Assembly: GCA_013287585.1 (NCBI GenBank)
Contig: JABDDN010000006.1
Location: 1 to 64,000 of the forward strand
Direction: 5' to 3'
Length of the DNA stretch: 64,000 nt
DNA from: Nitrososphaerota archaeon
Lineage (GTDB): Archaea; Thermoproteota; Nitrososphaeria; Nitrososphaerales; Nitrosopumilaceae
Part shown: positions 1 to 64,000 of the stretch, one piece after another
Position numbering within the stretch: position 1 is the stretch's first letter
Layout: every line of letters starts with the position of its first letter
Notes under the pieces: generated by a model
What the model was told of the DNA's origin: nothing
Databases searched by the model: none
What the model saw: the letters and a program-made list of their open reading frames with translations, nothing else
Made by a program: the position numbers and the translations under genes

Positions 1-312
1 TTTCATTGAGTAAATGTTTACAAACCCTATTACAGCTAGAGCACTTGCACCGAGGATTCCACTCCATAGGTTGAAACTATCTGTTTTTAGGAAACTACCA
101 ACTGCAAAAATTACGAAGATCATTTCAGCCAAAACTGACAGCATATGCCCGGCACTAAAACCAGTTCCTACCCATCTAGAATGTTTAGCAGCATTATGCA
201 AACGGACTAAGCTGTCTATCGCAGAAATATGATCAACATCTAGACCATGACGAAGTCCAAGAATAATCATAGTGGGAATTGATATTGCAATAAATGGCCA
301 GAAATCTGTCAT
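1..312 (-). CDS. Nickel/cobalt permease (NiCoT/HoxN-NixA type), 3' end outside window
   Basis: The first 104 residues of a membrane permease are visible; the gene runs off the left edge. After a hydrophobic first helix comes RHGLDVDHISAID, which fits the HoxN/NixA signature (R-H-x-x-D-x-D-H) that lines the Ni/Co translocation path, followed by a second helix with GFSAGHMLSV. The ATG lies at 310-312 and a TATA-like box at about 346-356. It is divergent from the regulator at 435, with an inverted repeat between them. Metal specificity (Ni versus Co) cannot be read from this part. The reverse-strand frame at 14-232 is its shadow. Confidence 0.85.
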   Translation of the reverse strand, partial: MTDFWPFIAISIPTMIILGLRHGLDVDHISAIDSLVRLHNAAKHSRWVGTGFSAGHMLSVLAEMIFVIFAVGSFLKTDSFNLWSGILGASALAVIGFVNIYSMK

Positions 313-357
313 GTTAAATGTTACCTTTCATGTCTGATGTAGTAAATTATTTAAATT

Positions 358-376
358 GTTGGATGGTTTATCCAAC
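358..376. promoter_or_regulatory. Inverted repeat between divergent nickel-permease and regulator promoters
   Basis: Two perfect 7-nt arms, GTTGGAT and ATCCAAC, are separated by 5 nt. The site is flanked by an AT box for the left gene (about 346-356) and one for the right gene (AATTTAAAT, 394-402). Its position suggests an operator able to control both promoters. The regulator at 435 is a natural candidate, but binding is inferred. Confidence 0.55.
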
Positions 377-434
377 TCTATCATCATAAAATTAATTTAA
401 ATACAATTGTAGATCTAAACAATATGATAGCAAA

Positions 435-1073
435 ATGCATCAGGTAATGAAATTACTCTCCAAAGTAGCAGAAAGATATGCCCCTAGTAGATTGCTGAGC
501 TTTGATTCAGTTCATGTGTTTAAAACAATGCAGTTAATGGAAAATAAGAAAAGAATAAGCAGATCATTATTGATGCGAGAACTTGATCTTGGAGAAGGCT
601 CTGTAAAGACGCTTGTAAAACATATGAAGATGTTAGGCTTGATAGAAAATTCTAATGCTGGAATGTGGCCCACAAACAAAGGGAGAACAGTTCATGCAAA
701 ATTACACTGTGCAATTCCTGCAGAGACGGATATTTTCAAATGCTCTATCGCATTAGGAAAATTCAACTATGCAGTGTTGGTAAAGGACATTGCTTATAAC
801 ATAAAGAGTGGAATTGAACAGCGAGACGCAGCTATAAAGTTGGGGGCTGTAGGTGCAACTACTCTTATATTTAAAAATGGAAGACTATTGATGCCTGATA
901 CTCGTGAAGATTTGTTGAAAACTAATCCAAAAATTCATTCACTGATCATAAAGAAATTAGAACCTGAGGAAAACGATGTAATAATAATAGGAAGTTCTGA
1001 GAACAAGAAAACTGCTGAATTGGCTGCAAAAAGTGCAGCACTTCTTACCATTGCAAATCATGAAAAGCACTAA
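435..1073 (+). CDS. Winged-helix regulator with DUF4443-like C-terminal domain
   Basis: A 212-aa protein. Residues 1-90 read as a winged-helix DNA-binding domain (MRELDLGEGSVKTLVKHMKM looks like the recognition-helix region). Residues 100-205 form an alpha/beta domain with KLGAVGATTLIFKNGRLLMP, which resembles archaeal DUF4443 proteins. It is divergent from the nickel permease with an inverted repeat between them, so a nickel- or cobalt-responsive regulator is plausible. No obvious His/Cys metal cluster is visible, so the ligand is unknown. A Met at residue 5 is an alternative start. Confidence 0.7.
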   Translation: MHQVMKLLSKVAERYAPSRLLSFDSVHVFKTMQLMENKKRISRSLLMRELDLGEGSVKTLVKHMKMLGLIENSNAGMWPTNKGRTVHAKLHCAIPAETDIFKCSIALGKFNYAVLVKDIAYNIKSGIEQRDAAIKLGAVGATTLIFKNGRLLMPDTREDLLKTNPKIHSLIIKKLEPEENDVIIIGSSENKKTAELAAKSAALLTIANHEKH

Positions 1074-1087
1074 AGTTATTCAAACTA

Positions 1088-1426
1088 TCATCTTTGATCA
1101 TTTGGGGTCAGGGTGATTGTTGGCTCAGGTTTTTTTATGCTTACGTCTGCTCTACTTATTCTGCTTTTGTAAGTTTTAAATTTCTTGCCATTGTCTGATA
1201 ATATCCATTTATCAACTTTAACAAGAGCAATATCTTCAAGATCTGAAATCTTTTTGTAAACTGAACTAAGAGGAATTCCATGTGTTTCAGATAATTCCAT
1301 TGCAGTTTTTCCTTGTTTGATTATGGAAAACAAAATTACTCTTGATTGTGCGTCAGCTAGAGCTTCAATGACTTTTTGATTTACATCATATTTTTTTAAT
1401 TGTGAAAGTGAATGTCTTTTCCTCAA
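1088..1426 (-). CDS. Winged-helix transcriptional regulator, divergent from ZIP transporter
   Basis: A 112-aa protein with one ArsR-like winged helix. Residues 25-80 contain AQSRVILFSIIKQGKTAMEL, the turn, then GIPLSSVYKKISDLEDIALV. The C-terminal 30 residues are basic and probably disordered. The only usable start in frame is TTG at 1424-1426; an AT box at 1453-1460 is about 27 nt upstream. Divergent transcription with the ZIP gene and the palindromes between them suggest control of that transporter and itself. No CxC metal site is visible. Confidence 0.7.
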   Translation of the reverse strand: MRKRHSLSQLKKYDVNQKVIEALADAQSRVILFSIIKQGKTAMELSETHGIPLSSVYKKISDLEDIALVKVDKWILSDNGKKFKTYKSRISRADVSIKKPEPTITLTPNDQR

Positions 1427-1437
1427 TGATTTTTCAA

Positions 1438-1452
1438 TTAGGACAGCCTAAC
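1438..1452. promoter_or_regulatory. DtxR/MntR-like box over the regulator promoter
   Basis: TTAGG-ACAG-CCTAA is a perfect 5-nt inverted repeat, lying between the AT box and the start of the leftward regulator, so it would cover the transcription start. The 15-nt site matches the reverse complement of the site at 1512-1526 at 13 of 15 positions. It resembles boxes bound by DtxR/MntR-family repressors. Confidence 0.6.
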
Positions 1453-1468
1453 TATTTAAATGACATGT

Positions 1469-1496
1469 AACTCATTCTAAAATCTTAGAATGAGTT
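1469..1496. promoter_or_regulatory. 28-nt perfect inverted repeat in the centre of a divergent promoter
   Basis: Arms AACTCATTCTA and TAGAATGAGTT (11 nt each, no mismatch) with a 6-nt spacer sit exactly between the two AT boxes of the divergent genes. This is typical of a dimer-binding operator. The adjacent winged-helix protein is the best candidate binder. Confidence 0.65.
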
Positions 1497-1501
1497 TCGC
1501 G

Positions 1502-1509
1502 TTTAAATA
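1502..1509 (+). promoter_or_regulatory. TATA-like box of the ZIP transporter gene
   Basis: TTTAAATA is centred about 30 nt upstream of the ATG at 1536. This spacing predicts a transcript starting at or very near the start codon (leaderless). Confidence 0.55.
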
Positions 1510-1511
1510 AA

Positions 1512-1526
1512 GTTAGCTTGTCCTAA
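1512..1526. promoter_or_regulatory. DtxR/MntR-like box over the ZIP transporter promoter
   Basis: GTTAG-CTTGTC-CTAAC is an inverted repeat lying between the TATA-like box and the ATG of the ZIP gene, the position of a repressor site. It shares 11 of 14 positions with the operator upstream of mntH (TTAGCTTAGTCTAA). Confidence 0.6.
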
Positions 1527-1535
1527 CTGAGATAT

Positions 1536-2384
1536 ATGATAGATTACTGGCAGCTCTTACTTTTGGGTGCCATAGCTGGTTTCACAATATTTCTAGGTCT
1601 CCCGGTTGCTAGATTACAAAATCTAAGTTCAAAAAAGAAGGGATTTCTTAATGCTCTTGCGCTAGGAATTTTAGTATTTTTAATAATTGATGTCTTTAGT
1701 CATGCGTATGAGACTGCATCAAATGCAGCAACTAATGCGTTTTCTGGAAAAGGAAGTACAGGAGACGCAATAGTTGATCTTGTTGCAATGTTTGGTGGAA
1801 TTGCTATTGGTCTTATTGGATTAGTATACTATGAAACAAAGATAATGACAAAAAAATTTCCACAAATTTTATCACTTGAAAATATTAAGAGCGGTGATGA
1901 ACATCTCCACAAAGTATTCCACGATGCAAGTGCATACAAGCTTGCCATGATGATTGCAATTGGAATTGGTTCTCATAACTTTAGTGAAGGATTGGCTATT
2001 GGTCAATCATATATTGCAGGACAGATAGGACTTGCAATAATTCTGATAATAGGGTTTGGTGCTCATAATACTACTGAAGGATTTGGAATCGCAGGTCCAC
2101 TTACAGGTCTTCTAACAAAGCCATCTGCTAGATTTCTTGCAAAGGTAGGCCTAGTTGGCGGTGGACCAACATTTATCGGTACAATACTTGGTAGTTTGTG
2201 GAACTCTAATATCGCATACATATTGTTCTTATCCATTGCAGGTGGTGCACTCATTTACGTCTCTATGTTAATGTACAATACGGGACGAAAACATACAACA
2301 AACGATGTTCTGATGGTTGGCATTTTTATTGGTCTGTGTATTGGGTTTGTTACAGATCTTGTGGTCACACTTGGCGGTTCATAA
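1536..2384 (+). CDS. ZIP-family divalent metal transporter
   Basis: A 282-aa integral membrane protein with about eight hydrophobic segments. It carries both ZIP metal-site helices: HNFSEGLAIG from His147 and HNTTEGFGIAG from His177. These binuclear-site motifs define the ZIP/ZupT family, which imports Zn, Fe or Mn. A cytoplasmic loop between helices 3 and 4 (about residues 105-135) includes HLHK, often seen as a metal-binding loop in this family. The upstream boxes imply metal-dependent repression. Substrate specificity is not decidable from sequence. Confidence 0.9.
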   Translation: MIDYWQLLLLGAIAGFTIFLGLPVARLQNLSSKKKGFLNALALGILVFLIIDVFSHAYETASNAATNAFSGKGSTGDAIVDLVAMFGGIAIGLIGLVYYETKIMTKKFPQILSLENIKSGDEHLHKVFHDASAYKLAMMIAIGIGSHNFSEGLAIGQSYIAGQIGLAIILIIGFGAHNTTEGFGIAGPLTGLLTKPSARFLAKVGLVGGGPTFIGTILGSLWNSNIAYILFLSIAGGALIYVSMLMYNTGRKHTTNDVLMVGIFIGLCIGFVTDLVVTLGGS

Positions 2385-2438
2385 ATATTTTCCAATCAAA
2401 AACAGAAGTTTTAGGTTGTTATTTTTGCAAGCTGATTG

Positions 2439-3431
2439 TCATTTTTTAGCCTTCTTGATTTCTCGAGCTATCCTTCTTCCCATGCTCATAGGTTCATCAT
2501 AAAGGAATGTCGAATAAGGTGACCCGTCTACATACAGATTGGTACCTGCAACTATTCGTGCAGAAAACTCGAACGTGGTAAATTTTCCATTATCATCATA
2601 AACTCCTTCTAAACAAAACGGACCATTCATTCCAGGTGCAACGAGTCTTTTTGCTGTATCGACAAACCGTTCACCCATGGAATAGACTTCATCAAGAAGT
2701 GATTCTCTTAAGACCATTGGACTGTTTCCAATCACATTAAAAGATGGAATCAAATCAATATCCATTTGCTGTAGCGCTGGAATTCTTCCAAGTCCATCAA
2801 TATCTGATTCATATCTTCTATCTACTCCAAAAAACTCCAATTCTTCAGTCAATGGTGAATAAAAATATTGAAGATATGCTGATACTCCAAATGCATATTC
2901 TTGGAGATATAGATCATTGTCTCCTTTGATAATGCCTTGAGCAATTAACTTGTCACGTTTTTTGTTATAGTCTTTCTCACTTGTAGCCAAAAAATATCCT
3001 TTACCTCCAGCTGCTCCATGTCTTTTTGCTATCACTAGCGTACCGATATCTTTTGGATTATGAATTGTCTTGGGAACATTGAGATTTGATTCAACCATTA
3101 GTTTTTCTTTCATTTTTCTATCTGATTCCCATCTGAGTATCCATTTGTTGCCAAAAACTGGAATTTTAATTGATTCTATTTGTGATGAATTCATTTGAGA
3201 AATAAGTGTGCCATGTGGAATTATTATGGCGTCATCATCTTTTAGCTGTGATGAGCATTCTGATAATTCTGAAAACGTATCCACTAAGATTAATTTGTCT
3301 ATGAACTTAAATCTACGATAAAGTTTTTCACGTTTTTTTTCACATACAAGTATGGTCTTGAATCCTTCATCTTTTGCTCCCTTTAAGACCTGTAATGCAC
3401 AATGAGAACCAAGCGTAGCTATAGATGTCAT
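2439..3431 (-). CDS. purP: FAICAR synthetase PurP (formate-dependent IMP biosynthesis)
   Basis: A 330-aa ATP-grasp enzyme that converts AICAR, formate and ATP to FAICAR in archaeal purine synthesis, replacing the first activity of bacterial PurH. The N-terminal TLGSHCALQVLKGAKDEGFK, the central KRHGAAGGKGYFLA loop and the C-terminal EFSARIVAGTNLYVDGSPYS are PurP hallmarks. Length is close to the family norm. The ATG is at 3429-3431. It runs in the same direction as the small gene upstream (27-nt gap). Confidence 0.93.
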   Translation of the reverse strand: MTSIATLGSHCALQVLKGAKDEGFKTILVCEKKREKLYRRFKFIDKLILVDTFSELSECSSQLKDDDAIIIPHGTLISQMNSSQIESIKIPVFGNKWILRWESDRKMKEKLMVESNLNVPKTIHNPKDIGTLVIAKRHGAAGGKGYFLATSEKDYNKKRDKLIAQGIIKGDNDLYLQEYAFGVSAYLQYFYSPLTEELEFFGVDRRYESDIDGLGRIPALQQMDIDLIPSFNVIGNSPMVLRESLLDEVYSMGERFVDTAKRLVAPGMNGPFCLEGVYDDNGKFTTFEFSARIVAGTNLYVDGSPYSTFLYDEPMSMGRRIAREIKKAKK

Positions 3432-3457
3432 CTGTAATTTTCTTTATAGGCGGCTCT

Positions 3458-3673
3458 TTATGAAAGTTCCATGTATGAATTTGAAATAAAAGAAAATACA
3501 TCATCAATTAACTCCATTGATAATTCAGATCTCGAACTTTCAGGAATGGTTTTAAGAATAAAATCTATGACCGATTGGTTTTGAGGAAGAGTATCCTCTT
3601 GTAATTTTTGTGAATACAAGGTAATGGCGTTTGATATTGAAATGATCATTTTTTCCTTATTAGTAAGTGTCAA
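3458..3673 (-). CDS. Small hypothetical protein upstream of purP
   Basis: A 71-aa, mostly helical, slightly acidic protein that I do not recognise. The longest frame opens with TTG at 3673; the first ATG is 8 codons later (3649), preceded by an AT-rich stretch. It could share a transcript with purP. It has no cysteines, signal peptide or membrane helix. Confidence 0.5.
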   Translation of the reverse strand: MTLTNKEKMIISISNAITLYSQKLQEDTLPQNQSVIDFILKTIPESSRSELSMELIDDVFSFISNSYMELS

Positions 3674-3802
3674 TAATATACATAATTCTGTTTAATTTAT
3701 AGAGGTTTTGAAGGTGATTTAAAATCAAAATAGATATGAAAACTAGACCTTCTATCACAAAGTCCATATATTATTAATTTTGATATTCAAGATGGTACAA
3801 GT

Positions 3803-4315
3803 ATGGAAAAATTAGTGTATGGTAATCATACAAAATTAGTTATTATAAAAGATAAATCCATAATTTCCTTAATTCTTCATTCTTATGCTGATGAAGACAA
3901 GAAAAAAATTCTAAATATAACTGCAAACAAGCCGCGCATAATTTTAGATATCATAAGTGTATCAAAACTACCACAAACATCTTCTTATAGAAAAATTAAT
4001 TCGCTTATAAAAAATGGCTTGTTAATTCCAGACGGTGAAGTTCCAAGAAGATATGGAAAAATAGTAACAAAATATGTGTCCCTATTTGAGAATCTGGAAA
4101 TTAACATTATAAAAAATGATATTAGTGTTAAAGCAAAATTCAGTGAAGATGCATGTCAAGCTGTTTTTCGCATGATGCGTAAAAAAATTATAAACTTTAA
4201 AAAAGAAAATATGTTAAATTCAAAAAGTTATAATGCAGTTGAAACAGAATCTGTCATAATATCTTCTAATTCCATGATTCCATTTCTTATAAAAAATGGA
4301 GTAATCAAAGTTTGA
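3803..4315 (+). CDS. Putative winged-helix regulatory protein
   Basis: A 170-aa basic protein. Residues 35-85 fit a winged helix: NKPRIILDIISVSKLPQTSS, YRKINSLIKNGLLIP, then a wing with GEVPRRYGKIVTKYVS. The remainder is a small alpha/beta segment with no recognised family. It is monocistronic, in the same direction as aspS but 220 nt upstream. It resembles the ArsR-like wHTH proteins abundant in Thaumarchaeota. The effector is unknown. Confidence 0.65.
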   Translation: MEKLVYGNHTKLVIIKDKSIISLILHSYADEDKKKILNITANKPRIILDIISVSKLPQTSSYRKINSLIKNGLLIPDGEVPRRYGKIVTKYVSLFENLEINIIKNDISVKAKFSEDACQAVFRMMRKKIINFKKENMLNSKSYNAVETESVIISSNSMIPFLIKNGVIKV

Positions 4316-4536
4316 AATCAAGGGTTTTTGTAACAAATAATATTGACAACTCTTTTTTAATCTGAATCAAGATATATCAGCATACCCGACACAGGTACGT
4401 GGTTTAACTTGCTGGGATGAACTCTCAACAAGAACCACTTTTTATCCCTTTGAATGCCTGCATCTAATTTAAAACTACATGAATGTGTATTCAAAACATA
4501 AATTAACACTAAGTAGAACAGATTTGATGAAAAGGT

Positions 4537-5850
4537 TTGACAGACAATAATCTTGGAATTTGGCGTAGAACGATTTATTCAAACGAAATTAATCCTTCCA
4601 TGGAAGGAAAAGAAGTAATTGTGATGGGTTGGGTGTCTAGTGTAAGAGACCACGGAAATCTCATTTTTATGATGATTACTGACAAAAATGGGGATATTCA
4701 GATTACTGCTAAGAAAGGTGATTCTAGTGAAGAGTTACGACAAGAAATTGTAAAGCTAAAAGAACAATCAAGTATTGCCGTAAAAGGAACAATCAAACCT
4801 TCAAACAAGGCTCCACACGGTGCAGAGATTAGTCCTCTTGAAATGAAAGTTTTTTCTCAAGCAGAAAAGATTGCACCTTTTACATCACAAGCAAAAACTG
4901 TTGCCAATATTGATACTCGATTAGAAATACGTGCAGTAGATCTTCGAAGAAACATTTTACAACATGTTTTCAAGGCACGAAGTCTAGTTTTAAAATCAAT
5001 TCGAGACTATCTGTATGAAAAAGAGTTTGTCGAAGTAAATACGCCCAAAATGATTGCTACAGCTACCGAAGGTGGGGCTGCACTATTTCCGATATTTTAC
5101 TATAACAAAGAAGCATTTCTTGCCCAAAGCCCACAACTTTACAAAGAACAATTGACAATGAGCTTTGAGAAAGTTTTTGAAATTGCCCCTATCTTTAGAG
5201 CTGAACCTTCTAGAACAAATAGACATCTCTCTGAGGCTATTTCAATAGATCTAGAAGAAGCATTTGCAGATTACAATGATATTATGAAACACATTGAAAA
5301 TATAGTAAAACAAGTAGTACTGACAATACAAGATTATAATGAAAAATTAAACACTGATGTTAAATTTCAAACTCCAGAAATTTCTGATTCTATTCCACAG
5401 TACACATATTCTGAGCTAATTGAAAAGATGCAAAAAGCTGGAATAACTACTGAATGGGGAGACGATCTATATGCGTCTAATCTAAAAAAACTTAACATTA
5501 CAGGATTTTATTTCATAAAGGATTGGCCATTGGGCCCAAAGCCATTTTATGTAAAAGCAAAAGCAGATGACCCTAAATTATCAGAATCATTTGATTTTAT
5601 GTATGGTGATTTGGAGCTCTCATCTGGCAGTACCAGAATTGAAAAAAGATCTGATCTTGAGGAAAGAATGAAAAACAAAGGGTTTAAGCTTGACCCATTT
5701 GATTATCATCTCAGAGTATTTGATTATGGTGTTCCACCTCATGCAGGATGTGGAATTGGTCTTGAAAGATTGATGATGGCACTAACAGGGACAGAAAACA
5801 TTAGAGATGTAACATTTTATCCAAGAGACGTGGATAGACTCACACCGTAG
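4537..5850 (+). CDS. aspS: Aspartyl-tRNA(Asp/Asn) synthetase
   Basis: A 437-aa class IIb synthetase. An N-terminal OB-fold (GWVSSVRDHGNLIFMMITD) binds the anticodon. The catalytic core has motif 2 (FRAEPSRTNRHLSEA) and motif 3 (GCGIGLERLMMALTG). The archaeal/eukaryal length lacks the bacterial GAD insert. The start is TTG at 4537; a nearby ATG (4527) is out of frame. Placement directly ahead of gatC-gatA-gatB suggests a non-discriminating enzyme that also charges tRNA-Asn for GatCAB; this is inference. Confidence 0.93.
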   Translation: MTDNNLGIWRRTIYSNEINPSMEGKEVIVMGWVSSVRDHGNLIFMMITDKNGDIQITAKKGDSSEELRQEIVKLKEQSSIAVKGTIKPSNKAPHGAEISPLEMKVFSQAEKIAPFTSQAKTVANIDTRLEIRAVDLRRNILQHVFKARSLVLKSIRDYLYEKEFVEVNTPKMIATATEGGAALFPIFYYNKEAFLAQSPQLYKEQLTMSFEKVFEIAPIFRAEPSRTNRHLSEAISIDLEEAFADYNDIMKHIENIVKQVVLTIQDYNEKLNTDVKFQTPEISDSIPQYTYSELIEKMQKAGITTEWGDDLYASNLKKLNITGFYFIKDWPLGPKPFYVKAKADDPKLSESFDFMYGDLELSSGSTRIEKRSDLEERMKNKGFKLDPFDYHLRVFDYGVPPHAGCGIGLERLMMALTGTENIRDVTFYPRDVDRLTP

Positions 5851-5858
5851 GGAAAATA

Positions 5859-6125
5859 ATGGTAGATAAAAAAGAAATAGAACACCTTAGTGATTTAATA
5901 AAAATAGAGATTAAAGATCCTCAAAAATACATTTTACAAGTAGAACAGATTTTGAATTATTTTGAACGCTTGGACAAAGTGGAGATTACCACCGAGGACT
6001 TGCTCAGACAAGAATTGACTCTTGATGATCTACGTGAAGACAAATTTGTACCATATGGAGAAAATCTTATTGAAAAATTAAAAAATACCAGAGAAAATTT
6101 TGTCAGGGCTCCAAAGATGGTTTAA
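5859..6125 (+). CDS. gatC: Glutamyl/aspartyl-tRNA amidotransferase subunit C
   Basis: An 88-aa protein with the GatC pattern: an N-terminal helix (EIEHLSDLIKIEI), a central helix around QILNYFERLDKVEIT and a C-terminal LREDKF segment that wraps the GatA-GatB interface. It begins 8 nt after aspS stops and ends 1 nt before the gatA start, so it is translationally coupled. GatC stabilises the heterotrimer and has no catalytic residues. Confidence 0.9.
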   Translation: MVDKKEIEHLSDLIKIEIKDPQKYILQVEQILNYFERLDKVEITTEDLLRQELTLDDLREDKFVPYGENLIEKLKNTRENFVRAPKMV

Positions 6126-6126
6126 G

Positions 6127-7572
6127 ATGACACTTGCAATTTCTATATCACAATATATACAAAAATTACGCGACGGGGAATTCTCTTCTGAAGAATTTAT
6201 TGCAAAAACACTAGAGAGAATAAACAAGGTAGAAAAGAATCTTCACGCGTTTATATCTATAAATGAAAATGCAATAGAACAAGCAAAACAGATAGATAAA
6301 AAAATAAAAGCAAAAGAAAAAATTGGCTCATGTTTTGGCATGCCAATTTCAATTAAAGATAATATTTGTACGAAAGGTATGAAAACAACATGCGCATCAA
6401 AAATGCTTGAAGATTTTGTAGCGCCATATGACGCTACTGTTGTTTCAAAATTAAAATCAGAAGACGCCATAATTATCGGTAAAGCAAATTTAGATGAATT
6501 TGCTATGGGCTCTACAACAGAGTATAGCTATTTTGGCCCTAGCCGAAATCCGTGGAATACAGATTATGTGCCAGGAGGCTCATCAGGTGGAAGTGGAGTT
6601 TCTGTGAGTGCCCTTGAGTGTATTGCATCGCTTGGCTCTGATACTGGTGGTTCTGTGAGAAGCCCGGCTAGTTTTTGTTCTGTGGTTGGCCTAAAACCAA
6701 CATACGGTCTAATTAGCAGATACGGCCTTATTTCATTTGCAAATAGCATTGAGCAGATAGGTCCACTTGCACGAACTGTCGAAGATGTTGCATTTATTTT
6801 GAATATTATTGCAGGGCGTGACTCTCATGATAACACCACAATTGAAAATAGAACACCTGATTATACTAAAGACATAGACATAGGTGTATCAGGTAAAAAA
6901 ATTGGAATAATTTCTGAGATGGTTGGTGAAGGAGTAGACAAAGACGTCCAATCAGCCACAAAACATGCCATATCTACATTTGAAAAACTTGGTGCAGAGT
7001 GTATTCCTATTTCGCTTGATTCTGCACAGCATTCTGTTGCTGCATATTACACTTTGGCATCTGCAGAAGCAAGCAGTAACCTAGCACGATTTGATAATCT
7101 ACGATACGGATTTGATTTTAGCGTCGAAGGATATGAGTATAATTCATATATTTCTAAAGTACGAAGCAATCTTGGACCCGAAGTCACAAGAAGAATGTTG
7201 CTTGGAACATTTGTACTTTCAGCTGGGTATTACGGAAAATATTATCAAAAAGCACAAAAAGTTAGAAGCCTAATTAAATCACAGCTTGTCGAATCCTTTA
7301 AGAAAGTAGATCTTCTTTTAGCACCGACAATGCCCATTTTACCATTTAAGATTGGCGAAAAAATTGATGATCCATTAAAGATTTACCTACTTGACATTAA
7401 TACTATAATAGCAAATCTTTCTGGAATTCCTGCTATTTCTGTTCCATTTGCAATGGCAGATGGATTACCTATAGGAATTCAACTCTTTGCAAATTCGCTT
7501 CAAGAGAAACAGCTATTACAATCTGCTCATGCATTACAGAAAACAACAAAACTTCCTGAGGTGCCAATTTGA
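6127..7572 (+). CDS. gatA: Glutamyl/aspartyl-tRNA amidotransferase subunit A
   Basis: A 481-aa amidase-signature enzyme that releases ammonia from glutamine for the GatB reaction. The Ser-cisSer-Lys triad is visible: Lys77 in ISIKDN, then the glycine/serine-rich GGSSGGSGVSVSA and GSDTGGSVRSPAS. I chose the ATG at 6127, one base after the gatC stop, rather than a longer frame from 6100 that would overlap gatC and add nine unrelated residues. The stop codon overlaps the gatB start. Confidence 0.93.
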   Translation: MTLAISISQYIQKLRDGEFSSEEFIAKTLERINKVEKNLHAFISINENAIEQAKQIDKKIKAKEKIGSCFGMPISIKDNICTKGMKTTCASKMLEDFVAPYDATVVSKLKSEDAIIIGKANLDEFAMGSTTEYSYFGPSRNPWNTDYVPGGSSGGSGVSVSALECIASLGSDTGGSVRSPASFCSVVGLKPTYGLISRYGLISFANSIEQIGPLARTVEDVAFILNIIAGRDSHDNTTIENRTPDYTKDIDIGVSGKKIGIISEMVGEGVDKDVQSATKHAISTFEKLGAECIPISLDSAQHSVAAYYTLASAEASSNLARFDNLRYGFDFSVEGYEYNSYISKVRSNLGPEVTRRMLLGTFVLSAGYYGKYYQKAQKVRSLIKSQLVESFKKVDLLLAPTMPILPFKIGEKIDDPLKIYLLDINTIIANLSGIPAISVPFAMADGLPIGIQLFANSLQEKQLLQSAHALQKTTKLPEVPI

Positions 7573-8978
7573 CAAAGATAGGATTAGAGATTCACTGTCA
7601 GCTTACAAAACTTGAAAGTAAACTGTTCTGTTCTTGCAAGGCAGACTATAGGAGTTTTGAGCCAAACTCCAACATTTGTCCTGTATGCATGGGACTTCCA
7701 GGCTCATTGCCTATTTTGAATAAAAAAGCTGTTGAAAAAGCAGCCATGTTGTCTATCGCACTAGGATGCAAAATACCTCCAAAGATTGGATTTTTTAGAA
7801 AAAATTATTTCTATCCTGATCTTCCAAAAAATTTCCAGATTACACAGTATAACGCATACGGTCCAACAAGTATTGGTTATGATGGAATGATCATGATTGA
7901 AGACAAGGAAATTAAAATCAGAAGAATACAGCTAGAAGAGGACCCTGGCAGACTGGTATATAGTGGAAGCTCAGAAAAAACACAGATTACTTTGGTTGAT
8001 TACAACAGAGCTGGTACACCACTTGTTGAAATTGTAACTGAACCTGATTTTGAAAACCCAAAACAAGTTAGAATCTTTTTAAACATTCTAGCTGATTTGG
8101 TAGAAAATCTTGGTGTGGCAGATCCATACCTAGAAGGTGCCTTTAGAGTTGATGGCAACATTTCAATTGAAAAAGGAAATAGAGTGGAAATTAAGAATGT
8201 GGGCTCATTTCGTGATATAGAAAAGGCACTTCACTTTGAGATAACAAGACAGCAAAGTTTGGCAGAAAGAGGAATACCAATTCCTGCAGAAACAAGACAT
8301 TGGGATGAGGCAAGAAAAATTACTGTATCATCTAGATCAAAAGAAGAAGAGCAAGATTACCGTTATTTTCCAGAAGAAGATATTCCAAGAATAATAATTG
8401 AAAAATCACTACTTGACAACTTGAAAAAAACAATGCCAGAAAGCATCATGTCAAAAAAAGAGAGGTACATAAACAAATATGGAATCCCAACCCAAGTTGC
8501 CGAAATCCTGTCTTCTGACAAATTTTATTCTGATCTATTTGAACAATCTCATACAGAAAAAAACGCTAAAGAAATTGCAAATCTTATAACTACAGATCTC
8601 AAAGGCTTTGCTGATACTAAAGAACAACGAGAACAACTCAAACTCACGCCAAAGCATCTAGCCGATTTGGCAGATGCCGTATTGAACAACAAAATTACAA
8701 GAGCTTCTGGAAAAACTGCATTACAAGAAATATTAAAGACAGGAAAACCTGTTTCAGAAATAATTTCTAGCCTTGATTTGGGTAATGTTGATGATGAGTC
8801 ATCACTAGTAAAAGCAATAGATGAGGTCTTTATTGAAGAACAAAAAGCTGTATCTGAAGCAAAACAAAACCCTGATACAATTAACTATCTTGTGGGTAAA
8901 GTAATGAGAAAGACAAAAGGCAAGGCCAATCCTTCTCTTACTCTAGATATGATCAGGAAAAAACTAGATTCCCAATAA
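7569..8978 (+). CDS. gatB: Aspartyl/glutamyl-tRNA amidotransferase subunit B
   Basis: A 469-aa subunit that phosphorylates the mischarged Asp or Glu on tRNA and transfers ammonia to it. It has the GatB opening IGLEIHCQL, a zinc site (CSCKAD, then CPVCMGLPGSLP), EEDPGR and the C-terminal YqeY-like tail. It starts with TTG overlapping the gatA stop (TTGA), a coupling arrangement. With aspS, gatC and gatA it forms a four-gene operon. It overlaps the convergent gene at 8964 by 15 nt. Confidence 0.94.
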   Translation: MTKIGLEIHCQLTKLESKLFCSCKADYRSFEPNSNICPVCMGLPGSLPILNKKAVEKAAMLSIALGCKIPPKIGFFRKNYFYPDLPKNFQITQYNAYGPTSIGYDGMIMIEDKEIKIRRIQLEEDPGRLVYSGSSEKTQITLVDYNRAGTPLVEIVTEPDFENPKQVRIFLNILADLVENLGVADPYLEGAFRVDGNISIEKGNRVEIKNVGSFRDIEKALHFEITRQQSLAERGIPIPAETRHWDEARKITVSSRSKEEEQDYRYFPEEDIPRIIIEKSLLDNLKKTMPESIMSKKERYINKYGIPTQVAEILSSDKFYSDLFEQSHTEKNAKEIANLITTDLKGFADTKEQREQLKLTPKHLADLADAVLNNKITRASGKTALQEILKTGKPVSEIISSLDLGNVDDESSLVKAIDEVFIEEQKAVSEAKQNPDTINYLVGKVMRKTKGKANPSLTLDMIRKKLDSQ

Positions 8979-9410
8979 CGATACGGTTTCGCCATCTTTA
9001 TCCATTGTTAGCGCTCTGCCTGATTCTTCTTTTGGATCTAGCGAATAGATAGCCCTAGGTGTAAACAAGAGAACGTCTGGTGTTTTGTTCTGACTGACTC
9101 TTTCAAATATTTTTGATGATGTTTTGCCTGTGACAGATCGTGTGATTATGTCTGTAATTCTGGCTTTCTCTTTTTTATCTGTTACAAAACTAACCTTACC
9201 TTTAAGTTGAAATCCATTTAGTTCCTTTTTGTCAAAAACTGAGACACTCACCCAAGGTATGGTTTTGAAATTTCCTTGTGATTTGTGTTTAAAAAAATCA
9301 AGCCAATAAATTGCATTTTTTGAATAATAAAATGATGTTCTTGGTGAAATGTTACATAAACCATTTGTGTCCACGGAACCAACAACAATGAATTTTTGTT
9401 CACGCAGCAT
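8964..9410 (-). CDS. Pyridoxamine 5'-phosphate oxidase-like FMN-binding protein
   Basis: A 148-aa split-barrel protein. IVVGSVDTNGLCNISPRTSF and the following ISPRTSFYY-type strand resemble PNPOx-like flavin-binding proteins (general stress protein family). KGKVSFVTDKKEKARI fits the later barrel. The substrate is unknown; catalytic B6 metabolism should not be assumed. It is convergent with gatB, the 3' ends overlapping by 15 nt. Confidence 0.75.
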   Translation of the reverse strand: MLREQKFIVVGSVDTNGLCNISPRTSFYYSKNAIYWLDFFKHKSQGNFKTIPWVSVSVFDKKELNGFQLKGKVSFVTDKKEKARITDIITRSVTGKTSSKIFERVSQNKTPDVLLFTPRAIYSLDPKEESGRALTMDKDGETVSLLGI

Positions 9411-9590
9411 CTCTTGAATATCAGTAGTTAATGTTACCCTAAAGGATATTTTCTCTTGTTATTATTAAAGGTAAAATATGATTCTCTAGAATGAAAAAGT
9501 AATCTGACTTGGTAACTAGTAATAAAACATAACATTAACACTTTCTAAATAGATGCATGGAAATTTATTCCTCTTTGTTAGAAGTTAATT

Positions 9591-9899
9591 GTGCATAATG
9601 ATAGGGGTATTTGCAAAGGTGCTTGCAAAGAGTATAAGGTTAGAAAACCAAGAGATGGATCTAGTCGTTATTTGTCAGGACAAGTAAGATGCCAGATTTG
9701 TGGGGTCTTTATGACTAGACAAGGGTGTCATGATGGCAATGAAAACCCTGCAACTGATGAGACCGTGGATCTATATTGTAATTGCTGTAATTGTATGGTA
9801 AGATCAAAACCAAGAAACAAACCAGGAATGGAGCATATTAAAAAAACTACTCAAGAAGAATATGATGAACTAAAGAAAGTCAACCAAAAGACGATTTAG
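9591..9899 (+). CDS. Small cysteine-rich, probably zinc-binding protein
   Basis: A 102-aa basic protein with nine cysteines. They include CKGAC near the N terminus, CQIC in the middle and CNCCNC after it, spaced as in a double zinc ribbon. The start is GTG at 9591. I know no function; small CxxC proteins of this kind are common in Thaumarchaeota, and a nucleic-acid role would be a guess. Confidence 0.65.
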   Translation: MHNDRGICKGACKEYKVRKPRDGSSRYLSGQVRCQICGVFMTRQGCHDGNENPATDETVDLYCNCCNCMVRSKPRNKPGMEHIKKTTQEEYDELKKVNQKTI

Positions 9900-10071
9900 G
9901 TATGTAGATTATAAAATCGAATTATAGTTTTTTATTTCATGATTTCTTGATCTTTGGGAACTTTAATGTTTTCTGATTCAATAAGAATTAGCAAAAGAAG
10001 GAGGCAAAAACAGTTTTTCTCTACCTGCGTCGTTTTCGAGCGGAACCTTATAAAATCACCATTAAGAAGAA

Positions 10072-10542
10072 ATGATTAATGGTAATGTTCTAAAAATGAT
10101 GATTCAAAATATTCTGGTTCCCTATGAGGGGTCCCCCATGTCAAAAAAAGCACTAGAGTTGGGAAAAGAGATTGCACGAAATTTCAATGCAACGCTAAAT
10201 ATTTTGATGGTTGTTCCACTCTATTATCCTATTAATGATTCAATATACGTAGGTGCCATGGCGAATAATTATCAAAAAATTGTAAATGAGCTAACAATTC
10301 AAGGGGAAAAGGATCTTAGTAAGGTGACAGAAAAATGTCGTGAAGAGGGAGCAAAAGCATCTTACAAAATAATTCATGATGATATTTCTAATGCAATTTT
10401 AAAACAAGCCAAGAAAAATAAAACTGATCTTATAATAATGGGTAGCAGACGCATGAAAGGTCTCGCAGCAATCAAAAGAATTGGTAGCACCGCAAGATAT
10501 GTATCTGAACATGCTACATGTCCTGTAACTATAGTACACTAG
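10072..10542 (+). CDS. Universal stress protein (UspA family)
   Basis: A 156-aa Rossmann-like protein. The opening NILVPYEGSPMSKKALELG and the late ATP-binding motif GSRRMKGLAAIKRIGSTARY (G-2x-G-9x-G-S) define an ATP-binding UspA protein. The ATG-ATG pair at 10096-10101 matches the usual family start better than the ATG at 10072, which adds eight residues. It is convergent with the CBS protein, 3 nt apart. Confidence 0.9.
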   Translation: MINGNVLKMMIQNILVPYEGSPMSKKALELGKEIARNFNATLNILMVVPLYYPINDSIYVGAMANNYQKIVNELTIQGEKDLSKVTEKCREEGAKASYKIIHDDISNAILKQAKKNKTDLIIMGSRRMKGLAAIKRIGSTARYVSEHATCPVTIVH

Positions 10543-10545
10543 TAA

Positions 10546-11706
10546 CTAGAAAATTTTACTCTTGTCTATTTTTCTAATAGACATTTTCCAACGCTTTTTA
10601 CTTCGTTGTGAAAGCGTTCGAATTACTCTTTGTCCTAATGTATCAAATATTTTAGAAAGATCTCGGCCCGTCTCAGTATAGTTGTGGGTTTCATATGGTG
10701 TGAGAACTCTTACAGTAACTTCATAGTTGTGACTTACTCCTGCAGTCTGGTGGATTATCTTTATTGAGGCTCTTGCCTCTTCAACTTCAGGATAAACTTT
10801 GGTAAGGTTTTTGATTATTTTTTGAAATTTTGTTTTCACAATCTCTGCATTACTTAGATCTTCAGGAAGTCCCATTATGTAAAGAGGAACTTCGCTTGAG
10901 ATTTTTTTCTCAAGTAGATTAAGAAGATCACCGTATGTTATTATTCCATGAAGGTTTTCCCAAAGTATTAGTAAACAACAACTAGTGTTGGCTTTTAACA
11001 TTGATTTTATCACTGTATCAAGTGAGTCATTTGTATTGCATTGAGGAACGCGAGAACTTCCGATATTGCCTACCTGTGAATCTAACCTTTTTAATGGATT
11101 ACGTCCACGCTCATCACTTCTTTCTGATGGGGTTAGTAATGGAAGTAGATGCATAGATGTCAAAACACTTGAGACTTGGCTACCATTAATAACAGGAATG
11201 TGATCTATTCTGTTTGACATGATTATCTTTCTAGCTTTGCTTAACGTATCCTTGCTATCTATTGTAATTGGATTTGGTGTTAGAATGGTATTGGCTGTAA
11301 TCCAATTCAAACTGTGCTGTGCCAATAATTCAATTATGTTTTTTGCTTTTACTACGCCCATTATCTGATTTTTATCTACAACTGGAGCTGAACGCATTCT
11401 ATAATGTGTAAGCATGGAAGCTGCTTCTTCTAGGGTACTACTCTTTGATAATGGTTGAATCCTACGTAATAATGAATCTGCTTTCATTTTTGGGATGTCT
11501 CTTACTGCCAAAAGATCTTTCACATTTATTGTGAAAACTGAGTTGCCTTTCATGCAAAAGACATCATAGACATCATTTTCATTCATGATGCTTATGACTT
11601 TGGAAATTGTAAATGAAGGGTCTATTGTTGTAGCCTCACTTAATACCTGATCTGCTCTTTTTTCACGAACTACCTTTAGATAATCATGAGTTACTCTTGC
11701 ATTCAT
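10546..11706 (-). CDS. CBS-domain protein with C-terminal HPF/RaiA-like domain
   Basis: A 386-aa protein. CBS motifs fill residues 15-275 (about four; clear examples are MRSAPVVDKNQIMGVV and IDHIPVINGSQVSSVL), which usually bind adenine nucleotides. Residues 285-380 resemble hibernation-promoting factor in topology: a helix (KFQKIIKNLTKV), strands (RASIKIIH, NYEVTVRVLTP), then a long basic helix (LSKIFDTLGQRVIRTL) ending in SQRSKKR. If correct, it would link nucleotide sensing to ribosome binding. The CBS assignment is firm; the HPF-like fold is inference. Confidence 0.8.
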   Translation of the reverse strand: MNARVTHDYLKVVREKRADQVLSEATTIDPSFTISKVISIMNENDVYDVFCMKGNSVFTINVKDLLAVRDIPKMKADSLLRRIQPLSKSSTLEEAASMLTHYRMRSAPVVDKNQIMGVVKAKNIIELLAQHSLNWITANTILTPNPITIDSKDTLSKARKIIMSNRIDHIPVINGSQVSSVLTSMHLLPLLTPSERSDERGRNPLKRLDSQVGNIGSSRVPQCNTNDSLDTVIKSMLKANTSCCLLILWENLHGIITYGDLLNLLEKKISSEVPLYIMGLPEDLSNAEIVKTKFQKIIKNLTKVYPEVEEARASIKIIHQTAGVSHNYEVTVRVLTPYETHNYTETGRDLSKIFDTLGQRVIRTLSQRSKKRWKMSIRKIDKSKIF

Positions 11707-11929
11707 TTAGTATGTTCCTTGAAGGTTTGTTTTAATATGTCTATCATTTTATTCCACAGAGGATATTTTTGTTTATTATAGAAGAAGTTGGTGTACTGAC
11801 TCTGAATGTTGAATACTTTGATAGGTAACTTACACGTTTCCGATTTTTACATTAAATTGATTTTAATCAAATGTTATCAATAACAAGAATACAGATACCT
11901 TTAAAATAAAATATCATGATATAATATGT

Positions 11930-12283
11930 ATGCAAGGCTCAAGTGCTTTAGATAAATATGATTTAGCAAAAGCACACAAAGCTCTCAAAATGCTTCTCAT
12001 TGATCGAAGTAACGAATTTCGTACACTTGCCCACGGTATAGGATATCCAACTAATACTAAAGATTGGGAGTTGATAGTCTTGAATTTTTCACTTGATTTT
12101 GTAGAGTGTTTTAATATCTGGGTTGATGAGGCGCCACCAGATCACAACCAAATCCACAAATGCATGACACAGATGCGACAGCTAGCTAGAGGAAAATCAA
12201 ACATGACTGAAGTTACACATCTTGAGAATACTGCATACCTGCTAGCAGAAGATTTTAAATCAATTTACAAAAGAATGGAATAA
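11930..12283 (+). CDS. Conserved-looking helical protein of unknown function
   Basis: A 117-aa, largely helical, His-containing protein (FRTLAHGIGYPTNTKDWELI, then LARGKSNMTEVTHLENTAYL). I do not recognise the family. The ATG at 11930 follows an AT-rich stretch with a TATA-like motif about 25 nt upstream (AAAATAAAATATC). No signal or membrane segment is seen. It is convergent with the SDR gene, 27 nt apart. Confidence 0.6.
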   Translation: MQGSSALDKYDLAKAHKALKMLLIDRSNEFRTLAHGIGYPTNTKDWELIVLNFSLDFVECFNIWVDEAPPDHNQIHKCMTQMRQLARGKSNMTEVTHLENTAYLLAEDFKSIYKRME

Positions 12284-12310
12284 CATAACAAAAATACAAT
12301 TTTTGTTTGA

Positions 12311-13075
12311 TTATCCCTCTGATGCGGATTTTCCACCGTCTACATTTAAGATGATTCCAGTAATCCAATTTGCTTCGTCTGATGCCAAATAAACTGCGGC
12401 ATTTGCAACGTCTGCAGGTTCTCCTATTCTGTTTAATGGTTGTCTATCGTCTAGGACTTTTCGCGTTTCTGGATAGTCAAGATAGGACTTTATCATTCCG
12501 GCATTGATGATTCCAGGGTTTATGCAATTACAACGAATGTTTTTTCTTGCATATTCTATAGCTATACCTTTTGTAAACATGTTAATTGCTGCCTTGGTTG
12601 TACAGTATACAGTCAAGTGTACCTTTGGAATTGCACGCTCACTTGATATTGAACCAATGTTGATAATTGATCCGTTCTTATTTTCTAGCATTTTAATTAA
12701 GACTGATTTTGTAATTCTAAAAGTTCCGTAGAGATTAGTGTTTATCAAAGCTGACCAATCTGATTCTGGCATTTCATGAAAATGTATTGGGTCGTTGATA
12801 AGACCCGCACTGTTTACAAGTATGTCAATTTTTCCGTAATGATCAGAAATTTGTTCTACTGTCTGCAATACCTGTGCCTCATTTGTGAGATCACAAGGAA
12901 TTCCTACTGTTTTTGTTGCATAGTTTTTTATTGTTTTTCTTGCTTTCTCAAGTTTATCAAAATTTCTGCCTAATAAAACAACATTTGCACCCTCATCAAC
13001 AAATCTTTTTGAAATTTCTAATCCTATGTCACTTGAAGCACCTGTAACTATTGCAATTTTATCTTTTAATCTCAT
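12311..13075 (-). CDS. Short-chain dehydrogenase/reductase (SDR family)
   Basis: A 254-aa classical SDR. The nucleotide loop is TGASSDIG near residue 12, the NAG motif appears as NSAGL, the catalytic serine lies in [11 protein letters not shown], and Tyr-x-x-x-Lys is VYCTTKAAI. The ending [20 protein letters not shown] is typical of the FabG-like group. The LLGRN after strand 2 (basic, no acidic residue) suggests NADP(H). The substrate is unknown. Confidence 0.9.
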
Positions 13076-13204
13076 AACATGACTAAGAAATAATCATATA
13101 TGAACATTAAATCTCTCTCATCGCCTTGACGATCCATAACTACACTTGATTGTCATATCCAATCTAGCACACCTGCTTATTAAGAAAAATATCATATCTT
13201 TTTC

Positions 13205-13366
13205 ATGGAACAAAGGTTAACATGTGCAAATCATTCGGATAAAGAAATAATTCTTGATCAAATAGGCTGGAATAGTTTTAACTGTCCAAAATGTGGTAGT
13301 GATTATTCTCTTGGAAGAAAGGTAATAGTACTTGATACCAAGTCCATGAAACAATATCGTCATTGA
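13205..13366 (+). CDS. Small zinc-ribbon-like protein (53 aa)
   Basis: A 53-aa protein. It has Cys7 (TCANHS) and CPKCGSDY at residues 27-34, then a basic tail. One CxxC plus an upstream Cys/His pair could bind a metal. The ATG follows an AT-rich promoter-like stretch, and the gene lies alone between the SDR and phosphoribosyltransferase genes. It is short, so coding status rests on the motif and a clean start and stop. Confidence 0.55.
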   Translation: MEQRLTCANHSDKEIILDQIGWNSFNCPKCGSDYSLGRKVIVLDTKSMKQYRH

Positions 13367-13416
13367 TTATTTGTTTTGCAAGATTTTAATCATATGATGA
13401 TATACAATAGAAAATA

Positions 13417-14067
13417 ATGGATAAAATTTTTAAAGATAGAACAGACGCGGCAAAGAAACTTGCCGAGAAATTATTATGGTTAAAAGATGAAAATCCTATA
13501 ATTCTTGCAATACCTAGAGGTGGGGTAATTATCGGTGATGTGATCTCTTCTATTTTAAACTGTAAATTAGATATTATAGTTTCAAGAAAGATTGGAGCAC
13601 CAGACAATCAGGAACTTGCAATAGGTGCAGTTATGCATGATGGAAGTTATTTTCCAAACGTCGAAATTACTAGAATGCTAAACATTCCAGAAAGTTTTGT
13701 TGAAGAAGAGACTGCAAGACAGAGAAAGGAAATTGAACGTAGATTAATGAAATTTAGTGGAATCAAAGAATATGATTTAGCTGGAAAGACTGTAGTTCTA
13801 GTTGATGACGGAATTGCTACAGGTGCAACCATGTCTGTATCTGCTCATTGGATAAAAAAACAAAAACCAAAGAAACTCATAATCGCAATACCTGTCGGAC
13901 CTCCAGAGACAATATGTAAACTAAATCAAATAGCCGACAAGGTGGTAGTTTTACAATCTCCGTGTATTTTTAATGCTGTTGGTGAATTCTATGAAGTGTT
14001 TGATCAAGTAAATGACGAGGAGGTACAGAAAATTATGAAAAAATACGGTTACAAACTCAACCATTAG
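13417..14067 (+). CDS. Phosphoribosyltransferase-domain protein
   Basis: A 216-aa type I PRTase. The PRPP-binding motif is VVLVDDGIATGATM at about residues 127-140, and the flexible-hood region with AIPRGGVIIG lies near the N terminus. The family (PF00156 stand-alone proteins) has members with uncertain substrates. It carries no second domain. Purine or pyrimidine salvage is possible but not shown. Confidence 0.85.
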   Translation: MDKIFKDRTDAAKKLAEKLLWLKDENPIILAIPRGGVIIGDVISSILNCKLDIIVSRKIGAPDNQELAIGAVMHDGSYFPNVEITRMLNIPESFVEEETARQRKEIERRLMKFSGIKEYDLAGKTVVLVDDGIATGATMSVSAHWIKKQKPKKLIIAIPVGPPETICKLNQIADKVVVLQSPCIFNAVGEFYEVFDQVNDEEVQKIMKKYGYKLNH

Positions 14068-14087
14068 AATGATTAACTGGCAAAAAT

Positions 14088-15317
14088 TTACTTGACTAGT
14101 TTTTGAATTTCTTGTGTTACAAGAGGTAAAAATGCACCAACATCTGATACTATGCCAAGAGCTTGCCATGTTCCGCGGTCCATCAGTTTGGTTACTGTTG
14201 GCTGATTGATGTCAACTACGATTACTTTAACCTCTGCAGGTAACATGTTGCCAGTTGCAATGGAATGAAGCATAGTTGATATCATTATTACCATTTTTGC
14301 ATCCTTGAGTATCTCCTTGTATTTTTTTTGTGCCACAGTCATGTCTGTTATAACGTCAGGAAGCGGTCCATCATCTCGCAACGATCCTGCCAAGACAAAC
14401 GGAATTTTTCTTTTTACACATTCATACATTATTCCTTTTGTAAGTGTCTTATTTGCAACCATTTTGGATATAGCACCTGCTTTGAAAACTGAATTTATTG
14501 CCTGCATGTGATTTCGATGCCCTCTTACTGCCAATGTTCCATTTTGAACATTCATTCCAAGTGAAGTTCCTAGTGTAGAATATTCTATATCGTGTACTGC
14601 AAGGGCATTTCCTGCAAGTACTGCATCGATAAATCCCAATCTTATCAGTGTTGCAATTGAATCAGATGCACCAGTATGTACAATTGCGGGACCGCCTACT
14701 AGAACAATTTTGCCTTTTTCTTTTTTTGTCTTGTAGATATCATAAGCGACTTTTCTTGCAATGTGCTGTGTTGGACGCTCACTTGAGCTGCTACTTCCCA
14801 TGAACTGGAAAAGATTGACTCCCTCTCTTGGTCTTTCAGGAGGTGTGATCTTTATTCCTCCTTCCCCTACAATTATCATGTCGCCTTTTTTAATCTCACG
14901 AATAGGAGAACACCAGGCCCGGTTTCCCTTAACCACGATACATTTATCCATCATCATATTGTCTACCTTTATCCATTTTCCTTTGTAGAAAACATCAGTA
15001 CGATTGTTTGTCGTACTGTAAAAATCATCAGGCATCACCATGTCTCTTGGCGCTGATTGCATCTTGATTTCTTGTTGTATTTTTGAAGTAGCACCTGCAC
15101 GGTATACTGATTCTAAAATCTCATCGAGATGTTTTTGTGATTTGCCCTGAACTAGGAGCTTTGCATAGCTCTCGTCCTTTTTTCTTTTTCCTACCCGAAA
15201 TTCCTGTACTTGGAACTCTCCATCCAAGTCCATTATGACATCAAATATTTTTGTAAGTATCATTGAATCTATGAGATGACCTTTGACCTCTATTTCATGT
15301 TCAATTTTCTTTACCAT
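14088..15317 (-). CDS. TIGR00300-family protein (probable ornithine cyclodeaminase, nickel-pincer type)
   Basis: A 409-aa protein matching the archaeal LOR/SDH-like family. N-terminal residues 1-100 (HEIEVKGHLIDSMIL, AKLLVQGKSQKHLDEIL) form the ACT-like LOR/SDH domain. The rest has a nucleotide-binding region (GKIVLVGGPAIVHTGASDSI, then GNALAVHDIEYSTLGTSLG). Characterised relatives convert ornithine to proline with an NAD- or nickel-pincer-type cofactor. The exact cofactor here is assigned only by family. Confidence 0.82.
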   Translation of the reverse strand: MVKKIEHEIEVKGHLIDSMILTKIFDVIMDLDGEFQVQEFRVGKRKKDESYAKLLVQGKSQKHLDEILESVYRAGATSKIQQEIKMQSAPRDMVMPDDFYSTTNNRTDVFYKGKWIKVDNMMMDKCIVVKGNRAWCSPIREIKKGDMIIVGEGGIKITPPERPREGVNLFQFMGSSSSSERPTQHIARKVAYDIYKTKKEKGKIVLVGGPAIVHTGASDSIATLIRLGFIDAVLAGNALAVHDIEYSTLGTSLGMNVQNGTLAVRGHRNHMQAINSVFKAGAISKMVANKTLTKGIMYECVKRKIPFVLAGSLRDDGPLPDVITDMTVAQKKYKEILKDAKMVIMISTMLHSIATGNMLPAEVKVIVVDINQPTVTKLMDRGTWQALGIVSDVGAFLPLVTQEIQKLVK

Positions 15318-15383
15318 TCCTAGGATTCAGTAAATGTACTAATTTAATGTTTAATGAATTTAAAATGAATTAATCTCATCTTG

Positions 15384-15393
15384 TTTTTAAATA
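15384..15393 (+). promoter_or_regulatory. TATA-like box of the secreted metzincin gene
   Basis: TTTTTAAATA is centred about 26 nt before the ATG at 15415, implying a leaderless transcript. Confidence 0.5.
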
Positions 15394-15414
15394 ACGCAAC
15401 TTGTTTCTATAATC

Positions 15415-16470
15415 ATGAGACGATCATTTGTTATGGCAATATTCCTCATGTTACTATTATCAGTCTATAGTTTTCATCAATCCTTTGCACTAGTAGAAGG
15501 TTTTCAACGAACTGATTTTAAGCTAGCACATAGTCCAACTATATGTGCAGTAGAACCCCTACCGGATCCGAATTTTCCTTCAATTGGAACTCGTATGCTT
15601 ACTCAAACTGAATATGCGACAATTGATTGGTCAACAAAATTAAATACATCACTAGGAACGCCTGCAAGTCATACTCCAATATGGAAAATTACACTTGTCA
15701 AAGTTTTTCTCTGGCAACAAAAAACATTTGATTATTCAAACTGTGATGTTATAATTAATTATAAAGAAAAACCTGATGATCCAAAATTACAAACTGAGAT
15801 AGGAGGAATAACGCAGTATGACTATGAACATCACAAGGCTACCATTCAAATTTATTATTTACAAGTTAATGTGAATGCAATACAAAATGAAACGCGTGAT
15901 GCAAATGTTATCTACACAACTACAAATTGGATCCCATACTATACTGGTAATGCGTTAGGTGACGCTCAACTTGGAATGATAATACGACATGAAATGGGTC
16001 ACGCGTTAGGCCTAGGTCATTTTCTTTCAGATAATCCGACCGATTTGTATCAATGGATCCATGGCTATACATCTCTTCCATCAATTATGATTCCAGTTGT
16101 TATTGCAATAGGAAATTCACATTTTGATATAACGCCCTATGACACATACGAAATCAAATTGATATATGGTAACAATGGGTTTGGTAACATACCTATACAA
16201 AACCCTGCATTAATCCCAGACTGGGTTAAAACTAGTGCTGGAGGATGGGCTAAAGGTTCGCTTGCAGATGGTGATTTTGTTAAAGGACTGCAATATCTTG
16301 TAAAACAAAAAATCATAAATGCTACTTTAATAGATCCTGCATCATCTTTTACACAAATTCCATCATGGATAAAAAATAATGCCAGATGGTGGACAGACAA
16401 GCAAATATCTGATAATGAATTTGTTAAAGGGATTCAATATCTAATTCAATATGGAATAATTAAAATCTAA
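15415..16470 (+). CDS. Secreted metzincin-type zinc metalloprotease with W-W-K repeats
   Basis: A 351-aa exported protein. The signal peptide is at about residues 1-26 (basic RR, then a hydrophobic stretch ending in SFA). The catalytic zinc motif HEMGHALGLGHF starts at His192 and fits HExxHxxGxxH of matrixin-like metzincins. The C terminus holds two copies of a 35-residue module: IPDWVKTSAGGWAKG from about 268 and IPSWIKNNARWWTDK from about 317, each ending FVKGxQYLxxxxII. Such modules recur in thaumarchaeal secreted proteins. It lies 2 kb upstream of the membrane-anchored metalloprotease at 20063. Confidence 0.85.
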   Translation: MRRSFVMAIFLMLLLSVYSFHQSFALVEGFQRTDFKLAHSPTICAVEPLPDPNFPSIGTRMLTQTEYATIDWSTKLNTSLGTPASHTPIWKITLVKVFLWQQKTFDYSNCDVIINYKEKPDDPKLQTEIGGITQYDYEHHKATIQIYYLQVNVNAIQNETRDANVIYTTTNWIPYYTGNALGDAQLGMIIRHEMGHALGLGHFLSDNPTDLYQWIHGYTSLPSIMIPVVIAIGNSHFDITPYDTYEIKLIYGNNGFGNIPIQNPALIPDWVKTSAGGWAKGSLADGDFVKGLQYLVKQKIINATLIDPASSFTQIPSWIKNNARWWTDKQISDNEFVKGIQYLIQYGIIKI

Positions 16471-16488
16471 ATTTTATTTAATTTTGTA

Positions 16489-16836
16489 TCATACTGGCAG
16501 TGATACTTGACCTTTGAATTCTTGAAGATTGTCTGCCTGCAACATTTTCACTATTGCATCTTTGCGTTCAGTATCTAGTCCTCTTGCAATGGCTTTTGAA
16601 ATACCGTTTTTATCGCACAAAACTACCATGTATCCACTTACATCTGTTAACACATATCCTCCACCATCATTTAGAACAGCATACAAGTTTTCTTCACCTA
16701 CTGGTTCCCAGACATTTGTCTTGTTGTCCTTTAATGCAAGAGCAGGCATTGCTGTACCATTTGCATATTTGTTTAGGTGCATTCTTGCTTCTTTGACACG
16801 CTTCTCACCAATCTTGAGCGCTACAAAATACTGCAT
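16489..16836 (-). CDS. Hypothetical protein, 115 aa
   Basis: A soluble alpha/beta protein of unrecognised family. VPVGEENLYAVLN-type strands and VLTDVSGYMVVLCDKNG suggest a small beta-rich domain. The start is ATG at 16834-16836. It is in the same direction as the HD-domain gene upstream (20-nt gap), so probably co-transcribed. It is convergent with the metzincin gene. Confidence 0.6.
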   Translation of the reverse strand: MQYFVALKIGEKRVKEARMHLNKYANGTAMPALALKDNKTNVWEPVGEENLYAVLNDGGGYVLTDVSGYMVVLCDKNGISKAIARGLDTERKDAIVKMLQADNLQEFKGQVSLPV

Positions 16837-16856
16837 ACAAACTGTACGATGTTTTG

Positions 16857-17387
16857 TTATTTATAGGATATCTCGTCTAAAATTTCTAGAATTTCTTTAC
16901 TCTTTATGTCCTTTTTTGCAGACTCGAAAAACAACGCAAGTTTGTCCTTGGGATAACCTTCCGCATTATACTTTAATGACTGTATTGCCATTTCCAGACG
17001 ATCAATTTCATGCATCAATATGGATTCTTTTGAAGTTCCATCTTGGAATTCGTTCCATATTTTTTCATATTTGATTGAAATCTCTATTGGTAATTTTGAA
17101 AGAATCTCTTTCATAGTTTGATTTTCAATTTCTTTTTTATCGTTTTTAGAAATTTCTTCTGGTGTAAAATCTCCCGTAATGGATTCTGAAAGATCATGTA
17201 GTAATGCCATCTTTAACATTTTTTCAGTATCAAATTTTTTTAAATCAGAAAAAATCATCGCCATGACAGCTGCACTAAATGAATGGTCTGCTACTGATTC
17301 AGGATGGTTTACTCCTATTTTTTCCTTCCATCCTCTACGGGGAGTTTTTTTTAACTCTGATACGATATAAAAAAAATCAAATAACAT
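16857..17387 (-). CDS. HD-domain phosphohydrolase (YfbR/HDDC2-like 5'-nucleotidase)
   Basis: A 176-aa all-helical HD protein. The metal ligands are seen in VNHPESVADHSFSAA (first His) and MALLHDLSES (the His-Asp pair), with a later Asp in HEIDRLEMAIQ. YfbR and HDDC2 remove phosphate from deoxyribonucleoside 5'-monophosphates. Length and motif spacing agree. Substrate is assigned by family. Confidence 0.88.
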   Translation of the reverse strand: MLFDFFYIVSELKKTPRRGWKEKIGVNHPESVADHSFSAAVMAMIFSDLKKFDTEKMLKMALLHDLSESITGDFTPEEISKNDKKEIENQTMKEILSKLPIEISIKYEKIWNEFQDGTSKESILMHEIDRLEMAIQSLKYNAEGYPKDKLALFFESAKKDIKSKEILEILDEISYK

Positions 17388-17577
17388 TAAGATTCCTTTT
17401 TATTGTCATATGATGAATTTTTTGATTTTGTTACTTGTTTATCATTTGATTCGTTCTTGCAAATTAAATGTAATTTATCGTGAATATGTAGTGAATTTGG
17501 CATGTTCTAACCGAACTATTTGTATTATTAAATAAATCGACACAATATCGTTCACTTTTGCTTTCCTATGTTTTAGT

Positions 17578-17670
17578 CAAATATTAGCTTGTCCATAATG
17601 CTGACAAATTTGTATGTAAAACAGACACAAATGTAAGCGGAGCTTAATTGTTTTACCAACAATAAACTAT
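17578..17670. repeat. Duplicated 93-nt upstream element, copy A
   Basis: This stretch aligns without gaps to 19481-19573 with about 75 of 93 identical positions. Strong blocks are CAAATATTAG at the left, AAACAGACACA and ATGTAAGCG in the middle, and AACAATAAAC at the right. It ends one base before the ATG of the 36-aa membrane peptide. Both copies stand upstream of signalling genes, suggesting a shared promoter and operator, or a transcribed leader. Confidence 0.75.
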
Positions 17671-17781
17671 ATGGCAAACATGAAACAAATCCCAATACTT
17701 CCTTTACTAGGTGTTATGGTTAGTATTGTATTATTATCAGGTACAGGTCTAGTAGGATCTATCTATCTGCATCATTCATAG
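17671..17781 (+). CDS. 36-aa single-helix membrane peptide coupled to the histidine kinase
   Basis: ATG at 17671 and TAG at 17779-17781. The sequence is a short basic start (MANMKQ), then about 24 hydrophobic residues (LLGVMVSIVLLSGTGLVG included), then YLHHS. Only 2 nt separate it from the kinase ATG, so translation is probably coupled. The kinase itself has no membrane helix, so the peptide may anchor or modulate it. That role is inference. Confidence 0.55.
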   Translation: MANMKQIPILPLLGVMVSIVLLSGTGLVGSIYLHHS

Positions 17782-17783
17782 AC

Positions 17784-19430
17784 ATGAGCGTTTCAAAAAC
17801 ACAATCTAATGGTACTTACAATTTTCTTTTAGTATCTATTGTAGAGTCATCTGAAGATGCTATTTTGAGTATGGACATGGAGGGTATTGTTACCAGTTGG
17901 AACACTAGAGCTGAAAAAATGTTCGGATATTCAGCAAATGAGATTGTAGGTAAATCAATTCGTTTTATCTATCCAATAGACAAGGAATCTGAACTCGATG
18001 AGATCACTATTAAGCTCAAACAAAATGAACGTATTGAACATTTTGAAACAGAAAGAAAGCGTAAAGATGGAAGTCTAATAGATGTATCACTTAGTATATC
18101 ACAAATAAAAAACGAGAAGGGCAGTATCATAGGAATTGCAAAAATCATTCGAGACATATCAGGACAAAAACGTACATCCGCATATGCACGTAGTCTTATC
18201 GAAGCAAGTCTTGATCCACTAGTTACAATTAGTGCAAAAGGAAAGGTTACCGACGTAAACGAAGCTACAGTCAAGATTACAGGTGTACCAAGAGAGACTC
18301 TCATCGGTAGTGATTTCTCAGACTACTTTACAGAGCCAAAGAAGGCTCGTGAGGGATATGAGCATGTGTTTAAAGAAGGATTTGTCGCAGACTATCCTCT
18401 ATCTATTAGAAATTCATCTGGACAGATCACAGATGTACTTTACAACGCATCTGTCTATAAAGACGATAAAGGAAACGTGTTAGGTGTCTTTGCTGCAGCG
18501 AGAGATATAACTGAACGCAAAAAAGTAGAAAAATTACAAGCAGAACTCACTGACGCAAAAGAAAAAAAACAATTAGAAAAAACCGATGCAAAAGAAAAAA
18601 AACAATTAGAATATACTGACGAAAAAGAACGACTGCAATTAGAAAAAACTGACACAAAAGAAAGACTGCAATTAGAAAAAACTGATGCAAAAGAACTGTC
18701 AGAAAAATTAAAGGGGGTTGCAAAAGACGAGTTTTCTGCTATGGTAACCCATGAATTAAAAACACCGCTTGTACCAATAATAGGATACTGCAAGATGTTC
18801 AAAACATCAATGCTTGGCAGGTTGAACCAAGAACAGTTAGAAGCAATTGAAACAATAGAAAAAAATGCCAAAAGACTTGAGAATCTAATAACTGACATTA
18901 TGGATGTAAGAAAGCTTGATCTTGACCAGATGAAATTCCAAATAGATGATCTATCTCTGGATGAGTTTTTCTCTAATCTTGATTCTGACTATAAGAGGAT
19001 CTTAGAAAATAAAGGATGTCAGTTTACAACAAATCTATGTACCAAGAACCTAGTCTGTAAAACAGACAAAGCAAGATTAAGACAAGTTTTTGACAACCTA
19101 ATAAGTAATGCAATAAAGGTTATCCCAGAGAAAAAAGGAATGATTGAGACTGGTTGCATGAAAGAAAACAACAATCTTGTTTTTTATATAAAAGACAATG
19201 GTTTTGGAATACTGTCAGAAAAGCAAAAAGAACTTTTCCAAAAATTCTATCAAATTGATACGTCGGAAAGAAGATCTATAGGTGGAACAGGGCTTGGTCT
19301 TGCAATATCAAAAGGCATAGTAGAGAAACTTGGTGGCACTATCTCTGTTGAAAGTGACGGGAAGACAGGAACTACTTTTTACATGAAATTTCCGTTAGAG
19401 TTGAAAATAGTGCATAGTAATGTAATTTGA
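17784..19430 (+). CDS. Soluble PAS-PAS sensor histidine kinase
   Basis: A 548-aa kinase. PAS domain 1 spans about 10-130 (IVTSWNTRAEKMFGYSANEI) and PAS 2 about 135-255 (KVTDVNEATVKITGV). A charged coiled coil at 256-305 consists of 11-residue repeats. HisKA has H323 in MVTHELKTPLVPI. The ATPase has an N box (VFDNLISNAIKV), G1 (IKDNGFGI) and G2 (GGTGLGLAISKGI). No membrane segment is present, so it senses cytoplasmic cues or acts with the 36-aa peptide. The likely partner is the receiver at 19678. Confidence 0.92.
   Translation: MSVSKTQSNGTYNFLLVSIVESSEDAILSMDMEGIVTSWNTRAEKMFGYSANEIVGKSIRFIYPIDKESELDEITIKLKQNERIEHFETERKRKDGSLIDVSLSISQIKNEKGSIIGIAKIIRDISGQKRTSAYARSLIEASLDPLVTISAKGKVTDVNEATVKITGVPRETLIGSDFSDYFTEPKKAREGYEHVFKEGFVADYPLSIRNSSGQITDVLYNASVYKDDKGNVLGVFAAARDITERKKVEKLQAELTDAKEKKQLEKTDAKEKKQLEYTDEKERLQLEKTDTKERLQLEKTDAKELSEKLKGVAKDEFSAMVTHELKTPLVPIIGYCKMFKTSMLGRLNQEQLEAIETIEKNAKRLENLITDIMDVRKLDLDQMKFQIDDLSLDEFFSNLDSDYKRILENKGCQFTTNLCTKNLVCKTDKARLRQVFDNLISNAIKVIPEKKGMIETGCMKENNNLVFYIKDNGFGILSEKQKELFQKFYQIDTSERRSIGGTGLGLAISKGIVEKLGGTISVESDGKTGTTFYMKFPLELKIVHSNVI
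18549..18695 (+). repeat. 33-nt tandem repeat (about 4.5 copies) encoding coiled-coil linker
   Basis: Units begin at 18549, 18582, 18615, 18648 and 18681. Each encodes a version of TDAKEKKQLEK in the same frame, changing to KERLQLEK in later units. The period of 33 nt (11 residues) fits a hendecad coiled coil in the signalling helix between PAS2 and HisKA. Copy-number changes would rotate the helix phase. Confidence 0.85.
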
Positions 19431-19480
19431 TGGCTACATGTTCATATGCTCCAGCGAAATATGGAATCAGTTGATATTTC

Positions 19481-19573
19481 CAAATATTAGATTGGTCACA
19501 ATATTGACAAATTAGTACATGAAACAGACACAGATGTAAGCGCGACTTAATAGCTTTAGCAACAATAAACTAA
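19481..19573. repeat. Duplicated 93-nt upstream element, copy B
   Basis: The partner of 17578-17670, about 80 percent identical without gaps. It ends about 104 nt before the response regulator ATG (19678). No homologue of the 36-aa peptide follows it: after the shared block the sequence diverges. It probably carries the promoter of the regulator/protease pair. Confidence 0.75.
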
Positions 19574-19677
19574 CAGTGACATTAGAATCATGGAAAATAA
19601 CATTACCTGCAGGAGATTTTGAGTTTTATGACCAAACTCATAATGCAGTTTAGTACAAAAATTGGAAAGAACTTGTT

Positions 19678-20052
19678 ATGAAAATTCTCATCATTGACGA
19701 TAATGAAGATATTTCAAAAATGTTCTCCAAGTATATGACGATTAAAGGACACTCGTGTTCTGTTGTCAATGATGGCCGAAGTGGTCTTAACCTGATTGAG
19801 AATCAGGCATTTGATGCAATCATACTTGACATTGCTATGCCAGAATTTTCAGGTCGTGATGTTATAGATGAATTGCATAAAAGCGGAAAAATAAAAAACC
19901 AAAACATCGTAATATTGACGGCATCTGCAATGACATATGATGATGAATCAATGCTGAAAAGCAAAGGAGTTCGTTTATGTTTGAAAAAACCAATCGATCC
20001 AGACATTCTCTTGGATCAGATACAACTGTTTGAAATTAAAAAAACAATGTGA
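19678..20052 (+). CDS. Single-domain response regulator (CheY-like receiver)
   Basis: A 124-aa receiver with no output domain. The acidic pair is Asp7-Asp8, the phosphoacceptor is Asp51 (IILDIAMPEFSG), the conserved Thr is in VILTASA and the Lys in LKKPID. The stop lies 10 nt before the ATG of the HisKA-metalloprotease gene, with GAGG at 20051-20054 as the likely ribosome site. Its neighbours suggest transfer of phosphate between the kinase at 17784 and the fusion protein. Confidence 0.92.
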   Translation: MKILIIDDNEDISKMFSKYMTIKGHSCSVVNDGRSGLNLIENQAFDAIILDIAMPEFSGRDVIDELHKSGKIKNQNIVILTASAMTYDDESMLKSKGVRLCLKKPIDPDILLDQIQLFEIKKTM

Positions 20053-20062
20053 GGATATTTCA

Positions 20063-21451
20063 ATGAAAGACACTCACTTAATTCGTGAAGCCCAGCAGAT
20101 CAAACTGTTGGCGGATAGAATAGCGAAAGTAATTGAATCTGACAATGATAAACTCCAAGATAAATTAAATCAAAAAATTGAAAATATAGATCAGCTTAAT
20201 AACACAGTAAGAAACTTTCTGGAAGTAGTTTCCTCAAAAAAAACAATCACTAGTGAATTTTTAACAAAAATTCATCATGAGCTTAGGTCCCCTCTAGTGC
20301 CAATCCTAGCATATGCCGACATGCTTTTGGATTCCAAATATGGTTCAATATCAGATGAGCAAAGAAAACGACTAGAGATTATAAGCTCTAGCACAAAAGG
20401 ACTGGTACAAACAATACAGGATCTTTTTAATAAAAAAACCTTTGATGTAACATCAGATAATCTTGATACAGGCAAAGACCATAAAATCAACGAACTAGGA
20501 CAGGAAAAGAAGATCCTAGATAGAATAAACACTGCTCTTTCTGATGATCTGGATAAAACTAAAAAAGAAAATGTCAAGATTAAAAAAGACTTGGCAGACG
20601 GTTATCACAAAATAAAAGAAAGAGAGCAAGAGAATCTGTTTGCCTCAAAGAGTGCACAAGACGAGCAGGAAAAGAATTTTCATTTACAAAAAAAACATTA
20701 CATTTCCATTGTAATGATTGCAGTACTGGTCTCAGGAGGATTTGCATTTTATTCTTATTACGAAAATCAAGTGTTGTTAAGTACAACATCTTATCTGTTG
20801 AAAAATTACAGCTCTAATTATCTAATACAAAACTTGCAGGGTGATACAGTAAATACCTGGGTATCTTGGCGTCTTGTCACTGGACAAACACTACATATTA
20901 ACATCATAAACGAGGCCAATTTATCTCCAGACAAAATATTTGCAATAAAAGATGCCATCTTATCCACACAGACAGTAACTCTTGATGATTCATTATTGCA
21001 CAAAGGACCACCTGGTACATCATCAGTCTACTACAAGGGATGGGAGGGAGCATTAGATACAGCATCTGCACAAACCACACAATTTTACATACCTGAAAAA
21101 TTTGATATAGCTGACTCTTCAGGTGGAGTAGGCGAGATTCTAATCAAGCTTACAAATGATCAAAATCCAGATGGATTATCAGGGTACACAAAATCAATTG
21201 CAGATGGTAACCAGATATTAAAAACTACCATAACAATATTTAATGCAGGCCAGCTTTCAGCAAACCAGCTTGGTGCCATAACAAGACACGAGTTTGGTCA
21301 TGCAATGGGATTGGCTCACTCTAGTGCACCAGAAGACCTAATGCATGCTACTATTCAAACAGAGTATCCGTACATTTCAGGTTGTGATATTGATGCAATA
21401 AAGGGGTTGTACAACGGTGACGAAAAGAGTCAGGTAGTATGCAAAAAATAA
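20063..21451 (+). CDS. HisKA-like domain fused through one membrane helix to an external zinc metalloprotease
   Basis: A 462-aa protein. I use the ATG at 20063, with GAGG 8 nt upstream; a frame from 20030 would overlap the preceding gene. Residues 1-60 are a coiled coil. Residues 64-125 are HisKA-like with HHELRSPLVPILAYADMLL (acceptor His72). Residues 135-210 are a charged coiled coil, and about 212-233 one membrane helix (YISIVMIAVLVSGGFAFYSY). From 234 a beta-rich outer domain carries HEFGHAMGLAHS from His409, a metzincin site. There is no ATPase (no N, G1 or G2 box). It may receive phosphate from another kinase and change protease activity outside; this is inference. Confidence 0.85.
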   Translation: MKDTHLIREAQQIKLLADRIAKVIESDNDKLQDKLNQKIENIDQLNNTVRNFLEVVSSKKTITSEFLTKIHHELRSPLVPILAYADMLLDSKYGSISDEQRKRLEIISSSTKGLVQTIQDLFNKKTFDVTSDNLDTGKDHKINELGQEKKILDRINTALSDDLDKTKKENVKIKKDLADGYHKIKEREQENLFASKSAQDEQEKNFHLQKKHYISIVMIAVLVSGGFAFYSYYENQVLLSTTSYLLKNYSSNYLIQNLQGDTVNTWVSWRLVTGQTLHINIINEANLSPDKIFAIKDAILSTQTVTLDDSLLHKGPPGTSSVYYKGWEGALDTASAQTTQFYIPEKFDIADSSGGVGEILIKLTNDQNPDGLSGYTKSIADGNQILKTTITIFNAGQLSANQLGAITRHEFGHAMGLAHSSAPEDLMHATIQTEYPYISGCDIDAIKGLYNGDEKSQVVCKK

Positions 21452-21486
21452 TGTTTAATAAAAAATTTGGAAAGAGGGTTTGTAGT

Positions 21487-21500
21487 GTGGAATATTCCAC
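21487..21500. promoter_or_regulatory. 14-nt perfect palindrome
   Basis: GTGGAATATTCCAC lies 36 nt after the stop of the metalloprotease fusion and 220 nt before the cobalamin adenosyltransferase. It could be a regulator site. No adjacent promoter is obvious. Confidence 0.3.
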
Positions 21501-21721
21501 TAGACCCAAACCTAAATTACAGATTATTTGAAGAGGGAATAACTAAGTGAACGAACACCTCAAGGACTTTTTTTAAAGAATATGTTAAACTATAGAAAAT
21601 ACTTGCAAATAGGGAATGGCTGGTCCTCTCAAGTATTAGATCTTGATAAACCAGCATAGATTCTGATGGAATTATGAAGTAATTCGAACAAGATAAAAGC
21701 GCCTAAACTACAAATCAATTA

Positions 21722-22261
21722 GTGGTAAAAATATATACAAAAACTGGTGATGATGGTTCTACTGGTCTCATAGGAGGTAATCGTGTACGAAAATCGAGTC
21801 CTAGGATAATTGCATATGGTACAGTGGATGAATTAAACTCATCACTTGGAATTGCACTCTCGTTAAAGCTAGATGTTGACATTGCAGATTTGTTGACAAA
21901 AATTCAAAATGATTTGTTTGTAGTTGGTGCAGACTTGGCTAATCCAGATTTAAAAAACATATCAAATAGAGTTACAGATGACATGGTTGAATTCCTTGAA
22001 TCTAATATCGATGAACTAGAAAAGGAACTGAGCCCAATTTCTTATTTCATATTGCCTGGAGGCGACCAAATAGCATCACAAGTACACATGGCTCGTGCAA
22101 TATCGCGTAGAGCAGAAACTAGCATTGTGTATTTAGCAGAAATTGAAGAAATAAACAAGACGTGTAAGATTTACATAAACAGATTGGCAGATTTGCTTTT
22201 TGTCATAGCCCGTGTTATCAATAAAAGAAAAATGATCAAAGACATTGCCTGGAAAAAATAA
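21722..22261 (+). CDS. Cob(I)alamin adenosyltransferase (PduO-type)
   Basis: A 179-aa trimeric ATP:cob(I)alamin adenosyltransferase. The ATP-binding N terminus is YTKTGDDGSTGLIGGNRV, and the core helices have YGTVDELNSSLG and ARAISRRAETS. It completes vitamin B12 by adding the adenosyl ligand, needed by methylmalonyl-CoA mutase in the hydroxypropionate/hydroxybutyrate cycle. The start is GTG at 21722. It is monocistronic. Confidence 0.92.
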   Translation: MVKIYTKTGDDGSTGLIGGNRVRKSSPRIIAYGTVDELNSSLGIALSLKLDVDIADLLTKIQNDLFVVGADLANPDLKNISNRVTDDMVEFLESNIDELEKELSPISYFILPGGDQIASQVHMARAISRRAETSIVYLAEIEEINKTCKIYINRLADLLFVIARVINKRKMIKDIAWKK

Positions 22262-22301
22262 AGACACACTTTAATTCCCCGGAAATTGGATATTTCGATG
22301 T

Positions 22302-22375
22302 GCCGCCGTAGCTCAGCCCGGGAGAGCACTCGGCTGAAGACCGAGCTGTCGCGCGTTCAAGTCCCGCCGGCGGCA
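22302..22375 (+). tRNA. tRNA-Phe (GAA)
   Basis: The cloverleaf is complete: acceptor GCCGCCG/CGGCGGC, D-stem GCTC/GAGC, anticodon stem CTCGG/CCGAG with loop CTGAAGA (anticodon GAA), a 5-nt variable loop and T loop TTCAAGT. The T-stem GCGCG/CCCGC has one C-C mismatch. The discriminator is A and no CCA is encoded. It has no intron. Confidence 0.95.
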
Positions 22376-22462
22376 CTGTAATTTTATTAATTAGATCATG
22401 TGATCGACGAACAATCTTGAGACAAGTTTAATAATATGGTCTCCAATTTTGGTTAATCGTCA

Positions 22463-22687
22463 TTGGCAAAAGATAAGAAAAAAGAGACAAAGAAAAAGAG
22501 CTCTAGTGAAAAAAAGAAAAAAACACCAGCAAAAGCTAAGCCAAAACTAAAACAGGATTTGGTTTCTAGCGATGATGCGGGAATTATAGTGGTAGAAGAT
22601 GATACAAATATGGATAAAGAAGCTGAACTTGAGGCACGAAAAGCGTATCTTGAAGAGGCACGTTCTCAAGAAGCTTCAGAAGATTAA
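22463..22687 (+). CDS. Lysine-rich N-terminal small protein of unknown function
   Basis: A 74-aa protein with a strongly basic N-terminal half (runs of KKK), a short strand-like segment (DAGIIVVEDD) and an acidic helical tail (EARKAYLEEARSQEASED). The start is TTG at 22463. The charge pattern suggests nucleic-acid or ribosome contact, which is not demonstrated. It lies between tRNA-Phe and the RAM-domain pair. Confidence 0.6.
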   Translation: MAKDKKKETKKKSSSEKKKKTPAKAKPKLKQDLVSSDDAGIIVVEDDTNMDKEAELEARKAYLEEARSQEASED

Positions 22688-22777
22688 TTCCGTATATATT
22701 AATTTCAACTGATTTGTTGTATGAATTTTATTTTTTAAAAGATCATACTTATCCATACGTGAATCATAATATCATTA

Positions 22778-23017
22778 ATGCGTGCACTTTGTCTAATTAC
22801 TGTCAAACCAGGTAAAGTAGATAATGTAATACTAACACTTAGAAAAATTCGAAAAGTGGTACGAGAAATAATGGTTGTAACAGGCAGAGCTGACATTGCG
22901 GTAGTTCTTCAAGGAACAATTGATGACATTAACAACGTTGTAATTGATTTTAAAAAGATTAGGGAAATTGTTACTACTGAAACTCTAATTGAGGTGGAGG
23001 TAAACCTGGGATGGTAA
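22778..23017 (+). CDS. Stand-alone Lrp/AsnC ligand-binding (RAM) domain protein
   Basis: A 79-aa beta-alpha-beta-beta-alpha-beta protein. ALCLITVKPGKVDNVILTLR and REIMVVTGRADIAVVLQG match the RAM domain of Lrp/AsnC regulators without the HTH. Such domains bind amino acids and may modulate full-length Lrp proteins by co-oligomerising. Its end overlaps the start of the next gene by 7 nt. Confidence 0.85.
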   Translation: MRALCLITVKPGKVDNVILTLRKIRKVVREIMVVTGRADIAVVLQGTIDDINNVVIDFKKIREIVTTETLIEVEVNLGW

Positions 23018-23229
23018 AAGCAGTAGTACTGGTAAAGTCTCCAAAAAAACTTATTGCCGCAAGATTGCGAATGGTAAAATCCGTATATGATTCGTTTCCA
23101 GTAAGTGGTCAATTTGATGCAGTAGCTTTAATCGAAGTTAAATCATTGTCACAGATAAAAGATGTTACCTCTGAAATCCAAAACATCAAAGGTGTGGAAA
23201 GAACTGAAACATTGGTTCAAGTAGTATAG
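23011..23229 (+). CDS. Second stand-alone Lrp/AsnC ligand-binding domain protein
   Basis: A 72-aa RAM-type domain (VLVKSPKKLIAARLRMVK, then GQFDAVALIEVKSLSQIKDV). The ATG at 23011 lies within the end of the preceding RAM gene, so the two are co-translated and probably form a heteromer. No HTH domain is present. Confidence 0.82.
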   Translation: MVKAVVLVKSPKKLIAARLRMVKSVYDSFPVSGQFDAVALIEVKSLSQIKDVTSEIQNIKGVERTETLVQVV

Positions 23230-23266
23230 CATAAGGGTTTTTAACAAAGTATATTCAAACTTCATT

Positions 23267-23677
23267 ATGAACATAAAACACCTTGGTAGCGTAATAATTG
23301 CAGTATCAAACTTGGAAAAATCTGTAAAATTTTACAATGAAATAATAGGTATGCCAATTAAAAACAAAAGAGAAAACTGGGTAGAACTTGGAAAGCAAGG
23401 TGCTACAGTTATTTTACATCCTGCAACCACTAAAATAAACACAGGTACGTCTATTGAGAATGGCATTGTAATTGGTCTTGTAGTTGGTGACATACAATCT
23501 GCAATACAAGAACTCAAATCACAAAACGTTACAATATATCGAGACATTGAATCTCACAAGGCAGGTACAAACGCAATAGTTTTGGATCCTGATAAATACA
23601 TGATATCTTTGTTTGAGCCTGCTCCTCCAGATAGTGCAAAACAAGCACGCGGATTCCACGGGTTTGCTCCACTCTAG
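23267..23677 (+). CDS. VOC-family (glyoxalase/dioxygenase fold) protein
   Basis: A 136-aa protein with two beta-alpha-beta-beta-beta modules. NIKHLGSVIIAVSNLEKSVK opens the first module, FYNEIIGMPIK follows, and AIVLDPDKYMISLFEP closes the second. The metal ligands are not all evident, so the reaction is unassigned. The 3' end overlaps the convergent gene at 23674 by 4 nt. Confidence 0.85.
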   Translation: MNIKHLGSVIIAVSNLEKSVKFYNEIIGMPIKNKRENWVELGKQGATVILHPATTKINTGTSIENGIVIGLVVGDIQSAIQELKSQNVTIYRDIESHKAGTNAIVLDPDKYMISLFEPAPPDSAKQARGFHGFAPL

Positions 23678-24072
23678 ATTAATTTTTTGATTTTACCAAT
23701 TATTTTATCTAAAGAATTTAGAGTCGCGTTTTTGTCCACTGAAATATAATAAATTCCTTCATTTCTTTGGAATGCAATCAAAGTAACTTTATCATGTTTG
23801 AAAATTGCACAATCCATACTACCTATTGCATTATCGTTTGAGCGTCTCATTGTTAATAGAGTTGAAATTAGAAAGAATTCGTTTCTAGCTGGTTCTGATT
23901 TTAAATATATTTTGGTACCAGGTCTTATTATTCCGGTCATAGTTCTTCCATATTCATTGATTAGCCCTACGTATCTTACCGATTTTGATGATAGGAGAAT
24001 TTTTTGGCATTTTTTTCTATAAACAGAAATATCTTCTTGCCATTTCTCAGCTGGAGTTTTTATCATGTTCAA
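23674..24072 (-). CDS. Thaumarchaeal DUF6659-like protein
   Basis: A 132-aa protein with KILLSSKSVRYVGLINEYGR, then ISTLLTMRRSNDNAIGSMD and LIAFQRNEGIYYISVDKNA. The pattern fits a roadblock/profilin-like family seen many times per thaumarchaeal genome. Function is unknown; regulatory signalling has been supposed for roadblock-like folds. It overlaps the VOC gene tail to tail. Confidence 0.65.
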   Translation of the reverse strand: MNMIKTPAEKWQEDISVYRKKCQKILLSSKSVRYVGLINEYGRTMTGIIRPGTKIYLKSEPARNEFFLISTLLTMRRSNDNAIGSMDCAIFKHDKVTLIAFQRNEGIYYISVDKNATLNSLDKIIGKIKKLI

Positions 24073-24103
24073 TATGACGTTACAGGCTTTATAAAGATGG
24101 ATT

Positions 24104-24472
24104 TTATTTTTGCTTTTGTTTTTCCAAGTCTTTTTTTAATATGGCATTTTCTTTTTTTAGTTGTTCATTTTCGACTTGAAGTGTATTGATGGAATTTACT
24201 CCTTTATGCATGGGGTGTGATGGACCAAACTGGTTTGGCGCCAAGTCAAAAAGCCCTGCTGCATATTGTTGGAACATTGTGTAAAAATCTGACAATCTTT
24301 CCATCATTACTGAATTGTCTCTAACTATGCTGTCTTTTAGCTTGCCAGTCATAGATATCCCGCGAGGATGATTAGCCATTGGTGGCATACGTGGAAACGC
24401 AAATGGACTGTTTACCATATTCTGGTATTGATTGTAAAACTCTAACATTTTTTTTGTATCCATATTCCACAT
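24104..24472 (-). CDS. Helical protein with C-terminal coiled coil, unknown function
   Basis: A 122-aa protein. The N-terminal half is amphipathic (MLEFYNQYQNMVNS, then MMERLSDFYTMFQQYAAGLF). The last 30 residues form a leucine-rich coiled coil (NTLQVENEQLKKENAILKKD). It loosely resembles phasin or PhaE-type proteins, but no PHA synthase is nearby, so I leave it unnamed. The ATG is at 24470-24472. Confidence 0.6.
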   Translation of the reverse strand: MWNMDTKKMLEFYNQYQNMVNSPFAFPRMPPMANHPRGISMTGKLKDSIVRDNSVMMERLSDFYTMFQQYAAGLFDLAPNQFGPSHPMHKGVNSINTLQVENEQLKKENAILKKDLEKQKQK

Positions 24473-24620
24473 ATCTTATGATGTTTTTTGCCCCTTATTT
24501 CACCCTTACGTGTTAAAAATTAGGCATCGTACATAAAACAGATTGTCAAACGATGGTCATTTTTTATCAAGATCAGCTGATCGCTGATCCTTATAGAAGC
24601 CACAGATCTCATTTGATAAA

Positions 24621-24770
24621 ATGACAAAAACAATATCTATGAGCTGTATAAAATGTAAAAAAAATATAGTTTCAACTGATTTATACAAAATTGTAATGTA
24701 TGTTGTCGGTGAAAAGTTTACCGATCATCATTACGAGCACATTGAATGTCCTGATAAATTTACTGTTTAA
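24621..24770 (+). CDS. Small CxxC protein (49 aa)
   Basis: A 49-aa protein with MSCIKCKKN (CxxC at residues 9-12) and DHHYEHIECPDK near the C terminus, a Cys/His set that could bind one zinc. A TATA-like CTTATAG stands about 30 nt upstream. The 3' end overlaps the convergent cyclase-like gene by 4 nt. Confidence 0.5.
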   Translation: MTKTISMSCIKCKKNIVSTDLYKIVMYVVGEKFTDHHYEHIECPDKFTV

Positions 24771-25561
24771 TCAATTAGAGAATAAACACGGTATAGTTTT
24801 CCAGTTTCTCTGTTATGATAATTCCACTGGGCTCCATGCCACTCGACTTCTTTGAATGATTGCTTTAATGATGGATGTAATTTATCGTAAACATCTTCTC
24901 CAATTAGAATTTGATTTGGTCTGGCAAGAGCTGTTATCTTTGCGGCAATACTCATTGCAGGACCAAGTATGTCTACATGTGATCTTGTCTGGTCTGATCC
25001 ATATCTGACTATGGTATTTTCTCCAAAGTCCATGCCAATTTTTGCACGGATCTCCGGATAATCATATTCGCTAAGAATTGGATTTATTCCTCTTTCTATT
25101 ACATCAATCATGGTTCTTGCGCAGTTGACAGCGCTATCAGCTATCAAAAGTGGGCTGTCCTCTGTTACAAAATATCCTATTACTGCATCCCCCACATATT
25201 TTAAAACATAACCATCATGATGTTTGATAACATATCTCATTTCCTGGGAAAATGAACTTAAGATAATCGCCAGTTTCTCTGCAGGCAACTGTAGTGTCAT
25301 CTCTGTAGATCCTACAATGTCTACAAAGACTACGATCATGTGCAGTTTCATATCTACATGTGATCGCAAAAATTGGTCAGACTCGTCTATGGAATAATCA
25401 TATTCGTAACCTTTCTTTAGTGAACTCCATACTCTTTTTTGAGTCTGCTTGATTAACGATTCAGTATCTAGGGCGTCAGATTTACCTGCGCCTAACATCA
25501 TGTCTACTATGTTGTTAGTAGATATTGGCTCTGATTTTTCTTCAACTGGGCCCCCGCTCAA
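24767..25561 (-). CDS. Class III nucleotidyl cyclase-domain protein
   Basis: A 264-aa protein. A 70-residue N-terminal region precedes a class III cyclase domain. The two metal aspartates are seen in VVFVDIVGSTEM and KYVGDAVIGYF (also the KxxGD lysine). In HVDILGPAMSIAAKI the base-recognition Asp is kept, but the transition-state Asn is Ser and the Arg is Lys, so activity is uncertain. The start is TTG at 25561. The zinc-ribbon gene 15 nt upstream is probably co-transcribed. Confidence 0.82.
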   Translation of the reverse strand: MSGGPVEEKSEPISTNNIVDMMLGAGKSDALDTESLIKQTQKRVWSSLKKGYEYDYSIDESDQFLRSHVDMKLHMIVVFVDIVGSTEMTLQLPAEKLAIILSSFSQEMRYVIKHHDGYVLKYVGDAVIGYFVTEDSPLLIADSAVNCARTMIDVIERGINPILSEYDYPEIRAKIGMDFGENTIVRYGSDQTRSHVDILGPAMSIAAKITALARPNQILIGEDVYDKLHPSLKQSFKEVEWHGAQWNYHNRETGKLYRVYSLID

Positions 25562-25576
25562 GATTTACTGCCTCTT

Positions 25577-25708
25577 TTATTCAAGGGGGAAATTCACTCC
25601 ACAAACTGGACATTGTCCACGGTGACCTTTGTATTTAATATCAAAATATTGGACAATCTCTACATTACAGTTCCAGCAAATTATCTTCTTAAAAGACGTC
25701 TTAGGCAT
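25577..25708 (-). CDS. Small zinc-ribbon protein (43 aa) upstream of the cyclase gene
   Basis: A 43-aa protein with ATG at 25706-25708. CWNC at residues 11-14 and CPVC at 33-36 make a classic zinc ribbon, with basic residues between (KYKGHRGQ). It has the same strand as the cyclase-like gene and ends 15 nt before it. Function is unknown. Confidence 0.65.
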   Translation of the reverse strand: MPKTSFKKIICWNCNVEIVQYFDIKYKGHRGQCPVCGVNFPLE

Positions 25709-25796
25709 ACTAGATATGTAAATTTTATACTGTTTGGTATAAAAAGAAACGGAATTTCTTCATATCAAATTTAAGTGAGATTGGGAAGGAAAGACT

Positions 25797-26636
25797 GTGC
25801 AAATTCCTGCTAAATCTCAAGATGAGTTTATCAAATCAATGACTGAAAAAAGTCAGAAAATAAGGTCATTATTTTTGGAACATGTAGTGAATCTTACAAA
25901 AAATGTAGACGTGAAAGTTATGCTAGGGGATGGCACTGTCTCTGAACAACATACGTTTGATCCTGCATTAATTAGGCATTTTTATGGTGAGTTATTAAAA
26001 AAACTGTCAGATTGGAGGGCTCAGGACATATCTACTTCAAATGAAAAAGATTTACGACGCATCTTTATTAGATTTGAAGCAAGAGAGGGAAATTATCTTC
26101 TCTCAGGATACATGTCTTTACAATATCATGCATTATTATTTTACAAACTAAACCATAGAGTAATTGAGGTACAAAAGGAGCTTGCTGATATAACTGACAA
26201 GATAAATGAACTGGAAATCAACCTTGCTCCAAAAGGAGATCAAATAATTCAGGAAAAATTAAAAGAATTAGGTTATGAACCAGTAGATCAGCAAAAACTC
26301 TTTGAAATCTTATTCCAAAATGACAATCTTGCCAAAGAAATGATTGAACAGGTATATTCTAATACGGATGAAAACTTTGCACAATTAACAAAGAGACGTT
26401 TGGATTTGTTCAACGAGCTTGATAACATGCTAATTGAGATTTATCACACAGTTCCGGTGATGATTGATGAGATGAAGATGATAGGAGCAGAAGAAGGCTG
26501 TCTGTGCCAATTTGATCTTGAGCATTTAAAGAATGAAACCAAAGAAGGAAATTTTGATCCAGCAAGAATTTCATCGAATATAAAAGAAAAATTGTTGGTA
26601 AAAATGGATGAAGTTTTTAATGCAATAAAAATTTAA
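25797..26636 (+). CDS. Conserved helical protein of unknown function, 279 aa
   Basis: An acidic protein, almost entirely helical. A coiled coil at about residues 122-150 contains VIEVQKELADITDKINELEI, and another helical bundle runs to the end. Two cysteines occur together (GCLCQFDLEHL near residue 240). The start is GTG at 25797. I recognise no catalytic motif. It is probably cytosolic. Confidence 0.65.
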   Translation: MQIPAKSQDEFIKSMTEKSQKIRSLFLEHVVNLTKNVDVKVMLGDGTVSEQHTFDPALIRHFYGELLKKLSDWRAQDISTSNEKDLRRIFIRFEAREGNYLLSGYMSLQYHALLFYKLNHRVIEVQKELADITDKINELEINLAPKGDQIIQEKLKELGYEPVDQQKLFEILFQNDNLAKEMIEQVYSNTDENFAQLTKRRLDLFNELDNMLIEIYHTVPVMIDEMKMIGAEEGCLCQFDLEHLKNETKEGNFDPARISSNIKEKLLVKMDEVFNAIKI

Positions 26637-26679
26637 AAATTGTTTATATTCTAGTTCTTTTTTATAATTTTATAATTTA

Positions 26680-26760
26680 GTCAAGGGGTCTATGGAACTG
26701 GATGCAAGGCATCATCATATGGGGAGTTGACGCCAAGCGACCCCTTGACACAGATCTGTG
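26680..26760. ncRNA. Candidate structured RNA or stem-loop between two genes
   Basis: GTCAAGGGGTC at 26680-26690 pairs perfectly with GACCCCTTGAC at 26739-26749. Inside lies the small hairpin GATGC-AAG-GCATC. ACA follows the outer stem directly, as in archaeal H/ACA guides, and overlaps a 12-nt palindrome (CACAGATCTGTG, 26749-26760). An 11-bp GC-rich stem is notable in AT-rich DNA. The strand and class are not settled, and no clear guide pocket or kink-turn is seen. Confidence 0.4.
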
Positions 26761-26924
26761 AGATCCGTAGAATAGTATTTAGCCTTTTCCAGATCGATGT
26801 AATTTTTATTCAAACAAGACATCTTTGTGCATTTTTTATGTTAATTTTTCATTAAAATCAAAAATACATGTGCTCTTTAGCGAACAACGTTTAGCAAGAA
26901 ACCAAATATACAGTAAGAGATCTG

Positions 26925-28142
26925 TTGAATTTGTTGAATCTTACTTTTGATGACATACTAAAATCGCAAAAAATCCAAGGTAGTGTAATACGTAAAACTC
27001 CAATGGAAATGTCTGCCACATTTAGCCAGATTACAGGCTCTCAAGTTTATCTCAAATCAGAATGCCTACAAAAAACTGGCTCGTTTAAGGTAAGAGGCGC
27101 ATATGCAAAAATTGCTACTTTGTCAAAAGATGAAAAGAGAAAAGGAGTAATTGCCGCATCTGCAGGAAACCATGCGCAAGGAGTTGCGTTTGCATCTGCA
27201 CTGGAAAAAATTCCATGTACCATAGTAATGCCTATTACTGCATCTCCAGCTAAAGTTGCTGCAACAAGATCTTATGGTGCAAATGTTGTACTGTCTGGAA
27301 CAATCTATGATGAATCATGGTCCAAAGCATTAGAGTTATCAAAAAAGACAGGAGCTCAGATAATCCATGCGTTTGATGATGAAAAAGTTATAGCTGCACA
27401 AGGAGTGATTGGATTAGAAATTTTACAAGCATTGCCAGACGTTGATGAAATTTATCTTCCAATAGGCGGTGGAGGATTGGCAGCAGGTGTTTTAAAGGCG
27501 GTCAAGACAAAAAAACCCAAAGTAAAAATAATTGGAGTCCAGTCTACCGCATTTCCTGCCATGAAAAAATCTGTTGACTCTGGTAAGCTTGAATCAGTAA
27601 GAGGACAAATGACAATAGCTGATGGAATCTCTGTGAAAAAACCTGGCGAGTTTACATTTAAGATAATAAATGAATTAATTGATGATATAGTTCTTGTAGA
27701 TGATTCTCAGATTGTAAAGGCCATGTTTCTTTTGATGGAGAGAACAAAGATGGTAGTGGAACCTGCAGGTGCAGTAAGTCTAGCTTATTTGCTTGACAAA
27801 AAACCATCTAAAGGAAAGAAGGTAGTACCAATACTTTCCGGTGGAAACGTTGACATGTATTTGCTAGGACAGATTGTGGCCAAGGGACTTACAGAAATGG
27901 GAAGAATGGTGAAAATATTCATCGTACTAACAGACAAACCAGGTGCACTCAAAGAGGTAGTTGATGTAATTTCTGCACTAAGTGTGAACATAGTAGAAGT
28001 GGTACATGATAGATTGAGTACAAGCATCCCAGCAGGTACTGCAGGTGTGACTTTGAGCCTGGAGACTGAGAATGAAAAACACGCTCAAAAATTGATAAAC
28101 TATCTAAAGGAAAAAAATATCCAGTTTAAGATAATGACGTAG
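26925..28142 (+). CDS. ilvA: Threonine ammonia-lyase with C-terminal ACT domain
   Basis: A 405-aa PLP enzyme converting threonine to 2-oxobutanoate. The Schiff-base lysine is in KTGSFKVRGAY, the phosphate loop is PIGGGGLAAG, and SGGNVD is near the end of the core. Residues 325-405 are an ACT domain (VKIFIVLTDKPGALKEVVDV) for allosteric control. Length fits the TdcB/biosynthetic group. The start is TTG at 26925. A serine dehydratase side activity is possible. Confidence 0.92.
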   Translation: MNLLNLTFDDILKSQKIQGSVIRKTPMEMSATFSQITGSQVYLKSECLQKTGSFKVRGAYAKIATLSKDEKRKGVIAASAGNHAQGVAFASALEKIPCTIVMPITASPAKVAATRSYGANVVLSGTIYDESWSKALELSKKTGAQIIHAFDDEKVIAAQGVIGLEILQALPDVDEIYLPIGGGGLAAGVLKAVKTKKPKVKIIGVQSTAFPAMKKSVDSGKLESVRGQMTIADGISVKKPGEFTFKIINELIDDIVLVDDSQIVKAMFLLMERTKMVVEPAGAVSLAYLLDKKPSKGKKVVPILSGGNVDMYLLGQIVAKGLTEMGRMVKIFIVLTDKPGALKEVVDVISALSVNIVEVVHDRLSTSIPAGTAGVTLSLETENEKHAQKLINYLKEKNIQFKIMT

Positions 28143-28149
28143 TGTGACT

Positions 28150-28191
28150 GTTTCCTACATTGGAAATAACCAAATTCGTTTCCTACATTGG
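28150..28191. promoter_or_regulatory. Two 14-nt direct repeats, likely operator
   Basis: GTTTCCTACATTGG occurs at 28150-28163 and again at 28178-28191. The first copy is also an inverted repeat (TTTCC-TACATT-GGAAA). It lies just upstream of a winged-helix reading frame, as an autoregulatory operator would. Confidence 0.55.
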
Positions 28192-28201
28192 TAATAGTTA
28201 A

Positions 28202-28537
28202 ATTTACAGAGTACATCTAATATGTACGAGAAATATAGAACATTATTCATTAGATAATACTAAAAAATCTAGAAAAGATAGACGAAGCAAACTAGAACTT
28301 TATTATGACATTCTAAATGCTATCACAAAAGAATCACAATATGGTGAAGTCAAACCAACTAGGATTCAATTTGCCTCTAATACATCTTATGATAAATTAA
28401 CAACATATTTTGATGAATTAGAAAAAAAACACATGCTTGTCAAATCTACGTTGACGATAACTGAAAAAGGACAAAATTTTTTGAAAGAATATCACAAGAT
28501 TGATGAGTTTATACGAGAAATAGGACTTGATTTCTAA
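28202..28537 (+). CDS. Winged-helix protein lacking a standard start codon
   Basis: An open frame of 111 codons. From about 28226 it encodes TRNIEHYSLDNTKKSRKDRR, then a winged helix (LELYYDILNAITKES, ASNTSYDKLTTYFDELEKKH, LTITEKGQNFLKEY). It resembles small archaeal HTH_45-type regulators. No ATG, GTG or TTG lies in frame before the domain; the ATG at 28222 is in another frame. Either a rare start is used, or a one-base change has broken the gene. Coordinates give the whole open frame after the last stop. Confidence 0.55.
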   Translation: MYRVHLICTRNIEHYSLDNTKKSRKDRRSKLELYYDILNAITKESQYGEVKPTRIQFASNTSYDKLTTYFDELEKKHMLVKSTLTITEKGQNFLKEYHKIDEFIREIGLDF

Positions 28538-28773
28538 TAAAGATAAACAAAATAATTTATTTCATCCATTTTATCAAGCAGATGTAGGTTTGACAAGAAC
28601 ACCTAAGGAGCTGGTCTAGACATAAGGCATCAGTAAGGGATTTTAGTAGAACTGCATGAAGAAAAGATTTGGATTGAAAGTGAGGTAAATAAAAGATGGT
28701 TGTCGATTTTGCTATTGCTGATTATATCCAAAAATTAGATTTTGTCTTAAACTGAAACTATAGTTAGTTATTG

Positions 28774-29178
28774 CTAATTGATGTATTGTGCTATTCTATC
28801 AATTATTTCTCTCTTCTTTACTGGTTTCATTACAACTGTTTTTGCACCTAATTTCTTGAGTGTACTGGCATCCTGATTGGGTGGTATGTTGGCAGTGACT
28901 ACAACAATTTTGGCATTAGACGCATTCGGTTCTTTTTTTATTTTCTTGATCAACACTATTCCATCTGCTAACAGTTTGATCTGCTGGGCTTCACGAGTTT
29001 TGTGGGTGTCTTCTACCGAAGTATCAAGCAAGACTAGCTCAAATTTGCTCTTCTTTATATGTTCTAATGCCTTCTCATCTTCATACGTAATGGCGCAATT
29101 ATGTCCTACAGAATCGATGATGGTTTTATACATATCTCCAATGTCTTTCTGATAATCAACAACTAATACATTGCCCAT
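28774..29178 (-). CDS. Divergent response regulator with a 17-residue inserted motif
   Basis: A 134-aa receiver. Asp52 (VLLDTSVED) is the acceptor, MKPVKK holds the conserved Lys and VVVTAN the Thr. The usual acidic pair is Asp8-Tyr9, with one acid missing. After Asp52, residues 57-73 (DTHKTREAQQIKLLADG) form an insert not typical of receivers. The insert nearly equals the N terminus of the metalloprotease fusion at 20063, also in DNA. It stands alone, divergent from the next island. Confidence 0.85.
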   Translation of the reverse strand: MGNVLVVDYQKDIGDMYKTIIDSVGHNCAITYEDEKALEHIKKSKFELVLLDTSVEDTHKTREAQQIKLLADGIVLIKKIKKEPNASNAKIVVVTANIPPNQDASTLKKLGAKTVVMKPVKKREIIDRIAQYIN

Positions 29179-29302
29179 TACATGTCATACGAATCTAGAA
29201 TTATAATGAATGACTCATTAGTAGTGAGTATTGGGAGCGATTACTACAAGAACTTATATGCAATGCACAGACCTTATAAATTAAAAATACAATTAATTCT
29301 TA

Positions 29303-29683
29303 ATGATAACTTCAAACAACAAAAATGAATTAAAACTAACAACTGCAATAGTTGTAGACGATGATCATGATTTAGTAGACGTTTTCTGTGAGTATTTAGA
29401 ACTAAAGAACATTCATGTTTTAAGCAGAGGCTACAATGGCAAAGATGCAGTAGAACTGTATCAGAGGTTTAGACCAGATGTTGTCTTTTTGGATGTAATG
29501 ATGCCAGAATATACAGGATTTTATGCACTTGAAAAGATCAAACAAATTAATCCAGATGCCAAGATAATAATGACAACCGCTGATCAGACAGAAGAAACAG
29601 AAAACAAACTTGTTGAATTAGATGCATCATATGTTGCCTACAAACCTATTGCATTAGATAGTATGAAAATATTTGGAGCCTAA
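29303..29683 (+). CDS. Response regulator receiver, C-terminally short
   Basis: A 126-aa receiver (acidic DDD at 19-21, acceptor Asp64 in VVFLDVMMPEYTG, Lys in AYKPIAL). It ends at KIFGA, where the neighbouring paralogue continues through another 30 residues that include the last helix. It is similar along its length to the receiver at 29689 (DVFCEYLEL, VVFLDVMM, YALE), so they are tandem duplicates. The TATA-like TTATAAATTAA lies about 30 nt upstream. Confidence 0.88.
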   Translation: MITSNNKNELKLTTAIVVDDDHDLVDVFCEYLELKNIHVLSRGYNGKDAVELYQRFRPDVVFLDVMMPEYTGFYALEKIKQINPDAKIIMTTADQTEETENKLVELDASYVAYKPIALDSMKIFGA

Positions 29684-29688
29684 ATAAA

Positions 29689-30129
29689 ATGATCATCAAT
29701 GACAAAAATGAATCAATAACTGCGATAGTTGTTGACGATGACATTGATACACTAGATGTCTTCTGCGAATATCTTGAACTTTCCAAATTTAGAATTGTAG
29801 GTAAAGCACATAACGGCGAAAAAGTAGCAGAATTATATTCAACCTTCAAGCCAGATGTAGTTTTTCTTGATGTGATGATGAATAACTATGATGGCATATA
29901 TGCACTAGAGCAAATAAGGAAAGTAAATCCTGATGCTGTAGTGATAATGGTCACAGCAGATCTTACAAAAGAAACAGCCAAGAATCTAGAACGTTTACAC
30001 GCATCATCTATAATTTACAAGCCATTTGATATAAAAAACGTAATAAGTACTGTAGAGAACATTATTGGCAAACAGAGACACAATAACTCTATTTCCAAAC
30101 AATCAAGCCAAGTGGTGTGTCAGATATGA
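29689..30129 (+). CDS. Response regulator receiver, paralogue of the preceding gene
   Basis: A 146-aa receiver, no output domain. The acidic residues are Asp16-18, the acceptor is Asp61 (VVFLDVMMNNYDG), the Thr is in MVTADLT and the Lys in IYKPFDI. It keeps the C-terminal helix (VISTVENIIGKQ) absent from its neighbour. The gap to the previous gene is 5 nt, and its end overlaps the next gene. It is part of an operon to 33442. Confidence 0.92.
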   Translation: MIINDKNESITAIVVDDDIDTLDVFCEYLELSKFRIVGKAHNGEKVAELYSTFKPDVVFLDVMMNNYDGIYALEQIRKVNPDAVVIMVTADLTKETAKNLERLHASSIIYKPFDIKNVISTVENIIGKQRHNNSISKQSSQVVCQI

Positions 30130-30308
30130 TGAGTATGGAAAATCATGTAGAGCAAATCAGAGAACATAACTATCTTCTTCAAACGTGCGAACATTGCAAA
30201 AAGGAATTACGATTATCAGAAGGAGATATAATTTTTGATAACAAATGGTATCATAAAGATTGTTTTAATGACATGAATAAAGACTCAAAGATTTCAGGAG
30301 ATACATAA
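30126..30308 (+). CDS. LIM-like small zinc-binding protein
   Basis: A protein of about 60 aa. TCEHCKKELRLSEGDIIF, then WYHKDCF, give C-x2-C-x(17)-H-x2-C, the pattern of half a LIM finger. I prefer the ATG at 30126, which overlaps the preceding stop; a GTG at 30117 is a longer option. It sits between a receiver and a kinase and ends 1 nt before the kinase start, so it may bind or scaffold them. Confidence 0.7.
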   Translation: MMSMENHVEQIREHNYLLQTCEHCKKELRLSEGDIIFDNKWYHKDCFNDMNKDSKISGDT

Positions 30309-30309
30309 A

Positions 30310-31320
30310 ATGACATTGCATATAATTGACACATTACTCCAATTACAATCCAGAAAGATGAATTCAATTTTTTTTATTGTCATGTTAGGCGGTAGCGCTA
30401 CTATTCTAATTTCATTCTATCTTATCAATATTGATAGTCTTGTAAATAATGAATTTCTTCCAATTAAATACAAAGTTATGGGCATTGGTATTTTCATTGT
30501 TATAGTTCATATTTTACTTACATTCGTCATTAGAATTATTTTTAGCAAATTACAGCATGCAAAAGCTGTAATTAATCAACAAAATGAAGAACTAAGAAAA
30601 ACTGATAAGGAAAAATCCGAGTTTATTGCGATGGTAACACATGACCTGAGAACTCCCATCGTACCTATCGCATCTTATTCCCAAATGCTCATACAAGAAC
30701 GATTTGGCGAATTAAATGATAGACAAAAGGAAAAGCTAAAAGTAATAATCTCTAGCACTGAAAGCCTACAAAATTTAGTATCTGATATACACGATCTGCA
30801 CAAAGCTGACTTGAATAAATTAAAGTTTAATTTAGAACCTACTGATGTAAACGAAATCATACGGCAATCAATAGCCACCGTTTTACCTCTTGCAAACAGA
30901 CGCGGAGTTATTTTCGAGGATCTGACAACTCCTAGTCTGGAAATTAACGTTGATAAACAACGAATGATCCAAGTCGTAACAAATTTAATTAAAAATGCTA
31001 TAGATTTTGTTCCATTTGAAGATGGAGTAATAAGAATAGAATATCAATTACAAGATAACAACATGATTCTTTCCATAGTAGATAATGGGATAGGAATTCC
31101 AAAAGACAAAATCAATAATTTGTTCAACCGTTTCTATCAATCAGACTCGTCTAATAATGGTGGGCGAAGCAGCAGCGGATTGGGCTTGTATATCTGTAAA
31201 GTCATCGTTGAACAGCATGGTGGTAAGATCTGGGCAGAAAGCGAGTTTGGAAAAGGAACTTTGATGAAAATTAGTTTGCCAATAATATCTAGAAAAATGG
31301 ATTTAATAATAAATGAATAA
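30310..31320 (+). CDS. Membrane sensor histidine kinase, short two-helix sensor
   Basis: A 336-aa kinase. Two membrane helices (about 18-40 and 55-78) enclose a short external loop. HisKA has His111 (MVTHDLRTPIVPI). The ATPase has an N box (VVTNLIKNAIDF), G1 (SIVDNGIGI) and G2 (SSGLGLYICKVIV). The short loop suggests sensing within the membrane or through partners. Its 3' end overlaps the next kinase by 8 nt. It probably phosphorylates the receivers upstream. Confidence 0.92.
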   Translation: MTLHIIDTLLQLQSRKMNSIFFIVMLGGSATILISFYLINIDSLVNNEFLPIKYKVMGIGIFIVIVHILLTFVIRIIFSKLQHAKAVINQQNEELRKTDKEKSEFIAMVTHDLRTPIVPIASYSQMLIQERFGELNDRQKEKLKVIISSTESLQNLVSDIHDLHKADLNKLKFNLEPTDVNEIIRQSIATVLPLANRRGVIFEDLTTPSLEINVDKQRMIQVVTNLIKNAIDFVPFEDGVIRIEYQLQDNNMILSIVDNGIGIPKDKINNLFNRFYQSDSSNNGGRSSSGLGLYICKVIVEQHGGKIWAESEFGKGTLMKISLPIISRKMDLIINE

Positions 31321-33442
31321 TCAAACCAAAAGAATTACAAACAAGATATTTTTTCTTATAGGAATTCAGATTACAATAATAATTACAAGCTTTCTTGTTC
31401 TTGAAGTATATACATCTGAACAAACATTTGAAGGAAATTCTATTAACATTGCTGGAAAAAATAGATTTTTTACTGAAATGGTACTTAATGCTGTAAAGGA
31501 TCACTACATAGGAGGAACGGGTGATCCTATTTCGGCACTGAAAATTTATGAACAAAACTTGCAACTATTAAAGACAGGAGGGACTCAGATGGGCATAACT
31601 CTACCTCCGTTGCCTAAAGAGTTTAATGGACAGTGGGAAAATATTCATAATTTGTATTTAGATTACCAAGCAAAAATACAAAGTTTTGTTAAATCTGATT
31701 CTGTCAATAAAGAAACAACATTAGTAGAAATTTCTTCTCTTGCTGATAGGTTGGTAGAACAAAATGACATTTTGACAGTTAATCTGGCATCAGATATTCA
31801 AAACGCAAATTTTACGCAAACATTGTTGCAGGTTTCTCTTGCTATCATAAATATTGCTACCATTCTTTTCACGATAAAGTTGGTCTATAATAATTTGAAA
31901 AAGAAAGCTGAGCAATTGATAAAAATGGAAAAAGAGAATGAGGCTGATAGAAAATACAGATCTCTTTACGAAGGATTGCCAGATCTTTGTCGTACCATAA
32001 ACGAAGACGGGGTCATAACAGATTGTAATATCGTATATGCAAATAGTCTAGGATATTCCAAAGAGGAAATTATAGGAAAATCAATATTTGACTTTGTTGA
32101 CAAATCACATTTTGATGCTCTGCATGATAAGTTTGAAACATGGAAACAAACAGGGACTTTAGTAAATCGTGAGATCTGGCTTAAAAGAAAAGATGGAAGT
32201 ATTTTTCCAACTTTGATTAGTACAACTAGTCTATACGATGAGAATGGAAAAAGAACAGGAGGCAATAGTGTGATAATCGATATGACTGAGATTTATAAAA
32301 CAAGGAATGAATTGATAGAAAAAGAAAAACAGTTAGCTATCTCAGAAGAAAAAGCTAAAAATAGCAGATTGATAGCAATAGGTGAAACTGCATCACGATT
32401 AGGGCATGATTTGAGAAATCCGTTATCTGTCATAATGAATACTGTTGAGATATTGAAATTAAAATCCAAAAATGGTGTGTATGATGAAAGTATTCTAAAA
32501 AAATATGATATTATTGATAGAGCTATAACACGAATGTCCCATCAGATTGAGGATGTGCTTGACTTTGTTAGAATAAAACCACTTGAATTGAGTAATTACT
32601 CTCTAGTTGAGATTATAAAGGAATCATCTGACAAAATAACAAAACCAAATAATATCAAGATTAACTTACCGCAAAATGATCTTAAAATAATGTGTGATTC
32701 AAAGAAACTTGAGATTGTCTTTATCAATATGATAACAAATGCAATTCAATCTATAGGAGACAAGGGAGAAATTACCATAAAGATAGCATGTGACAAAGAC
32801 AATGCATGCATCTCAATTGAAGATTCAGGACCAGGAATTGCAGATGAAATTCTTCCAAAGATATTTGATCCTCTGTTTACAACTAAACAGACAGGTACTG
32901 GATTGGGACTAGTAAGCTGTAAAAATATAATAGAACAACACGGCGGTAGTATAACTGTCAAAAATAACCCAACCACATTTACTATCTTGTTACCACTGGC
33001 TCAAGATGATCTTGAAGTCAAGATAAACCCGTCCATTAGTGGTGTGCCGCATGATGTTCAACTTATGAGATACTATGAAGAAGCGTTAGCACAAGCTGCA
33101 CGGAATTATGCTTTTACTGGCGATAAAAAGTGGGAACAAAGATACAAAACCTTAGAACCACTATCAGATAAATTATTAAAAAAGACTATTAAAACTGCAG
33201 ACAAAAAAGATAAAGAATTCTTTTTAGCTATGGATAAAGCAAATCTTAATCTTGTAGAAATGGAAACCAAATCATTTGAACTTGTTAACAATGGTCAGGC
33301 AAGCGAGGCAGTCAAGCTATTAGAAAGTGATGAATATGAAAGAAGGAGAAAAATATTACGAGATGGTCTTACTGAACATATCAAAACAATAGAATCTAAT
33401 GAATTGGTTCATACTCAGTCAACTAACATACATTTATCATAA
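31313..33442 (+). CDS. PilJ-sensor/PAS histidine kinase with C-terminal four-helix domain
   Basis: A 709-aa membrane kinase. TM1 spans about 11-32. The external domain at 33-160 resembles PilJ/type IV-pilus MCP sensors (SINIAGKNRFFTEMV). TM2 lies near 168-190, PAS about 220-330, and HisKA has His365 (LGHDLRNPLSVI). The ATPase has NMITNAIQSI, IEDSGPGI and GTGLGLVSCKNI. Residues 580-700 form a helical domain (ARNYAFTGDKKWEQRYK, then NLVEMETKSFELVNNG), usually a sensory module in other proteins. Its position after the ATPase is unusual. Confidence 0.9.
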   Translation: MNNQTKRITNKIFFLIGIQITIIITSFLVLEVYTSEQTFEGNSINIAGKNRFFTEMVLNAVKDHYIGGTGDPISALKIYEQNLQLLKTGGTQMGITLPPLPKEFNGQWENIHNLYLDYQAKIQSFVKSDSVNKETTLVEISSLADRLVEQNDILTVNLASDIQNANFTQTLLQVSLAIINIATILFTIKLVYNNLKKKAEQLIKMEKENEADRKYRSLYEGLPDLCRTINEDGVITDCNIVYANSLGYSKEEIIGKSIFDFVDKSHFDALHDKFETWKQTGTLVNREIWLKRKDGSIFPTLISTTSLYDENGKRTGGNSVIIDMTEIYKTRNELIEKEKQLAISEEKAKNSRLIAIGETASRLGHDLRNPLSVIMNTVEILKLKSKNGVYDESILKKYDIIDRAITRMSHQIEDVLDFVRIKPLELSNYSLVEIIKESSDKITKPNNIKINLPQNDLKIMCDSKKLEIVFINMITNAIQSIGDKGEITIKIACDKDNACISIEDSGPGIADEILPKIFDPLFTTKQTGTGLGLVSCKNIIEQHGGSITVKNNPTTFTILLPLAQDDLEVKINPSISGVPHDVQLMRYYEEALAQAARNYAFTGDKKWEQRYKTLEPLSDKLLKKTIKTADKKDKEFFLAMDKANLNLVEMETKSFELVNNGQASEAVKLLESDEYERRRKILRDGLTEHIKTIESNELVHTQSTNIHLS

Positions 33443-34687
33443 ACTCAATAACAAATATGAATTAAATCCTACAATTATTCCTACAAAAACTGATGCAATT
33501 ATAGTTGTAATTTTTCTATTCACAAACTCACCCATCAATTTCTTGTTCATTGTAAGTATGACAACTGGTATTACTGCAATTGGTATCATCAGACTTAGAA
33601 TGAATTGACTATACACTAGTATATGCAAAGGATCAAAGCCAAGCAGTATGGCAGCAGTGGTTGGAATCACATTTACAAATCTTGTAATAATTCTTCGTAG
33701 CCACATGTTGACTTTTTTCCCCAAAAACCCTTCCATTATTATTTGACCTGCTATTGTTCCTGCAGCAGATGAAGCAATACCTGATGAGAGCAAAGTAATC
33801 ACGAAAACTATTCCTGCAGATATTCCAAACAAAGGCACAAGTGTTTTGTAAGCTTCCGAGATTGATTGAATTTGAGAATTGTTGGGATAGAATGCAACCG
33901 CAGCCATTAGTAAGATTGCGGCATTAACCAAGGCAGCTATGGTGAGCAAAAATACGGTCTCGGCAAGATGTAGTCTTCTCATCTTCCTTCTCTCCCCAAG
34001 TGTCTTGCCGCTTGCTTTTTCTTTTGTAAGAAAAGAATGTAAAAAGACAACATGTGGCATTACTGTGGCGCCAATTATGCCAACAGCAACAAACAATGCA
34101 CTAGAATTTACAAAGTGAGGAGAAAATGAACCAGAAAGTATTCCATGGATAGTTGGCGGTGCCACTAACAGCTCATAGACATAGCCAAAGCTTATGATTG
34201 AAACAAAAAGCAAAAAGAGCTGTTCAAGTAGACGAAATCTTCTTGATGTAAGTGCTAATATGATGATAACATCTGCGGCTCCAAAGATTGCAGCATAGAT
34301 CATTGGTACTCCAAACAATAAATTTAATGCAATGACTGTTCCAAGATATTCTGCAAGGTCTGTTGCGGCCGCTGCAACTTCCGCACTTAACCAATATGGT
34401 ATGATGAATAACTTTCTACCTAATTTTTCCCGCAAAATTTCGGCCATACTTTTTTCTGTAGCAATTCCTAATTTTCCAGATAAATACTGGACTAGCATCG
34501 CTATAGCACTTGAAAGCCATACAACCCAGAGTAACGAATAACCAAAAGCAGCTCCACCTTGTAGATCTGTTCCATAATTTCCAGGATCCATGTATGCTAT
34601 GCTTACTATTAGTGCAGGACCAGAATACGCAATGAACTTTCTAAAAATACTCATAAAACGAGATATTTTTGAATTGGGTGAATGCAT
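33437..34687 (-). CDS. mntH: Nramp-family Mn/Fe transporter MntH
   Basis: A protein of about 416 aa with 11 hydrophobic segments. The first has MDPGNYGTDLQGG (the DPGN metal motif), the sixth has GATVMPHVVFLHS (MPH motif). These ligate Mn2+ or Fe2+ in proton-coupled import. I choose the ATG at 34685-34687 because a TATA-like box stands about 33 nt upstream; a TTG at 34711 is in frame. The promoter has a tandem DtxR/MntR-like operator. It overlaps the convergent kinase gene by 6 nt. Confidence 0.92.
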   Translation of the reverse strand: MHSPNSKISRFMSIFRKFIAYSGPALIVSIAYMDPGNYGTDLQGGAAFGYSLLWVVWLSSAIAMLVQYLSGKLGIATEKSMAEILREKLGRKLFIIPYWLSAEVAAAATDLAEYLGTVIALNLLFGVPMIYAAIFGAADVIIILALTSRRFRLLEQLFLLFVSIISFGYVYELLVAPPTIHGILSGSFSPHFVNSSALFVAVGIIGATVMPHVVFLHSFLTKEKASGKTLGERRKMRRLHLAETVFLLTIAALVNAAILLMAAVAFYPNNSQIQSISEAYKTLVPLFGISAGIVFVITLLSSGIASSAAGTIAGQIIMEGFLGKKVNMWLRRIITRFVNVIPTTAAILLGFDPLHILVYSQFILSLMIPIAVIPVVILTMNKKLMGEFVNRKITTIIASVFVGIIVGFNSYLLLSL

Positions 34688-34715
34688 TGTGATAATTGCA
34701 TGATAGTTCAATCCT

Positions 34716-34724
34716 CATATAAAA
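34716..34724 (-). promoter_or_regulatory. TATA-like box of mntH
   Basis: Read leftward, TTTTATATG lies about 33 nt before the ATG at 34687. It adjoins the tandem operator and supports this start. Confidence 0.5.
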
Positions 34725-34757
34725 TTTAGCTTAGGCTACATAATTTAGCTTAGTCTA
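34723..34757. promoter_or_regulatory. Tandem metal-regulator operator upstream of mntH
   Basis: Two copies of AATTTAGCTTAGnCTA at 34723-34738 and 34742-34757, 19 nt apart. Each contains a palindrome (TAGC-TTAG-GCTA; TTTAG-CTTAGT-CTAAA). They resemble DtxR/MntR boxes and share the TTAGCTTnnnCTAA pattern with the site over the ZIP transporter promoter at 1512-1526. Confidence 0.6.
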
Positions 34758-34813
34758 AATTGATTGGGTGGATCTAAACATGGGTATCGTATTTTCCAAA
34801 TAATCTCATATGA

Positions 34814-35215
34814 TTATTCTGCCCAGATCTTGATCGTACCATTTTTGTATTTTTTATACAGATCAAGTTTGTACAACTTTTTTTCCAGTTCTTTTTTAAG
34901 AGACTTTGGTACTGCAACATGAAGGGGAATTTCCTTACCGTTCATCTCTAGACTAGTAAATGCCCTGAATTGAGAAACAATATTTTCATCATCTTTAATC
35001 TTAATTTTTGCCTCACCAAGGTGCCTCAAAACTCCTTTCATTCCTTCCAAATCTGGTTTGTACCCATCTCTTTCTTTTGGAACGGGTAATTTTCTATACG
35101 TTTCATCAAAATATTCTGGAGTTCCATCAATATCCAAATGTGTAATGGTTATTCCAACACCTTCCATAGATTTTGCTAATGAATTTAGTAACCTTTGATG
35201 AGCTTCTGAAGCCAT
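34814..35215 (-). CDS. Hypothetical protein, 133 aa
   Basis: A soluble protein. An amphipathic start (SEAHQRLLNSLAKSMEGVG) is followed by alternating strands (ITITHLDIDG), DGYKPDLEGMKGVLRHLGEA and a basic tail. I recognise no family. DGYKPDL-type segments suggest a nuclease-like fold at most, without the residues to support it. The ATG is at 35213-35215. It is divergent from the FMN reductase. Confidence 0.6.
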   Translation of the reverse strand: MASEAHQRLLNSLAKSMEGVGITITHLDIDGTPEYFDETYRKLPVPKERDGYKPDLEGMKGVLRHLGEAKIKIKDDENIVSQFRAFTSLEMNGKEIPLHVAVPKSLKKELEKKLYKLDLYKKYKNGTIKIWAE

Positions 35216-35263
35216 CTGTTTTATATCAAACTAAGAACAATATAAGTCAAAATTGATTTAACA

Positions 35264-35842
35264 ATGACAAAACCAAAAATTATTGCATTTGCAGGAAGTA
35301 CTAGAACTGATTCATATAATAAAAAACTAGTCAAAATAGCTTCTATTGGAGCAACAGAAGGAGGTGCGGATGTCACAATAATTGATCTTCGGGATTTTCC
35401 AATGCCAATTTATGATGGAGATTTGGAGCAAAAAGACGGGCTTCCTTCTAATGCACGTAAGCTCAAGGACCTTATGTTATCACACCAGGGATTTCTTATT
35501 TCTTCACCAGAGTATAATAGCTCTATCTCAGCTGTTTTTAAAAATACAATTGATTGGACATCACGTCAGTCAGAAGGTGAAATTCCTTTGGCTTGTTTTA
35601 AAAATAAGGTTGCAGGAATAATGAGCGTTTCCCCAAGTATACTTGGTGGTCTTAGAGGACTAGTCCATGTAAGATCAATACTTGGAAACATTGGAGTCAT
35701 AGTACTACCAGATCAAATAGCAATAGCAAAAGCTCATGAGGCATTCAATGAAGATGGTACATTAAAAGACAAAAAACAAGAAGATCAAGTCAAAAAAATT
35801 GGCGCTAACGTAGCCAAAATATTGTTAAAACTAAATGACTAA
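35264..35842 (+). CDS. NADPH-dependent FMN reductase family protein
   Basis: A 192-aa flavodoxin-like protein. AFAGSTRTDSYNKKLVKIA binds FMN phosphate and SSPEYNSSISAVFKNTIDW forms the second FMN loop. The family includes azo- and quinone reductases and chromate reductases; the substrate here is unknown. An AT-rich promoter lies just upstream. Confidence 0.9.
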   Translation: MTKPKIIAFAGSTRTDSYNKKLVKIASIGATEGGADVTIIDLRDFPMPIYDGDLEQKDGLPSNARKLKDLMLSHQGFLISSPEYNSSISAVFKNTIDWTSRQSEGEIPLACFKNKVAGIMSVSPSILGGLRGLVHVRSILGNIGVIVLPDQIAIAKAHEAFNEDGTLKDKKQEDQVKKIGANVAKILLKLND

Positions 35843-35915
35843 AATCAAAATAAAAAATTGATAGATAAATTGACTGTTTTCAACAACTAAATAATACTCG
35901 TTCCTAGGTTATCTC

Positions 35916-35988
35916 GGATCGGTGGTCTAGCTGGTAGGATACCGCACTCACACTGCGGTGGTCAGGGGTTCAAATCCCTTCCGATCCA
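35916..35988 (+). tRNA. tRNA-Val (CAC)
   Basis: A complete cloverleaf: acceptor GGATCGG/CCGATCC, anticodon stem CCGCA/TGCGG with loop CTCACAC (anticodon CAC), a 5-nt variable loop, T loop TTCAAAT and T-stem AGGGG/CCCTT with one G-T pair. The discriminator is A. No intron and no encoded CCA. Confidence 0.95.
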
Positions 35989-36039
35989 TTTTTAATATTT
36001 TCATAACATTTAAGTCGATAACAAAAAAAGAAACAAAAC

Positions 36040-37887
36040 ATGCGCATACTACAACTTCATTGTGATAGTATTGAATTTACACCTGTAAAAAAGGAGATAA
36101 AGTCAGCTGAGGAGATTGAACCTTCTTCCAAAAAATTAGATGAGGTTGTAGTGGCATTTGTAGCAATTGAAGACGGTGACAACTCTGTTGTTGCAAAAAA
36201 AGCAATGTTAGAAATCACAGAATCAATGAAAAAAGTAGGATGTAAAAAATTATTGTTGTATCCATATGCGCATCTTAGCTCAAAGCTTGCATCTCCAAGT
36301 ACTGCATTATCAATATTAAAAGAAATGGAATCACTTGCCACGGATCTTGAAGTATCAAGAGCGCCATTTGGATGGACAAAGTCTTACAAAATTCAAGTCA
36401 AAGGTCATCCTTTGGCAGAAAATTCAAAAACAATTACTGCAGATGATACGGATTCTACTTCAGATGCTGTCAAGGCAGAATCAAAAATCCAATCGTATTG
36501 GCACATTATGACGACTGATGGAAAGATGCATAAAGTTGAGGAATTTAATTTTGCAAAACATTCAGGTCTTGAAGTTTTGGCAAAATATGAATCTGCAAAG
36601 AAAAGATCTGTTGACGAACCTCCTCCACATGTCAGATTAATGAAAAAGATGGCAATAGCTGACTATGAACCAGCATCAGATTCTGGAAACATGAGATTTT
36701 TCCCAAACGGCAGACTGATAAAATCTCTCTTAGAGCGATATGTCACAGACAAGGTAATGGAGTATGGAGGATTAGAGGTTGAGACACCCATCATGTATGA
36801 CTCTCACCATCCAAGTATGGAGAGCTATTTTCACAGATTCCCAGCACGACAGTATAACATCAATTCTGAGGGAAAACAACTCTTTCTACGATTTGCGGCT
36901 TGTTTTGGCCAATTTTTAATGGCAAAGGACTTTCAACTATCATACAAAAATATGCCGCTAAAACTATACGAATTGACAAGATATAGTTTCAGAAAAGAGC
37001 AATCCGGCGAACTTGTAGGTCTGAGAAGACTGCGCGCATTTACAATGCCTGATTGCCATGCCATGTGCAAAGATATGGAACAAGCAAAAGAAGAATTTAG
37101 AAAAAGATTTGATCTATCAAGAGAAGTCATAAAAGGTGTAGGTATGGAAGAGGCTGATCTTGAAATGGCAATCAGATTTACTGAAGAATTTTACAATGAA
37201 AATAAATCTTTGATTGAGGAGCTTGTAAAAAAGATTGGAAAACCAGTACTAGTTGAGATGTGGAAAGAGAGATTTTTCTATTTTGTACTAAAATGGGAAT
37301 TTAATTATGTAGACAGTATGGGTAAAGCATCGGCACTATCTACAGATCAAATCGACGTTGAAAACGGTAAACGCTATAACATTGAATTTATAGATGAAAA
37401 CAACAAACCGCTAAATCCAATCATACTGCATAACTCTCCAAGCGGTGCCATTGAAAGAGTAATTTATGCACTACTTGAAAAAGCAGCAAAAGACACCTCT
37501 GAAGGAAAAAAACCACAATTTCCTTTATGGCTTGCACCAACACAAGTTAGACTCATACCAGTAAAGCCAGAATTTCTTGATTATTGTGAAAAATTGGCAG
37601 AAAAAATATCAACAAATGATATACGGGTAGATGTTGATGACAGAAACGAAAGCGTTGGAAAAAGCATCCGTGATGCAGAAACAGAATGGATACGATACAT
37701 CATTGTTATTGGCGAAAAAGAGGTAAATGCTGAGAAAATAGGCATAAGGGATAGGAAATCTGCTGATGCAAAGATTCTTTCAATTGACGAATTGATAAAA
37801 TCAATAAAAGAAGAAACTCTAGGAAAGCCACTTATGAGATTAAATATGAACAAGCATCTTTCAAAGCGACCGCAAATTATGGTCTAA
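36040..37887 (+). CDS. thrS: Threonyl-tRNA synthetase, archaeal type
   Basis: A 615-aa class II synthetase. The archaeal N-terminal editing domain (about 1-145: MRILQLHCDSIEFTP, LLLYPYAHLSS) removes mischarged serine. The catalytic core has RFAACFGQFLMAKDF and FRKEQSGELVGLRRLRAF, with HNSPSGAIERVIYALL as motif 3. The C-terminal anticodon domain begins about 510 (WLAPTQVRLIPV). It follows tRNA-Val. Confidence 0.95.
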   Translation: MRILQLHCDSIEFTPVKKEIKSAEEIEPSSKKLDEVVVAFVAIEDGDNSVVAKKAMLEITESMKKVGCKKLLLYPYAHLSSKLASPSTALSILKEMESLATDLEVSRAPFGWTKSYKIQVKGHPLAENSKTITADDTDSTSDAVKAESKIQSYWHIMTTDGKMHKVEEFNFAKHSGLEVLAKYESAKKRSVDEPPPHVRLMKKMAIADYEPASDSGNMRFFPNGRLIKSLLERYVTDKVMEYGGLEVETPIMYDSHHPSMESYFHRFPARQYNINSEGKQLFLRFAACFGQFLMAKDFQLSYKNMPLKLYELTRYSFRKEQSGELVGLRRLRAFTMPDCHAMCKDMEQAKEEFRKRFDLSREVIKGVGMEEADLEMAIRFTEEFYNENKSLIEELVKKIGKPVLVEMWKERFFYFVLKWEFNYVDSMGKASALSTDQIDVENGKRYNIEFIDENNKPLNPIILHNSPSGAIERVIYALLEKAAKDTSEGKKPQFPLWLAPTQVRLIPVKPEFLDYCEKLAEKISTNDIRVDVDDRNESVGKSIRDAETEWIRYIIVIGEKEVNAEKIGIRDRKSADAKILSIDELIKSIKEETLGKPLMRLNMNKHLSKRPQIMV

Positions 37888-37924
37888 ATATAAAAATTAT
37901 CTAGAAATATATTTTCTAATATGA

Positions 37925-38170
37925 TTATGATGCATCCAAGTCTCTAGGGGCAATCTCCAGAGCTTTGTTAAAAGATTCTATTGCTTCATCATATCTGCCC
38001 AAACTGCGAAGAGCAACACCTTTCTTGTTCCAAATGTCAGGATTGTTTGGATTGGTCACCAGTATTTTTTCAAAATAATCAAGAGCTTCTTCATATTTAC
38101 CGTCTTCCAAAAAACTCATTCCTTTTTTCATAATCTCTTGAGTGTCTGAATCCATGTCTAGTATTAGCAA
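37925..38170 (-). CDS. Small TPR-repeat protein
   Basis: A protein of about 75-81 aa with two tetratricopeptide repeats (GKYEEALDYFEKILVTNPNN and GRYDEAIESFNKALEIAPRD). The first Met opens MLILD; the Met at residue 6 (MDSDTQ) is an equal candidate. It is a protein-protein interaction module without catalytic part. It runs 19 nt after the agmatinase-like gene on the same strand. Confidence 0.85.
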   Translation of the reverse strand: MLILDMDSDTQEIMKKGMSFLEDGKYEEALDYFEKILVTNPNNPDIWNKKGVALRSLGRYDEAIESFNKALEIAPRDLDAS

Positions 38171-38189
38171 GTCTTGCTTATTTTGTTTC

Positions 38190-39059
38190 TTAATGTGAAA
38201 TATTCATCGCAATGACTTCGGACATTAGCTTTGCAGCAAGTGACGCAGTTGCACCATTATCATATGGTGGGCAAAGTTCTACTATATCCATACATGGTAT
38301 CTTTTTTTCTTCTAAAGAATATATCATGTCAAAGAGTTCTCTTGAGGTAATGCCCAACGCTTCTGGGTTTCCAACACCTGGCGCAAATGCAGGGTCTAAT
38401 ACATCCAAATCTACACTGAGATAAATTTTGTCAAACGTAGAAACTGCATCTTTTACTAGCTTTGAGCCTTTTCCCTCACGAATATCTTTGTCCGTGATGG
38501 TTCTCACCTTGTGTTCTTCTTTGAATGCAAGCTCTTCTTTTACAAAGGATCTTGCACCAACATGAATGATGTTTTCAGCTCCACGTTTTTCAATTATTCT
38601 TCTAAGGTATGCCGCATGACTGAGTTTGATATCTGCATATTCATCACGTAAATCATAGTGTGCATCAAAAACAATGTAGCCAGTTTCTTTTGGAAAACTC
38701 ATGTATGTTCCATAAGTAATTGAATGTTCTCCACCTAGGATGATTAACTGTTTTTCTCTTTTGGCAAGTTCCGCAGTTATCTTTCCTACCATGTCTATCA
38801 CTTCGGCTGCAACAACGGTATGTCTTGTATTTCCCAAGTCTTCGATGTTTACGCTTTCTAAATCAACATTAAATCTTGTGGAGAATATTTCTATATTGTT
38901 TAATGCGAGTCTTATCGCATCTGGTCCAAATCTGGTTCCTGGTCTAAAAGAATGTGTTGAATCAAATGGAACTCCGTATACTATTGCAGATACATCGCCT
39001 TCTTCATTTGGACTAGTTATCAGGGGATTTCTATTCATGTAAAGATCAAGGTAACTCAT
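38190..39059 (-). CDS. Agmatinase/ureohydrolase family enzyme (SpeB-like)
   Basis: A 289-aa manganese ureohydrolase. The metal ligands appear in ILGGEHSITYG, VFDAHYDLRDEY and SVDLDVLDPAFAPG. The common GGDHS is GGEHS here, but the histidine is kept. Agmatine or a related guanidino compound is the likely substrate; arginase is less likely by length and motif. A TPR gene follows on the same strand. Confidence 0.9.
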   Translation of the reverse strand: MSYLDLYMNRNPLITSPNEEGDVSAIVYGVPFDSTHSFRPGTRFGPDAIRLALNNIEIFSTRFNVDLESVNIEDLGNTRHTVVAAEVIDMVGKITAELAKREKQLIILGGEHSITYGTYMSFPKETGYIVFDAHYDLRDEYADIKLSHAAYLRRIIEKRGAENIIHVGARSFVKEELAFKEEHKVRTITDKDIREGKGSKLVKDAVSTFDKIYLSVDLDVLDPAFAPGVGNPEALGITSRELFDMIYSLEEKKIPCMDIVELCPPYDNGATASLAAKLMSEVIAMNISH

Positions 39060-39144
39060 TTTACTAGTTGGGCTGTCGATATTACATCATATAATAGTAT
39101 ACTACAGAAATGTTTTTTAAAATTAACATTAAGACAAACTAAAT

Positions 39145-39309
39145 CTAGTTTGCAATAGCATTGCTTGGCATGCTGCATTCTGGATGTATTTGGATTTCTC
39201 CGATTTTCCTACAGTGCATACATTTGAATTGTATACATTCTTTACAGTCGGGGCAAGATTGAAATTCTTGCAAAGTTTCTCCACACGACCTACATGAATC
39301 TTTTCGCAT
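39145..39309 (-). CDS. Small double zinc-ribbon-like protein (54 aa)
   Basis: A 54-aa protein with nine cysteines: CRSC at 6-9, CPDCKEC at 19-25, CMHC at 30-33 and Cys45. Spacing allows two zinc sites. The ATG is at 39307-39309. It occupies the 335-nt gap between the agmatinase-like gene and polB. Function is unknown. Confidence 0.6.
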   Translation of the reverse strand: MRKDSCRSCGETLQEFQSCPDCKECIQFKCMHCRKIGEIQIHPECSMPSNAIAN

Positions 39310-39393
39310 ATTTATAAAAATTACATGATCCTCTTATAAATTGTATGAATATTAGAATAACCTAATTACACTCGATAGTTTAAAACAATACAC

Positions 39394-41958
39394 TTAGTTC
39401 CAAAAGAACTGGTCTAATCCTGTCTGCTTTGGTGCCCCAATGAGGGTGGCAAAGTCAAGGTCCATAGACGAGAGAATTTGATCAAAAGTACTTTCCATAA
39501 ATTCCATGTATTTGGCAGAGTCAATTTCATCAGGTCTTGCTAGTTCAACGGGTTTGACACCTGGCTTGTTAATTATTTTCACGTATGATATAATGTCGCC
39601 TTTTTTTATTTCTCTAATCTGTTCTAAAAGTTTGGCTGCACGGATGTGTTGTGGGACGGTCTTTACATACTCTGATGGGGCTTTGCTTATCATTACATTA
39701 AATGCAAGTTCAACAAGTGGAATTTGTTTTGCTTTTAATTTTTTTGCATAACCTGCTATCATCTCACTGATTTTTTCTTTTGATTCGGTAAACTCTTGTG
39801 TTGTTTTTACCTTTGATAAAATCTCTAAAATTTCATAAAATAGAGTTCTAATAAATGGTGGTGTATGGGATTTTTTTCCAGTAAGACCTTTGACATCGAC
39901 TTTGCCATCTTTTTGTACTCCTAGATAATTTTTCTTTCTTGTACTTAATACCACATATCTGTACTCTTTGTCAAGATCCAAGTCAACGCCGAATTGTTCT
40001 TTTGCCCAGCTTACAACAGTTTGAATCTGATCTTTTGTAGGACCTTTTAGGAATAATGAATCAGTATCACCATATAATACTTCGATGCCAACTGATTTGC
40101 ATTTTTCAATTGTTTCCAAAATGGTATATCTACCAACGGCTGTAGTTGCTTCTGCTACTGGCAGACAATACAGCGGAAATATTTCTGCACCCATTACACC
40201 ATAGCTTGCATTGAGTATGACTTTGAGCGCCTGGCTTACTACCGTATACAGTTGTTTTTGATTCTCATCAAGTGATGGATTTTTTGCAAGATTTTTGTAA
40301 TAGTTTACTCGCAAATCCCGCAAAGAGCCAATCAAAACTGCGGTAAGACCGTTTTTACGTGTGCATACCCAGTGATTTGTTCCAGGAATGGTGTTTTTCT
40401 TGCATTCGTCATGTACACACCTTACTGTCTCATATGAGAGATTTCGTACCTTGATTATACTAGGATACAGGCTTGCAAAGTCCATTACGGATACATCAAA
40501 ATGAATCCCGGCTGTTGGCTCCACAACTAGTCCTCCGCGATATTTCTTGTCTTTGATGATTGCTTCGGTGGATGCAGATGGAGATTTTTGATCAAGCTCC
40601 TGTCTTTGTGGAATCAAAAAATTATGTTTTCTGTGTTCAAAATAAAACAAGCTACGGATCCATTGTGACACTCCCATTCTTGAAATATCGTCAATTGGCA
40701 TTCTTGCAATTCTAGTTATGACAACTAGCAAATCCATTAGCAGATCATTGTTAAAGCTTGTCAGATTTTGTGTTAGCTTTGCATCATTGTAACAATAGTT
40801 TGCAAGCTCGTATAATGAAAGATCGTCAAGCTCCCCGTCGTAATCAATTTTTGATTCATTTAGCAATCCTTCTGAAACACTGTTTAGTGAAAAATCATTA
40901 TACTTGTGACTAAATGCATAAATCTGAAATGAACGGTTTGAAAATGTTCTGTACAAATCAAGATGCACTCCATGTTTTAGAGTAGCAGAATCCCGCATCA
41001 TTATTAGTGGAATTTCTTTAGAATCTATTCCAAGTCTTTCAGCTCGGTTGTAAATATATGGCATATCAAAATCGTCACCGTTGTAGGTAATTACAAACGG
41101 GTATTCTGTTAAAATCTTGAAAGTATCTCGTATCATTTCTTTTTCTTTGTCTTCATCATAAAATGAAACTTTGATGTCAGAGGAAAGTTCACTTTTTCCA
41201 GGTTGCTTGTCTTTCTTTTGTAGTACAAAGACTTGTTTTAGACCGTCACTTCCAGAAAACCCGACCGCTGTGATTTTTTTATCAGCTATTTTTGCATCTG
41301 GAATTCTTCCTGTCTCGGATTCCACCTCTATGTCAAAACTCACTCTTCTAATTTTTGGGATTGGCTGGTTTAGCAAATTTGCCCAATCTGATATGTGATT
41401 TTGAAACTCTTTAGAATCAATAATTCCCATGTTTGTTACTTTATCATACAATAATCCTTTTAGCGCAAGTTGAACTTCATCTGGGATTTTATAGCTGTAT
41501 TCTTCTAACTTACCATTTGTGATAGTATAGTATTTGCCAACAATTAGGGAATAATCATAAAGATAATTTTCATAATATTTTATATCAGATTCCCAGGTTT
41601 CAATTATGTTTCTAATGCTCTTATCTGTCTGAGTGCCGCCTATGGCAAGTGGATCTGCAACTATGATTTTTGTTACATTGATTGTTCTATCTTTGAGAAG
41701 ATCTATTTTTTCAGTTTTTTTTAATTCCAATACATCTTTTCTATCTGATAAAAATTTTAGCTCTTCAGGATCTAGTTTGGAATAACAGTATGGTTTATGG
41801 CCAGTATTGTCTGTCCACAAGAGAATTTTTTTTGAATTAGGTTCATAGAATTTTAGAACTACAGATTTTTTTTGGCTGTCATATGTTGCAGAAACAAGTA
41901 ATGCTGGTGGCATTGTTGTTGTTACTTCATCTACCGCACCCATGATATTTTGTTGCAT
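39394..41958 (-). CDS. polB: Replicative family B DNA polymerase
   Basis: An 854-aa polymerase. The proofreading exonuclease is intact: Exo I in VSFDIEVES, Exo II in YNGDDFDMPY and Exo III in YCYNDAKL. Polymerase motifs are DFASLYPSI (motif A), VILNASYGVMGA (motif B) and YGDTDSLF (motif C). The length and motifs fit archaeal PolB. It lies last in an operon with the dCMP deaminase (9 nt upstream) and the 447-aa unknown. Confidence 0.96.
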   Translation of the reverse strand: MQQNIMGAVDEVTTTMPPALLVSATYDSQKKSVVLKFYEPNSKKILLWTDNTGHKPYCYSKLDPEELKFLSDRKDVLELKKTEKIDLLKDRTINVTKIIVADPLAIGGTQTDKSIRNIIETWESDIKYYENYLYDYSLIVGKYYTITNGKLEEYSYKIPDEVQLALKGLLYDKVTNMGIIDSKEFQNHISDWANLLNQPIPKIRRVSFDIEVESETGRIPDAKIADKKITAVGFSGSDGLKQVFVLQKKDKQPGKSELSSDIKVSFYDEDKEKEMIRDTFKILTEYPFVITYNGDDFDMPYIYNRAERLGIDSKEIPLIMMRDSATLKHGVHLDLYRTFSNRSFQIYAFSHKYNDFSLNSVSEGLLNESKIDYDGELDDLSLYELANYCYNDAKLTQNLTSFNNDLLMDLLVVITRIARMPIDDISRMGVSQWIRSLFYFEHRKHNFLIPQRQELDQKSPSASTEAIIKDKKYRGGLVVEPTAGIHFDVSVMDFASLYPSIIKVRNLSYETVRCVHDECKKNTIPGTNHWVCTRKNGLTAVLIGSLRDLRVNYYKNLAKNPSLDENQKQLYTVVSQALKVILNASYGVMGAEIFPLYCLPVAEATTAVGRYTILETIEKCKSVGIEVLYGDTDSLFLKGPTKDQIQTVVSWAKEQFGVDLDLDKEYRYVVLSTRKKNYLGVQKDGKVDVKGLTGKKSHTPPFIRTLFYEILEILSKVKTTQEFTESKEKISEMIAGYAKKLKAKQIPLVELAFNVMISKAPSEYVKTVPQHIRAAKLLEQIREIKKGDIISYVKIINKPGVKPVELARPDEIDSAKYMEFMESTFDQILSSMDLDFATLIGAPKQTGLDQFFWN

Positions 41959-41967
41959 ATGTTATAC

Positions 41968-42507
41968 CTAGTTTGTTGGGATAAGATTCATTTCTGTATC
42001 CTCAAGTAGAATGTTTATCCAATATTGCATTTTTTTCTTATCTAAAGTATCTATTTGAATTCCTGCTTCTTTTAAAAGATTAAAATCAGTTTCTGGATAT
42101 GAACCAAGGCAAACAATGCGTCGGATTCCAATTGTAATTGCCATTTTACTGCATTCAAGACATGTTGCAAAAGTAGTGTAAAGCGTGGTATCTTTTGTGC
42201 CAGAACCAACTCCAAGTATAGCACAATTCATTATGGCGTTTGCCTCTGCGTGATTGCAAATGCATCTGTCAAGACCCTCTCCTGACTGTAGTTTTCCTTC
42301 ACTGCGTAAGATGCATCGCTTACAGCCTCCCTCATAGCAATTTGTCACACCTGGCGGTGTCCCATTATATCCAGTTGCTATCTGCCTGTGATCACGTACT
42401 ATTACAGCTCCTACCTGTCTTGTTATACAGTTTGAACGAAGCTTTGCTAATTCTGCCTGCAGCATAAAATATTCATCCCATGTTGGACGCTCAAAGGGTT
42501 TGTTCAT
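41968..42507 (-). CDS. dCMP deaminase-family protein
   Basis: A 179-aa zinc cytidine/deoxycytidylate deaminase. The zinc and catalytic residues are in CNHAEANAIMNC (HAE) and ATCLECSKMAI (CxxC, with Thr in place of the usual Pro). GAVIVRDHRQIATGYNGTPP is a family hallmark. It converts dCMP to dUMP for dTTP supply, fitting its place beside polB. Confidence 0.92.
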   Translation of the reverse strand: MNKPFERPTWDEYFMLQAELAKLRSNCITRQVGAVIVRDHRQIATGYNGTPPGVTNCYEGGCKRCILRSEGKLQSGEGLDRCICNHAEANAIMNCAILGVGSGTKDTTLYTTFATCLECSKMAITIGIRRIVCLGSYPETDFNLLKEAGIQIDTLDKKKMQYWINILLEDTEMNLIPTN

Positions 42508-42533
42508 ATTGATTTTATGTTTTAACTAGTACA

Positions 42534-43877
42534 TTATTGTTTAGCTTCTTTGAATTTGATAATCTTTCCTAATGTTATGGTATCTAAATTTGATCTAAGC
42601 TTTCCTTCTTTAATTTTGGAAAACCATTCTTTTACTTTGATAAATTTATTTTTTTCACCAATTATGTTTGATGCCAGGACCGAGTTACTTGCCCACCATG
42701 AAATTGCAGATTGCACTACATATTGTAAATCAGAATCTGTGATTATTGGCCAATGTTGGCTGACCATAGTTTCAAGAGGCAGATCCTGAAGACCAAGTCT
42801 TTTTTTTATCATGTATAAAATTTCTGTAAATCTGCTAGGGTCTTCAAACGCAGATATTGAAATTCGAATTTCAATACCATCCTGAATGCTTTTATCATTA
42901 TCTACAAAAGTTAGTTTTACTGAACCTTTCTTTCCTGATATGGTAAAATGTTCATTCTCGCTTTCAATTTTACCGCCAATTTCTGTGATTATGTCCAACA
43001 TAGCTTGAAGGCGCTCTTTTTCTAAATTTTCAATTATTATTGGCGTCACCGAAGTTTTGTCAAATAATGCAGTCATAGTATCAGTAGATTTTATCAAGTC
43101 TATCTTAATACATCCTAGTATTGTTTTTACAATTTCATAATCAACATTTTCAAAAATTAACATTTCTGGAATTCTTTTGTCCATAGTTCCTAATCTTCTC
43201 AAAATATTGAAAATTTCATCAGGAATGTTGATTAACTGTTTATTTTCAATAAATCCACGTTCATTCGTACTATCTGTTTTCCAATATGCCGTGGTAGGTT
43301 CTGTAATGGTAGCCATGATATTGTACGCACCACGTTTTTCCATGGGGGCAAGTACTGGTAAATCACTATTCAAATAAGCACGAAAATAGCTTGTTCCTTC
43401 AAAACTGGAATGTTTTAAAATATTCCCAAGATTTACTTTGGCAAAAAACTTTTCATTTTTTTGTTTGACTTTGACCATGTCCCAAACCCTTGATTTGGGA
43501 TTAAACTCCTCCCATGATTCTATACTTGGAAGCTCAAATTCTTCAAGTGCTCCTAATCTTCTCGAGTCAGGCTTGTATAGTTTTGCCAAGACCTTTACGT
43601 GATCATTTAAGGTGTGCATGGTAACGTTGATTCCCCATAATGAATCAAGAAACTCCGCTCGTTTTGACGAATCAACAATACACGTCCAACGTCTGTCTAT
43701 TAATCGCGGTCTTATTTCTAATCTATTTAGAATTTTATCTAGTCTTGTTTGCTGTGTGAAATGTAATGGACTGATTTTTGTAAATGTATTTTTGTAGGTT
43801 TCACAGAGATTGGTCTTTCCTCGCTGAAAGCAAAGATCACAAAATTCAAGAGGTTCCAAATTTACATACCTCGGCAA
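42534..43877 (-). CDS. Unrecognised 447-aa protein in the polB operon
   Basis: The N terminus has FCDLCFQRGKTNLC, a CxxC plus Cys cluster likely to bind zinc. The rest is alpha/beta without a motif I know; MVSQHWPIITDSDLQYVVQS and ISISAFEDPSRFTEILYMIK stand out. It is first in a three-gene operon (26 nt to the dCMP deaminase), and divergent from the Hef-like helicase. A replication or repair role is plausible from context only. Confidence 0.75.
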   Translation of the reverse strand: MPRYVNLEPLEFCDLCFQRGKTNLCETYKNTFTKISPLHFTQQTRLDKILNRLEIRPRLIDRRWTCIVDSSKRAEFLDSLWGINVTMHTLNDHVKVLAKLYKPDSRRLGALEEFELPSIESWEEFNPKSRVWDMVKVKQKNEKFFAKVNLGNILKHSSFEGTSYFRAYLNSDLPVLAPMEKRGAYNIMATITEPTTAYWKTDSTNERGFIENKQLINIPDEIFNILRRLGTMDKRIPEMLIFENVDYEIVKTILGCIKIDLIKSTDTMTALFDKTSVTPIIIENLEKERLQAMLDIITEIGGKIESENEHFTISGKKGSVKLTFVDNDKSIQDGIEIRISISAFEDPSRFTEILYMIKKRLGLQDLPLETMVSQHWPIITDSDLQYVVQSAISWWASNSVLASNIIGEKNKFIKVKEWFSKIKEGKLRSNLDTITLGKIIKFKEAKQ

Positions 43878-44061
43878 GTTTCATAATAAACGCACATTAT
43901 ACAGCTAATTTCAATATTGTGAGAGTCATATTATGTGATGTTACAGATTACGTCCAGTCAGTACTTTTGTGATCGTTATAACCTCGTATTCATATACATA
44001 GAATATTACAAAGATAAAATTGAAAGAAACTTTTTACTTGTCCAAAAGAAGATGAATTTAA

Positions 44062-45573
44062 TTGGATTCCCAGTATTTTGAACACAAGTTAATCAAGCCT
44101 GAATCTATAGAATACAGGGAATATCAGGTAAATCTTGCAAATCAGGCAATAAAAGAAAATTGTCTAGTAGTTCTTCCTACTGGATTGGGCAAAACAACGG
44201 TAGCATTACAGGTTATTGTCGAGTTTTTATCAAGGAGAACAGGAGGCGTGTTATTTCTTGCTCCGACCAGAGTTCTAGCACACCAACATTATGAATTTTT
44301 AAAAAAAAATCTTCTCATAGATGATATTGCGCTAATAACAGGCGAAGATCTCGTTACAAAAAGAAAAAAATTATGGATAAACAGTGTAATATGTGCTACA
44401 CCGGAGATTACAAAAAATGATCTTGATAGACAAATTGTATCCCCGAATCAATTTAACTTGTTAATCTTTGATGAAGCGCATCGTACTATAGGTGACTATG
44501 CATATTCTGGAATTGCAGAAAGATTCCAAACTTCTGATGTAAGAATTTTAGGTATGACGGCTACACTACCAAGCGAAAAAGACAAAGCAACTGAAATTCT
44601 TAATATTTTAAAAATTACAAGCATAGCACAAAGAAATGAAGAAAGTCCTGATGTAATACCCTATGTTCAGCAAACTAACACTCAATGGATTACAGTTGAT
44701 CTTCCGCCAGAGATGAAAGAAATTCAAGTGTGTATCAAAGCTGCACTTGAATCACGATATCAAGATTTACGAAGAGCTGGTCTGAATCTCTCTGATAGTA
44801 AATCATTATCACAACTCTTACGTGCAAGGGAATTTGTAATACGACAAAATAGAAAGGCGGCAAAACCACTTTTTACAGCAATAAGAATAATTCATGCACT
44901 AAATGTTTTGGAATCTCACGGCATTACATCATTTTTGAGATTTTGTGAGCGCACACAAGAGAAAAAAGGAATTGGAATAAAAGACCTTTTTGAAAATGAT
45001 TTGAATTTTGCCAAAGCTATAAGACTTGCAAAACTTGCTCAATCAAAAGGAATTGAACATTCCAAAATAATAAAATTAAAAGAAATCATAGAATCACTTC
45101 AAGGTAAGGCGCTTGTTTTTACTAGTTATAGAGATTCAGTGGACGTGATACATCAAAAATTAATTGAAATGGGAATTGCTGCGGGGTTTTTAATTGGCAA
45201 AGCAGGTGAAACAGGACTCAAGCAAAAAAAACAGATTGAAACAGTACAAAAATTTCGAGATGGTGAATACAAAGTACTAGTTGCTACTCGCGTTGGTGAA
45301 GAGGGGTTAGATATTTCAGAGGTAAACCTTGTTGTTTTTTTTGATAATGTACCAAGTTCAATCAGATACATACAAAGAAAGGGCCGTACAGGCAGAAAAG
45401 ATACTGGCCGTCTGGTTGTTCTTATTGCAAAAGATACTGTTGATGAGACCTATTATTGGATTGGAAAAAGAAAGGTAAGTGCAGCTAAAAACATGGGGGA
45501 TAAAATGTCAAAGGTTTTAGAAAAACAACAATTAGGGGCATCTAAAAAAACAGGACTAGACGTATATCTATAG
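44062..45573 (+). CDS. Hef/FANCM-type superfamily 2 helicase (no nuclease domain)
   Basis: A 503-aa helicase. Walker A is LPTGLGKTTVA, motif Ia APTRVLAHQ, motif II IFDEAHR, motif III MTATLP, and motif VI YIQRKGRTGRK. These match the helicase half of archaeal Hef, which acts on stalled forks. Hef of Euryarchaeota carries a C-terminal XPF nuclease and HhH; here the protein ends after the helicase. The start is TTG at 44062. Confidence 0.9.
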   Translation: MDSQYFEHKLIKPESIEYREYQVNLANQAIKENCLVVLPTGLGKTTVALQVIVEFLSRRTGGVLFLAPTRVLAHQHYEFLKKNLLIDDIALITGEDLVTKRKKLWINSVICATPEITKNDLDRQIVSPNQFNLLIFDEAHRTIGDYAYSGIAERFQTSDVRILGMTATLPSEKDKATEILNILKITSIAQRNEESPDVIPYVQQTNTQWITVDLPPEMKEIQVCIKAALESRYQDLRRAGLNLSDSKSLSQLLRAREFVIRQNRKAAKPLFTAIRIIHALNVLESHGITSFLRFCERTQEKKGIGIKDLFENDLNFAKAIRLAKLAQSKGIEHSKIIKLKEIIESLQGKALVFTSYRDSVDVIHQKLIEMGIAAGFLIGKAGETGLKQKKQIETVQKFRDGEYKVLVATRVGEEGLDISEVNLVVFFDNVPSSIRYIQRKGRTGRKDTGRLVVLIAKDTVDETYYWIGKRKVSAAKNMGDKMSKVLEKQQLGASKKTGLDVYL

Positions 45574-45627
45574 TGTCAACACTTGTAAACCTACAATTAA
45601 ATACAATAAAAATTCACCAAAATCTTC

Positions 45628-46410
45628 ATGCGACTAGCCATCACACTTTTGATGATATCAGTTCTTGCTGTTTTTGTTGTAAATAATGTAAATGCACAAG
45701 TAGGATCAACTGGAATAATTGCAACTACAAACAAACCTGTTTACCAACTAGGTGACAAAGTTATCATTTCTGGTTCTGTAGCAAAAGTTGTTGATAATAA
45801 TCCTGTTACAATTATAGTTCGAAATCCCATAGGTAATGTTTACGAAGTAGGTCAGGTTAGTTTATCCAATAATCTGTTTACTCACGATTTCGTGATAGGG
45901 GAAGATGCTACTTCTGGTACTTATGATGTTGAAATAAAATATGGAGATCAGAGCGGCAAAACATCATTTGTAGTTCTGGTAAGCCAAATGCAACTAATTC
46001 CAGTTGGTGATTATGCCATCAAAGTTAGAGGCAATAATACTAATTTGATTAAATACAGTGACGTTTCGATTTCTACTGTAGATAAATCTGTTACTGTTAC
46101 CGTTAATGCAAGTGCAATATCTAGCGGTTCTGTGATGCAAGAATTCCAGATTCCAAAGGTAATCATAGATGCACCTGGTTCTTTGTTGGTTGTAAAAATT
46201 GATGGTTTAATTTCACAATGTGTACAAATAGAGACACCATCTGATAGAATAATGGATTGCATGATACCTGTAGATGCAACTCAATTACAAATATTTGGTA
46301 CTATAGTTATTCCGGAGTTTGGTCCAGTTGCAATGTTGATTTTAACTATTGGTGTTCTAGGTATTGTTTTTCTATCAAGTAAAATGAAAATCAAGAAGCC
46401 TTTTTATTAG
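45628..46410 (+). CDS. Exported surface protein with PEFG-type C-terminal sorting signal
   Basis: A 260-aa protein. The signal peptide covers about 1-23 (ending VNAQ). The extracellular part is beta-rich (NKPVYQLGDKVIISGSVA), like macroglobulin MG2-type domains. The C terminus has IPEFGPVAMLILTIGVLGI, then a basic tail: the PEFG-CTERM sorting signal of Thaumarchaeota. It is probably anchored or processed at the cell surface. Confidence 0.9.
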   Translation: MRLAITLLMISVLAVFVVNNVNAQVGSTGIIATTNKPVYQLGDKVIISGSVAKVVDNNPVTIIVRNPIGNVYEVGQVSLSNNLFTHDFVIGEDATSGTYDVEIKYGDQSGKTSFVVLVSQMQLIPVGDYAIKVRGNNTNLIKYSDVSISTVDKSVTVTVNASAISSGSVMQEFQIPKVIIDAPGSLLVVKIDGLISQCVQIETPSDRIMDCMIPVDATQLQIFGTIVIPEFGPVAMLILTIGVLGIVFLSSKMKIKKPFY

Positions 46411-46430
46411 TAAATTTTCTTTCGTATCCC

Positions 46431-46685
46431 ATGTTAGCATACATTTTAGCAACATGTGTTCCTGGACGTGAAAAAGATGTTATAGAGATAATCAAGGTTT
46501 TACCTGAAGTAGTAGAAGTAAATGGCGTTATGGGAAAATATGATGTTTTTGTTAAAATATCTGCAGATAACGCATCAAAAATAGATTCTGCAATATCCAA
46601 AGTACGAAACACGCCGCATATCACCAGTACACTTACCATGCCTGCAATTTATGGACAAGGTGGAACTGTTGACGAAGAGAAATAA
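46431..46685 (+). CDS. Stand-alone Lrp/AsnC ligand-binding domain protein
   Basis: An 84-aa RAM-domain protein (ILATCVPGREKDVIEIIKVL, then NGVMGKYDVFVKIS). It lacks a DNA-binding domain, like the pair at 22778-23229. The ATG is at 46431, 20 nt after the surface protein. Confidence 0.82.
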   Translation: MLAYILATCVPGREKDVIEIIKVLPEVVEVNGVMGKYDVFVKISADNASKIDSAISKVRNTPHITSTLTMPAIYGQGGTVDEEK

Positions 46686-46720
46686 GCAAAATTATTTAGA
46701 AAGATCTGTCATCATATGGT

Positions 46721-47062
46721 GTGAAAGTTATAGACGTTGCTAGTCCTGAAAGAATAAACAAAATCCCTGATAAAACAATCGTCCTTCTATCTTCTGGAAA
46801 TTTTACCGAACAAGGTTACATGATAAAAAATATTCATTTGAATCTTTACATACAAAATAAAGATGAAAAACTTGGTCCTTATTCGCTTATTACTGCATAC
46901 ATTGAGACCAATAAAGGTGAAATAGAAATTACATATGATGAAGGGTATAGAGGAAATAACGCACTAGAAGAAACAGCTAGTTTTCTTACAACACATCTTG
47001 GTATCTCAAGTCTTATTTTGCGTTCAGTTATGCAACTAAAAAACGCACAACAAACTTCATAA
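46721..47062 (+). CDS. Hypothetical protein, 113 aa
   Basis: A small alpha/beta protein (VIDVASPERINKIPDKTIVL, LYIQNKDEKLGPYSLITAYI). I do not recognise it. The start is GTG at 46721, 35 nt after the RAM gene; co-transcription is possible. No cysteines or membrane segment. Confidence 0.55.
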   Translation: MKVIDVASPERINKIPDKTIVLLSSGNFTEQGYMIKNIHLNLYIQNKDEKLGPYSLITAYIETNKGEIEITYDEGYRGNNALEETASFLTTHLGISSLILRSVMQLKNAQQTS

Positions 47063-47099
47063 TGTTAGTAATTATATCTTCTAAACGATAAAACAGATT

Positions 47100-47228
47100 A
47101 TGAAATTTGAACGTAAACCAATACAACCAAATCCAACTTGTCCAATGTGCGGAAAACCAATTAAAGAGCACACGCTAGAGGAAATTAAAATTTGTATGGA
47201 AAAAAGACGTAATTCTAAAAAACCATAG
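47100..47228 (+). CDS. Small zinc-finger-like protein (42 aa)
   Basis: A 42-aa protein with TCPMCGKPI at 13-21, His25 and Cys33, a possible single zinc site, and a basic end (MEKRRNSKKP). ATG at 47100-47102; 37 nt after the previous gene. Coding status rests on the motif. Confidence 0.5.
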   Translation: MKFERKPIQPNPTCPMCGKPIKEHTLEEIKICMEKRRNSKKP

Positions 47229-47235
47229 TTACAGT

Positions 47236-47895
47236 TTACAAATCTAGTTCACTTTTTTCTTGTAACTTTTCAGTTAGCTCAAGATATGCATATGGATCTA
47301 GTTGTTTTGCAAAGCACTTGTCGATATTTATTAAATAAACTGAATGTAATCTGGCATTTAAGATATCATCAGGATCAATAGGCGGATTCTTGTAAAATCT
47401 ATCACAAAGATCTTTTATTTTTTGTATCTCTGCAGGAGTTCTTTTGATAGGTGGTTTTAAGAATAATTTTGGTATTGGCAAAATTCCAACAACTGGTGTT
47501 GCTAACGCAAATTTGGAACAATATTTACTGTATCTTGATATTTTGCTTGCAATTCTGGCAACATAGTAATCTATAGTATCTAAAGCATGGTCAGGAGGTG
47601 TGAACCCTGTCTCAATTTCCATAATGAATGTTCCATCGCCCTTGTTTGCAAATACATCACAAACTAGTATATCAGAAAGGTGTTGTTCAACATCTACTGT
47701 ATATCCTTCAGCGATAAGATTTGAAGCACATATTATTTCAAGTACAGAATGGTTTATTTTTACAAGATTTTGAGTGTATAATTCAATTAGTCTTTCGCGA
47801 ACAAAATTTATTTTTGATTTTATCTCAGGAGATTTTCCTTCAGATAATCGCTGTGCAATTGTATACACATCATCTGTGAATTTTTCTACGTCCAA
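47236..47895 (-). CDS. Hypothetical protein with possible PD-(D/E)xK-like core
   Basis: A 219-aa protein. The segment DILVCDVFANKGDGTFIMEI followed by ETG has the D-x(n)-E-x-E spacing of PD-(D/E)xK nucleases, but the catalytic Lys is replaced (EIE). The C-terminal half (LPIPKLFLKPPIKRTPAEIQ) is distinctive. No family is recognised. The ATG is at 47893-47895. Confidence 0.6.
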   Translation of the reverse strand: MDVEKFTDDVYTIAQRLSEGKSPEIKSKINFVRERLIELYTQNLVKINHSVLEIICASNLIAEGYTVDVEQHLSDILVCDVFANKGDGTFIMEIETGFTPPDHALDTIDYYVARIASKISRYSKYCSKFALATPVVGILPIPKLFLKPPIKRTPAEIQKIKDLCDRFYKNPPIDPDDILNARLHSVYLINIDKCFAKQLDPYAYLELTEKLQEKSELDL

Positions 47896-47993
47896 AATCT
47901 AATTATCTTTGTTTTCGGGTTTTAAGAAGATAGCTATGCTCAATTGATTAGATTTTAGCAACCTTTTTTATTGCACATATGGATTCTAACTGA

Positions 47994-48248
47994 ATGGAAA
48001 ATCTTTCGTTAAATGATCGACTGATTTTACTTCAATATGCTATAAATAAATATGAAATTGAAAACATTTTGATTGGAAAACTTGAAAATATTTTGTCACT
48101 CAAAGACATAGAAAGAGGCATTGATACGCTGATTGGAACTCAGAAGGTTCGCAGGATAGGACCTGATGTCTTGCAAAACAATGTTAGTCATACAGGAGAA
48201 CTTTCAGATTTGCCTGCTCATTTGAAATCAATCATAGATAGTTTATAG
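47994..48248 (+). CDS. Hypothetical protein, 84 aa
   Basis: A helical protein (LSLNDRLILLQYAINKYEIE, then IERGIDTLIGTQKVRRIGPD). It may be a degenerate winged-helix domain, but I cannot show it. It has the same direction as HBD, 78 nt upstream. ATG at 47994. Confidence 0.55.
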   Translation: MENLSLNDRLILLQYAINKYEIENILIGKLENILSLKDIERGIDTLIGTQKVRRIGPDVLQNNVSHTGELSDLPAHLKSIIDSL

Positions 48249-48326
48249 TTAATCTCTTGATATGTGATATAATTAAAATCTTAGAGACCGAATAACTTAG
48301 AAAGGGATCTAGTAATCCATTTTTTA

Positions 48327-49469
48327 ATGGAGATAAAAAATATCACGGTATTAGGTTCTGGTATAATGGGGCATGGTATTGCTCAGGTTTCCGCCATGTC
48401 AGGATATAACGTCATACTTAGAGATGTAGAAAAACAATTTTTGGATAAAGCAATGGAGAAAATAAAATGGAGTCTTGATAAACTTGTATCAAAACAAAAA
48501 CTATCACAACAAGATGCAGATAAGATATTTTTAAGAATCATACCAGAAGTTGATCTTGCAAAAGCACTACAAAATTGTGACTTGATGATCGAGGCAGTTC
48601 CAGAAATAATGGAACTAAAGAAAAAAGTCTATGCTGAGGTAGATAAGGTGGCAGATAAAAAAACAGTATTTGCATCAAATACTAGTACTCTGCCAATTAC
48701 AGAAATAGCAAATACAACTACAAGACCAGAAAGATTCATCGGAATTCATTTTTTTAACCCTCCTCAACTTATGAAACTAGTTGAAGTAATCCCAGGACAA
48801 AAGACTTCAAAAGAATTGGTTGAATTAACAATGAATTTTGTGAAATCAGTTTCAAAAGAACCAGTTTTATGCAAAAAAGATGTTGCAGGATTTATTGTAA
48901 ACAGGATCTTTATTCCACTTGTACATGAAGCGGCATGGGCCATAGATAGAAATCATGCTACCATGACAGAAATTGATTCTGCAGTAAAATTCAAGCTTGG
49001 TTTTCCTATGGGTATTTTTGAGCTTGCTGATTTCACAGGCTTGGATGTGATTCACAAAGCAACAATTGAGATGCATTTAAGAGACAAAAAAGTAATCAAC
49101 CCCCATCCTAAAATTCAAGAATTGTTTGATAATAAAAAACTAGGACAAAAAACTGGTTCAGGATTTTATGAATATTCTGGAGACAAGTATGAACGTATTC
49201 CCTTGTCAGAAGAGTTGGCAAAAAGATTCGATCCAATCGAACTTGTTGCAAACATGCTAAATAATGCAGCTTGGCTTGTCACAAATCAAGCAAGCGATAT
49301 ACCTGAAATTGAAAAAGCATTACAACTTGGAATGGGACTCAAAAAACCACTTTTTGAAACTGGAAAAGAACTTGGCATTTCAAACATAGTTGCCACGTTA
49401 AATGAACAAGCTAAAAAATACGGCCAATTTTATGAACCAGATCCCCTACTTGTATCTATGAGGCATTAA
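48327..49469 (+). CDS. 3-hydroxybutyryl-CoA dehydrogenase (HBD)
   Basis: A 380-aa 3-hydroxyacyl-CoA dehydrogenase. NAD-binding GSGIMGHGIAQVSA, then the catalytic region SNTSTLPITEIA and HFFNPPQLMKLVEVI, and GFIVNRIFIPLVHEA in the C-terminal domain. A tail of about 90 residues repeats part of that domain. In ammonia-oxidising archaea such enzymes serve the hydroxypropionate/hydroxybutyrate cycle. No hydratase domain is fused here. Confidence 0.92.
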   Translation: MEIKNITVLGSGIMGHGIAQVSAMSGYNVILRDVEKQFLDKAMEKIKWSLDKLVSKQKLSQQDADKIFLRIIPEVDLAKALQNCDLMIEAVPEIMELKKKVYAEVDKVADKKTVFASNTSTLPITEIANTTTRPERFIGIHFFNPPQLMKLVEVIPGQKTSKELVELTMNFVKSVSKEPVLCKKDVAGFIVNRIFIPLVHEAAWAIDRNHATMTEIDSAVKFKLGFPMGIFELADFTGLDVIHKATIEMHLRDKKVINPHPKIQELFDNKKLGQKTGSGFYEYSGDKYERIPLSEELAKRFDPIELVANMLNNAAWLVTNQASDIPEIEKALQLGMGLKKPLFETGKELGISNIVATLNEQAKKYGQFYEPDPLLVSMRH

Positions 49470-49983
49470 TTTTTTCTAAAATATATTTTACAGCTTCTTT
49501 TGGAGAATTTACCCCTACTATCATTGTATTTTTTCGATGATCAAGGTATTGATCTGCAAATCTATCTGCTATTCCCCCGCTATTTTTTATTGCGGCAATA
49601 GGTTTTTTGTACATGTATGCTGCACATGTTTCAGAAAGTGTGCCTGAACCGCCGCCAACAATGATGACTCCATCTCCAGCTAGTGCATTAAGAAAATCTC
49701 TGGCTAAACCAATTCCAGTTGGAATAACAATGTCACAATATTCGTTTGCAAAAGATGGATCATTTTGTGGTATTATTCCTACAGTAAGCCCCCCACCATC
49801 TTTTGCACCATGACATGCTGCATGCATTACGCCGCCTAGGCCTCCTGTAATAAGAACAGCTCCTGATTTAGCAATTTCTAAACCTGTCTCATATGCAATT
49901 TTTTCAACTTCAGGAGTAGACCCATTTTCATTATGCCCTATTAGCAAAATCTGAATCTTTCTAGTCAACAAAATATCTATCAC
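49456..49983 (-). CDS. TIGR00725/LOG-family Rossmann protein
   Basis: A 175-aa protein. ITGGLGGVMHAACHGAKDGG and VGGGSGTLSE (the PGGxGT-like motif) define the LOG/lysine-decarboxylase-like fold. The family includes nucleotide 5'-monophosphate phosphoribohydrolases and molybdenum cofactor carriers; function is not fixed. The start is GTG at 49983. It overlaps HBD by 14 nt tail to tail. Confidence 0.85.
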   Translation of the reverse strand: MIDILLTRKIQILLIGHNENGSTPEVEKIAYETGLEIAKSGAVLITGGLGGVMHAACHGAKDGGGLTVGIIPQNDPSFANEYCDIVIPTGIGLARDFLNALAGDGVIIVGGGSGTLSETCAAYMYKKPIAAIKNSGGIADRFADQYLDHRKNTMIVGVNSPKEAVKYILEKINAS

Positions 49984-50048
49984 ACAGTATAATAAAATTG
50001 TAATTTTGATAAAATGAACGGTAGATTATTTACAAAGTAATGGAATTA

Positions 50049-51422
50049 TTATTTTGTCTGTTTTTCAGTTTTTGGTTTTTCTGTTAGTTTTGATTTTGGA
50101 GACTCTTTTGTTTGAGCAGGTTTTGGTGAATTTGGTTTATGTTGTTGCGGTTTGTGTTGTTGTGGATGAGTTGGCTTGGGTTGTTGTGGTTTTGGTTGAT
50201 TTGGTTTTGATTGATTTGGTTTATTTTGTTGTGGATGGGTTGGCCTTGGGTGTTGTGGCTGATTTGTTTTTTGTTGTTGAGGGTGATTTGGTTTTTGAAA
50301 TTGTTTTGAAGCATTACCTGATGGTATTGGTCTCATTCTGCTCCAAAGTATACTCATTCTAGCTCTGTATCCTTCAGCATATTCTAATTCTGAAGGAACT
50401 AGTGTAGCTGGATGAACAAAGCCCTGACTTCGCATTGCTATTGCACGTTTTACTGCGATAGTTCTGATATAATCCCAATCGGCTGTTCCAAACCCATCAA
50501 TAGGTCCTACTAGTTTGCCGTTGTGCATGCTAAAAACAAGACTGCTGACAATTGGTATTGCATAATTGATGCTTGCTGATGAATTTAGTTTAACTGGCAT
50601 TAATGGCATGTGATGACTGCCTCTGGTATTGCCAGCTACATAGTGCGGATTACTAAATGCGGCACCAGCTTCTTCAGTTGCAGGAAAATCTTTTTGCGTT
50701 CTTACAATGCAAATAGGATCATCTTTTCCCACATATTTTCCTGCAATGTTATGTAGTCTATCTGTTGATGCTGAAAGAATTGGAAGATTATCTTTAGTAT
50801 GTACTGCTGATACTACGTATCTTCCAGGATACATTAAAGCCGCCTCAAGTGTCGGTTTGTCTTCCCACATGTTCAATTGGGCAGTCTTTCCTTTTTCAAC
50901 ATCCATAACAGTTATCCTAACACCTCTTGCAAGATTTTGGTTTACGATTAAACCTGTGTTACTTAGAGTATCTACAAACATTCTGTAAAATGGATAGTTA
51001 AAAGCACCAGGTTCTGTCTTATCAGCAGCATAAATTGTAAAGGCTTCATTTGGTCTTTCCTCAAATTGCATTTCTGCAACGCCAGGGCCCATTCCTTTTA
51101 CGTTTCCAGAAAAAGAATCTTTTAGGAGATCTTGACCTGCACCATACAACCCTTCATTTTTTGCAACTTGGGTTGCTGCCTCAAATGCTTTCCAGGCTAG
51201 TTGATGAATCTCTCTATTGTCAACTCCTTTTGTATGAGTCATAACAATGTGGATGTCATCACCGCAATAACCGATATAATGATCAATTAAGAGTCCTTTT
51301 CCATCGTTTCGTACTTGGGGTTTTACAATATTTTTTACTGCGTTTAACAATCCATCACTTGGTCTTGTATGTCCGCCTATTCCGCCAACATCAGCTTTGA
51401 TTACTGTAACAGTGATTTTCAA
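50049..51422 (-). CDS. fbp: Bifunctional FBP aldolase/phosphatase with a Pro/Gln/His-rich tail
   Basis: A 457-aa protein. Residues 1-374 are the archaeal class V FBP aldolase/phosphatase (VTVIKADVGGIGGHTRPSDG; GAGQDLLKDSFSGNVKGMGP; FGTADWDYIRTIAVKRA), a key gluconeogenic enzyme. Residues 375-457 are a low-complexity tail of Pro, Gln, Lys, His and Asn repeats (KPNQPKPQQPKP) ending in a Lys/Glu-rich stretch. The family normally ends near 370 residues, so the tail is an addition. TTG start at 51422. Confidence 0.93.
   Translation of the reverse strand: MKITVTVIKADVGGIGGHTRPSDGLLNAVKNIVKPQVRNDGKGLLIDHYIGYCGDDIHIVMTHTKGVDNREIHQLAWKAFEAATQVAKNEGLYGAGQDLLKDSFSGNVKGMGPGVAEMQFEERPNEAFTIYAADKTEPGAFNYPFYRMFVDTLSNTGLIVNQNLARGVRITVMDVEKGKTAQLNMWEDKPTLEAALMYPGRYVVSAVHTKDNLPILSASTDRLHNIAGKYVGKDDPICIVRTQKDFPATEEAGAAFSNPHYVAGNTRGSHHMPLMPVKLNSSASINYAIPIVSSLVFSMHNGKLVGPIDGFGTADWDYIRTIAVKRAIAMRSQGFVHPATLVPSELEYAEGYRARMSILWSRMRPIPSGNASKQFQKPNHPQQQKTNQPQHPRPTHPQQNKPNQSKPNQPKPQQPKPTHPQQHKPQQHKPNSPKPAQTKESPKSKLTEKPKTEKQTK
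50052..50300 (-). repeat. Low-complexity coding repeat of the FBPA/ase tail
   Basis: About 83 codons rich in CCA, CAA, AAA and CAC/CAT, built on imperfect units such as HPQQ-K and KPNQPKP. It yields an antisense open frame of mostly Val and Leu, which is a shadow. The structure favours length change by slippage. Confidence 0.75.
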
Positions 51423-51567
51423 TAATTTTAGTCAGAAATCACTTTGATTTATAGTATGTGAAAAATAATAATTGAAAAGGATACGATCAGTAAATTATTC
51501 AAAATTTATTGAAAAGAAACTTAAAAAATCGAAATGGTAATAAAGCCCATGCCTAGAAGGGTTCGTT

Positions 51568-52872
51568 ATGAGCGCAAGTAAAAAACCACACTTGAACATG
51601 ATAGTTACAGGTCACATTGATAACGGTAAGTCAACAACCATGGGACATATGTTGATGGATCTTGGTCTAATTGATGAGCGAACCATTGCCTCACATGCTG
51701 CAGAGTCTGAAAAGACTGGAAAGGGTGATACTTTCAAGTATGCGTGGGTCATGGACAATATCAAAGACGAAAGAGAGAGGGGTATTACAATCGATTTAGC
51801 TTTTCAAAAATTTGAAACTCCAAAATACTTCTTTACATTAATTGATGCACCTGGACATAGAGACTTTATTAAAAACATGATTACCGGTGCTTCTGAAGCA
51901 GACTGTGCTATTCTAGTAATATCAGCAAAAGAAGGTGAAACCGATACTGCAATTGCCCCAGGAGGCCAAGCAAGAGAACATGCCTTCCTTTTGAGAACTC
52001 TAGGTGTGGGTCAATTAATTGTAGCAATTAATAAAATGGATGATAGTAATTATTCTGAACAAGCATTCAAAGTAGCAAAAGAAAAGGCAGAAAAATTAGT
52101 CAAGTCTGTCGGTTACAAATTAGAAAACGTTCCAATTGTACCAGTGTCAGGATGGAAGGGAGATAACCTTGTAAAGAAATCTGACAACATGAAATGGTGG
52201 GCAGGAAAGACTCTTCTTGAAACCTTTGATGATTTCAAATTACCAGAAAAACCAGTTGGTAAACCATTACGAATTCCAATACAAGACGTTTACACCATTA
52301 CAGGTGTAGGTACAGTTCCAGTAGGTCGTGTTGAAACTGGTGTTGCTAAAGCAGGAATGAAGATTATTGTCATGCCATCAGGAGCACTAGGAGAAATTAA
52401 AACAATTGAGACTCATCATACTCAAATGGAATCTGCAGAAGCAGGTGACAACATTGGTTTTAACCTCAGAGGTATTGAAAAGAAAGATATCAAAAGAGGA
52501 GATGTGATTGGAACCCCAGATAGCCCACCAAACGTTGCAAAAGAATTCAGAGCTCAAATCATTGTAATTCATCACCCAACGGCACTTGCGCCTGGATATA
52601 CACCAGTCATGCATGCACATACAGCTCAAGTTGCAGCAACTATTGTTGCATTTGAATCAAAAATTAATCCACAAACAGGTGCAGAAGAAGAAAAAGATCC
52701 AAAGTTTCTAAAAGCAGGTGATTCTGCAATAGTACGAATCAGACCAGTCAGACCAATACCAATTGAAACCTTCCAAGACTTTCCTGAATTAGGAAGGTTT
52801 GCACTTCGAGATATGGGTGCAACAATTGCAGCTGGCGTTGTAAAAGAGATCACTGAAAAATTCACCAAATAG
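51568..52872 (+). CDS. tuf: Translation elongation factor 1-alpha
   Basis: A 434-aa GTPase that delivers aminoacyl-tRNA. G1 is GHIDNGKSTTMGHM (Asn replaces the usual His of GHxDHGKST), G2 ERGITI, G3 DAPGHRDF, G4 NKMD. Domain 2 and 3 follow from about 230. It is followed by uS10 in the usual archaeal order; a purine-rich promoter region lies just upstream. Confidence 0.96.
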   Translation: MSASKKPHLNMIVTGHIDNGKSTTMGHMLMDLGLIDERTIASHAAESEKTGKGDTFKYAWVMDNIKDERERGITIDLAFQKFETPKYFFTLIDAPGHRDFIKNMITGASEADCAILVISAKEGETDTAIAPGGQAREHAFLLRTLGVGQLIVAINKMDDSNYSEQAFKVAKEKAEKLVKSVGYKLENVPIVPVSGWKGDNLVKKSDNMKWWAGKTLLETFDDFKLPEKPVGKPLRIPIQDVYTITGVGTVPVGRVETGVAKAGMKIIVMPSGALGEIKTIETHHTQMESAEAGDNIGFNLRGIEKKDIKRGDVIGTPDSPPNVAKEFRAQIIVIHHPTALAPGYTPVMHAHTAQVAATIVAFESKINPQTGAEEEKDPKFLKAGDSAIVRIRPVRPIPIETFQDFPELGRFALRDMGATIAAGVVKEITEKFTK

Positions 52873-52882
52873 TGTGGTCTGA

Positions 52883-53191
52883 TTGACACAACTGGCCCGA
52901 ATCAAATTAACAAGTACCAGTTTGCCCAGACTTGATGGTGTGTGTACAGAAATCAAAGGAATTGGTGAAAAAACAGGTGTCAAAGTAAAAGGACCAACAC
53001 CATTGCCAGTAAAAAGATTGAACGTTGTAACCCGTAAATCTCCATGTGGTCAAGGCACCAATACTTATGAGAAATGGGAAATGCGCATACATAGACGTGT
53101 AATAGATCTTACGGCTGATGATAGGGCAATTAGACAATTAATGAGGATAAAAATTCCAAATGATGTCTACATTGAACTCACACTAAAATAA
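52883..53191 (+). CDS. rps10: Ribosomal protein uS10
   Basis: A 102-aa protein of the 30S head. ARIKLTSTSLPRLDGVCTEI, then GPTPLPVKRLNVVTRKSPCG and EKWEMRIHRRVIDL are diagnostic. The start is TTG at 52883, 10 nt after EF-1alpha stops, the standard archaeal pair. Confidence 0.95.
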   Translation: MTQLARIKLTSTSLPRLDGVCTEIKGIGEKTGVKVKGPTPLPVKRLNVVTRKSPCGQGTNTYEKWEMRIHRRVIDLTADDRAIRQLMRIKIPNDVYIELTLK

Positions 53192-53233
53192 TTCTGTTAA
53201 ACCTTAAAATTACAGATAATTTGATGAAAATAT

Positions 53234-53443
53234 ATGGCAACTGAAGAAACTCCAATTGTTGAAGAAGCCGAATCAAAACCACAACAACAACCAAGCTTTA
53301 GTGTAGTTTATTCATGTTTACGATGTGGCACCCAAGTTAGCCAATCTGAATTAAGCAGATTGCCTGAAATAAAATGTATTTGTGGATTTCGTGTTTTTAA
53401 CAAATTACGTCCACCGATTGTAAAAACAGTAAAAGCTCTTTAG
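53234..53443 (+). CDS. rpoP: RNA polymerase subunit P (Rpb12-like)
   Basis: A 69-aa subunit. After a short acidic start comes the zinc ribbon CLRCGTQVSQ and CICGFRVF (C-x2-C, C-x-C), ending RPPIVKTVKA, the RpoP signature. The acidic extension of about 25 residues is longer than in many archaea. It overlaps the convergent C2H2 gene by 4 nt. Confidence 0.9.
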   Translation: MATEETPIVEEAESKPQQQPSFSVVYSCLRCGTQVSQSELSRLPEIKCICGFRVFNKLRPPIVKTVKAL

Positions 53444-53643
53444 ATATCGCTTTTTCCACTGTAAGAATGATTTCTTTGTAGATGTGTTCTCATCTGCTCC
53501 ATACTTGTAAATGATTGACAGCATTCCTTACATTCGTATGGAATATCCTTTCCATGAACTACTTGTTCATGCTGCATTAACTCTTCACACTGTTTGAATT
53601 TTTTTTGACATTTCTCACATTTGAATTTTTTAAAAAGATGCAT
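53440..53643 (-). CDS. Two-finger C2H2 zinc-finger protein
   Basis: A 67-aa protein with two classical C2H2 fingers: FKCEKCQKKFKQCEELMQHE with VVH, and YECKECCQSFTSMEQMRTHL with RNH. The spacing (C-x2-C-x12-H) is as in eukaryotic fingers, unusual but known in Thaumarchaeota. It is preceded by the treble-clef-like gene (1 nt gap), so they are co-transcribed. Confidence 0.85.
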   Translation of the reverse strand: MHLFKKFKCEKCQKKFKQCEELMQHEQVVHGKDIPYECKECCQSFTSMEQMRTHLQRNHSYSGKSDI

Positions 53644-53644
53644 C

Positions 53645-54055
53645 TTAACCTAGCTTTGCCTTTTGAGTATCCCAGCATTCTCTACATATTTGACCTTGTA
53701 GTGACCATTGTCGTTTCGGATTGTATCGTATGACACCTAGTTTTTTGCCACAATTGCCACAAAATGTCTTTGATTTGTTATATTCTGTATCTTTTTTATC
53801 AAAACAAGTTTTACAGAGTAATCCTTTCATCTCCCATGGGTATTTTGGTTCCCATAAATCCGGTATATTTTTTTCTATACCACATATGACACATTTTTGT
53901 TTAACGCTAAGATCATAATATTTTTGCATTTGACCAATGTAACAATCTCCGCATAACGGTCCTTCTACATCCCATTCTCTTTTTGGTTTGTGTTTATGTG
54001 TAATACTTTGTTTACAAACTGAGCAAAAGGAAGGCTTACGATTTAAGATTCCCAT
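53645..54055 (-). CDS. Protein with three tandem zinc modules
   Basis: A 136-aa protein built of three related units: FCSVCKQSI to PLCGDCY, KCVICGIEK to LLCKTCF, and FCGNCGKKL to QICRECW. Each unit has a CxxC, a W-D/E/S-x-x-G linker and a second CxxC. Internal triplication is clear. Partner or target is unknown. Same operon as the C2H2 protein. Confidence 0.8.
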   Translation of the reverse strand: MGILNRKPSFCSVCKQSITHKHKPKREWDVEGPLCGDCYIGQMQKYYDLSVKQKCVICGIEKNIPDLWEPKYPWEMKGLLCKTCFDKKDTEYNKSKTFCGNCGKKLGVIRYNPKRQWSLQGQICRECWDTQKAKLG

Positions 54056-54177
54056 AAATTTGCTATGAGAATCGGTTAAAAAAACATTAGGAATAAAATT
54101 TCCATATTAATGCAAAAATGTATTCAATCGTTCTGATAAACCTATATCTGGTTAATTTTACAATTTAGAATAAATTT

Positions 54178-54537
54178 ATGATAATAAAAAATCAGAAAAA
54201 CTCTGAAAAAATTACTGGAAATGAAGGTGCGATAATTTATGACCTACTTAATCCTCAACATGTAGTAAATAGAATTCGATATAGTTTAGCATATGTTAAT
54301 TTACCTCACGGAAAATCTACCGTGTCTCACATAATGAAAACATCAGAAGTGTATTACATATTGGAAGGAAAAGGCGTATTATACATCAATAACGAGTCGG
54401 ATAGTGTAGAAGCAGGTGATACAATTTTTGTCTTACCTGGCTCAAAACAATATATTGAGAATGTTGGTTCTGGAGATTTAAAATTTTTGTGCATAGTAGA
54501 CCCAGCATGGAAAAAGGATAATGAAACAATATTGTAA
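54178..54537 (+). CDS. Cupin-domain protein
   Basis: A 119-aa single-domain cupin. HIMKTSEVYYILEGKGVLYI (motif 1), EAGDTIFVLPGSKQYIEN (motif 2). The His/Glu set of motif 1 is partly replaced, so metal binding is uncertain. Substrate unknown. ATG at 54178, after an AT-rich promoter. Confidence 0.85.
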   Translation: MIIKNQKNSEKITGNEGAIIYDLLNPQHVVNRIRYSLAYVNLPHGKSTVSHIMKTSEVYYILEGKGVLYINNESDSVEAGDTIFVLPGSKQYIENVGSGDLKFLCIVDPAWKKDNETIL

Positions 54538-54581
54538 TTTGATGTTTTAATATAAAATGAAAAAAGAAGATATTTGTAGTT

Positions 54582-54707
54582 TTAAATTTCACTCAATACT
54601 TCTTCGATAAGTTGACTTGTGTCCAGCATTCCTTTTCGTTTTGCAATCTCTTCGATCTTTTTGTACTGATCAGTTGTAAAACAAATTGGCATTGAACGTT
54701 CTTGCAT
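54582..54707 (-). CDS. Short ribbon-helix-helix-like protein (41 aa)
   Basis: A 41-aa protein. SMPICFTTDQYKKIEEIAKR, then GMLDTSQLIEEVLSEI fits a ribbon-helix-helix domain (strand, helix, helix) such as CopG. ATG at 54705-54707. It lies 61 nt after the HMG-CoA synthase gene on the same strand. Partners are unknown. Confidence 0.55.
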   Translation of the reverse strand: MQERSMPICFTTDQYKKIEEIAKRKGMLDTSQLIEEVLSEI

Positions 54708-54768
54708 AAATGATTTTTGTATTCTTGATTTTATATTCTTTTTGGTTATTTTTAGGATCTGTTTTGTG

Positions 54769-56163
54769 TTATTCTTTGTATATGTATTTACGCTGCCCTT
54801 TTATCTCCGGGCTGCTTTCTATATCAACTAAGACAAATTCTTTTTTACTATCTAAAAGATTTTCATTTGGTCCACGTTTGTTTTCATGAATCTCTTCATA
54901 TTCTTCTAATGAAAGTTTTATTCTATTTCCCATCTCAGATTCCAAATTCATGTCTTTTACAATTTCCTTGTATGTTGGCAAAATCACTCCACTAAACACC
55001 ATTGCGCTACTTCCACTGCCATATGAGCCAAATCCTACTCTCTTTCCTTCAAGGTCTGTGCCTTTTTGGAATTCAAACTCTAGACAACTTCTAAATCCTA
55101 GATAAAGAGATGCAGTGTAAAGATTGCCAATCATCTGTGATGCAATAAGAGAACTAGCAAGTTTTTGTTCATATACATCTTGGAATTCTTCTGTTTTGGC
55201 AAACTTTTTAGTAAACTCGTGATCTTTTGCCATAAATTCAGAATCTGCTAATACTGATTCAATAGTGCCTCGTGGATCTTTCGGAACTGGTTCTTCCATG
55301 CCCATTTTCTCAATTATTTTTTTCCAACGCGGTAGTTTTCGCCATTCATGTCTTATGAGATATGATAATGCTTTCTTTCCCATGTTACTATATGGTAGAT
55401 GCATGTTAAGAAAGTCAATATAATCTAAAATTGTCTCACCCTCTTTTAGTTTCATCAATCCTGTTGATAACGCCTTTTCTTTGTATGACATCAAGGCTTT
55501 CTTTACCTGGATCATGTACAGCAAATTGGAATATTGTCCATGTACTATTGGCGTCTCCTTTCCAAATGGTCTATAGAAATCATATTCATTTTTAATTGAT
55601 GTAGATGTAACTTTAGGATCAAACTGCATGATTCTAGGATTATCGTTAACAAGCATGGCAATTGCCCCTGCACCCTGTGTGTATTCTCCACTTGAACCAA
55701 GGTCGTACTTTGCTATATCAGAAACAACTACAATTGCAGATTTTCCTCCAGATTCTCCAGCTCTTATCCAATTAGAATTATCATACAAAGCATAAGAACC
55801 GCTTACACATGCAAATTTACATTCTATTCCACCACAATGACCAAAAGAATCGTCACCATAGATTTGTTCAAGCATGCCAATAACATACGAGTTCATTGCC
55901 TTTGATTCATCTAATGATGACTCTGTGGCAACATACAGTCTACCGACATCCTTTGGAGCCAGCTTGCCTCTTTCCATTATTCTTAAACAAGCATTTGCTG
56001 CCATGCATGCAGGATCCTGATTTGTGTCCACCATGGCCATTTTAGATATACCTAGCCCGCGCTGGAGCTTGTCTGGGTCCATCCCTCGTGCTTTTGCAAA
56101 ATCTCTTGCATCTACAAACAGTCTTGGAATATAGAGGGCAATGTCGTCAATTCCTACGGTCAA
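54769..56163 (-). CDS. mvaS: Hydroxymethylglutaryl-CoA synthase
   Basis: A 464-aa thiolase-fold enzyme that condenses acetyl-CoA with acetoacetyl-CoA for mevalonate and isoprenoid lipid synthesis. The nucleophilic Cys is in ECKFACVSGSYAL. VGIDDIALYIPRLFVD opens the fold, and FGSYGSGSSAMVFSG lies near the end. It is longer than many archaeal forms (about 350 aa), closer to bacterial and eukaryal types. Confidence 0.92.
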   Translation of the reverse strand: MTVGIDDIALYIPRLFVDARDFAKARGMDPDKLQRGLGISKMAMVDTNQDPACMAANACLRIMERGKLAPKDVGRLYVATESSLDESKAMNSYVIGMLEQIYGDDSFGHCGGIECKFACVSGSYALYDNSNWIRAGESGGKSAIVVVSDIAKYDLGSSGEYTQGAGAIAMLVNDNPRIMQFDPKVTSTSIKNEYDFYRPFGKETPIVHGQYSNLLYMIQVKKALMSYKEKALSTGLMKLKEGETILDYIDFLNMHLPYSNMGKKALSYLIRHEWRKLPRWKKIIEKMGMEEPVPKDPRGTIESVLADSEFMAKDHEFTKKFAKTEEFQDVYEQKLASSLIASQMIGNLYTASLYLGFRSCLEFEFQKGTDLEGKRVGFGSYGSGSSAMVFSGVILPTYKEIVKDMNLESEMGNRIKLSLEEYEEIHENKRGPNENLLDSKKEFVLVDIESSPEIKGQRKYIYKE

Positions 56164-56267
56164 TAGCTACACCTTCGACCTTACAGATATAAGGATTTTG
56201 AGGGTTAAATTTGATCCTCTAAATCGTAATTTTTATTCACTTTTGTAGATCAGATGCAAAAATTATG

Positions 56268-56969
56268 CTATATTTTGAGTTTTGACTTGAAAATCTCATC
56301 AAATGCAGCATATGGCTGAGCACCAACAATTTTAGTTATAGAATTATCAGGCCCTATGATGAAAAAATCAGGGGTGCCTGTCAATCCTAGTGTATGTGCA
56401 TCTGATACGCTACCCTGTACTACGGAAATGTATTTGGCATCAGTCATGCAGGCATTAAAGTCAGAGGCTGTAATGTTGACTTGAGTGGCAAATGCAAGTA
56501 GGTTTTTTGAAGAGGCCCAACCTGTATTTTCACCGGCCCAGTTATTATACAACGTATCATGATATTCCCAGAATTTGCCTTTCTCCTGAGCACAATGTGC
56601 TGCATGAGCCGCATTTATTGAATCCTGACCAATTATTGTCAAATCTTTGAAAACAAGTTTTACTTTGCCTGTATTTACATAGTTTTTCACAATGTCTGGT
56701 TCTGTGGTATGATAGAATTGATTACAGTAAAAACATTGGTAATCCCCAAATTCCACCATTGTAATAGGTGCATCTTTTGATCCAAGTACAGGTGATGTAT
56801 TGTCTGAGAGTAGACTCATCTGGAATTTTCCGTTATCAGGATATTGAGGTTTTGTGGTAGTATCAACAGAATTGACAAACCCTGATCCTACTATCATGAA
56901 TATGGCAAATACTGTTATGGCTGCAATAGCTGCGCCTATTCCAAGAGATGGACCGTGAATCTTCAACAA
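56268..56969 (-). CDS. Membrane-anchored DsbA-family thiol oxidoreductase
   Basis: A 233-aa protein. A single N-terminal membrane helix (about 9-32) is followed by an external thioredoxin fold with CFYC at the start of helix 1 (FGDYQCFYCNQFY) and the cis-Pro loop in GTPDFFIIG. Probably forms disulfides in exported proteins. Several such paralogues are normal in Thaumarchaeota. Confidence 0.9.
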   Translation of the reverse strand: MLKIHGPSLGIGAAIAAITVFAIFMIVGSGFVNSVDTTTKPQYPDNGKFQMSLLSDNTSPVLGSKDAPITMVEFGDYQCFYCNQFYHTTEPDIVKNYVNTGKVKLVFKDLTIIGQDSINAAHAAHCAQEKGKFWEYHDTLYNNWAGENTGWASSKNLLAFATQVNITASDFNACMTDAKYISVVQGSVSDAHTLGLTGTPDFFIIGPDNSITKIVGAQPYAAFDEIFKSKLKI

Positions 56970-57043
56970 TATAAGAAAGTTTTTTGCGATATTTAGTTCT
57001 TGTCAGGGTTATCTAAATAAGTGGGCAACATAGTAAAAAAATT

Positions 57044-58093
57044 ATGAAAAAGGTTTTTGTTAACGGTTATGGTTCTATAGGAAGTAGAATTACTCAATTT
57101 ATTGCTGGAGATTCCGATGTTGAGTTAATAGGGATTGGAAAATACTCACTAGACGATAAAGTTAGTGATGCCATTTCAAGAGGATTTGGAGTTTATGTTC
57201 CAAAAAATAAACTAGAGCAGTTTAAAAATTTTAAGATATCTGGTACAATCGAAGATGCGTTAGAAAAATGCGATTTGGTAATAGACGCAGCTCCTGGTGG
57301 AAATGGTTATATCAATAAAAAAAATCTATATGAACCAAAAAATGTTAGAGCTATTTTCCAAGGAGGGGAAAAAATTACAGGCGAGAACGCAGTTGCTGAT
57401 GTAATATTTAATTCTCGAGCAAATTATGTTGAGGCATTTGATAAAAAATACGTTATGCAAGGAAGTTGTAACGTTACAGGGATGGGAAGAATATTACAAC
57501 CTCTCAAAGAAAAATATGGAAAGAAAATAAAAAGATTTGATGCAACACTCATACGCAGATGGGCGGATTTAGAAGATTCTAAAACTGAAGTAAAAGACTC
57601 GATTGAATGGACACGTAAACCGCATCATAATGATGATGTGAAAAGCTACATGGGCAAAGACACTCCATTGTTTATACGTGCATTCAAAGTGCCAACAAGA
57701 CAGATGCATGTACATTCTATGGACATTAGATTTAACGAAACAGTTCCATCATCACCTGAAATTTTGGATCTTTTCAAAAATGAATATGGTGTTGCTATTT
57801 TGTATACTGCTAAAGGGACAAAAGATATTAGAGATTTTGCTGAAACCACAAAATTCAGTTTCAAAGACACCAATATGATCCACATACATGCAGATATGTT
57901 AGAAGTACAAGATGATATTGTAAAAATCACTTATTCTGATGATCAAACAGGAATAGTGGTACCTGAAAACCATCTTTTGATGCAAGCAATGTTATTCAAA
58001 CGAAATAAAAATGATGCATTCAAACATACTGAAGATCTATTCCATATGGAAGAAAAGAAAAAGATCCTCGAAGAACATTTTTCAATGAAATGA
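57044..58093 (+). CDS. gap: Glyceraldehyde-3-phosphate dehydrogenase, archaeal type II
   Basis: A 349-aa enzyme. FVNGYGSIGSRITQFIAGDS binds NAD(P), and the catalytic Cys is in MQGSCNVTGMGRIL. Family II length and motifs agree. With the FBPA/ase it supports gluconeogenesis. ATG at 57044, AT box about 27 nt upstream. Confidence 0.93.
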   Translation: MKKVFVNGYGSIGSRITQFIAGDSDVELIGIGKYSLDDKVSDAISRGFGVYVPKNKLEQFKNFKISGTIEDALEKCDLVIDAAPGGNGYINKKNLYEPKNVRAIFQGGEKITGENAVADVIFNSRANYVEAFDKKYVMQGSCNVTGMGRILQPLKEKYGKKIKRFDATLIRRWADLEDSKTEVKDSIEWTRKPHHNDDVKSYMGKDTPLFIRAFKVPTRQMHVHSMDIRFNETVPSSPEILDLFKNEYGVAILYTAKGTKDIRDFAETTKFSFKDTNMIHIHADMLEVQDDIVKITYSDDQTGIVVPENHLLMQAMLFKRNKNDAFKHTEDLFHMEEKKKILEEHFSMK

Positions 58094-58298
58094 GAAAAAT
58101 TGATCATTGATGAACTTGTTGCTGTCAGTTTTTAATATTTATTATAATATGGTAATTTACGTGAACTTATAAAAGAGACGAGAACTAGTATAATACATAC
58201 AACAATTTGTCTACAAATATTATGATATATTCATCTTTTAGAAAACATGGTTATAACTTGGTTGCAACATCGTATGCACTAGGTGGTAATAACTTATC

Positions 58299-59549
58299 AT
58301 GACCCAAAATTTAATTTTAGATATAGTTTTTCTTGCAATCCTTGTTTGTTTTTCAGGATTCTTTAGTGGTTCTGAAGTTGCATTAGTAGGAGTCAGTAAA
58401 GCAAAGGTGAATCAGCTTGTAAAAGAAAAAACAAAAGGTTCCTCATCATTATATAAACTGAAATCAAATCCCAGCAGAATGCTTGCAGCAATAAACTTGG
58501 GAAATGCTTTAACTAATGTAGGTTCTTCTGCATTGGCAACACAAATATCTTTAGGTTTGTTTGGCAGTAATGGTCTAGCCATAGCGATTGGAATTATGAC
58601 ATTCATACTCCTTGTTTTTGGAGAAATAACGCCAAAATCATACTGTTTTGCAAACGCTACAAAAATTTCACTTAAAGTCAGCGGTATAATTTTGGTTTTT
58701 AGTTACGTATTTTATCCATTTGTTATTCTTTTTGAAAAAATTACTAGAGGGATGTTACAGATTGCAGGAAGCTCACACCATCCTCCACCTATAACAGAAC
58801 AAGAGATTTACAGTGTTATAGAACAAGGGCTTGAGGACAAGGTATTGAAAAAACATGAAAAAGAACTTGTACATGGAGCTTTAAAATTTGATGATACTGT
58901 AATCCATTCAGTGATGACTCCTAGAACAAAAATGTTCATGTTGCCTTCCACGATGTTACTATTTGATGCCCTTCCTGTGATTAGTAAAAGTGGGTTTTCT
59001 AGAATTCCAGTATACAAGGAAACCACTGATCAGATTGTTGGCATATTACATGTTAGAGATTTGTTAAAACATCTTGAAAAGGAAGATAAAATGATAAATC
59101 TTGAATCCATTTCAAGAAAGCCAATTTTTGTATCTCAAGAACAAAAAACTAGCAAATTATTGAGAGAAATGCAAGGAAAACAAACCCACATGGCCATAGT
59201 GGTAGACGAATTTGGAGGCGTAGAAGGGTGTGTAACATTAGAAGATCTCTTAGAAGAAATCGTAGGAGAGATAATGGATGAAACCGACAAAATTGAACTA
59301 AATTTTAAAATCCTAGACAAAAATACTATGCTTGCAAGCGGTGATGTTGAGATTGATATTGTAAACGAGATATTAAAATCTGATATCCCTCAAGGCGACG
59401 ACTATTCTACACTTAGTGGTCTTTTGCATGATAAACTAAAGGACATTCCAAAAGTTGGCGATAAAATCGAGATTGATTCAATTAAAATAATTGTAGAAGA
59501 AGTAGTAAATAACCAAGCAAATAGGATCAAGATAGAAAAGGAAACTTAA
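58299..59549 (+). CDS. CorC/HlyC-family protein (DUF21, CBS pair, C-terminal domain)
   Basis: A 416-aa protein. About four membrane helices form DUF21/CNNM (FFSGSEVALVGVSKAKVN; LVFGEITPKSYCFANA) to residue 160. Two CBS motifs follow (SVMTPRTKMFMLPS; THMAIVVDEFGGVEGCVTLE), then the CorC/HlyC domain to the end. Related proteins affect Mg or Co export or resistance. Its 3' end overlaps thrC by 4 nt. Confidence 0.92.
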   Translation: MTQNLILDIVFLAILVCFSGFFSGSEVALVGVSKAKVNQLVKEKTKGSSSLYKLKSNPSRMLAAINLGNALTNVGSSALATQISLGLFGSNGLAIAIGIMTFILLVFGEITPKSYCFANATKISLKVSGIILVFSYVFYPFVILFEKITRGMLQIAGSSHHPPPITEQEIYSVIEQGLEDKVLKKHEKELVHGALKFDDTVIHSVMTPRTKMFMLPSTMLLFDALPVISKSGFSRIPVYKETTDQIVGILHVRDLLKHLEKEDKMINLESISRKPIFVSQEQKTSKLLREMQGKQTHMAIVVDEFGGVEGCVTLEDLLEEIVGEIMDETDKIELNFKILDKNTMLASGDVEIDIVNEILKSDIPQGDDYSTLSGLLHDKLKDIPKVGDKIEIDSIKIIVEEVVNNQANRIKIEKET

Positions 59550-60877
59550 GTTCGTGGCGGGTTTGCAAACCTGTTTTGAGGATTTTTGTGATAATCTACA
59601 GGGATACTTGCATCTTTTTGCCTACCTGTTAATATTCCAACTACAACATCATCTTTTTTAATAATTTCTTCACCCATTAATTTTTTAACACCTGCTGGAA
59701 CCGCACCAGACGCCATTTCACAATCAAATCCATTTAAACCAACTAACGCCATTCCATCCATCATTTCTTGATCTGAGACTTGAGTTACAACACCGTTTGT
59801 ATATTCAAGCGCTCGTAAACCTTTGAGAATGTTAGCTGGTTTTGCAATTTGAATTGCAGTAGCTTTTGTTTTTGGTCTTATTCCATTTTTATCCATGTAT
59901 GTGTAATATCTTTTAATTATCTCAACATCTGGTTTTCCTTTATTCCAACGTAGATTTGTATCTTCAAATTTTCCGTTGTAAAGTGTATGTAATGTATTTG
60001 CACCTTCTGAATTAATTACTGCAATTCGTGGAATTTTTTTTATCCAGCCCCATTCATAGAGTTCCATGAGACTTTTGCCACAACTTGATGTATTCCCTAG
60101 CGCACCACCAGGATATACAATCCAGTCAGGAGGATTCCAATCTAGTTGTTCTAGTGCTCTAAATACAATAGTTTTTTGCCCTTCTATTCGAAATGGATTG
60201 ACGGAATTTACTGTATATCCTCCAACCTCGCTTGCCTTTTTTAGCGAGGCAGAAAGTGCATCATCAAAATTTCCTTTTATCTCAATCACTTGAGCTCCGA
60301 ATTGAAATGCTTGGCTTAGCTTTCCTGGAGCTACCTCTCCTGCTGGGATATATACATCACATTCAATATTCTCATTTGCTGCATACATTGCAGCAGATGC
60401 CGAAGTATTTCCTGTAGAGGCACAGATAATTTTGTTTATGTTAACAAGTTTGGCATGGGTAACTGCAGTAGACATTCCGTTGTCTTTGAACGATCCACTA
60501 GGATTGTATCCCTCTGGTTGAAGCAGTAGATTTTGGAGCCCAACATAATCCGAAACTTTTGACATGTGGTATGGTTTTGATAATCTTCCTTCAGCACCAT
60601 CCAACGAAACAAGGTATTTTGAATACTCTTCAAAATCTTCAGTATCTATTTGACAAAAGTTCAACAGTTCTCTGAATCGCCAAACACCACTTTCATTAAA
60701 AATATCATTAGCGTGATTTCTTCTTTTATAAAATACCTCTTTAAGTGAGGTAGGTGGTGTGTCTTTGTATTTTATATCTAATAAGTGACCACGATCACAT
60801 TCTATTCTGATATCAGAAATAGGATATTCTGAACCACATGTAGGCTCAATGCATTTTTGCAAAGCTCCAGATTGCAA
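59546..60877 (-). CDS. thrC: Threonine synthase
   Basis: A 443-aa PLP enzyme forming threonine from O-phosphohomoserine. An N-terminal zinc-ribbon-like piece has CIEPTCGSEY. The Schiff-base Lys is in PSGSFKDNGM, and ASTGNTSASAAMYAANEN holds the next motif. VYPGGALGNTSS is the phosphate loop. It complements ilvA at 26925 in the Thr-Ile path. Confidence 0.92.
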   Translation of the reverse strand: MQSGALQKCIEPTCGSEYPISDIRIECDRGHLLDIKYKDTPPTSLKEVFYKRRNHANDIFNESGVWRFRELLNFCQIDTEDFEEYSKYLVSLDGAEGRLSKPYHMSKVSDYVGLQNLLLQPEGYNPSGSFKDNGMSTAVTHAKLVNINKIICASTGNTSASAAMYAANENIECDVYIPAGEVAPGKLSQAFQFGAQVIEIKGNFDDALSASLKKASEVGGYTVNSVNPFRIEGQKTIVFRALEQLDWNPPDWIVYPGGALGNTSSCGKSLMELYEWGWIKKIPRIAVINSEGANTLHTLYNGKFEDTNLRWNKGKPDVEIIKRYYTYMDKNGIRPKTKATAIQIAKPANILKGLRALEYTNGVVTQVSDQEMMDGMALVGLNGFDCEMASGAVPAGVKKLMGEEIIKKDDVVVGILTGRQKDASIPVDYHKNPQNRFANPPRT

Positions 60878-61021
60878 TATGGGAACTGTAGATAGTACTT
60901 ATTTAAATCTAGAGCAAGGCATTTTGTCTTCCTTATGGTATTATTAATTTCTAAATAAATTACAACAAACATGATTGTTTTATTACTAAGATCCCTAGAA
61001 TGTTGTAAAAAGAAAATAAAG

Positions 61022-61135
61022 TTATTTTTTAGGTCCTGATCGTGTATGAAAATTAAGACAACATTTGCATTCTTTTATGATGCATTCACTTTCAGAAACA
61101 TGTCCACAAATACCACATTCACAGTGCGTTTGCAT
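61022..61135 (-). CDS. Very small cysteine-rich protein (37 aa)
   Basis: A 37-aa protein with seven cysteines (CECGICG at 5-11, CIIKECKCC at 18-26) and one or two His. It may bind zinc or copper. ATG at 61133-61135. It fills part of the 330-nt gap before the next gene. Coding status rests on composition. Confidence 0.5.
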   Translation of the reverse strand: MQTHCECGICGHVSESECIIKECKCCLNFHTRSGPKK

Positions 61136-61207
61136 AATTAATTAATGGTTTTTAGATGATATAACCCATACGGGGAACATTTTTCTGATTTATAACTCAA
61201 CAAATTG

Positions 61208-61591
61208 TTACTTTTTTGATTTCTTGGTAGTTTTAGGTGCATGTTTTGCTGCTTTTTTTGCAGATTTCGCCGTATCCTCAGCATGTTTTATTTTTGCTTC
61301 ATCTGTCTCTTTTGCTTTCTCATCTACTGCCTTCATTATGGACTGTATCATGCCATCTAAATCACTGTCAGATACTGGCGGTTCTACCGCAGTGGCAATC
61401 TGATTTATTGTGTTTGATATTGCAGAGCTAACTTCCTCAAAGCTTTCTGGATCTTCATATGCTGCATTGTATAATGCCTTTAGACGTCTTACATCCATTA
61501 ATAATTGATCAGTCATAGTTAAACGGAATTTTTTTCCATTAACCGTTATTTCTTGACTTATCATGTCTGCACTCTTCAATCCTACTTTCAT
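61208..61591 (-). CDS. Small helical protein with Lys/Ala-rich tail
   Basis: A 127-aa protein. ATG at 61589-61591 (MKVGLKSADMIS) is preferred over a longer frame from 61672 whose first 27 residues are an unrelated hydrophobic string that overlaps the divergent gene. A short beta hairpin (EITVNGKKFRLTMTDQ) precedes an acidic helical part and a tail with AKKAAKHAPKTTKKSKK. Function unknown. Confidence 0.6.
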   Translation of the reverse strand: MKVGLKSADMISQEITVNGKKFRLTMTDQLLMDVRRLKALYNAAYEDPESFEEVSSAISNTINQIATAVEPPVSDSDLDGMIQSIMKAVDEKAKETDEAKIKHAEDTAKSAKKAAKHAPKTTKKSKK

Positions 61592-61644
61592 AAAGGTTTC
61601 TGTAAACAAACAACTAATAACAGAACAAGTGTGATTTAATAAAA

Positions 61645-62544
61645 TTGAATAGAAAAACAGCAGAAAAGGCACAACGATATTTTACAACAGGAATTAGTCT
61701 GATTACTTCTTTTGGTCCACATGGACAAAATGTCATGGCTGCAGAATGGACAATGCAGATTTCATACAAGCCAATGCTCATAGCAGTCTTTATCCATGAA
61801 AATTCTGTAACTTTTAAAAATATTAAAAAAACAAAGGAATTCGGAATAAATGTATCCTCTGAGAGGCAAACGATGGCAGTAAACATTGCTGGTGGTTACT
61901 CTAGAAGAGAAATCGATAAATTGAAAATCAAAGAGGCTTTTGAATTTTTACCTTCAAGAAAAATAAAATCTCCAATGATTGCAGGTTGTATAATTAATGT
62001 TGAATGTAAATTAGTTACAATGAAAAAATTAGGAGATCATACTATGGTTGTAGGCAAGGCTGTTACAATTTCACATGATGAGGCAAAAAAACCATTGATA
62101 TATCATTCTGGCAGGTATTTTCAAATTGGTTCGTTAATAGAGCCTTTCAGGAAAGTAGTAACTGTAGATGATGATGTTTTTGATTGGTTTTCCAGTATGT
62201 CAAAAGGCAAATTTGTGTTAAAATGTGTTGGTCTCATAATAAAATCCAATAACAGAGTTCTTGTTTTGAAACAAACTAAAAACACATCATATTTGACAAT
62301 TCCATTTGTCGTACCTAAAAGAGGAACAGAGTATTTGAAAATACTTGATTTCTATATGCAAAAATCAGGTTTAAGTACAACAATAAACAATATCCCAATA
62401 CTAAAAAGACTGACTTTAAAAAACAAAAAGAAGATTCAAAGAATTAATTTTGTTTTGTTTGAAGGTAGGTTAAAATCAAATATTAAAGATCATATTTGGA
62501 AGTCCTCAAAATTAAATCCATTATTACACATACTGTCCAATTAG
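61645..62544 (+). CDS. Flavin reductase-family protein fused to a Nudix-like C-terminal domain
   Basis: A 299-aa protein. Residues 1-170 are an FMN-binding split barrel (YFTTGISLITSFGPHGQNVM, EFGINVSSERQTMA, LIYHSGRYFQIG). Residues 190-295 resemble the Nudix fold (VGLIIKSNNRVLVLKQTKNT, then IPFVVPKRGT) but without the REx(2)EE box, so hydrolysis is unlikely. The pairing is unusual. TTG start at 61645. Confidence 0.75.
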   Translation: MNRKTAEKAQRYFTTGISLITSFGPHGQNVMAAEWTMQISYKPMLIAVFIHENSVTFKNIKKTKEFGINVSSERQTMAVNIAGGYSRREIDKLKIKEAFEFLPSRKIKSPMIAGCIINVECKLVTMKKLGDHTMVVGKAVTISHDEAKKPLIYHSGRYFQIGSLIEPFRKVVTVDDDVFDWFSSMSKGKFVLKCVGLIIKSNNRVLVLKQTKNTSYLTIPFVVPKRGTEYLKILDFYMQKSGLSTTINNIPILKRLTLKNKKKIQRINFVLFEGRLKSNIKDHIWKSSKLNPLLHILSN

Positions 62545-62900
62545 ATTACGATGTAATCTAGCGCCACTGCGTCACTAAGTAAAGGTGAATGTCTTGTGTT
62601 AAGTATATAGCCATTTTTCACATCTGTTGTTTGTATCCACCTATTTGTTGAACTATAATGCCTTTTTTCTTTCATCTCTTTTTCAATTGCGTTTAGATCA
62701 AATTCGCCTTCTTCAATCTGTTGAGTTTGAATGTGTTTTATGGTGATGAGAATTTTTTTTACTTTAACTCTTACACCAAATCTCCATACATGATCTGGTG
62801 TATCGTCTTCTACCTCTAGTAGTTTAAGCTTAATTTCCTTATTGCCAAATGCATCATGACTTATTAGACTCCTTTCATCAACAAAGTTCTCAAAGCTCAT
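62541..62900 (-). CDS. Hypothetical protein, 119 aa
   Basis: A beta-rich soluble protein (FGVRVKVKKILITIKHIQTQ, then NGYILNTRHSPLLSDAVALD). Unrecognised. The 3' end overlaps the flavin-reductase fusion by 4 nt. ATG at 62898-62900. Confidence 0.55.
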   Translation of the reverse strand: MSFENFVDERSLISHDAFGNKEIKLKLLEVEDDTPDHVWRFGVRVKVKKILITIKHIQTQQIEEGEFDLNAIEKEMKEKRHYSSTNRWIQTTDVKNGYILNTRHSPLLSDAVALDYIVI

Positions 62901-62945
62901 TATCTTAAATGAGGTAAATAGTCATTAAAGAAGTATTCGATATTA

Positions 62946-63584
62946 TTAGTATATCAAGTGTTTTGATTTAAATGGCATTTGATAGTTTTCAAGTTCAAGC
63001 TTCTGTCTCTTTCCATTTATGAGTGCATATGTTTTTCCATCATATGTGCAAACACAATCTGTTATAGAATTTGATTCATCCCATACTTTGTAAAACTCTC
63101 TAAGTTGTCTACGTTCGTATTTTCCAGTTCCTATTCTTTTTTTGGAAAGAAACTTGAATGCAAGAATCATCTTTCTTGTTTTATAGAGTTCAAATGTATT
63201 AATCCATTTTAAGCATCGTATGATTTGATCATATGGAACAGGAAGTGTTGTTCCAGTTCCAGATTTTGCTTCTATGGTAAAAATGGTGTTTTCACCAGTA
63301 CTTACTGCCAAGATATCTGGTAATGCTACACTTGGCGAACCAAGTCTAAATGCCTTCCAACCATGCGTTGCATTGAATCGTTTTACCAAAGTATCTTCCC
63401 AGTTATATCCACGTTGTCGCCTTGTTCTGGCAATTTTTTTATTAATACTACTTTGAAGTTGACTGTCAGCATTTGCTTTTTCAGACTCTGACTTTGATAT
63501 GTGATTTACATTGCTTATTATAATTGATTTTTTTATAGAATTTTTTCTTTTTAGTGACACCATTATACAATCAATTCTTGCCAT
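62946..63584 (-). CDS. Hjc-like Holliday junction resolvase family nuclease
   Basis: A 212-aa protein. A basic, Ser/Lys-rich start of 55 residues precedes the PD-(D/E)xK core: RGYNWEDTLVKRF (Glu), SVALPDILAV (Asp) and IFTIEAKSGTG (ExK). The C-terminal part has a second basic region. Hjc normally has about 130 residues, so this form is extended at both ends. Structure-specific cleavage is inferred. Confidence 0.8.
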   Translation of the reverse strand: MARIDCIMVSLKRKNSIKKSIIISNVNHISKSESEKANADSQLQSSINKKIARTRRQRGYNWEDTLVKRFNATHGWKAFRLGSPSVALPDILAVSTGENTIFTIEAKSGTGTTLPVPYDQIIRCLKWINTFELYKTRKMILAFKFLSKKRIGTGKYERRQLREFYKVWDESNSITDCVCTYDGKTYALINGKRQKLELENYQMPFKSKHLIY

Positions 63585-63635
63585 ATAGAATTACTGGTAA
63601 TTATGTAATACTTGGGCATAAAAGCTGGTTTTAAG

Positions 63636-63645
63636 CTAAATTTAG
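63636..63645. promoter_or_regulatory. CTAAATTTAG palindrome in a divergent intergenic region
   Basis: A 10-nt perfect palindrome with TTTAG/CTAAA halves, related to half-sites of the MntR-like boxes, between the nuclease gene and the partial gene at 63756. Significance is weak in AT-rich DNA. Confidence 0.25.
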
Positions 63646-63755
63646 TCTACTAGTGGGGCATCGTTTTGTTTTGAATGACGTGTAATTTGATGTGTGTTTT
63701 AAAAAATTTGACATGTACTTAGGATTAATATGTCACCTTAAAATCACTTCAAAAT

Positions 63756-64000
63756 ATGTCACAAGGAGAGTCTATAACCTATCTAAAATACAAAACCTAT
63801 GAAGACCTTTTAAAGGTAATACTATATTCCTCTCAATCTGTCCTGGGGGCCATTCCACTACTCTATCATATAGAATACAATAATCAAGATATCTTATTTC
63901 TTCAAACAGCAGGCGTAGGTGCCAGTACAGTTCATTATATGGCCACAAAAGAGAAACCAAATAAAAAATTCATTGAGTTGAAGAGATTATCCGGGGAATT
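63756..64000 (+). CDS. Start of an unrecognised protein, cut by window end
   Basis: The first 81 residues are visible. MSQGESITYLKYKTYEDLLK is followed by a helix and strands (LGAIPLLYHIEYNNQDILFL, QTAGVGASTVHYM). No signal peptide. It may be a roadblock-like or related small domain. The reverse-strand frame at 63772-63960 is its shadow. Confidence 0.65.
   Translation, partial: MSQGESITYLKYKTYEDLLKVILYSSQSVLGAIPLLYHIEYNNQDILFLQTAGVGASTVHYMATKEKPNKKFIELKRLSGE

Follow-up and report, generated by a model that had tools for sequence, protein, structure and literature searches.

In the archaeal systems described in the accessible text of PMC4158304 and PMC9426492, repressor sites lie between the TATA box and the start codon, and sites of the TrmB family lie upstream of the BRE/TATA region when they go with activation and downstream of it when they go with repression. 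Among DtxR-type sensors, Met-Cys-Glu-His is given as the iron-type ligand set in the available parts of PMC10317159 and PMC4805248, with Asp-Glu-Glu-His being the manganese set. In Nitrosotalea, a genus-specific ZIP protein, OG2531 (CUR51883.1), is reported in the available part of PMC5767755 to have been horizontally acquired from Thermoplasmatales relatives and is annotated there as a zinc importer. For Nitrosopumilus maritimus, the consulted portions of PMC6776035 and PMC9723733 report no gene for any known importer specific to iron, and consider either general uptake through ZIP proteins or a still uncharacterised iron transporter. A literature search covering titles, abstract openings and few subscription papers found no description of a DtxR regulon, or of the composite motif presented below, in Nitrosopumilaceae.

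The REG-ZIP intergenic region

The window, by which we mean the whole 64,000-nucleotide stretch analysed, forms the beginning of contig 6 in a 77% complete genome. It contains divergent genes for REG, a 112-aa single winged-helix regulator (1088-1426, minus strand, with a TTG start at 1426; supported by orthologue alignment and fold comparison, its PF01978 score being under the cut-off), and for a 282-aa ZIP family metal transporter (1536-2384, plus strand) that scores 41.3 bits against PF02535, over the cut-off of 35.1, and 37.5 against the ZupT model, far below its cut-off of 252. Positions 1438-1526 between them hold, in symmetric order, an IdeR/DtxR-type site, a TATA box, a palindrome, a second TATA box and a second IdeR/DtxR-type site. 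The original prediction of a symmetric divergent promoter between a regulator and a ZIP transporter is borne out, since its elements could be located and their arrangement and conservation go beyond chance. The AT box and the TATA noted on the two sides are TTTAAAT at 1454-1460 (minus strand, for REG) and at 1502-1508 (plus strand, for ZIP), the REG TATA segment having a mean column identity of 0.99 over 17 divergent promoters.

Each outer site lies between the TATA box and the start codon of its gene, with the REG TTG 11 nt and the ZIP ATG 9 nt past it. The left site (1438-1451, TTAGGACAGCCTAA) is a 5+5 palindrome, TTAGG-N4-CCTAA, whose TTAGG/CCTAA repeats have the spacing contacted by one dimer in DtxR/IdeR-type operators; the pattern is found at one place in the 64 kb (random mean 0.0). 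The right site (1513-1526, TTAGCTTGTCCTAA) reads TTAG-N6-CTAA, with one arm matching at 4/5 positions. As had been noted, the two are alike in inverted orientation: 1438-1452 (TTAGGACAGCCTAAC) is identical at 13/15 positions to 1512-1526 when the latter is read as its reverse complement (TTAGGACAAGCTAAC). We read both as predicted single-dimer versions of the IdeR box.

The central element (1469-1496) had been described as a 28-nt perfect inverted repeat; its two 12-nt arms are indeed perfect, but its centre, AATC, is not self-complementary, and the element is palindromic at 26/28 positions. It is the sole inverted repeat in the 64 kb with perfect arms of at least 12 nt and a loop of at most 8, and ten random Markov windows gave 0, 2, 0, 0, 0, 0, 0, 0, 1 and 0 such repeats, so that by itself it is only moderately rare. 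The full repeat is a feature of its own genus, with arms identical in 3/4 of the aligned relatives' copies and one change in L022. Across Nitrosotalea, the only elements kept are a 16-bp core within it, TTCYA-N6-TRGAA (1475-1490), which is common to both promoters here, the two TATA boxes and the two TTAG sites. Taken over its full 28 nt, the repeat has a column identity (0.78) that does not surpass the value for the remaining positions (0.81); only the core (0.87), the TATA boxes (0.94, 0.99) and the TTAG elements (0.95, 0.87) lie above the latter. A copper-limitation motif of Nitrososphaera viennensis (TTCSGSMTTTGWACYANT, from the accessible text of PMC7785015) was compared and differs from the central palindrome. 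A further copy of the central repeat, differing by 3 mismatches, occurs in the window's own genome (L020:1501-1528; G000:C1:12927-12954), between PpiC-like and ferredoxin-like genes.

The composite promoter across Nitrosopumilaceae

Among 121 genomes of the family, 109 REG regions and that of the window were read (29 + 80 loci), with an additional REG copy in G057 and the genomes whose matches were weaker or absent set aside; the core was counted in 109 of these 110 regions, L126 being left out for N upstream. TTCY-N8-RGAA occurs within 130 nt upstream of REG in 97/109 promoters from 21 genera, against 1.7 expected from dinucleotide shuffles. Core positions outside the search pattern are also kept, position 5 being A in 87/88 and position 12 T in 86/88. 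The 12 coreless promoters are spread as one each in g6, g8, g10, g11, g13, g15 and g16, two in g2 and three in g5. The core is present upstream of REG with or without a ZIP neighbour, most REG promoters having no ZIP nearby; a single palindrome serving two promoters is, as a refinement of the original description, restricted to divergent lineages. The REG-ZIP interval of G044 (L032) carries two tandem palindromes, TTCC-N8-GGAA and TTCT-N8-AGAA, against a single one in its relatives. The usual neighbours of REG are cbtB-cbtA before it and a second REG-like gene after it. At the contig edge of the window (1-312 and 435-1073), a NicO nickel/cobalt transporter stands where genus relatives (L021, L022, L023) carry cbtB-cbtA, and the DUF4443 regulator adjoining NicO recurs beside cbtBA throughout the family.

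Joined into one strict composite pattern (TTAG-N6-CTAA, gap 0-12, TTTAAA, gap 6-24, TTCY-N8-RGAA), which defines the count, the elements occur in 68 of 121 genomes at 88 places, against 2 matches for the reversed-pattern control, and it is this arrangement and conservation that take the whole element beyond chance. Among the patterns tried it was the only clean one: a longer right-site pattern was too tight, matching in just 11/121 genomes; the palindrome and TATA without TTAG gave many control matches; and TATA and TTAG without the palindrome gave many unrelated matches, chiefly to a repeated TTTAAATCTAGAC...TTAGT block. This block (TTTAAATCTAGAC..AATTAGT-N4-ACTAA), unrelated to the DtxR sites, occurs once per genome in many genera (L209, L212, L235, L226 and L229, around 1501), near a gene starting MDIIKYDVYRGPNIGIY that we take to be aIF6-like.

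The 88 places comprise 70 transporter-side and 18 REG-side promoters. Downstream of the former, assigned by eye on the strength of tblastn matches, family models or the N-terminal sequence, are 18 ZIP genes, 17 FTR1 genes and 32 genes for a PhnD-like binding protein; three are left without a transporter, G060 and G119 at contig ends and contig 82 of G070 with no convincing gene. A TTCY half-site lies at precisely 11 bp from TATA in 68/70. These promoters may share common descent and so are not independent. The palindrome itself is at 11 bp in 37 (ZIP, FTR1 and the divergent ABC gene of G009) and at 24 bp in 32 (ABC operons), with a half-site at 11 bp in 37/37 and 31/32, respectively. On the REG side the spacing between core and TATA is looser, 12-15 bp in divergent and mostly 19 bp in tandem promoters. 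The TTAG site stands 4-5 bp after TATA in 67/70 transporter-side promoters and 3 bp from it in 18/18 divergent REG-side promoters. The proposed two-regulator system is larger than the window and extends across the family, which refines the original picture.

In g14, g17 and g21 this promoter stands before FTR1 iron permeases, and away from REG it precedes the second ZIP of G058 (L204), the ABC operon of g19 (L273) and, on another contig, FTR1 of G104 (L252), the first two being transporter promoters with TTAGG sites that do not adjoin REG (the ZIP is unlinked). TTAGG sites go with the promoters of transporters and, within three genera, with those of REG as well. In L035 and L038, the ZIP gene and right site are absent and the left site is kept, L038 also being without the core. 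Three g14 genomes (L146, L147, L149) have a close ZIP relative beside the REG pair, with TATA present and the TTAG site absent; their composite stands before FTR1 elsewhere (G104) and was not found in G068 and G080. In Nitrosotalea and g1, ZIP lies between REG and a presumed purP-like gene (DUF1246/DUF1297 in Pfam), and in G059 (g11) the ABC operon fills the same interval. Presence of one switch before three unrelated transporters suggests a common metal, probably iron. The ABC binding protein most closely resembles PtxB/PhnD, and its best relatives of known structure are binders of phosphite or phosphonate; the scores of three such proteins against the Transferrin model (21.9, 22.1 and 17.8; cut-off 20.3) are a hint at most. 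N. devanaterra (G008) has a single ZIP match, at the REG-ZIP locus, and this ZIP is therefore probably OG2531; placement of a gained ZIP behind a pre-existing switch would fit the published gain. Two further gene associations were seen. In the two genera of L268 and L270, the gene immediately after FTR1 is hydantoinase/oxoprolinase A-like (L268:499-2616, L270:394-2514; Pfam for L268), and a multicopper oxidase gene in G057 (L201:1588-2784), a possible ferroxidase partner, has a right-type TTAGG site in its promoter, with no clear core.

Candidate regulators and competing readings

The original prediction assigned two operator types to two regulators, a metal sensor outside and the winged-helix protein at the centre, and had made itself answerable to conservation in orthologous promoters. 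The sites are conserved there, so that it survives on this point, and they are separable, the core going with REG and TTAGG with transporters, which supports two regulators well. REG scores 19.8 bits against the TrmB family model PF01978 (cut-off 25.6), its G059 orthologue reaching 25.9; a profile search of the 112-aa protein did not match the second (sugar/effector) domain of classical TrmB members, and the NCBIfam ArsR/SmtB metalloregulator model gave 16.5 bits against a cut-off of 55. The fold is an ArsR-like winged helix, closest to the Pyrococcus heat-shock regulator Phr, which is a repressor. The segment IPLSSVYKK is invariant in 28 aligned orthologues, and REG of the window has no cysteine. 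Among 200 genomes of the class, close matches are confined to its own family, those in other families having E values of 1e-15 to 1e-22. As the core travels with REG, it is simplest to suppose that REG binds the promoter of its own gene, and the core is probably REG's own operator.

For the outer sites, DtxR-family genes are present in 119/121 genomes, usually two per genome. A match was obtained for 46/49 loci (none for L389, L390 and L402); as L189/L393 and L182/L400 each repeat one gene, the counts are of loci. Class A (42 loci) has the Met/Cys/Glu/His primary metal site in 42/42, and class B (4 loci) has Asp-Glu-Glu-His. Only class A was found in the 77% complete window genome (L005:1480-1920; PF01325 59.0 bits, PF02742 68.9 bits). 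In the class-A helix QPSVVQ, Pro and Gln are spaced as Pro39 and Gln43 are in IdeR, and class B has PSVTK, not PSVVQ. Because the iron-type ligands are present in every class-A locus, the sensor at the outer sites is probably an iron-type DtxR. A search of both strands of the window genome for a wider DtxR regulon with TTAGG-N5-CTAA gave 14 matches against 22 in the reversed control, so that this bare pattern is uninformative; one match, in G000:C25, falls within an open reading frame. TTAG-N6-CTAA is absent from the 80 nt upstream of 46 dtxR loci, a result that offers no sign of dtxR autoregulation.

With moderate confidence, we propose that this is a divergent two-regulator archaeal promoter, one version of a composite metal-uptake promoter spread through a whole family of ammonia-oxidising archaea, the Nitrosopumilaceae. 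The outer TTAGG-N4-SCTAA elements would be single-dimer sites of an iron-type DtxR which, when metal-loaded, would sit between TATA and start codon and block RNA polymerase, turning off REG and ZIP when metal is plentiful. Metal shortage would free DtxR from them and allow both genes to come on. A REG dimer on the central TTCYA-N6-TRGAA, just upstream of the BRE/TATA of both genes, would most likely recruit TBP/TFB for the transporter and also regulate its own gene. The roles of DtxR as repressor and REG as probable activator are proposed since the site positions follow the archaeal and TrmB-family rule, and the constant distance of 11 bp in front of the transporters, set against the looser REG side, suits contact with TBP/TFB. 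Several results speak against the model: the missing TTAG site beside ZIP in three g14 genomes, the phosphite- or phosphonate-binding relatives of the ABC protein, the Phr-like fold of REG, the lack of TTAG-N6-CTAA ahead of the dtxR loci, the restriction of the strict pattern to 68 of 121 genomes, and the possible shared ancestry of the 70 promoters.

It is also conceivable, though we consider it unlikely, that both operators repress, with REG an autorepressor hindering TFB/TBP loading on both promoters and DtxR a second, metal-gated repressor. The inferred binding of REG to its own promoter in 97/109 cases is typical of autorepressors, and the likeness to Phr and the looser REG-side spacing point the same way; yet ahead of every ZIP and FTR1 gene 11 bp separate the end of the core from TATA, leaving the BRE free rather than covered, and upstream sites accompany activation in the accessible text of the TrmB papers (PMC4158304, PMC9426492). 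That the central repeat is a terminator or hairpin, i.e. an RNA or DNA structural element rather than an operator, is extremely improbable: its perfect 12-bp arms and 4-nt loop could form a hairpin, but it lies upstream of both TATA boxes and should not be transcribed, tandem loci with different flanks retain the core ahead of REG, and G044 has it twice. The terminator reading was rejected, no terminator-like site being called at the repeat.

The identity of the metal bears on the outer sites, which might bind an MntR-like second DtxR paralogue responding to manganese, or answer to zinc, with ZIP importing Mn or Zn. ZIP proteins are often broad. The four class-B loci carry the manganese ligand set, and the accessible text of PMC5767755 annotates the ZIP of Nitrosotalea as importing zinc; against this, the same promoter precedes iron permeases, the class-B helix departs from PSVVQ, and the outer sites match the IdeR half-target. 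We accordingly regard another metal as rather improbable, and iron is favoured, by FTR1 and by the class-A DtxR.

Under the two-regulator model with an iron-type DtxR, the promoter would have been retained while the transporter behind it was swapped for an ABC operon, FTR1 or ZIP. A bolder reading, to which we give a little under even weight, is that the promoter persisted through the radiation of Nitrosopumilaceae as the transporter was exchanged among three non-homologous families, that the 'phosphonate' ABC operon in Nitrosopumilus and Nitrosopelagicus relatives transports iron, either free or chelated, and that the 'zinc' ZIP of Nitrosotalea imports iron and was acquired into an iron switch already in place. 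Since an iron-uptake promoter would have persisted through these exchanges, this reading would put names to the missing iron importers. The shared promoter, before an iron permease, ABC operon or ZIP according to genus, gives a short, testable list of candidates, and the model proposes, for a group abundant worldwide, a concrete circuit that specifies operators, regulators and spacing.

Comparison with described systems

For MDR1 of Archaeoglobus fulgidus, kin of DtxR, we know of no second operator for another regulator. As described in the accessible text of PMC4158304, it resembles the proposed DtxR in being a metal-dependent repressor that blocks RNA polymerase downstream of TATA, a likeness of description and not of sequence. 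The Nitrosotalea ZIP OG2531 is predicted to carry zinc in PMC5767755, the available part of which makes no mention of its promoter. OxsR and TrmBL1/Tgr of the TrmB family share with REG a TrmB-like winged helix and a palindrome upstream of BRE/TATA, OxsR also being single-domain (PMC9426492, PMC4158304, in the parts available); in contrast, OxsR needs C24 and REG has no cysteine, REG is without the sugar domain, and its operator is unlike both TATCAC-N5-GTGATA and the CG-rich motif. The outer sites read as the 14-bp one-dimer target, TTAGG-N4-SCTAA, of the IdeR/DtxR iron box (TTAGGTTAGSCTAACCTAA; PMC10317159, as far as available), and the candidate regulator likewise has the Met/Cys/Glu/His primary site; here, one dimer target takes the place of an overlapping pair, in an archaeal promoter and with a DtxR of about 146 aa that has no SH3 domain.

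Follow-up and report, generated by a model that had tools for sequence, protein, structure and literature searches.

A DHp-linked, membrane-anchored matrixin as a candidate output of a stand-alone receiver in Nitrosopumilaceae

Architecture and predicted fold of the protein

Here we describe a gene cluster within a 64,000-nucleotide stretch of DNA (the window) from an archaeon of the Nitrosopumilaceae. The cluster lies on the forward strand and opens with a sensor histidine kinase of 548 amino acids (aa) at 17784–19430, the presumed input, for which Pfam gives a PAS-PAS-coil-HisKA-HATPase arrangement (PAS_9; HisKA, 58.7 bits; HATPase_c, 90.3 bits). It is followed by a stand-alone receiver (REC) of 124 aa at 19678–20052 (PF00072, 70.1 bits), whose active-site residues D7, D8, D51, T81 and K104 are invariant in 16 orthologues, and by a gene at 20063–21451 that encodes a 462-aa protein composed of a HisKA (DHp) domain, a coiled coil, one transmembrane (TM) helix and a matrixin domain (Pfam, relatives and AlphaFold2 model). 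A 92-nt intergenic element upstream of REC (19481–19572, forward strand) is 82% identical to 17578–17669 upstream of the kinase gene; the repeat may represent a promoter or regulator-binding element common to both genes. The kinase linker encoded at 18527–18728 contains five 33-nt (11-aa) repeats, which make up a coiled, signalling-helix-like segment preceding the kinase DHp.

The 20063–21451 reading frame is intact, with an ATG start 10 nt past the end of the receiver gene and no internal stops. Its N-terminal helix (aa 1–25, MKDTHLIREAQQIKLLADRIAKVIE; 20063–20137) is common to winged-helix (wHTH) proteins that occupy the corresponding position in sister operons and includes E9, which is invariant in all 17 fused proteins described below. 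The HisKA match (PF00512, aa 64–121; 44.5 bits, cut-off 26.9) falls in the DHp hairpin (aa 64–128; 20252–20446), where the H-box HELRSP contains the predicted phospho-acceptor His72 (20276–20278). A cytosolic coiled coil (aa 141–211; 20483–20695) leads into the single TM helix (aa ~212–232; 20696–20758), beyond which lies the extracellular matrixin (M10) domain (aa 245–462; 20795–21448), with a PF00413 match at aa 398–450 (36.1 bits, cut-off 24). The zinc motif HEFGHAMGLAH (H409–H419; 21287–21319) follows the pattern HExGHxxGL[AG]H found in 77 of 78 homologues, and the Met-turn DLM (21335–21343) is invariant as D425-L426-M427 in the 17 fused proteins, the pattern being present in 70 of 77 homologues. 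No HATPase_c/CA domain was detected by Pfam in the entire 462 aa, and the protein does not qualify as a histidine kinase. NCBIfam matched it only to DHp segments of kinases, at scores far under the cut-offs.

Every feature that the first-pass annotation had listed for this protein is thus present in the sequence and by Pfam (an HHELRSPLVPI motif with H72, a coiled coil, one TM helix, HEFGHAMGLAH and no ATPase domain), and the kinase and REC genes stand beside it as described there. The same annotation placed the protease outside the cell, and the charge distribution around the hydrophobic helix agrees: K/R residues are concentrated ahead of it (family mean 4.0 before versus 0.6 after; 69 of 74 proteins biased), which indicates an N-in/C-out topology with the protease facing outward.

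Structure prediction from 17 sequences was unusable (pLDDT 52.5). An alignment of 122 sequences, comprising the window protein, its relatives, separate DHp proteins and kinase DHps, yielded an AlphaFold2 monomer model with an overall pLDDT of 81.7. In this model, the DHp hairpin is formed by helices 64–89 and 98–128 (pLDDT ~80–87), the coil and membrane span constitute one unbroken helix (141–242), and the ectodomain is mostly at pLDDT 90–98. Foldseek matched the modelled ectodomain to the catalytic domains of MMP-2, -7, -9 and -13 and to karilysin (5.6e-06 for MMP-2; target TM up to 0.69 for MMP-13 and 0.67 for karilysin). The ectodomain is accordingly modelled with the MMP catalytic-domain fold, and domain search and modelling, both of which had been proposed as checks, bear out the HisKA and M10 assignments above their cut-offs, with the DHp hairpin as well as the MMP fold. 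Motifs and fold together suggest matrixin proteolytic activity.

With matrixins, MMPs and the bacterial karilysin (PF00413), the protein has in common HExxHxxGxxH, the Met-turn and the catalytic-domain fold. It differs from them in having an N-in anchor attached to a cytosolic signalling domain and in its want of a cysteine-switch propeptide: the sequence from the TM helix to the zinc motif contains zero Cys. The only cysteines of the ectodomain, C441 and C460, are both invariant in the 17 fused proteins and are consistent with an external disulphide.

Distribution, linkage and exchange of the gene behind the receiver

Relatives were sought in 250 genomes of the family and 400 of the class (the two sets partly overlap), and full-length relatives were confined to the family. 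They comprise 17 fused proteins from 16 genomes and five genera, including the single-contig genomes G023 and G223. The zinc ligands, Met427, both cysteines, E73, P77, P80 and I81 are invariant among them, and H72 is conserved in 16 of 17. The architecture thus recurs with the same neighbours, as the first-pass annotation had asked: REC lies directly upstream in 15 of the 17. That annotation had also named a frameshift or an assembly join between two halves as what would overturn its reading. The window genome is fragmented (1.35 Mb in 47 contigs, 77% complete), which would favour an artefact or a fusion decaying in one genome. However, the intact architecture in 15 other genomes, two single-contig ones among them, already refutes a frameshift or join, and we consider an origin of this kind next to impossible.

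Linkage to REC extends beyond the fused proteins. Among the 79 TM-matrixin homologues in the loci analysed, the gene immediately ahead on the same strand is a REC in 48, and a kinase lies within 4 kb in 45 (15 of 17 in either case for the DHp-fused subset). The outer neighbours of the REC–protease pair vary among genomes, so that the linkage amounts to more than simple conserved gene order. Kinase sensors differ as well, being PAS-PAS in the window and dCache, CHASE3 or HAMP elsewhere; REC and protease persist. Most TM-matrixin homologues are DHp-less, and many of these retain REC; Nitrosotalea genomes such as that of 'Ca. Nitrosotalea devanaterra' have the DHp-less form behind REC. Some homologues have no REC nearby. 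Of the 34 matches of a REC profile at 155 bits or above, 29 lie by hand count in a protease cluster (13 of 18 once the 16 profile members are set aside); because only RECs linked to a protease went into the profile, its best matches are biased. Positions H+7, H+11 and H+12 of the DHp (V, A, Y; V, G, Y in the adjacent kinase) were considered as determinants of REC-partner specificity and rejected, since PLVPI..Y is common in the kinases of these genomes.

The gene behind REC is not always a protease. The RECs nearest to that of the window (73–76% aa identity) are found in G178, G039 and G188, where the next gene encodes a winged-helix protein of 111–122 aa (HTH_45 above cut-off). This protein opens with the same helix as the protease (MKDTHTIREAQQIKLLENRIAKIIK versus MKDTHLIREAQQIKLLADRIAKVIE in the window), and winged-helix relatives without an adjacent REC have no such helix. 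In G178, the kinase and REC are 82% and 76% identical in aa to those of the window, and 17810–19470 and 19676–20133 of the window have 86% DNA identity to this genome. The 19676–20133 segment is 85.8% identical in DNA to locus L166, and the match ends right past codon 24 of the protease gene. Closely related kinase–REC pairs are thus coupled to either a winged-helix protein or a protease, both bearing the helix, which we read as marking the third gene as the output of the receiver. The N-terminal helix is a candidate receiver-reading element; it could instead be the footprint of recombination rather than a docking module, and a related 70-nt copy does lie within another REC-like ORF (below).

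Several smaller observations were made around these genes. Stretches resembling the 92-nt repeat surround the kinase–REC–wHTH operon of G178. Clusters with several paralogous HTH_45 winged-helix proteins, of the kind that takes the place of the protease after REC, are found at G223:C1:772112-776719, G216:C16:68832-73891 and L168. On the reverse strand of the window, a REC-like ORF (28774–29178) holds at 28956–29025 a 70-nt inverted copy (83%) of 20054–20123; this copy corresponds to the protease's N-terminal helix (EDTHKTREAQQIKLLADGI) and is placed after the strand that bears the phospho-Asp and before the following one. A REC gene at 29689–30129 (forward strand) ends in ...SSQVVCQI, resembling the matrixin C-terminus KSQVVCKK. 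The syntenic place in L038 (G236) has a REC-linked CC-TM-matrixin gene, and such a gene looks to have been cleanly lost from the window, leaving a scar. At L044, an ORF on the reverse strand (3282–5222) encodes a multi-membrane-helix protein of 646 aa, whose matrixin-like C-terminus has no zinc motif and which is a possible pseudo-protease; it lies beside an intact homologue.

Lineage and conservation of the DHp

In a tree of 89 DHps, the 26 that are linked to proteases (17 fused, 9 encoded separately) form one clade (support 99/83), distinct from the 63 kinase DHps. On this tree, the DHp has changed from fused to separate or back at least four times; with the 87 columns used, the inner branching order is rough. 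Separate DHp genes encode a small protein and occur in several genomes, and one counted among the nine, in G040 (L145), is a frameshift-broken fused gene. In G014 and G033, which belong to different genera, REC is followed by a DHp-only and a CC-TM-M10 gene; the cut falls at the identical place in both, and the genes are translationally coupled. At least six gains or losses are needed to account for the fused state on a tree of the ectodomains. The window protein is itself a mosaic: its N-terminal half has its nearest match (72% aa identity) in G240, where the DHp is encoded separately, and its ectodomain in L038 (79%), where a protein from the same genus has no DHp.

The acceptor position in the 26 protease-linked DHps is His in 24 and Asp in 2. 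Position H+1 is Glu in 22, Asn in 2 and Lys in 2; H+4 is Thr in 23, Asn in 2 and Ser in 1 (the window protein); and Pro occupies H+5 in all 26. Compared with a mean top-residue frequency of 0.55 over the cytosolic part, the H-box stands out (His 24/26, T/S/N 26/26 and Pro 26/26). The two variants with an Asp acceptor, L063 (8606–9871, reverse strand) and L147 (3559–3951, reverse strand), read DELRNP and DKLRNP, both with Asn at H+4. Four DHps without the acid at H+1 and two without the His suggest that the protein can do without autokinase-type chemistry; these losses could still leave docking or phosphatase action in place.

These patterns bear on what the DHp is for. It might be a dimerisation module, taken over from elsewhere, that gathers protease molecules close to the kinase and receives no signal from REC: coiled coils and DHps each dimerise in known proteins, and the DHp has been gained or lost several times. 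However, H-box residues, which lie at the surface of known DHp structures, are here among the best conserved of the cytosolic part and should not persist in a DHp kept for dimerisation alone. Dimerisation would preserve neither these residues nor the adjacency of REC, and we find this account distinctly unlikely.

Alternatively, the DHp could serve as a phosphate sink or as a REC~P phosphatase that tunes the kinase–REC pair, with the protease domain sensing or anchoring and the signal running inward. The HisKA motif E/D-x-x-T/S/N and the Pro are retained in nearly all members, the Asn (two) or Lys (two) at H+1 of split DHps is what would be expected if autokinase chemistry were unneeded, and a phosphatase role has been suggested for archaeal HisKA proteins without HATPase (Galperin et al., PMC5847659). 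But a stand-alone REC would then be left with no output encoded alongside; sister operons have a DNA-binding protein in the same slot; DHp-less homologues retain the REC–protease linkage; and anchoring needs no strictly conserved active zinc site. This reading is, on balance, an unlikely one.

A phosphorelay was also considered, in which REC~P would pass its phosphate to His72 and from there to another stand-alone receiver, with the membrane and protease parts only localising the protein. The H-box is complete, PhyT of Sphingomonas does this (PMC5898713), and REC-only proteins are numerous in these genomes (PMC5847659). However, most clusters have no second conserved receiver, two members have lost the His and kept the rest, and the zinc site is retained in 77 of 78 homologues, which together make a relay very unlikely.

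A candidate inside-out switch and its precedents

We therefore favour an inside-out two-component switch whose output is a membrane-anchored metalloprotease, to which we assign a probability of roughly 0.6. The kinase encoded at 17784 would phosphorylate the stand-alone receiver encoded at 19678, which, as a free-standing response regulator, would dock on the cytosolic part of the co-encoded protease, formed by the N-terminal helix and the DHp dimer. Docking of REC or REC~P would alter the DHp/coiled-coil dimer, and phosphate might at the same time be transferred to His72 or removed by way of it. The change would then be relayed outward along the unbroken coil and the one membrane-spanning helix, and would alter the activity of the extracellular matrixin or its access to surface substrates. 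The family is of the ammonia-oxidising type, and the receiver and kinase genes immediately ahead suggest a sensor switching an outside protease from within. A more specific version, in which a response regulator acts across the membrane, with REC controlling an MMP-like ectoenzyme of the same polypeptide through DHp docking or phosphotransfer and with interchangeable protease and DNA-binding outputs sharing a receiver-reading helix, has in our estimate slightly less than an even chance.

The switch is supported by the architecture, the topology bias, the intact motifs of REC, DHp and protease, the linkage and adjacency of the genes and the modular exchange of outputs. Binding of REC to the protease, the direction of signalling and the choice between activation and inhibition are what we infer beyond these; operon linkage by itself leaves the direction unfixed. 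The DHp is dispensable to the system. Most REC-linked TM-matrixins have none, and there REC would have to work through the coil; as coil and TM helix would carry the signal alone in these homologues, the DHp may be an extra layer for docking rather than the core. Phosphotransfer onto His72 is possible and not required, given the two members without the His and the many without a DHp. Non-covalent docking of REC in the manner of DivK–DivL, or phosphatase action, would fit the data at least as well. Of the inside-out switch put forward in the first-pass annotation, coupling to the adjacent receiver and the outward direction are supported (REC adjacency in 48 of 79; the output slot), and transfer of phosphate onto the cytosolic His is no more than possible (Asp in 2 of 26 DHps, the acid at H+1 lost in four, most homologues DHp-less yet many of them with REC); direct phosphorylation of the His by the adjacent kinase is the version with the least support. 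The genomic case for a receiver-controlled ectoprotease is firmer than that annotation could know, with phosphotransfer to the His optional.

Each step of the mechanism appears, by analogy, to have its own separate precedent. Reversed flow from a response regulator to a pseudokinase is known from DivK–DivL of Caulobacter (PMC5361649), in which a single-domain REC likewise passes its state to a non-kinase protein of the histidine-kinase fold. DivL differs in that it has the whole fold and acts on CckA inside the cell, whereas only the DHp is present here and a protease outside the cell is the presumed effector; with the CA domain absent and the acceptor His present, as opposed to the full fold with CA and a non-His acceptor of DivL-type proteins, the likeness is one of analogy only. 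PhyT/PhyP of Sphingomonas (PMC5898713) are membrane phosphotransferases with a conserved His that takes phosphate from a single-domain response regulator, as His72 might do here; PhyT, unlike the present protein, hands the phosphate on to PhyR, and no protease domain is described for it. In GacS–RetS, DHp binding alters an extracellular domain (PMC12148439), but both are full kinases and the extracellular part is a sensor rather than an enzyme. LapD–LapG (PMC3032553) provide an example of a cytosolic state governing extracytoplasmic proteolysis through a membrane protein, although the input is c-di-GMP and the protease, as a passage of PMC4359373 has it, is a separate protein recruited by LapD. 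The archaeal proteins that have HisKA but not HATPase (Galperin et al. 2018, PMC5847659) share the conserved His and the missing HATPase; by contrast, they are reported mainly in Archaeoglobi and Methanomicrobia and have N-terminal PAS/GAF sensors with a C-terminal HisKA, and neither 'protease' nor 'peptidase' occurs in the main text of that study. Searches of the open-licence literature turned up no description of a protease attached to a DHp; the candidate output of this two-component system is without precedent there.

About 75% of thaumarchaeal response regulators are REC-only, and most of these lie outside conserved neighbourhoods, so that their functions could not be inferred in the 2018 census (PMC5847659). 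For one such receiver family, the present analysis provides a partner that is conserved and a specific candidate output that can be tested, namely an enzyme on the cell exterior. If correct, the switch would be a post-translational two-component output that acts across the membrane and needs no transcription. It would also offer a first lead to controlled proteolysis at the surface of archaea that are central to nitrogen cycling; our guess for the substrate is surface-layer or envelope proteins. The natural variants (DHp fused, separate or missing, His replaced by Asp, winged-helix protein in place of protease) provide a ready set for the dissection of DHp signalling. The window also encodes, at 15415–16470 (forward strand), a second metzincin-like protein (Peptidase_M66, 23.9 bits, cut-off 20.6), which bears the motif HEMGHALGLGH and what looks like a signal peptide and has neither receiver nor DHp.
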